Positions 1 through 14,637 of a stretch of 14,637 nt of DNA are shown in pieces. Within the stretch, counting starts at the first letter, position 1. Each line of letters begins with the position of its first letter. This stretch comes from Frondihabitans sp. (lineage in GTDB: Bacteria; Actinomycetota; Actinomycetes; Actinomycetales; Microbacteriaceae). The notes below the pieces were generated by a model, which was not told where the DNA came from, searched no databases, and saw only the letters and a program-made list of their open reading frames with translations. Position numbers and translations under genes: made by a program. The stretch spans positions 1-14,637 of the forward strand of contig JAODMX010000481.1 in assembly GCA_025464735.1 (NCBI GenBank), read 5' to 3'.

Positions 1-60
1 ACCATACAGGGCCAGGAGCTCGGCGTCGGTCAGACCCTCAGCGTCGGCTCCGGTGCGAGG
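1..60 (-). other. Possible fragment of an unrelated minus-strand gene
   Basis: Read on the minus strand from base 60 to base 1, one frame is open and gives a protein-like stretch ending LTDAELLALYG at the window edge. It has balanced composition, unlike the Arg/Pro-rich shadow frames nearby. No start codon is visible, and the frame becomes unlike protein once it enters the nucleoside hydrolase side. The segment therefore seems to come from a different gene joined at about base 60. A LTDAELxALY stretch occurs near the start of some RibD-C type pyrimidine reductases, but 20 residues are too few for a family call. It could also be chance. Confidence 0.25.
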
Positions 61-994
61 CCCCGGGCACGACGACATGCTCGCGATCCTTCTGGCGGCA
101 AAGCATCTCGACGTCGTGGCCATCACGACCGTCCACGGCAACCAGTCCCTGGCCAAGGTGACGTCCAACACGCTCAAGATCGTCGAACTCGGCAGCCTTC
201 AGCACATCCCTGTCAGCAGAGGCCTCGCGAAGCCGCTTCTGGGAGAGGCCGTCCACGCCCCCGAGGTTCACGGCGAATCCGGCCTCGACGGTGTCGACCT
301 GCCGGAAGCGTCGGTCGAGACAACCGAGCTCGACGCCGTCCAGACGATCATCGAGATGAGCCACCGCTACGACGACCTCGTCCTCGTCCCGACCGGGCCG
401 CTGACGAACATCGCCGCCGCCCTCACCGTCGACCCGACCCTGGCCGAGCGGGTCACCGAAATCTCCCTCATGGGTGGTTCCCTCACGTTCGGCAACTCCA
501 CTCCGGCGGCCGAGTTCAACATCTGGGTGGACCCCGAGGCGGCCGATATCGTCTTCACCAGCGGCATCCCCATCCAGATGTTCGGGCTCAACGTGACCCG
601 GCAGGCGTCGGCGACGCCGGAGAGGATCCAGAGCATCCGGGAGCAGGGCGGCGCGGTCGCCGGAACGGTCGCCGACCTGCTCGACTTCTACCAGCAGAGC
701 CTCTTCCGGGTCTACGGGCTCGAGGGAGCATCCCTCCACGACCCCCTGGCAGTGGCGACGCTGATTCGGCCCGAACTGTTCGAGATGCGGCCGATGCACG
801 TGGGCATCGAACTGAACGGCACCCGGACCCGGGGAATGACGGTCTGCGACTACCGCCACACCGGCCAGGCGACGACGTTGAACGGGCAGTCGGCCGTCCG
901 GAACGGCAGCGCCGCCAACGCGCGCGTCGCCGTCGGCATCGACGTCGACGGCTTCTTCGCGCTCCTCTCCGAGACGCTGGGACTCTACGCGTGA
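53..994 (+). CDS. Nucleoside hydrolase (IunH family), N-terminally truncated
   Basis: Family members are cytosolic hydrolases that split the N-glycosidic bond of ribonucleosides to a free base plus ribose, using a Ca2+ held by aspartates. Visible family motifs are PGHDD (residues 4-8), ITTVHGN (24-30), GPLTNIAAAL (115-124), MGG (140-142), FNIWVDPEAA (155-164) and the late active-site LHDPLAVA with His229-Asp230. The family normally starts with a strand ending in DxDPGxDD; the Asp just before Pro is the catalytic base. Here the first GTG in frame gives RGPGHDD, so that Asp is Gly (GGC) and the preceding strand and first Asp are missing. Upstream sequence in this frame is Ser/Arg/Pro-rich and unlike the family. 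From codon 4 onward the reading frame is intact to the stop. As it stands the product should be inactive. It is either a real 5' truncation or an assembly edge. The AEC permease follows after 44 nt. Confidence 0.85.
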   Translation: MRGPGHDDMLAILLAAKHLDVVAITTVHGNQSLAKVTSNTLKIVELGSLQHIPVSRGLAKPLLGEAVHAPEVHGESGLDGVDLPEASVETTELDAVQTIIEMSHRYDDLVLVPTGPLTNIAAALTVDPTLAERVTEISLMGGSLTFGNSTPAAEFNIWVDPEAADIVFTSGIPIQMFGLNVTRQASATPERIQSIREQGGAVAGTVADLLDFYQQSLFRVYGLEGASLHDPLAVATLIRPELFEMRPMHVGIELNGTRTRGMTVCDYRHTGQATTLNGQSAVRNGSAANARVAVGIDVDGFFALLSETLGLYA

Positions 995-1038
995 TCGCGC
1001 TCAGGAGCGGAGCCCGATTCAGACCCGGGAGCTAGACC

Positions 1039-1959
1039 GTGCTGGGAGTGCTTCAAGGATTCGGGATCATCGGCGGCGTGATCCTCGCCGGCTATCTCGT
1101 CGGCCGGCTCGGCATCGTCGGCAGCTCTGGCCGGTGGGTCTGGAACCGTACCGTCTTCTTCGTCGCCCTGCCGTGTCTTCTCTTCAACCTGCTGGCCACC
1201 GCCGACAGGTCAGAATTGCTCTCGCCGATCGTCATCATCGGTGTCTGCGCCGCCCTCATCACCGCCGCCGTGGGCGTGACGATTGCCCGTCTCGTCTTCA
1301 AGCGGTCGCTCGGCGAACTCGTCATCGTCGCGCTCGGGAGCGCCTACGTCAACTCGAACAACATCGGCCTGCCGGTGGCGGTGTACGTGCTCGGGAGCGG
1401 TGCCGCGGTGGCTCCCATCATCCTGATGCAGCTGGTGTTCTTCACCCCTCCGGCCATGATTCTTCTCGAGCGGGCGGCCCTGGGTGACAACGTCGGGTTG
1501 GGGCGAACGATGCTGGCGGCGGTGAAGAATCCGCTCGTGGTCGCCTCGGTCGCCGGCACTGTGTTCTCGCTTCTGCAGGTGAGCATCCCCACGCCCGTTC
1601 TGGCTCCGGTGAAGCTCATCGGGGATGCCGCCGTTCCCCTCATGCTGATGAGTTTCGGGTTGTCCCTGAGCGGCGTGAAGATCCTGCAGCGGGGCTCAGG
1701 TCGCAAGGAGGTCGCGGTTGTCAGCCTTCTCAAGGCGGTGTTCATGCCGGCGGTCGCCTGGATCCTGGGCAGCCTCGTTTTCCATCTCGACGCCACGCTC
1801 CTTCACCAGACCGTTGTCATCTCCGCGCTGCCGGCCGCGCAGAACGTGGCCAACTACGCCGATCGGTTCGGCGTCGCCGTTCAGCGTGCGCGAGACATCG
1901 TTCTCGTCACGGCTCTGCTCGCGATTCCTGTGCTCCTTGTGGTGAGCGTTCTCAGCTGA
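1039..1959 (+). CDS. AEC (auxin efflux carrier) family permease
   Basis: A 306-residue integral membrane protein with about ten hydrophobic segments in two five-helix halves, as expected for the AEC/bile-acid-arsenite-riboflavin superfamily. Helix-breaking motifs typical of the family are visible: SNNIGLPVAVYVLG in the first half and SALPAAQNVANYADRFG in the second, each near the middle of its half. Bacterial AEC proteins are secondary carriers for organic anions such as malate or malonate; the substrate here cannot be read. The start is GTG at 1039, with GGGAG at 1027-1031 seven bases upstream. It lies 44 nt after the nucleoside hydrolase on the same strand with no visible terminator, so the two are probably co-transcribed. 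The stop is 25 bp from the convergent iclR stop. Length is normal for the family and no defects were seen. Confidence 0.88.
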   Translation: MLGVLQGFGIIGGVILAGYLVGRLGIVGSSGRWVWNRTVFFVALPCLLFNLLATADRSELLSPIVIIGVCAALITAAVGVTIARLVFKRSLGELVIVALGSAYVNSNNIGLPVAVYVLGSGAAVAPIILMQLVFFTPPAMILLERAALGDNVGLGRTMLAAVKNPLVVASVAGTVFSLLQVSIPTPVLAPVKLIGDAAVPLMLMSFGLSLSGVKILQRGSGRKEVAVVSLLKAVFMPAVAWILGSLVFHLDATLLHQTVVISALPAAQNVANYADRFGVAVQRARDIVLVTALLAIPVLLVVSVLS

Positions 1960-1984
1960 CGCGTTGCGCGTGGGTCTCGTTTCC

Positions 1985-2827
1985 TCAGCGGGAGCGGCCG
2001 CGCCGCCAGTCGCTCCGGGGCGGGGCCGCGCGGCTGGCGAGCAGGTCACCGAGCTCACGGGCGGCATCCACCAGTCGCGGCAGGTGTCGTTCGAGGTCGG
2101 CGCGGGGTCGCTCTGTGCCCTCGGCGTCGCGGTTCAGGCCGCCGATCGAGATCGAGCCGACCACCTGCGCACCGATGCGGACGGGGGCGGCCGCGGCGCG
2201 GGTGCGGGAGTCCCACTCGCCGAACGTGATGGCGTGTCCCCGTTCGGCCGCCGCGTCGAACAGCGCTTCGACGCGAGCTTCGTCGACCTCGGTGAGATCG
2301 GAGAACCGGCCGAGCGGTAGGTCATAGAGCAGGCGCCGTCGGTCGTCCGGGTCGATGAAGGCGAAGTACCCGCGTGCCGTCGCGCCGGCGTGCGCGGGGT
2401 ACAGCTCGCCGACCGGAGACTCCGACCGCATAGGCCCCTCGGCACCGACGACCGCCGCGACGCACCGCACGAAGCCCCCGTCGGGCACCGAGAACAGCGC
2501 CGTCAGCCCTGTGTCGTGCGCGAGCCGCGTGAGCACGTCCGATGAGATGCGTGCCAGGCCGCCGGTGCGCTCCCAGAGTGCGGACATCCGCCAGACAGCG
2601 GGGCCGAGCGAGTAGCGGCGACTCGACGGATCCGGCCACAGGAATCCTTCGGCGGCGAGGGTGGCAAGGATCCGCTGTGCCGACGATCTGGTCCAGCCGA
2701 ACGCGTCGGCGAGTTCGTAGACACCCCAGTCGGTGCGGGTGTCCGAGAACGACAGCAGGACGCGCATCGCTCGCGACACCGTCTGCAGCGGGGCCTTCGC
2801 CTCGGTCGGATTGTCGCTGGATCCCAT
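1985..2827 (-). CDS. IclR family transcriptional regulator
   Basis: A 280-residue cytosolic DNA-binding regulator. Residues about 14-75 form the IclR winged helix: AMRVLLSFSDTRTDWGVYELAD, then TRSSAQRILATLAAEGFLWPD as the recognition helix and wing. The remaining about 180 residues form the GAF-like effector domain, including AHAGATARGYFAF and the late RIGAQVVGSISIGG strand pair. IclR proteins bind small catabolic effectors and act as dimers or tetramers on palindromic sites. The gene is divergent from the flavin monooxygenase/dipeptidase pair across a 143-bp gap and most likely controls that pair and itself; this is inference from position. The ATG at 2827 gives a normal IclR N-terminus. The GAGG before it is too close to be a good ribosome binding site, so initiation may be weak or leaderless. 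The C-terminal tail (last about 15 residues) is Arg/Ser/Pro-rich and unconserved-looking. Confidence 0.92.
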   Translation of the reverse strand: MGSSDNPTEAKAPLQTVSRAMRVLLSFSDTRTDWGVYELADAFGWTRSSAQRILATLAAEGFLWPDPSSRRYSLGPAVWRMSALWERTGGLARISSDVLTRLAHDTGLTALFSVPDGGFVRCVAAVVGAEGPMRSESPVGELYPAHAGATARGYFAFIDPDDRRRLLYDLPLGRFSDLTEVDEARVEALFDAAAERGHAITFGEWDSRTRAAAAPVRIGAQVVGSISIGGLNRDAEGTERPRADLERHLPRLVDAARELGDLLASRAAPPRSDWRRGRSR

Positions 2828-2836
2828 GCCTCAAAG

Positions 2837-2878
2837 CTATCGGGCCACCGTCGACATGAGAACGTAACGTCCAGATAG
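2837..2878. promoter_or_regulatory. Inverted repeat, candidate IclR operator
   Basis: CTATCGGG (2837-2844) and CCAGATAG (2871-2878) are inverted copies matching at 7 of 8 positions, with centres 34 bp apart, in the divergent iclR/monooxygenase gap. The right arm overlaps the -10 of the candidate plus-strand promoter and the left arm lies just upstream of the iclR start. Between them, 2862-2870 reads ACGT-A-ACGT, a short palindrome. A tetrameric IclR protein bridging two half-sites would fit, but no binding motif is established for this protein. Confidence 0.4.
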
Positions 2879-2879
2879 T
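2851..2879 (+). promoter_or_regulatory. Candidate sigma70-type promoter for the monooxygenase-dipeptidase pair
   Basis: TCGACA (2851-2856; 5 of 6 to TTGACA), a 17-bp spacer, then GATAGT (2874-2879; 4 of 6 to TATAAT). This places transcription start near 2886 and leaves a leader of about 85 nt before the ATG at 2971. It is the best-spaced promoter-like pair in the divergent gap. The overlap with the inverted repeat suggests repression by blocking polymerase. This is a pattern match only. Confidence 0.5.
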
Positions 2880-2970
2880 GGGATTCACTCGCGCGGCACG
2901 TCGTCGCCCGGTTCACTGGAACGAGGTCGTCCGCTCGAGACGGTCACGCATGCAGCAATCGAGGAGATCC

Positions 2971-4272
2971 ATGTTCCGACTGGGGTGGTTCGTCAACTAC
3001 GGGTTCGGCCAGTACGGCTGGAACGGCCGCTGGTCCGGCAACGTCGCTCAGGACGTCGCCAACCCCGACCTCTTCATGGCCGGCGCGGAGGCGCTGGAAA
3101 ACGGCGGGTTCGACTACATGATGCTCGAGGACGCCTCGGTGCTTCCCGACATCTACCAGGGCTCGTTCGCGCACTCGGTGAAGCGGGGAACGATCCGGCA
3201 GGATCCGATGCCCCTCGTGCCGCTCCTGGCACGCGCCACGAAACACATCGGGATCGTCGCCACGATGGCAACGACGTTCTACCCGCCGTTCATGGCCGCT
3301 CGCCTGATCAACACGCTCGACCACCTCACCGAGGGGCGCTTCGGCGCGAACCTCGTCACGGCCAGCCCGCACGCGGCCGCCCAGAACTTCGGCTACGAGA
3401 AACACTTCGAGCACGATCTGCGGTACCGGATGGCGGGCGAATGGATCCAGGCGGTGCGGGCCCTCTGGAACACCTGGGACGAAGACGCGGTGATCTACGA
3501 CGAGGAACGCGGCATGTTCGCGGACCCCGACAAGGTGCACTACGCGAACTTCGAGGGCGAGTTCTACAAGACCCGCGGCCCGCTCAACGCCGTGCCGAGC
3601 CCGCAGTACCACCCCGTCATCTGCCAGGCCGGGGGTTCGGGACCCGGCCGCGAGTTCGCCGCGGCCAACGCCGACACCATCATCGCCGCGGCGCCCGGTA
3701 TCGACGGCATGCGCGACTACCGCGACGACATCACCCGCCTCGCCGTGAAGAACGGTCGCCAAGGATCCGACGTGAAGCTTCTGCACCTCATCGAGCCGGT
3801 CCTCGCCGACACTGTCGACGAGGCTAAGGAGCACAAGCGCGCGAAGGACGCGGCCGCGGCTGCAGACCTCGACGGCAAGCTCGCCGGGCTGAGCTACACC
3901 TCCGGCATCGACATGTCGCAGTTCGATCTGGACGAGCCGCTCCCCGAGCTGGAGGACAAGGTCAACGGGCACCAGTCGTCGTATGCCGTCGTCGCGAAGA
4001 TGGCGCGGACTGGGAAAACGTTCCGCGAGATTCTGGAGGCCCGTACCGGTCAGCAGACCGTCGAGCTCGTCGGCACGCCCGAGTCGGTGGCCGACCGGAT
4101 GGTGGAGGTCATGGACGAGGTCGGAGGCGACGGCTACCTGGTGGTGCTGCCCTTCACCCGCCGGAACATCGCCGACGTCACGGACGGCCTCGCCCCCGCG
4201 CTGCGTCGGCGCGGCGCCATCCGCGACGGCTACGCGCACAAGACCTTCAAAGAGAACCTGCAGAGCTTTTGA
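2971..4272 (+). CDS. NtaA/SnaA/DmoA-type FMN-dependent monooxygenase (luciferase-like)
   Basis: A 433-residue flavin monooxygenase of the bacterial luciferase-like (LLM) superfamily. It is predicted to be a cytosolic TIM barrel that uses reduced FMN and O2, normally supplied by a separate flavin reductase; none is encoded in this window. Family features in order are the N-terminal [66 protein letters not shown] with the following [28 protein letters not shown], and [21 protein letters not shown]. Relatives act on nitrilotriacetate, EDTA, dimethyl sulfide, dibenzothiophene sulfone and pristinamycin precursors, so the substrate is open. The ATG at 2971 is preferred: GAGGAG lies at 2961-2966 and the family sequence begins there. 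An in-frame ATG at 2950 and a farther upstream start would add only Arg-rich residues. Its stop overlaps the TTG start of the dipeptidase by 4 nt. It is divergent from iclR. Confidence 0.9.
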
Positions 4273-5276
4273 GCACCACGCCCTCGCCTGAGGCCATCGT
4301 GTCGGCGCTGCCGGTGTTCGACGGCCATAACGACCTGCCGTGGGCTCTGCGCGAAGGCTTCCAGTCGGATCCGGCGTCCGCCGATTTGGCCGCGGGCGAG
4401 CCGACGCTGCACACGGACATTCCGCGGTTACGAGCGGGCGGCATGACGGCGCAGTTCTGGTCGGTCTATGTGCCTTCGTCGCTTTCGCCGGCGGACGCGG
4501 TCGTGGCCACCCTCGAGGAGATCGACGTCGTGCATCGGCTCGTCGAGACGTACCCGGAGGTGTTCCAGCTCGCCACGACGGCGACCGACGTTCGGGCAGC
4601 CCGGGCCGCCGGCCTCCTCGCCTCGCTCCTCGGTATGGAGGGAGGTCACTCGATCGACTCCTCGCTCGGAGTGCTGCGCGCGATGCGCCGAGCGGGTGTC
4701 GCGTACCTGACACTGACGCACAACGACAACACGCCGTGGGCGGCGTCGGCCACCGGGGACCCGGTCGACTTCGGCCTCACTCCCTTCGGTGAGGAGGTGG
4801 TGCGCGAGATGAACCGGATCGGCATGCTCGTCGACCTCTCGCACGTGGCGCCGCAGACCATGCACGACGCGCTCGACGTGTCGACGGCTCCGGTGATCTT
4901 CTCGCACTCGTCCTGTCGCGCTGTCACCGACCACGTGCGCAATGTGCCCGACGACGTCCTCTCCCGGCTGTCGGGGAACGGTGGTGTCGTCATGCTGACA
5001 TTCGTGCCCGCGTTCGTGAGCCGCACGGCCGATGGCCACGCCACGCTCGACGACGTCGTGGCCCACGTCGAACACGCGCGCGAGGTGGCCGGGGTGGACC
5101 ACATCGGCCTCGGCGGCGACTTCGACGGCACCGACTCGATGCCCGAGGGGCTCCCCGACGTGTCCGCGTATCCGGCGCTCTTCGCCGTGCTCGCCGCGCG
5201 GGGCTGGTCGCGGGGCGAGCTGCTCAAGCTCGCGTTCGAGAACACGCTGCGCGTGCTGGAGGCCGTCGCGCCGTAG
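4269..5276 (+). CDS. Membrane dipeptidase family (peptidase M19, renal dipeptidase-like)
   Basis: A 335-residue dinuclear-zinc hydrolase of the amidohydrolase fold; family members split dipeptides, often with a D- or dehydro residue at the C-terminal position. All expected metal ligands are present, at positions close to those known for human renal dipeptidase: His20 and Asp22 (DGHND), bridging Glu124 (GMEGGH), His192 (LSH), His213 (SHSS) and Asp284 (GGDFDG). No signal peptide or anchor is visible, so it should be cytosolic. The TTG at 4269 overlaps the monooxygenase stop (TTGA) and implies translational coupling. A GTG at 4299 with TGAGG at 4289-4293 is a reasonable alternative start that keeps all ligands. 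The pairing with a flavin monooxygenase suggests a product with a peptide or amide bond, possibly an N-acyl amino acid or cyclic-dipeptide derivative; this is inference. Only 15 bp separate its stop from the convergent pucR stop. Confidence 0.92.
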
Positions 5277-5291
5277 CGGGGTGCGCGCGGC

Positions 5292-6830
5292 TCAGTCGCC
5301 GGCGGCCATCACCGTGCGGCACGCGAGGTGCAGTGCCAGCCGTGTCTCGGCGTCGCCGAGGTCGACCTGGAGGATCCGCTGGATCCTCTGCACCCGCTCC
5401 GTCACGGTGTTGCGATGGACCGCCAGGATCGACGCGGTCTCGGCCACGGACGACTCCGAGTCGAGGTAGGTCGCGAGCGTGAGCAGGAGGTCGCCCGTCG
5501 TCTGGCGCCTCAGCGGCGCGAGCAGTTCAAGGGCGGCCGGCTGGAAGGTGTCGGTCTGGGTCCACGCGAGCAGCAGTTGCGCGAGACCCAGGCGGTCGAC
5601 GTGCAGGAAGTGCCCGGACTGCGGACGCGAGGCCGCGAGTCGGGCGGCGTCCGACGCTTCGGTGAGGGAGCGCGCGATCCCGGTCGGGCCGTGGTGCACG
5701 CGGCCGATGCCGACCGCCGTCGGGAGGTCGGCGTCCCAGCGCTGCTGTGCGCGGCGCACTGCTCGTGCTGCGTCGCCGGTCGCCGTGACGTCCGGCTCGA
5801 AGTCGGAGGAGACCCACGCGGCCCAGCCGTCGCCCTGCTCCACCACCGCCACGTCGAGGCCCTCGGCAGCGAGAGCCTCGATCAGCTCGTACCGTCTCCC
5901 CACGATGTCGACGTCGTGGCGCGACACGATGCGGATTCCCATGTGCCAGCCTTCGACGCGCCAGCCGAGTTCGAGTGCGCGGCGGAGGAGGCCGGCGCCC
6001 GGGGAGTCCCCGGCCTCGAGGAGCTCGCCGAGCAGGGCGATCCGCCAGCGCGCCTCACGCTCGTCGACCACCCGGAGCAGCGAGAGCCGGTGCGCGACGG
6101 CAAGGGCCACCGCGGGCAGCGAGGCGGCGACCGCGTCGAGTTCGGTGGGGATGGATCCCGGCACCTCGACCACGAGCCAGCTCGGCACCACGAGCCCGGA
6201 CTCCACCGGGGCCGTCACGAGCGAACCGCCCCGAGAGCCCGGACGGACGTCGACATGACCGGCGAGGCCTCCCGCCACGGCCGATAGCGTCTGCTCGGCG
6301 AGCACCGCACCGTCGGGAGCAAGGATCCGCCCCGCTCCGTCCACCAGTACGACGGAGCGCCCGAGGCTTCGGGCGGCAGCGTCGAGCACGTTCGCCGGAT
6401 CCGAGCCGGCAGCCGACACCGCGCCGATCGCGTCGAGAGCGGCCCTCGACGTCACGGCGCGGCCGCCGCTGATCCGGTCGTGCAGGGCGATCGAGGTCTT
6501 CCACGGGTCGTCGCACACCAGCATGACGAGGCCGAGTCGTTCGGCGAGGAGAGTCGTTGCCCGGTCGATCGCGACCTCCCGGTCGAGGATCACGACAGAG
6601 ACGCCCACGTCCGCGAAGCGTCTGAGGCGCGCGTCGAAGCGCCAGGTGGTGCGAGTTGCCCGGTCGAGGACGACCATGATGTCGACTCCGGCGATCACGA
6701 CGTCCTCGTCCGGCGACTCCATCCGCACCCCGAGCAGGGTCGAGACCGAGGGATCCGACGACCCGGCGACGCGCTCCACGTCACCCAGCGACCCGTGGTC
6801 GAGAAGAGCTGCGAGGGAGTGGCTTCTCAT
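5292..6830 (-). CDS. PucR family transcriptional regulator (last gene of the ureide operon)
   Basis: A 512-residue regulator of the PucR/CdaR type. The N-terminal about 130 residues look like the PucR domain (LLGVRMES, then DIMVVLDR, VSVVILDREVA and LGLVMLVCDDPW). The middle holds a GAF-like and a GGDEF-like effector region. The C-terminal about 60 residues are the HTH_30 domain: LLLTLATYLDSESSVAETAS followed by LAVHRNTVTERVQRIQRIL and the conserved closing RLALHLACR. B. subtilis PucR activates purine and allantoin catabolism, which fits the permease and ring-processing genes upstream. The start is ATG 6830-6828, overlapping the upstream DUF917 stop as ATGA; an upstream in-frame start would add a long Arg/Pro-rich segment lying inside that gene. 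Being the final cistron, it is made in proportion to the enzymes and could give feedback control of its own operon. Its operator is unknown. Confidence 0.92.
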   Translation of the reverse strand: MRSHSLAALLDHGSLGDVERVAGSSDPSVSTLLGVRMESPDEDVVIAGVDIMVVLDRATRTTWRFDARLRRFADVGVSVVILDREVAIDRATTLLAERLGLVMLVCDDPWKTSIALHDRISGGRAVTSRAALDAIGAVSAAGSDPANVLDAAARSLGRSVVLVDGAGRILAPDGAVLAEQTLSAVAGGLAGHVDVRPGSRGGSLVTAPVESGLVVPSWLVVEVPGSIPTELDAVAASLPAVALAVAHRLSLLRVVDEREARWRIALLGELLEAGDSPGAGLLRRALELGWRVEGWHMGIRIVSRHDVDIVGRRYELIEALAAEGLDVAVVEQGDGWAAWVSSDFEPDVTATGDAARAVRRAQQRWDADLPTAVGIGRVHHGPTGIARSLTEASDAARLAASRPQSGHFLHVDRLGLAQLLLAWTQTDTFQPAALELLAPLRRQTTGDLLLTLATYLDSESSVAETASILAVHRNTVTERVQRIQRILQVDLGDAETRLALHLACRTVMAAGD

Positions 6831-7897
6831 CGGACGGCCGCCGGGTAGTCGTCGAAGCCGAAGGCCTGTGGGGACACGCTGGCACGCCGTTCCGGTGTGG
6901 CGGTCCACCACGTGGGTGCGGCCAGCTCCACGACGGCGACCTCGATCCCGGTGTGGACGTCATCGACGGCGAGGACGGACGCCCCGGGCACGCCGAGCAC
7001 GGCGATGATGTCGGGCGCCGTGGTGACGGCGACCCCGTCGACGAGGGCGATGACGAATTCGTTCTCCGCTTCGAGGCGGATCACGGCTCCCGTCGATTCG
7101 TCGAGGATCGAGACCGTGGTCACGTCGAAGCCGCCCGAGCGGGGTGAGGTGACAAGATCGACCACGCGTCCGGATCCGATGAGTCGTCCGTCGACGGCGT
7201 CGGAGAGTTCGCGTGCGGTCGCGTTGCGCGGCGCACTGCGCAGCCCGCGGCCCAGTTTCAGCGCTCGGTCGGCCGTGCCGGGAATGGCCGTCTCCGCGAG
7301 ATCGGCGACCCGTTGCGGGGCGAGTGCGAGCGCTCCCCAGCCGGACGTCTTCGAGATGATGAGGCGAAGCAGCGACTCGACCTCGGTCGGACTGATGCCG
7401 TCGAGAAGGACGGTCTGGCCGCCGGGCTCCGTGACCACGCAGGGTGCGATCGAGCGACCCGATGCGGTGAGACTCGACTGGTCGAGCCTCGGCAGGGCCC
7501 GTCCGGTCAGGTCCGCATCGAGGAGCGGGAGGCCGACGAGTGAGGCGGTCGCGATCGGCGAGAGCCCATTGAGGCCTGCCATCTCGAGGGTCATCAGGGC
7601 GGCGGGTGCGCGTCCGGTCCAGCGGGTGAGGGCATCGACCGCCTCGGCGAGCTCCGTCCCAGAAGGCAGCTTCTCGCGGAGCACGGCGGTGGAACCGATG
7701 TAGCCGACCGGCACGACCAGATCGTCCGGCTGGAGTTCGTCGAGACTGACCCAGGTGACCGGTGAGAGGGCCAGCTGTCTGGCCGTGGCCCTGGCGAGGA
7801 GGCGCGGGTCGCCGCCGCCGCCGGAGCCGAGGAGCAGGAGGCCCTCGACGAGGTCTCGCAGATCGTCGACCAGCAGCTCCCGGCTCACAGGCGTCAC
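6827..7897 (-). CDS. DUF917 (S-Me-THD-type) protein, second, diverged copy
   Basis: A 356-residue cytosolic protein of family DUF917, split in Pfam into S-Me-THD N- and C-terminal domains after an S-methyl thiohydantoin desulfurase. The N-terminal Gly-rich turn GSGGGGDP (24-31) is intact. The TLEMAGLNGLSPI and GLPLLDADLTGRALP segments align with the EVGGANSTIPM and GLPLVDGDGMGRAFP of the neighbouring copy, but with several substitutions. The central NYAMTGAQ segment of the first copy is not preserved. The second half (ARELSDAVDGRLIGSGRVVDL to the TAPDIIAVL segment) follows the family C-terminal domain. The start is GTG 7897-7895, 4 nt after the preceding stop, with no clear ribosome binding site, so translation is likely coupled. 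The stop overlaps the pucR ATG. It may pair with the first copy as a heteromer or have another substrate; both are inference. Confidence 0.87.
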   Translation of the reverse strand: MTPVSRELLVDDLRDLVEGLLLLGSGGGGDPRLLARATARQLALSPVTWVSLDELQPDDLVVPVGYIGSTAVLREKLPSGTELAEAVDALTRWTGRAPAALMTLEMAGLNGLSPIATASLVGLPLLDADLTGRALPRLDQSSLTASGRSIAPCVVTEPGGQTVLLDGISPTEVESLLRLIISKTSGWGALALAPQRVADLAETAIPGTADRALKLGRGLRSAPRNATARELSDAVDGRLIGSGRVVDLVTSPRSGGFDVTTVSILDESTGAVIRLEAENEFVIALVDGVAVTTAPDIIAVLGVPGASVLAVDDVHTGIEVAVVELAAPTWWTATPERRASVSPQAFGFDDYPAAVR

Positions 7898-7901
7898 GGT
7901 A

Positions 7902-9047
7902 TCAGAGCGGCGCCGCCGCGACCTCCCTCACGAAAGAGTCGACCGGTGAGCGGACCGGCTCCAGGTCGTAGCCGAAGTAGCGGGGCCCTGCGAGGGTGAT
8001 GCCCTGCGCGCTGTGCCAACGCTCGTCGGCCGGAGCCGAGATGACCCGGACTCTCTGGCCGTAGCGCAGCGTCTCGGTCGTGATCGGTTCGCCGGTCTCG
8101 GAGTCGAGAACCATGATGAGATCGGGAGTCGAGACGACCGGTCGTCCGTCGAGCGTCGCCAGCAGCATCTCGTTCTGGAAGCCGAGCACCAGCTCGCTTC
8201 CCCGGTCTGCGTCGACACCTTCGACGCGCGCCTGGCCCTTCGCGAAACCCTCCACGGTTCGGCGGGAGACGTCGATCACCTTGCCCGAGATCAGGATCGA
8301 ACCGCCGAGCCGCTCGGCCACCGCGCCCACCGGATCCGTGAGGTCGCGCCTGGCCTCCTCGACCAGGGTTCCGAGCTCGTAGCAGAGCGACAGGGTGTGC
8401 GGCACGAACGACTTCTTGATCTGCGCTCCGGTCATCGCGTAGTTCGACATGATCATCGAGCTGCCCATCTGAACGGCGATCGGTCGGGTCAGGCGTTCGG
8501 CCCAGGCGTTGTCGATCGTGTCGACCACCCCGGTGTTGCCCTTCTCGTCGGCGAACGACATCGGGGTCGCCCTGACCCCGTCGATCGTAGGAAGGACCAT
8601 CTGGATCTCGGGGAACGCCCGTCCCATGCCGTCACCGTCGACGAGAGGCAGACCCAGCCGCGCGGCCGCGACCATGGGAATGGTCGAGTTGGCCCCGCCG
8701 ACTTCGATGCAGGCGACGTGAGTCGGCGTGACACCCAGGTAGCGGGCGAGCGAGGTGATCGCCCCCTCGAGTTGGTCGACTGTGGGCAGCTTCTCCACCA
8801 TGACCGTGGGGGCTCCCATCATCGCGACGGGGATCACGACGGCATCGTCCGGGAGGCCGAACGGATCGTCAAGACGAATCGGACCGAGCGACTTGATCGC
8901 TTCGCCGGCGAGAAGGCGCCCGATATAGGGGTCGCCGCCGCCGCCGGTGCCGAGGATGGCGGCGCCGCGGGCGATCGCCGGGAGGTGCTCGGCCCGAATC
9001 TCGGTCAGTCGGGGCCTCGCCACGGCACTGCCGTTGATGTCAGACAT
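7902..9047 (-). CDS. DUF917 (S-Me-THD-type) protein, first, canonical copy
   Basis: A 381-residue cytosolic protein with the complete DUF917 pattern: GTGGGGDP (33-40), VAMMGAPTVMVEKLP, CIEVGGANSTIPM, LGLPLVDGDGMGRAFPEIQM, NYAMTGAQIKKS and, in the C-terminal domain, LGGSILISGKVIDVSRRT and TPDLIMVLDSETGEPI. DUF917 genes commonly sit beside HyuA-type genes and are linked to hydantoin or thiohydantoin chemistry; the reaction here is not known. ATG 9047-9045 is chosen because AGGAAGG lies six bases upstream and the family sequence begins soon after. A start 32 codons further upstream would only add Arg/Ser/Pro-rich sequence inside hyuA. It overlaps the end of hyuA by 8 nt and is followed after 4 nt by the second copy. 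Confidence 0.9.
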   Translation of the reverse strand: MSDINGSAVARPRLTEIRAEHLPAIARGAAILGTGGGGDPYIGRLLAGEAIKSLGPIRLDDPFGLPDDAVVIPVAMMGAPTVMVEKLPTVDQLEGAITSLARYLGVTPTHVACIEVGGANSTIPMVAAARLGLPLVDGDGMGRAFPEIQMVLPTIDGVRATPMSFADEKGNTGVVDTIDNAWAERLTRPIAVQMGSSMIMSNYAMTGAQIKKSFVPHTLSLCYELGTLVEEARRDLTDPVGAVAERLGGSILISGKVIDVSRRTVEGFAKGQARVEGVDADRGSELVLGFQNEMLLATLDGRPVVSTPDLIMVLDSETGEPITTETLRYGQRVRVISAPADERWHSAQGITLAGPRYFGYDLEPVRSPVDSFVREVAAAPL

Positions 9048-10599
9048 GGACTGCCTTCCTGATGTCGAGGTCACCGACCGCCTTGGCCCGGATCCTGATC
9101 GCGTTGCCGGGCAGGTAGGGAATCGGCAGCTCGTCGAAGTCAACGATGGTCACGCTCGCCGGGGTAGCCCCGGCAGCGATCGCGCGGTCCACCGCTTCCT
9201 GCCTCGCGTCGTCGAGAGCCTGCTGACGTGACCCCTCGCTGACGCTGTAGACGCGGTCGAGTTCACCGCTGACCTGCGCGATGGCGGCGCCGACGGCATT
9301 GGCCACGGCGAAGTTCTCCGGGCGGTGGACGGAGCCGAAGCCCGTGAGTTCGTCGGGGAGGAGGATCGATCCGCCGCCGACGGCAACCACCGGAAGCGGT
9401 GCCGATGAGGTGCGCATGCGCTCGACCACTCCGGCCACGCGTTCGGCGATCGTGTCGAGCGTGGCTCGGATGAGATCTTTCTGCAGATGGGCAACCAGAG
9501 AGCGATCGCCCACGTCGGCCATCCCCGCAGCCACCGCGATGTCGGTCGTCGTCAGGGTATCCCCGCCGAAGACGAGGGCTCGGCGGGTCAGCTCGTAGCC
9601 GACCGAGTCGGGGCCGACGAGCGCGCCGTCGTCGCGCACCAGTGAGCCGCCGCCGATTCCGATCGAGAGGACGTCCGGCATTCGGAAATTGGTCCGGATC
9701 CCGGCCACGCTGATCTCGGCCGTCGCCTCGCGGGGGAACCCGCCGTTGAGCACGCCGACGTCGCTGGTCGTTCCGCCGATGTCGACGACGGCGCAGGTGC
9801 CGAGGCCGGAGAGCAGGGCAGCACCGCGCATCGAGTTCGTCGGGCCGGAGGCGAAGGTCGCAACGGGGTACCGGCGGGCGAAGTCGACGTCCATCAGCGT
9901 GCCGTCGTTCTGCGAGAGATAGAGCGGCGATGTGATGCCGTGACCGCGAACGGCCTGCTCGAGTCCGCCGACGATCTGGTCGGCCAGCTCGCGGAGGGAC
10001 GCGTTGATGATGGTCGCGTTCTCGCGCTCGAGAAGACCGATGCGACCGATCTCGTGGGAGAGCGAGATCGCGACGTCGGGGCCTAGCTCGGCGGACAGGA
10101 TGGCCGCCGCCTCGACCTCGAACTCGGTGTTGACGGGCGCGAAGACCGACGAAATGGCGACCGATCTGAGGCCGCGCTTGGCGATGTCGGCTGCGTGCCG
10201 CTTGAGTTCGTCAGGGTCAAGCGGCGAGATGACGCGGCCGTCGAACTCGTGGCCACCGTGAGCGAGATAGCCCGTGCCTGACACCGCGTCGACCAGGGCC
10301 TCGGGCCAGTCGACGAACGGGGGCAGCGACGCGGTGGCCGGCAGGGCGAGACGCACGGCCGCCGTGGGGGCGAGACGTTTGGCTTCGACAAGCGCGTTGA
10401 TGAAGTGCGTGGTGCCGATCATCACGGCGTCGATCTCGGCCGGGTCGAACGGATGCTGTCGGTCGAGCTCGACGAGCGCGTCGACGATTCCCGTCGTGAC
10501 GTCACTCGACGTCGCCCGCTTGATGCCGGTGACGACACGGTCATCGTCCATCAGGACGGCGTCGGTGTTGGTGCCGCCGACGTCGATCCCGATCCTCAC
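9040..10599 (-). CDS. Hydantoinase/oxoprolinase HyuA-like ATPase, short form
   Basis: A 519-residue cytosolic protein of the HyuA family, which drives ATP-dependent opening of hydantoin or 5-oxoproline type rings. The actin-like ATPase signatures are visible: DVGGTNTDAVL (6-16), DIGGTTSDVGVL (273-284) and VAVGGGS (405-411). The Hydant_A_N domain covers roughly 1-180 and the Hydantoinase_A domain about 195-440, with GTTHFINAL (62-70) and ASGPTNSMRGA (250-260) typical of the family. Full HyuA proteins are near 690 residues; this one stops soon after YLPGNAIRIRAKAVGDL (495-511), and no HyuB gene follows, so it is the short form found with DUF917 partners. The start is GTG 10599-10597, overlapping the permease stop as GTGA. 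A longer upstream frame inside the permease gene is Arg-rich shadow. The DUF917 start lies inside its 3' end. It is likely a functional partner of the DUF917 proteins. Confidence 0.92.
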   Translation of the reverse strand: MRIGIDVGGTNTDAVLMDDDRVVTGIKRATSSDVTTGIVDALVELDRQHPFDPAEIDAVMIGTTHFINALVEAKRLAPTAAVRLALPATASLPPFVDWPEALVDAVSGTGYLAHGGHEFDGRVISPLDPDELKRHAADIAKRGLRSVAISSVFAPVNTEFEVEAAAILSAELGPDVAISLSHEIGRIGLLERENATIINASLRELADQIVGGLEQAVRGHGITSPLYLSQNDGTLMDVDFARRYPVATFASGPTNSMRGAALLSGLGTCAVVDIGGTTSDVGVLNGGFPREATAEISVAGIRTNFRMPDVLSIGIGGGSLVRDDGALVGPDSVGYELTRRALVFGGDTLTTTDIAVAAGMADVGDRSLVAHLQKDLIRATLDTIAERVAGVVERMRTSSAPLPVVAVGGGSILLPDELTGFGSVHRPENFAVANAVGAAIAQVSGELDRVYSVSEGSRQQALDDARQEAVDRAIAAGATPASVTIVDFDELPIPYLPGNAIRIRAKAVGDLDIRKAVHV

Positions 10600-11984
10600 G
10601 AGGCGGCCACCGCCCCGTCGTGTGCGTCGTTGGTGAAGACGGGCTCGGGTGCCGGCGCGGCGATCCCGTGGGCTTCGACGTCGGCGGTCTCGGTGACGAC
10701 CGTTCCGATGCCGCGGATCAGACCGAGCTTGCCGAGTACCACGTACAGCACGAACGCGGTGATGACGGCGTTGAGGCTGCCGAGGCCCCAGGTGACGTAG
10801 TAGCCGACGAGGGCCGACGCGAGCCAGATCAGGAGCGAGACCGGCACCCACCGCGGTGCGCTGACGGGGAGCGAGTTCGAGGCCCTGGAGTCGTCGAGAG
10901 ACCCGCGCCAGTTCTTCACGATGAAGTACTCGGCGATCATGATGCCCACGATCGGCGGGAACGCGACACCGAGGATCACCAGGAATTCGGTGAAGTGACC
11001 CAGGATTCCGGCGGCAGCGAGGATGGAGCCGACGACGCCGACAATGACGGTGACGAGCGCGCGGTTGACCTTGCGGCCGAACACGGTGTCGATGAAGTTG
11101 ACGATCCCGAGACCGGACGAGTACAGGTTCCAGTCGTTGATCTTGATGGTGCCGAGCAAGATCACGAGCACGCCGACCCAGCCGACCGACGAGAGGATGA
11201 TGCTCGAGACGTCGGCCGTCTTGACCGCGTGGGCGAGCAGAACACCCGAGAGACCGGTGAGGTATTCACCCACCGTGATGCTGACGACCGTCTGCTTGAC
11301 CACGTCGGCGACCGAGCGGTTGTACCGGGTCTGGTCGGGCGAGATGAGAGCCCCGACGATGAAGCCACCGGCCACGATCGAGGCGCCGGCGATGATCGTC
11401 ATCTTGGGTCCGGGGGCCGCCTGGGTGACGAGCTGACCGATGTTGTGGGTGTGCAGCTCAACGACGACCGCCCAGCCGACCAGGATCAGGAAGAGCGGGA
11501 CGGCGAAGTTCGCGACCCACTGCATTCCGTGGAAGCCCAGCATGACGACGGCGGTGATGATCAGGCCGAACAGCAGCGACCAGCCCCAGAGCGGCAGCCA
11601 GGGCATGATCGTCGCAAGCCCCGAGGCCGAGACACCGGACTGGATCCCGAACCACCCGATCAGGCTGATCCCGATCGCCAGGCCGATGAGTGCGGATCCG
11701 TTGTGTCCGAAGCCGGTCCAGCGCGAGAGGATCGACGTGTTGAGCCCTTCCTTCTGGCCGATGATGCCGGTGAAGATACAGACGACCTCGAGGATCACCG
11801 CACCGATCGTGATCGCCCAGAAGGCCGACCAGAAGCTCATGCTGAATCCGAGGGCCGATGCGACGACGAAAGCGCTGAGCGCGGAGAGCTGGCCGACGCG
11901 CTGCGTGGCGATCTGGAACCAGTGGTACCGAGCCTCTTGCGGGACGCGCGCGAGCGCGTAGTCGTCGGGTGCGGATGATGCCAT
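10596..11984 (-). CDS. NCS1 (CodB-like) purine/cytosine/allantoin-type permease
   Basis: A 462-residue inner-membrane cation symporter with about twelve hydrophobic helices. NCS1/CodB hallmarks include GLNTSILSRWTGFGHNGSA after helix 2, SPDQTRYNRSVADV in the loop before the middle helices, INDWNLYSSGLGIVN (matching the TNDNNLYSASL region of cytosine permeases) and PPIVGIMIAEYFIVKNW near the C-terminal third. Known substrates of the family are cytosine, purines, uracil, allantoin and benzyl-hydantoins. As first gene of an operon with HyuA and two DUF917 proteins, it probably brings in the ring compound they act on (inference). The ATG at 11984 has GAGGAGG seven bases upstream. The hydrophilic tail after the last helix (about 35 residues) is unconserved-looking. 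Its TGA overlaps the hyuA GTG. Confidence 0.93.
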   Translation of the reverse strand: MASSAPDDYALARVPQEARYHWFQIATQRVGQLSALSAFVVASALGFSMSFWSAFWAITIGAVILEVVCIFTGIIGQKEGLNTSILSRWTGFGHNGSALIGLAIGISLIGWFGIQSGVSASGLATIMPWLPLWGWSLLFGLIITAVVMLGFHGMQWVANFAVPLFLILVGWAVVVELHTHNIGQLVTQAAPGPKMTIIAGASIVAGGFIVGALISPDQTRYNRSVADVVKQTVVSITVGEYLTGLSGVLLAHAVKTADVSSIILSSVGWVGVLVILLGTIKINDWNLYSSGLGIVNFIDTVFGRKVNRALVTVIVGVVGSILAAAGILGHFTEFLVILGVAFPPIVGIMIAEYFIVKNWRGSLDDSRASNSLPVSAPRWVPVSLLIWLASALVGYYVTWGLGSLNAVITAFVLYVVLGKLGLIRGIGTVVTETADVEAHGIAAPAPEPVFTNDAHDGAVAAS

Positions 11985-12122
11985 GGTGGTGCCTCCTCGA
12001 AGCGGGGGACTGAAGCTGATCGCCCGATCGTAGGGAGGCTCGCGTCGTGCGACCATGTGCAGAGTGTCGTTTCCGACGTGTGAAGTCGTGCCACCTGCAC
12101 GATTACGGACCTTTGGGCCGAC
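11985..12122 (-). promoter_or_regulatory. Leader and control region of the permease-HyuA-DUF917-PucR operon
   Basis: These 138 bp separate the marR stop from the permease start, both on the minus strand. The proximal part holds the strong ribosome binding site GAGGAGG (read on the minus strand). No convincing promoter hexamer pair was found; TACGAT near 12031, read on the minus strand, is the best -10-like hexamer but lacks a good -35. Several short inverted and direct repeats (listed separately) make it a likely operator region. No intrinsic terminator with a T run follows marR, so read-through from the marR promoter is possible. Confidence 0.45.
12044..12102. repeat. Repeated GTCGTGC sites, one a 17-bp palindrome; candidate PucR operator
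   Basis: TCGTGC (12086-12091) and GCACGA (12097-12102) are perfect 6-bp inverted arms around CACCT. The motif GTCGTGCnACC occurs twice in the same orientation, at 12044-12054 and 12085-12095, 41 bp apart (close to four helical turns). A third short palindrome, GTCG-TTTC-CGAC, lies between them at 12066-12077. Placement just upstream of the permease operon suggests regulator sites. PucR is the obvious candidate, since its gene is in that operon; MarR is less likely because its own upstream sites look quite different. No known consensus was matched. Confidence 0.4.
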
Positions 12123-12557
12123 TTAGGAGTCGGCGATCCGACTGAGCAGGGCAACTGCTGCACTGATCACGTCTCGATCGGTCGGCGAGAGGGCGTTCAG
12201 CTGATCGTCTAACCACGCGTTCCCCTGCGCTCGCGCGACGCGGACGATGCGATCGCCCTCGGGTGTCGCACTGAACAGGACCTTCCGGCCGTCACGCGGG
12301 TCGGGGCTCCTGATGGCGAATCCCGCCGAGGTGAGGCGGTTGACGGTCTGGCTCATCGAGGCGGGGGAGACCCGGTCATGCTCGCTGAGCTCGGTCAGGG
12401 TCTGCGGGCCGTGCTTGTTCAGGCGGGTGAGGACGGCCAGCGCGGTGTCGCCGAGACTGCCTTCTCGGCGCTCGCTTCGGAACTTCCGCTGCAGGCGCCC
12501 GAGGGCCTCACGGACCTGGGAACTGAGAGCCGAGCCGGAGGTTGCCGCGTCTTCCAC
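12123..12557 (-). CDS. MarR family transcriptional repressor
   Basis: A 144-residue dimeric winged-helix regulator of normal MarR length. Helices 3-4 read LTELSEHDRVSPASMSQTVNRLTSAGFA, followed by the wing RSPDPRDGRKVLFSATPEG with the hallmark DxRDGR. Flanking helices at both ends form the dimer interface. MarR proteins release DNA on binding small phenolic or similar ligands, or on oxidation; no Cys is present, so thiol-redox sensing is unlikely. The start is GTG 12557-12555. There is no ribosome binding site before it, and a TATACT hexamer at 12571-12566 would start transcription about one or two bases upstream of the GTG, so the message is probably leaderless. Two operator-like repeats cover this promoter, indicating autorepression. 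It is divergent from the YbhB-like gene, its likely target. Confidence 0.92.
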   Translation of the reverse strand: MEDAATSGSALSSQVREALGRLQRKFRSERREGSLGDTALAVLTRLNKHGPQTLTELSEHDRVSPASMSQTVNRLTSAGFAIRSPDPRDGRKVLFSATPEGDRIVRVARAQGNAWLDDQLNALSPTDRDVISAAVALLSRIADS

Positions 12558-12570
12558 GATTAATTAGTAT
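12542..12570 (+). promoter_or_regulatory. Candidate promoter for the YbhB-like gene
   Basis: TTGCCG (12542-12547; 4 of 6), a 17-bp spacer and TAGTAT (12565-12570; 4 of 6) form a plus-strand promoter-like pair, giving a leader of roughly 88 nt before the ATG at 12665. The -35 lies inside the first codons of marR and the -10 lies inside operator copy A, so bound MarR would block both directions. Confidence 0.4.
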
Positions 12571-12599
12571 ACCTAAAGAAAAATCATTAGTGTACCTAA
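12563..12599. promoter_or_regulatory. Duplicated MarR operator overlapping the marR promoter
   Basis: ATTAGTATACCTAA (12563-12576) and ATTAGTGTACCTAA (12586-12599) are 14-bp copies differing at one base, 23 bp apart. Each is itself a near-palindrome with TTAG/CTAA arms. On the minus strand, copy A contains the marR -10-like TATACT (12571-12566) and copy B contains a -35-like TACACT (12594-12589), separated by exactly 17 bp. The AT-rich block stands out from the surrounding GC-rich DNA. The length and symmetry are typical of MarR-family operators. Confidence 0.7.
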
Positions 12600-12664
12600 C
12601 GACCACTCCGGCGCGGTGTCGTCTCGCACGAGGGTGACCCCGACTCCATGAAGGATCCGAAATC

Positions 12665-13228
12665 ATGCCCAATCCCCTTGGCCTCGCCCTCCGCAATCGC
12701 CGGGCCGGTCACCACACCCTCGTCTGGGCGCGCCCCGACGTTGCCGCACCCGAGAACTTCACCCTCACGAGCCCCGCCTTCGACCGAGGCACCCCCATTC
12801 CCGACCGCCACCGCGGCCACCTCTTCGGGCCGAACATCTCGCCCGCTCTCGACTGGAGCGAGCCGCCCGCCGAGACGAAGGAGCTCGTCCTGATCGTTCA
12901 GGATCCTGACGTTCCGTTCGGGAAGGCGGCCACGCATGCCCTCACCGTCGGCATCGACCGCTCGTTGCATGGCCTCCCCGACAATGCACTCGTCAATCCC
13001 AGTCCCGTTGTGGGGCTTGCCCACGGCAAAGGAGCGCTCGGTCGACGCGGCTGGGCGGGCCCGCTGCCCGTCCGCTCACACGGGCCGCATTCCTACGTCT
13101 TTCAACTGTTCGCCCTCGACAGGCGCCCGGCGCTGCCAGACGGGTTCACCCTCGCCGACGTCGTGCAGGCGATGAGCGGGCACGTCATCGGGCGCGCTCG
13201 GCTCGACGGGACGTACGAGATTCGGTGA
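12665..13228 (+). CDS. YbhB/YbcL family (Raf kinase inhibitor-like, PEBP) protein
   Basis: A 187-residue protein of the phosphatidylethanolamine-binding/Raf-kinase-inhibitor-like family. These are small beta-fold proteins with an anion-binding pocket; the bacterial role is unsettled. Family marks are FTLTSPAFDRGTPIP (32-46), NISPALDWSEPPAETKEL (57-74), the pocket motif DPDVP (80-84), His91 (ATHALTVGI) and GPHSYVFQLFALD (140-152). No signal peptide was seen, so it is probably cytosolic. The first about 28 residues (RNRRAGHHTLVWARPDV) form a basic extension before the core fold. The ATG at 12665 has AAGGA at 12651-12655, nine bases upstream. It is divergent from marR and likely under its control. 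The stop is 44 bp from the convergent F420 oxidoreductase stop. Confidence 0.9.
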   Translation: MPNPLGLALRNRRAGHHTLVWARPDVAAPENFTLTSPAFDRGTPIPDRHRGHLFGPNISPALDWSEPPAETKELVLIVQDPDVPFGKAATHALTVGIDRSLHGLPDNALVNPSPVVGLAHGKGALGRRGWAGPLPVRSHGPHSYVFQLFALDRRPALPDGFTLADVVQAMSGHVIGRARLDGTYEIR

Positions 13229-13272
13229 GGGTGCGCCCGCGGGCCGCGGACAGGCGAGACGGCCTCGCGCCA
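13229..13272. other. Convergent gap with weak hairpins
   Basis: These 44 bp lie between two converging stops. GCGAG (13254-13258) and CTCGC (13264-13268) can form a short 5-bp stem with a 5-nt loop, and 13234-13248 is rich in CCGCGG-type self-complementary sequence. There is no T run on either strand, so a bidirectional intrinsic terminator is possible but weak. Confidence 0.25.
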
Positions 13273-14133
13273 CTACAGCGCGTAGAGCGCAGGCCCCGCC
13301 GTACTCGTCAGCTCGCTGACCCACGCGGCCGGGTCCGGCGTCGCGGCCGAGACGACGACCATTCCGATGCCGAGCTGCGCGTACTCGGCCATGGTTGGCA
13401 CGAACTCGGGGGCGAGGGCGTTGCCGCCGTAGATCATCGTCTTCTCGATCTCGTCGTAGTTGCGACCGACCGCGTCGCAGTGCCCACGGAGGATGTCGAG
13501 CTTCCGCTGAATCTCGTCGACCGGCAACCCGAAGAGGTTGCAGGCATCCGCGTACTGCGCGACCAGTCGAAGCGTCTTCTTCTCGCCGCCGCCGCCGATC
13601 ATGATCGTCGGTTTCTGCTGGATGGGCTTCGGGTAGCAGATCGTCTCGGCGAGCTGGTAGTACTCGCCGTCGTAGGGGCCGTCGTCGTCGCTCCACATTT
13701 GCAGCACGATCTGCAGGGCCTCCTCGAGGCGCTTGAACCGCTCCGAGATCGGCGGGTAAGGCACGCCCAGGGCGAGGTGCTCGCGCTCGTACCAGGCGGC
13801 TCCGAGACCGAGCATCGCTCGCCCGCCGGAGAGAACGTCGAGGGTCGTCGCGATCTTGGCGAGGAGCCCGGGGTAGCGGTAGGTGACCCCGGTGACGAGG
13901 AGACCGAGACGCATCCGCTCGGTGAGCGCTGCGACGTAGCCGAGCGAGGTGTACCCCTCGAGCATCGGATCCGTGGCCGGCGCCCGTTGCTCCATCTGGA
14001 AGTAGTGGTCCATCAGCGTGAACTGGGTGACCCCGCCCGCCTCCGCCGCCTTGGCCGTGTCGCCGAGATGTTTCGCCAGGTTCGTGTTGTCGCCCGCGAG
14101 TGTGAAGTTCGGGAAGTGGATGCCAAGCTGCAT
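13273..14133 (-). CDS. LLM class F420-dependent oxidoreductase (Rv1855c-type)
   Basis: A luciferase-like TIM-barrel oxidoreductase of 286 residues from the chosen ATG. It fits the actinobacterial subgroup that uses coenzyme F420 rather than FMN. Visible marks are MQLGIHFPNFTL, LMDHYFQM, TSLGYVAALTERMRLGLLVTGVTYRYPGLLAK, DVLSGGRAMLGLGAAWYEREH, RLEEALQIVLQMWSDDDGPYDGEYYQL and PTIMIGGGGEKKTLRLVAQYADACN. The substrate is unknown; relatives reduce or oxidise a range of small organics. The ATG at 14133 sits after AGGGTGA and matches the usual family start. A GTG at 14142 would add three residues (MKN) and is equally possible. On its upstream side lies the nested palindrome, then the Ddn-type gene on the same strand. 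This is a second LLM protein in the window, distinct from the FMN monooxygenase at 2971. Confidence 0.92.
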   Translation of the reverse strand: MQLGIHFPNFTLAGDNTNLAKHLGDTAKAAEAGGVTQFTLMDHYFQMEQRAPATDPMLEGYTSLGYVAALTERMRLGLLVTGVTYRYPGLLAKIATTLDVLSGGRAMLGLGAAWYEREHLALGVPYPPISERFKRLEEALQIVLQMWSDDDGPYDGEYYQLAETICYPKPIQQKPTIMIGGGGEKKTLRLVAQYADACNLFGLPVDEIQRKLDILRGHCDAVGRNYDEIEKTMIYGGNALAPEFVPTMAEYAQLGIGMVVVSAATPDPAAWVSELTSTAGPALYAL

Positions 14134-14175
14134 GTTCTTCACCCTAGGCCTGCTGCCTTCCGGGCGCCGCCCCCG

Positions 14176-14245
14176 GCTAAACCCTCGCAGTCGGCTGTCG
14201 CGGTGGTCCTAGGACCACCGTCGCGGCCGGTGGCGAGGGTTTAGC
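14176..14245. repeat. 70-bp nested palindrome (large hairpin)
   Basis: The outer arms GCTAAACCCTCGC (14176-14188) and GCGAGGGTTTAGC (14233-14245) are perfect 13-bp inverted repeats. Inside, 14201-14220 is a perfect 20-bp palindrome with half CGGTGGTCCT. Both share the same centre, at 14210/14211. Of the 12 intermediate pairs, five are Watson-Crick (four of them the CGGC/GCCG block), five are G:T as read on the plus strand, and two are mismatches (A/G at 14189/14232, C/C at 14199/14222). As plus-strand RNA this folds into an almost continuous 33-bp stem. It lies between the Ddn stop and the oxidoreductase start, both minus-strand, and has no T run. It could be a REP/MITE-like element, an RNA processing or termination hairpin, or an antisense RNA. 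Confidence 0.85.
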
Positions 14246-14270
14246 GGGCCGGCGGGCCGGCGGGCGGGCG
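14245..14270. repeat. Short GC tandem repeat
   Basis: CGGGCCGG occurs at 14245-14252 and 14253-14260, followed by the variant CGGGCGGG at 14261-14268 and CG. It abuts the right arm of the nested palindrome and ends a few bases before the Ddn-type stop. It probably arose by slippage and has no clear function. Confidence 0.75.
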
Positions 14271-14274
14271 CAGC

Positions 14275-14637
14275 TCAGGCGCGCGTCAGCACGAAGACGG
14301 GGATCAGACGGTCGGTCTTCAGCTGGTAGTCGGCGTAGTCGGGGTAGGCGGCCACGGACCGTTCCCACCAGAGGTCGCGCTCCTCGCCCGAGACCTCCCG
14401 GGCGATGTAGTCGTGCTTGGCGGGGCCGTCCTGCAGCTCGACGTGCGGGTTGGCGACCAGGTTGTAGTACCAGGTGGGATGCTTCGGCGCGCCGCCCTTG
14501 GAAGCCACGACGGCGTATTCGCCCTCGTGCTCGACTCTCATCAGCGGGTTCTTCCGGAGGTAACCGGACTTCGCGCCGATCGAGGTCAGAACAATGACCG
14601 GCATTCCGCGCAGCTCTGTGGCCTGAGTTCCGCCGGA
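14275..14637 (-). CDS. Ddn-type F420 / nitroreductase-family protein (DUF385), 5' part outside window
   Basis: The C-terminal 120 residues of a split-beta-barrel protein of the deazaflavin (F420)-dependent nitroreductase family, which includes mycobacterial Ddn. The open frame runs without a stop to the window edge. Visible family sequence is [58 protein letters not shown] and NPHVELQDG, then the C-terminal [14 protein letters not shown]. Complete members are about 145 residues, so roughly 25-30 N-terminal residues lie beyond base 14637. The internal ATG at 14604 is not the likely start, since conserved sequence continues upstream of it. Relatives use F420H2 to reduce quinones or nitroaromatics. 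It is upstream of, and on the same strand as, the F420 LLM oxidoreductase, separated from it by the palindrome. Confidence 0.9.

Follow-up and report, generated by a model that had tools for sequence, protein, structure and literature searches.

We identified a 70-bp palindromic repeat element (positions 14176-14245, given without strand) in the window, the whole 14,637-nucleotide stretch of Frondihabitans sp. DNA that was analysed. The element sits between two co-directional genes, both on the minus strand. The upstream gene (14275-14604, minus strand) encodes a nitroreductase-family deazaflavin-dependent oxidoreductase (TIGR00026, PF04075) and its stop codon lies 29 nt before the element; its open reading frame reaches the window end, and the true start may be located earlier. 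The downstream gene (13273-14142, minus strand) encodes an LLM-class F420-dependent oxidoreductase (TIGR03560, PF00296), and its called start lies 33 nt past the element. Comparison with L002, a Frondihabitans sucicola locus, points to an ATG located 9 nt further in as the more likely start. The LLM-class protein is 87% identical to the F. sucicola protein, the next matches being 66-67% identical, and in genome G001, which contains L002, the sequence read around the LLM-class gene has different neighbours and no element. Elsewhere in the window (6827-9143, minus strand) two adjoining S-Me-THD-type genes lie beside hydantoinase-type and cytosine/purine permease genes.

The element is a nested palindrome, and its coordinates and the perfection of both inverted repeats in the preliminary description were confirmed. 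The outer arm GCTAAACCCTCGC (14176-14188, plus strand) forms a perfect 13-bp inverted repeat with its complementary copy GCGAGGGTTTAGC (14233-14245, minus strand), and the perfect 20-bp central palindrome CGGTGGTCCTAGGACCACCG (14201-14220) shares the same centre, between 14210 and 14211. The left intermediate segment (14189-14200) pairs with the right intermediate segment (14221-14232), and 7 of these 12 pairs are indeed non-Watson-Crick (one A.G, one C.C and five G:T, read by eye on the plus strand). Among the inverted repeats of the window with arms at most 100 nt apart, the element is the longest. Folding of the 106 nt from 14160 to 14265 gave -83.0 kcal/mol for plus-strand RNA (z -6.7) and -74.6 kcal/mol for minus-strand RNA (z -5.7), and none of 200 shuffles folded as well on either strand. 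A curated RNA family was dropped as a candidate, as Rfam gave no match at the gathering threshold across the whole window. A plasmid or phage element was also dropped: one search returned no match, and the other a single 22-base match outside the element.

A search of related genomes and a covariance model of any homologues had been proposed, and both were carried out on seven Frondihabitans genomes (G001-G007), revealing dispersed copies with covarying arms across the genus. A DNA search with 76 bases returned numerous strong matches for G006 and G003, fewer for the other genomes of the genus, and matches at chance level only for G001 and G007 (best E 0.31 and 0.04, respectively). When 37 copies were used to build a covariance model, this gave matches in all seven genomes. 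The 78 usable copies that were read (28 in G006, 19 in G003, 16 in G005, six in G004, five in G007, two in G001, one in G002 and the window copy) are lower bounds, the candidates scored per genome being 40 for the DNA query, 150 for the covariance model and 12 for a scan of 398 genomes. One of 50 places was excluded in the first round (L170, register unclear) and six of 35 in the second (L211, L221, L223, L224, L225 and L240, with different arms or weak structure); L225 figures in the comparison of orthologous sites although it was dropped from the counts. With a core 18-mer and up to two mismatches, all matches in G003 (16) and G006 (17) fall within identified elements. In the 398-genome scan, which used stricter filters, the 391 other Microbacteriaceae genomes yielded one match (G343), which on inspection did not have the body plan of the element. 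The family is limited to Frondihabitans, as far as searched. An exact-arm pattern search of the genome_contigs collection returned no stretches, whereas G003 and G006, from the other collection, do match the pattern. The viral contig L001 was rejected as a family copy; it shares the outer arms only and by inspection carries an unrelated hairpin after a phage-like gene. Some copies are clustered: L151 and L152 (G006:C1:1257001-1293000) together hold six copies in about 31 kb, the first five about 3.2-4.3 kb apart, and L157:1472-1857 (G003) holds three copies in about 390 bp with two genes flanking.

The window copy has 68 of 76 positions in common with each of its two nearest relatives, copies that lie in another genome at unrelated loci. 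The position just after a stop codon would fit a terminator hairpin that is purely local or arose by chance, but this identity, the covariation across the family and the fold that no shuffle equalled make that explanation next to impossible, and the chance hairpin was dropped.

The copies have a common body plan consisting of outer ACCCTCG/CGAGGGT arms, a CGG/CCG block and a central palindrome in a lineage-specific dialect. Alignment A1, comprising 37 copies, is gap-free; the outer ACCCTC/GAGGGT, the CGG/CCG pair and GGTGGTCCTAGGACCACC, which is also the core of the window copy, are invariant or nearly so, and the segments between them, including those corresponding to the two intermediate segments of the window copy, are variable and covarying. 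A few divergent copies are shifted by one base. In A1, 16 of 33 pairs are altered on both sides, with 63 double-change cells against 26.4 in shuffled alignments (0 of 500 shuffles as high), a count in which, as in model R1, pairing is favoured because A1 left out 12 of 49 copies with hybrid cores, and which has to be read knowing that related sequences can exceed shuffles; slid controls were also far lower than observed. Dialect A (GGTGGTCC), to which the window copy belongs, is present as AA in 41 copies, dialect C (GCAATGCC) as CC in 10 copies, all in G005, and dialect B (ACCCCGCC) as BB in two copies. The remaining cores are A/B hybrids (10 of 78) and 15 others, and five of the 78 copies have neither half of a named dialect. 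Within a genome one dialect dominates, A in G003 and G006 and C in G005. Three of the excluded G005 places (L211, L221 and L223) have an A-like core with the halves GAGGTGGTCCG and CGGACCACCTC and different outer arms, and possibly represent a sister family.

As both neighbouring genes are on the minus strand, the plus strand of the element is antisense to both. The preliminary description had taken the one-sided G:T pairs as a sign of selection on a plus-strand transcript. Read on the plus strand, the non-canonical pairs of the window copy do include five G:T and none of A:C, but such a one-sided copy is not unusual in the family: an imbalance of four or more was found in 7 of 78 copies, where about 4.5 are expected from coin flips. 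If pairing in the sense RNA were maintained, G:U pairs on the sense strand should exceed A:C pairs. In the 28 copies between same-strand genes the sense strand has 49 G:U and 49 A:C pairs, which counts against selection on RNA pairing; the 20 non-hybrid copies among one-way genes have 37 G:U and 28 A:C pairs, a small excess that is not decisive. As the family shows no clear strand polarity, the five G:T pairs in the window copy do not point to selection on the plus strand. Selection on an antisense transcript at this locus is therefore very improbable, the more so as the transcript would be antisense to both neighbours and matches no Rfam family at the gathering threshold.

Template switching from arm to arm is a known homogeniser of the arms of inverted repeats, according to two reports (PMC8604942, PMC7202029). 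It would yield double changes without strand bias, and could account for much of the covariation.

The lack of strand bias in the wobble pairs would also suit a site in the DNA recognised by a sequence-specific protein (a nucleoid, recombination or uptake factor) with a preferred core that varies between lineages, the hairpin being incidental. An invariant core and arm blocks separated by variable spacers, as in the alignment of dialect A, and the prevalence of a single dialect per genome are consistent with such a site. Hybrid cores and copies with neither named half are not, and the two-fold symmetry of 70 bp is larger than that of usual protein binding sites. For uptake signals, moreover, at least 1,000 copies are usual according to PMC1852404, against 1-28 copies read per genome here. 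We consider a protein site unlikely as the explanation for the family.

The copies are located at the ends of genes. Gene 3' ends within 400 nt of a copy number 86, against 36 gene starts; the element follows the stop codon at a median distance of 26 nt, and one of the 78 copies was called within a gene, so that the family is dispersed, extragenic and palindromic as REP sequences are. At 6 of the 86 gene ends the called gene terminates 5 nt inside the element, and the outer arm is often CTAAACCC, CTAGACCC or CTGAACCC, which makes a stop codon available. Neighbours on both sides were fully resolved for 49 copies (29 of the 78 were left out on this account), with 19 copies between convergent, 28 between co-directional and two between divergent genes, whereas 54 element-free gaps at the same loci were 12 convergent, 22 co-directional and 20 divergent; these classes are approximate, the genes having been called with a simple third-position-GC caller. 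Divergent gaps are thus avoided (2/49 against 20/54, Fisher p 3e-5), and the enrichment of convergent gaps is not significant (19/49 against 12/54, p 0.09). A first pass on 49 copies with other caller settings gave 23 convergent, 19 co-directional and three divergent placements, two copies inside genes and two unresolved. A second strong hairpin besides the element was found at 3 of 70 gene ends (4% with the element masked; random control 1.3%), and a strong hairpin at 13 of 54 unmasked element-free gene ends (24%; random control 11%), two rates which, owing to the masking, are not directly comparable.

A stable GC hairpin just past a stop codon, as found here, is a feature of intrinsic terminators. 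The element shares with ordinary bidirectional intrinsic terminators the location after stop codons, the GC hairpin and A/T at the stem base on both sides; it differs from them in being homologous across unrelated loci and genomes and in its stem of about 35 bp. The element's T-tract is short and lies partly within the stem; over 78 tails the first six bases contain 2.8 T on average, of which the first follows from the method used to locate the tail. Eleven ordinary gene-end hairpins at glnA and typA, read by eye, have 1-4 T in the same six bases. The missing T run had been put forward as an argument against a simple terminator, but it probably does not discriminate, as the ordinary hairpins of the genus have similarly short tails, and it is probably no argument against occupation of a terminator place.

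At the 3' end of glnA the element is present in G003 and G006, and unrelated GC hairpins occupy the same place in the other five genomes (that of G005 was read by eye without folding). At the 3' end of typA the element is present in G006, against a plain hairpin in each of the remaining six genomes. Thus at both genes tested the element and the ordinary hairpin are alternatives in the terminator place, and the distribution of the element on the tree suggests that it replaced the resident hairpin. At a third site, between xylA and xylB, the gap measures 3, 9, 25 and 3 nt in the four genomes without the element and 104, 105 and 124 nt in the three species with it. Presence and absence at an orthologous site, seen here with approximate unit boundaries, is a feature of MITEs. 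The xylA-xylB element is an extra intercistronic hairpin, like the window copy, and as a strong terminator between co-directional genes would be polar, both placements count against a terminator reading there. Its core is of dialect B in G003, of dialect C in G005 and of a third type in G001, and all three are palindromic, that of G001 shifted by about one base. Further sites are shared by pairs of genomes: the glnA 3' site and a site at the next gene (read as ugd) by G006 and G003, a site after the RNase J gene by G006 and G001, one after der by G006 and G007, and others. The names TypA, XylB and RNase J are based on partial proteins with scores below the curated model cut-offs. On an unrooted three-gene tree, ((G005,G002),(G007,G004),(G006,(G003,G001))), with support of 0.75 for the place of G006, the presences are patchy, and gain, loss or exchange must therefore be repeated. 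An open reading frame between two element copies after glnA (L131:2030-3100 in G006, L156:1548-2627 in G003) ends at the TAG of an element centre and is weakly AbiEi_4-like (28.6 and 24.7 bits, cut-off 25); a homologue in G005 (L220) aligns to within 7 nt of an element centre.

A structured mobile element of the REP/MITE/RAYT kind had also been suggested. The element is structured, repeated and mobile-looking, with covarying arms, but the association with RAYT was not borne out: the Y1 transposase domain (PF01797) was absent from all seven Frondihabitans genomes and detected in 5 of 14 control genomes, and a RAYT-associated REP was dropped. The 78 copies, whose exact edges are uncertain, were bordered by direct repeats of 4-9 bp no more often than with shuffled flanks. 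A transposon with target-site duplication was dropped accordingly, and insertion as a transposon gains no support from these edges. If the element were a mobile palindrome of the MITE or REP kind, functionless and non-autonomous, its accumulation at gene ends would reflect nothing more than the removal of insertions from genes and promoters. The patchy occurrence at orthologous sites, including xylA-xylB, agrees with this, as does the restriction of matches to one genus among 398 genomes, bar one chance-like match. This explanation accords less well with the lack of both the Y1 transposase and a duplication signal, with the finding that at glnA and typA the element stands in for the resident hairpin and does not accompany it, and with the palindromy that is preserved although the core changes at one site. 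We regard this explanation as rather unlikely.

ERIC sequences are palindromic, repeated, often intergenic, restricted to particular lineages and able to fold as RNA; the Frondihabitans element is probably unrelated to ERIC. The resemblance to ERIC and to the SLS families (PMC2267715) lies in just these properties, whereas the Frondihabitans element has 70 bp, a lineage-dependent core and the habit of occupying terminator places of orthologous genes. REP sequences of the GTAG and CGTC superfamilies measure 20-40 bp, have stems of 5-13 bp and carry their GTAG or CGTC tag at one end (PMC3733652). They are likewise dispersed extragenic palindromes, and the CGTC REPs, as described there, also occur without a dedicated transposase. 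The Frondihabitans units measure 70-76 bp with near-symmetric arms of about 35 bp, reading of the copies revealed no consistent tag, and no RAYT accompanies them. In Neisseria and Pasteurellaceae, a repeated uptake sequence in inverted pairs makes terminator hairpins at gene ends (PMC1852404). This resembles the repeated hairpin-forming sequence described here, of which tens of copies at most were found. The element belongs among lineage-specific palindromic repeats like REP, ERIC and the stem-loop families (PMC3733652, PMC12306157, PMC1852404, PMC2267715).

From position, structure and distribution we infer that the element is probably a genus-specific palindromic repeat that spreads between gene ends, where it would serve as a terminator-like or intercistronic hairpin. 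The hairpin would be able to act in either direction, resembling a terminator where it follows lone or convergent genes and serving for processing, stabilisation or partial termination between same-strand genes, including those of the window. Copies may spread from gene end to gene end and could stand in for a resident terminator. Complementarity of the arms would be maintained in the DNA itself, for which template switching from one arm to the other and exchange among copies are the most likely means, whether or not the hairpin is also under selection. A bolder proposal, which we put forward tentatively and rate as doubtful, is a self-propagating terminator: a palindrome that moves or is copied between gene ends and evicts the resident terminator, with arms matched by DNA-level correction and each lineage fixing its own core dialect, perhaps tracking a trans-acting factor.

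Palindromic repeats of this type are best known from Proteobacteria. No description of such a family in Microbacteriaceae was present among the literature matches listed, which covered few subscription papers and are weak evidence of novelty; the one match listed for palindromes in Frondihabitans dealt with the microbiota of a cave church. On this weak evidence the element is a known kind of repeat in a genus for which no description was found, with two uncommon features, the occupation of terminator places and the change of core at fixed sites. The fast change of the core at a single site with symmetry kept warns that covarying arms do not by themselves prove selection on an RNA. The Frondihabitans family provides a high-GC actinobacterial case in which orthologous genes with an ordinary hairpin, an element or a tight operon junction can be compared, and these comparisons open to test the question of whether repeats of this kind assume genuine functions at gene ends.
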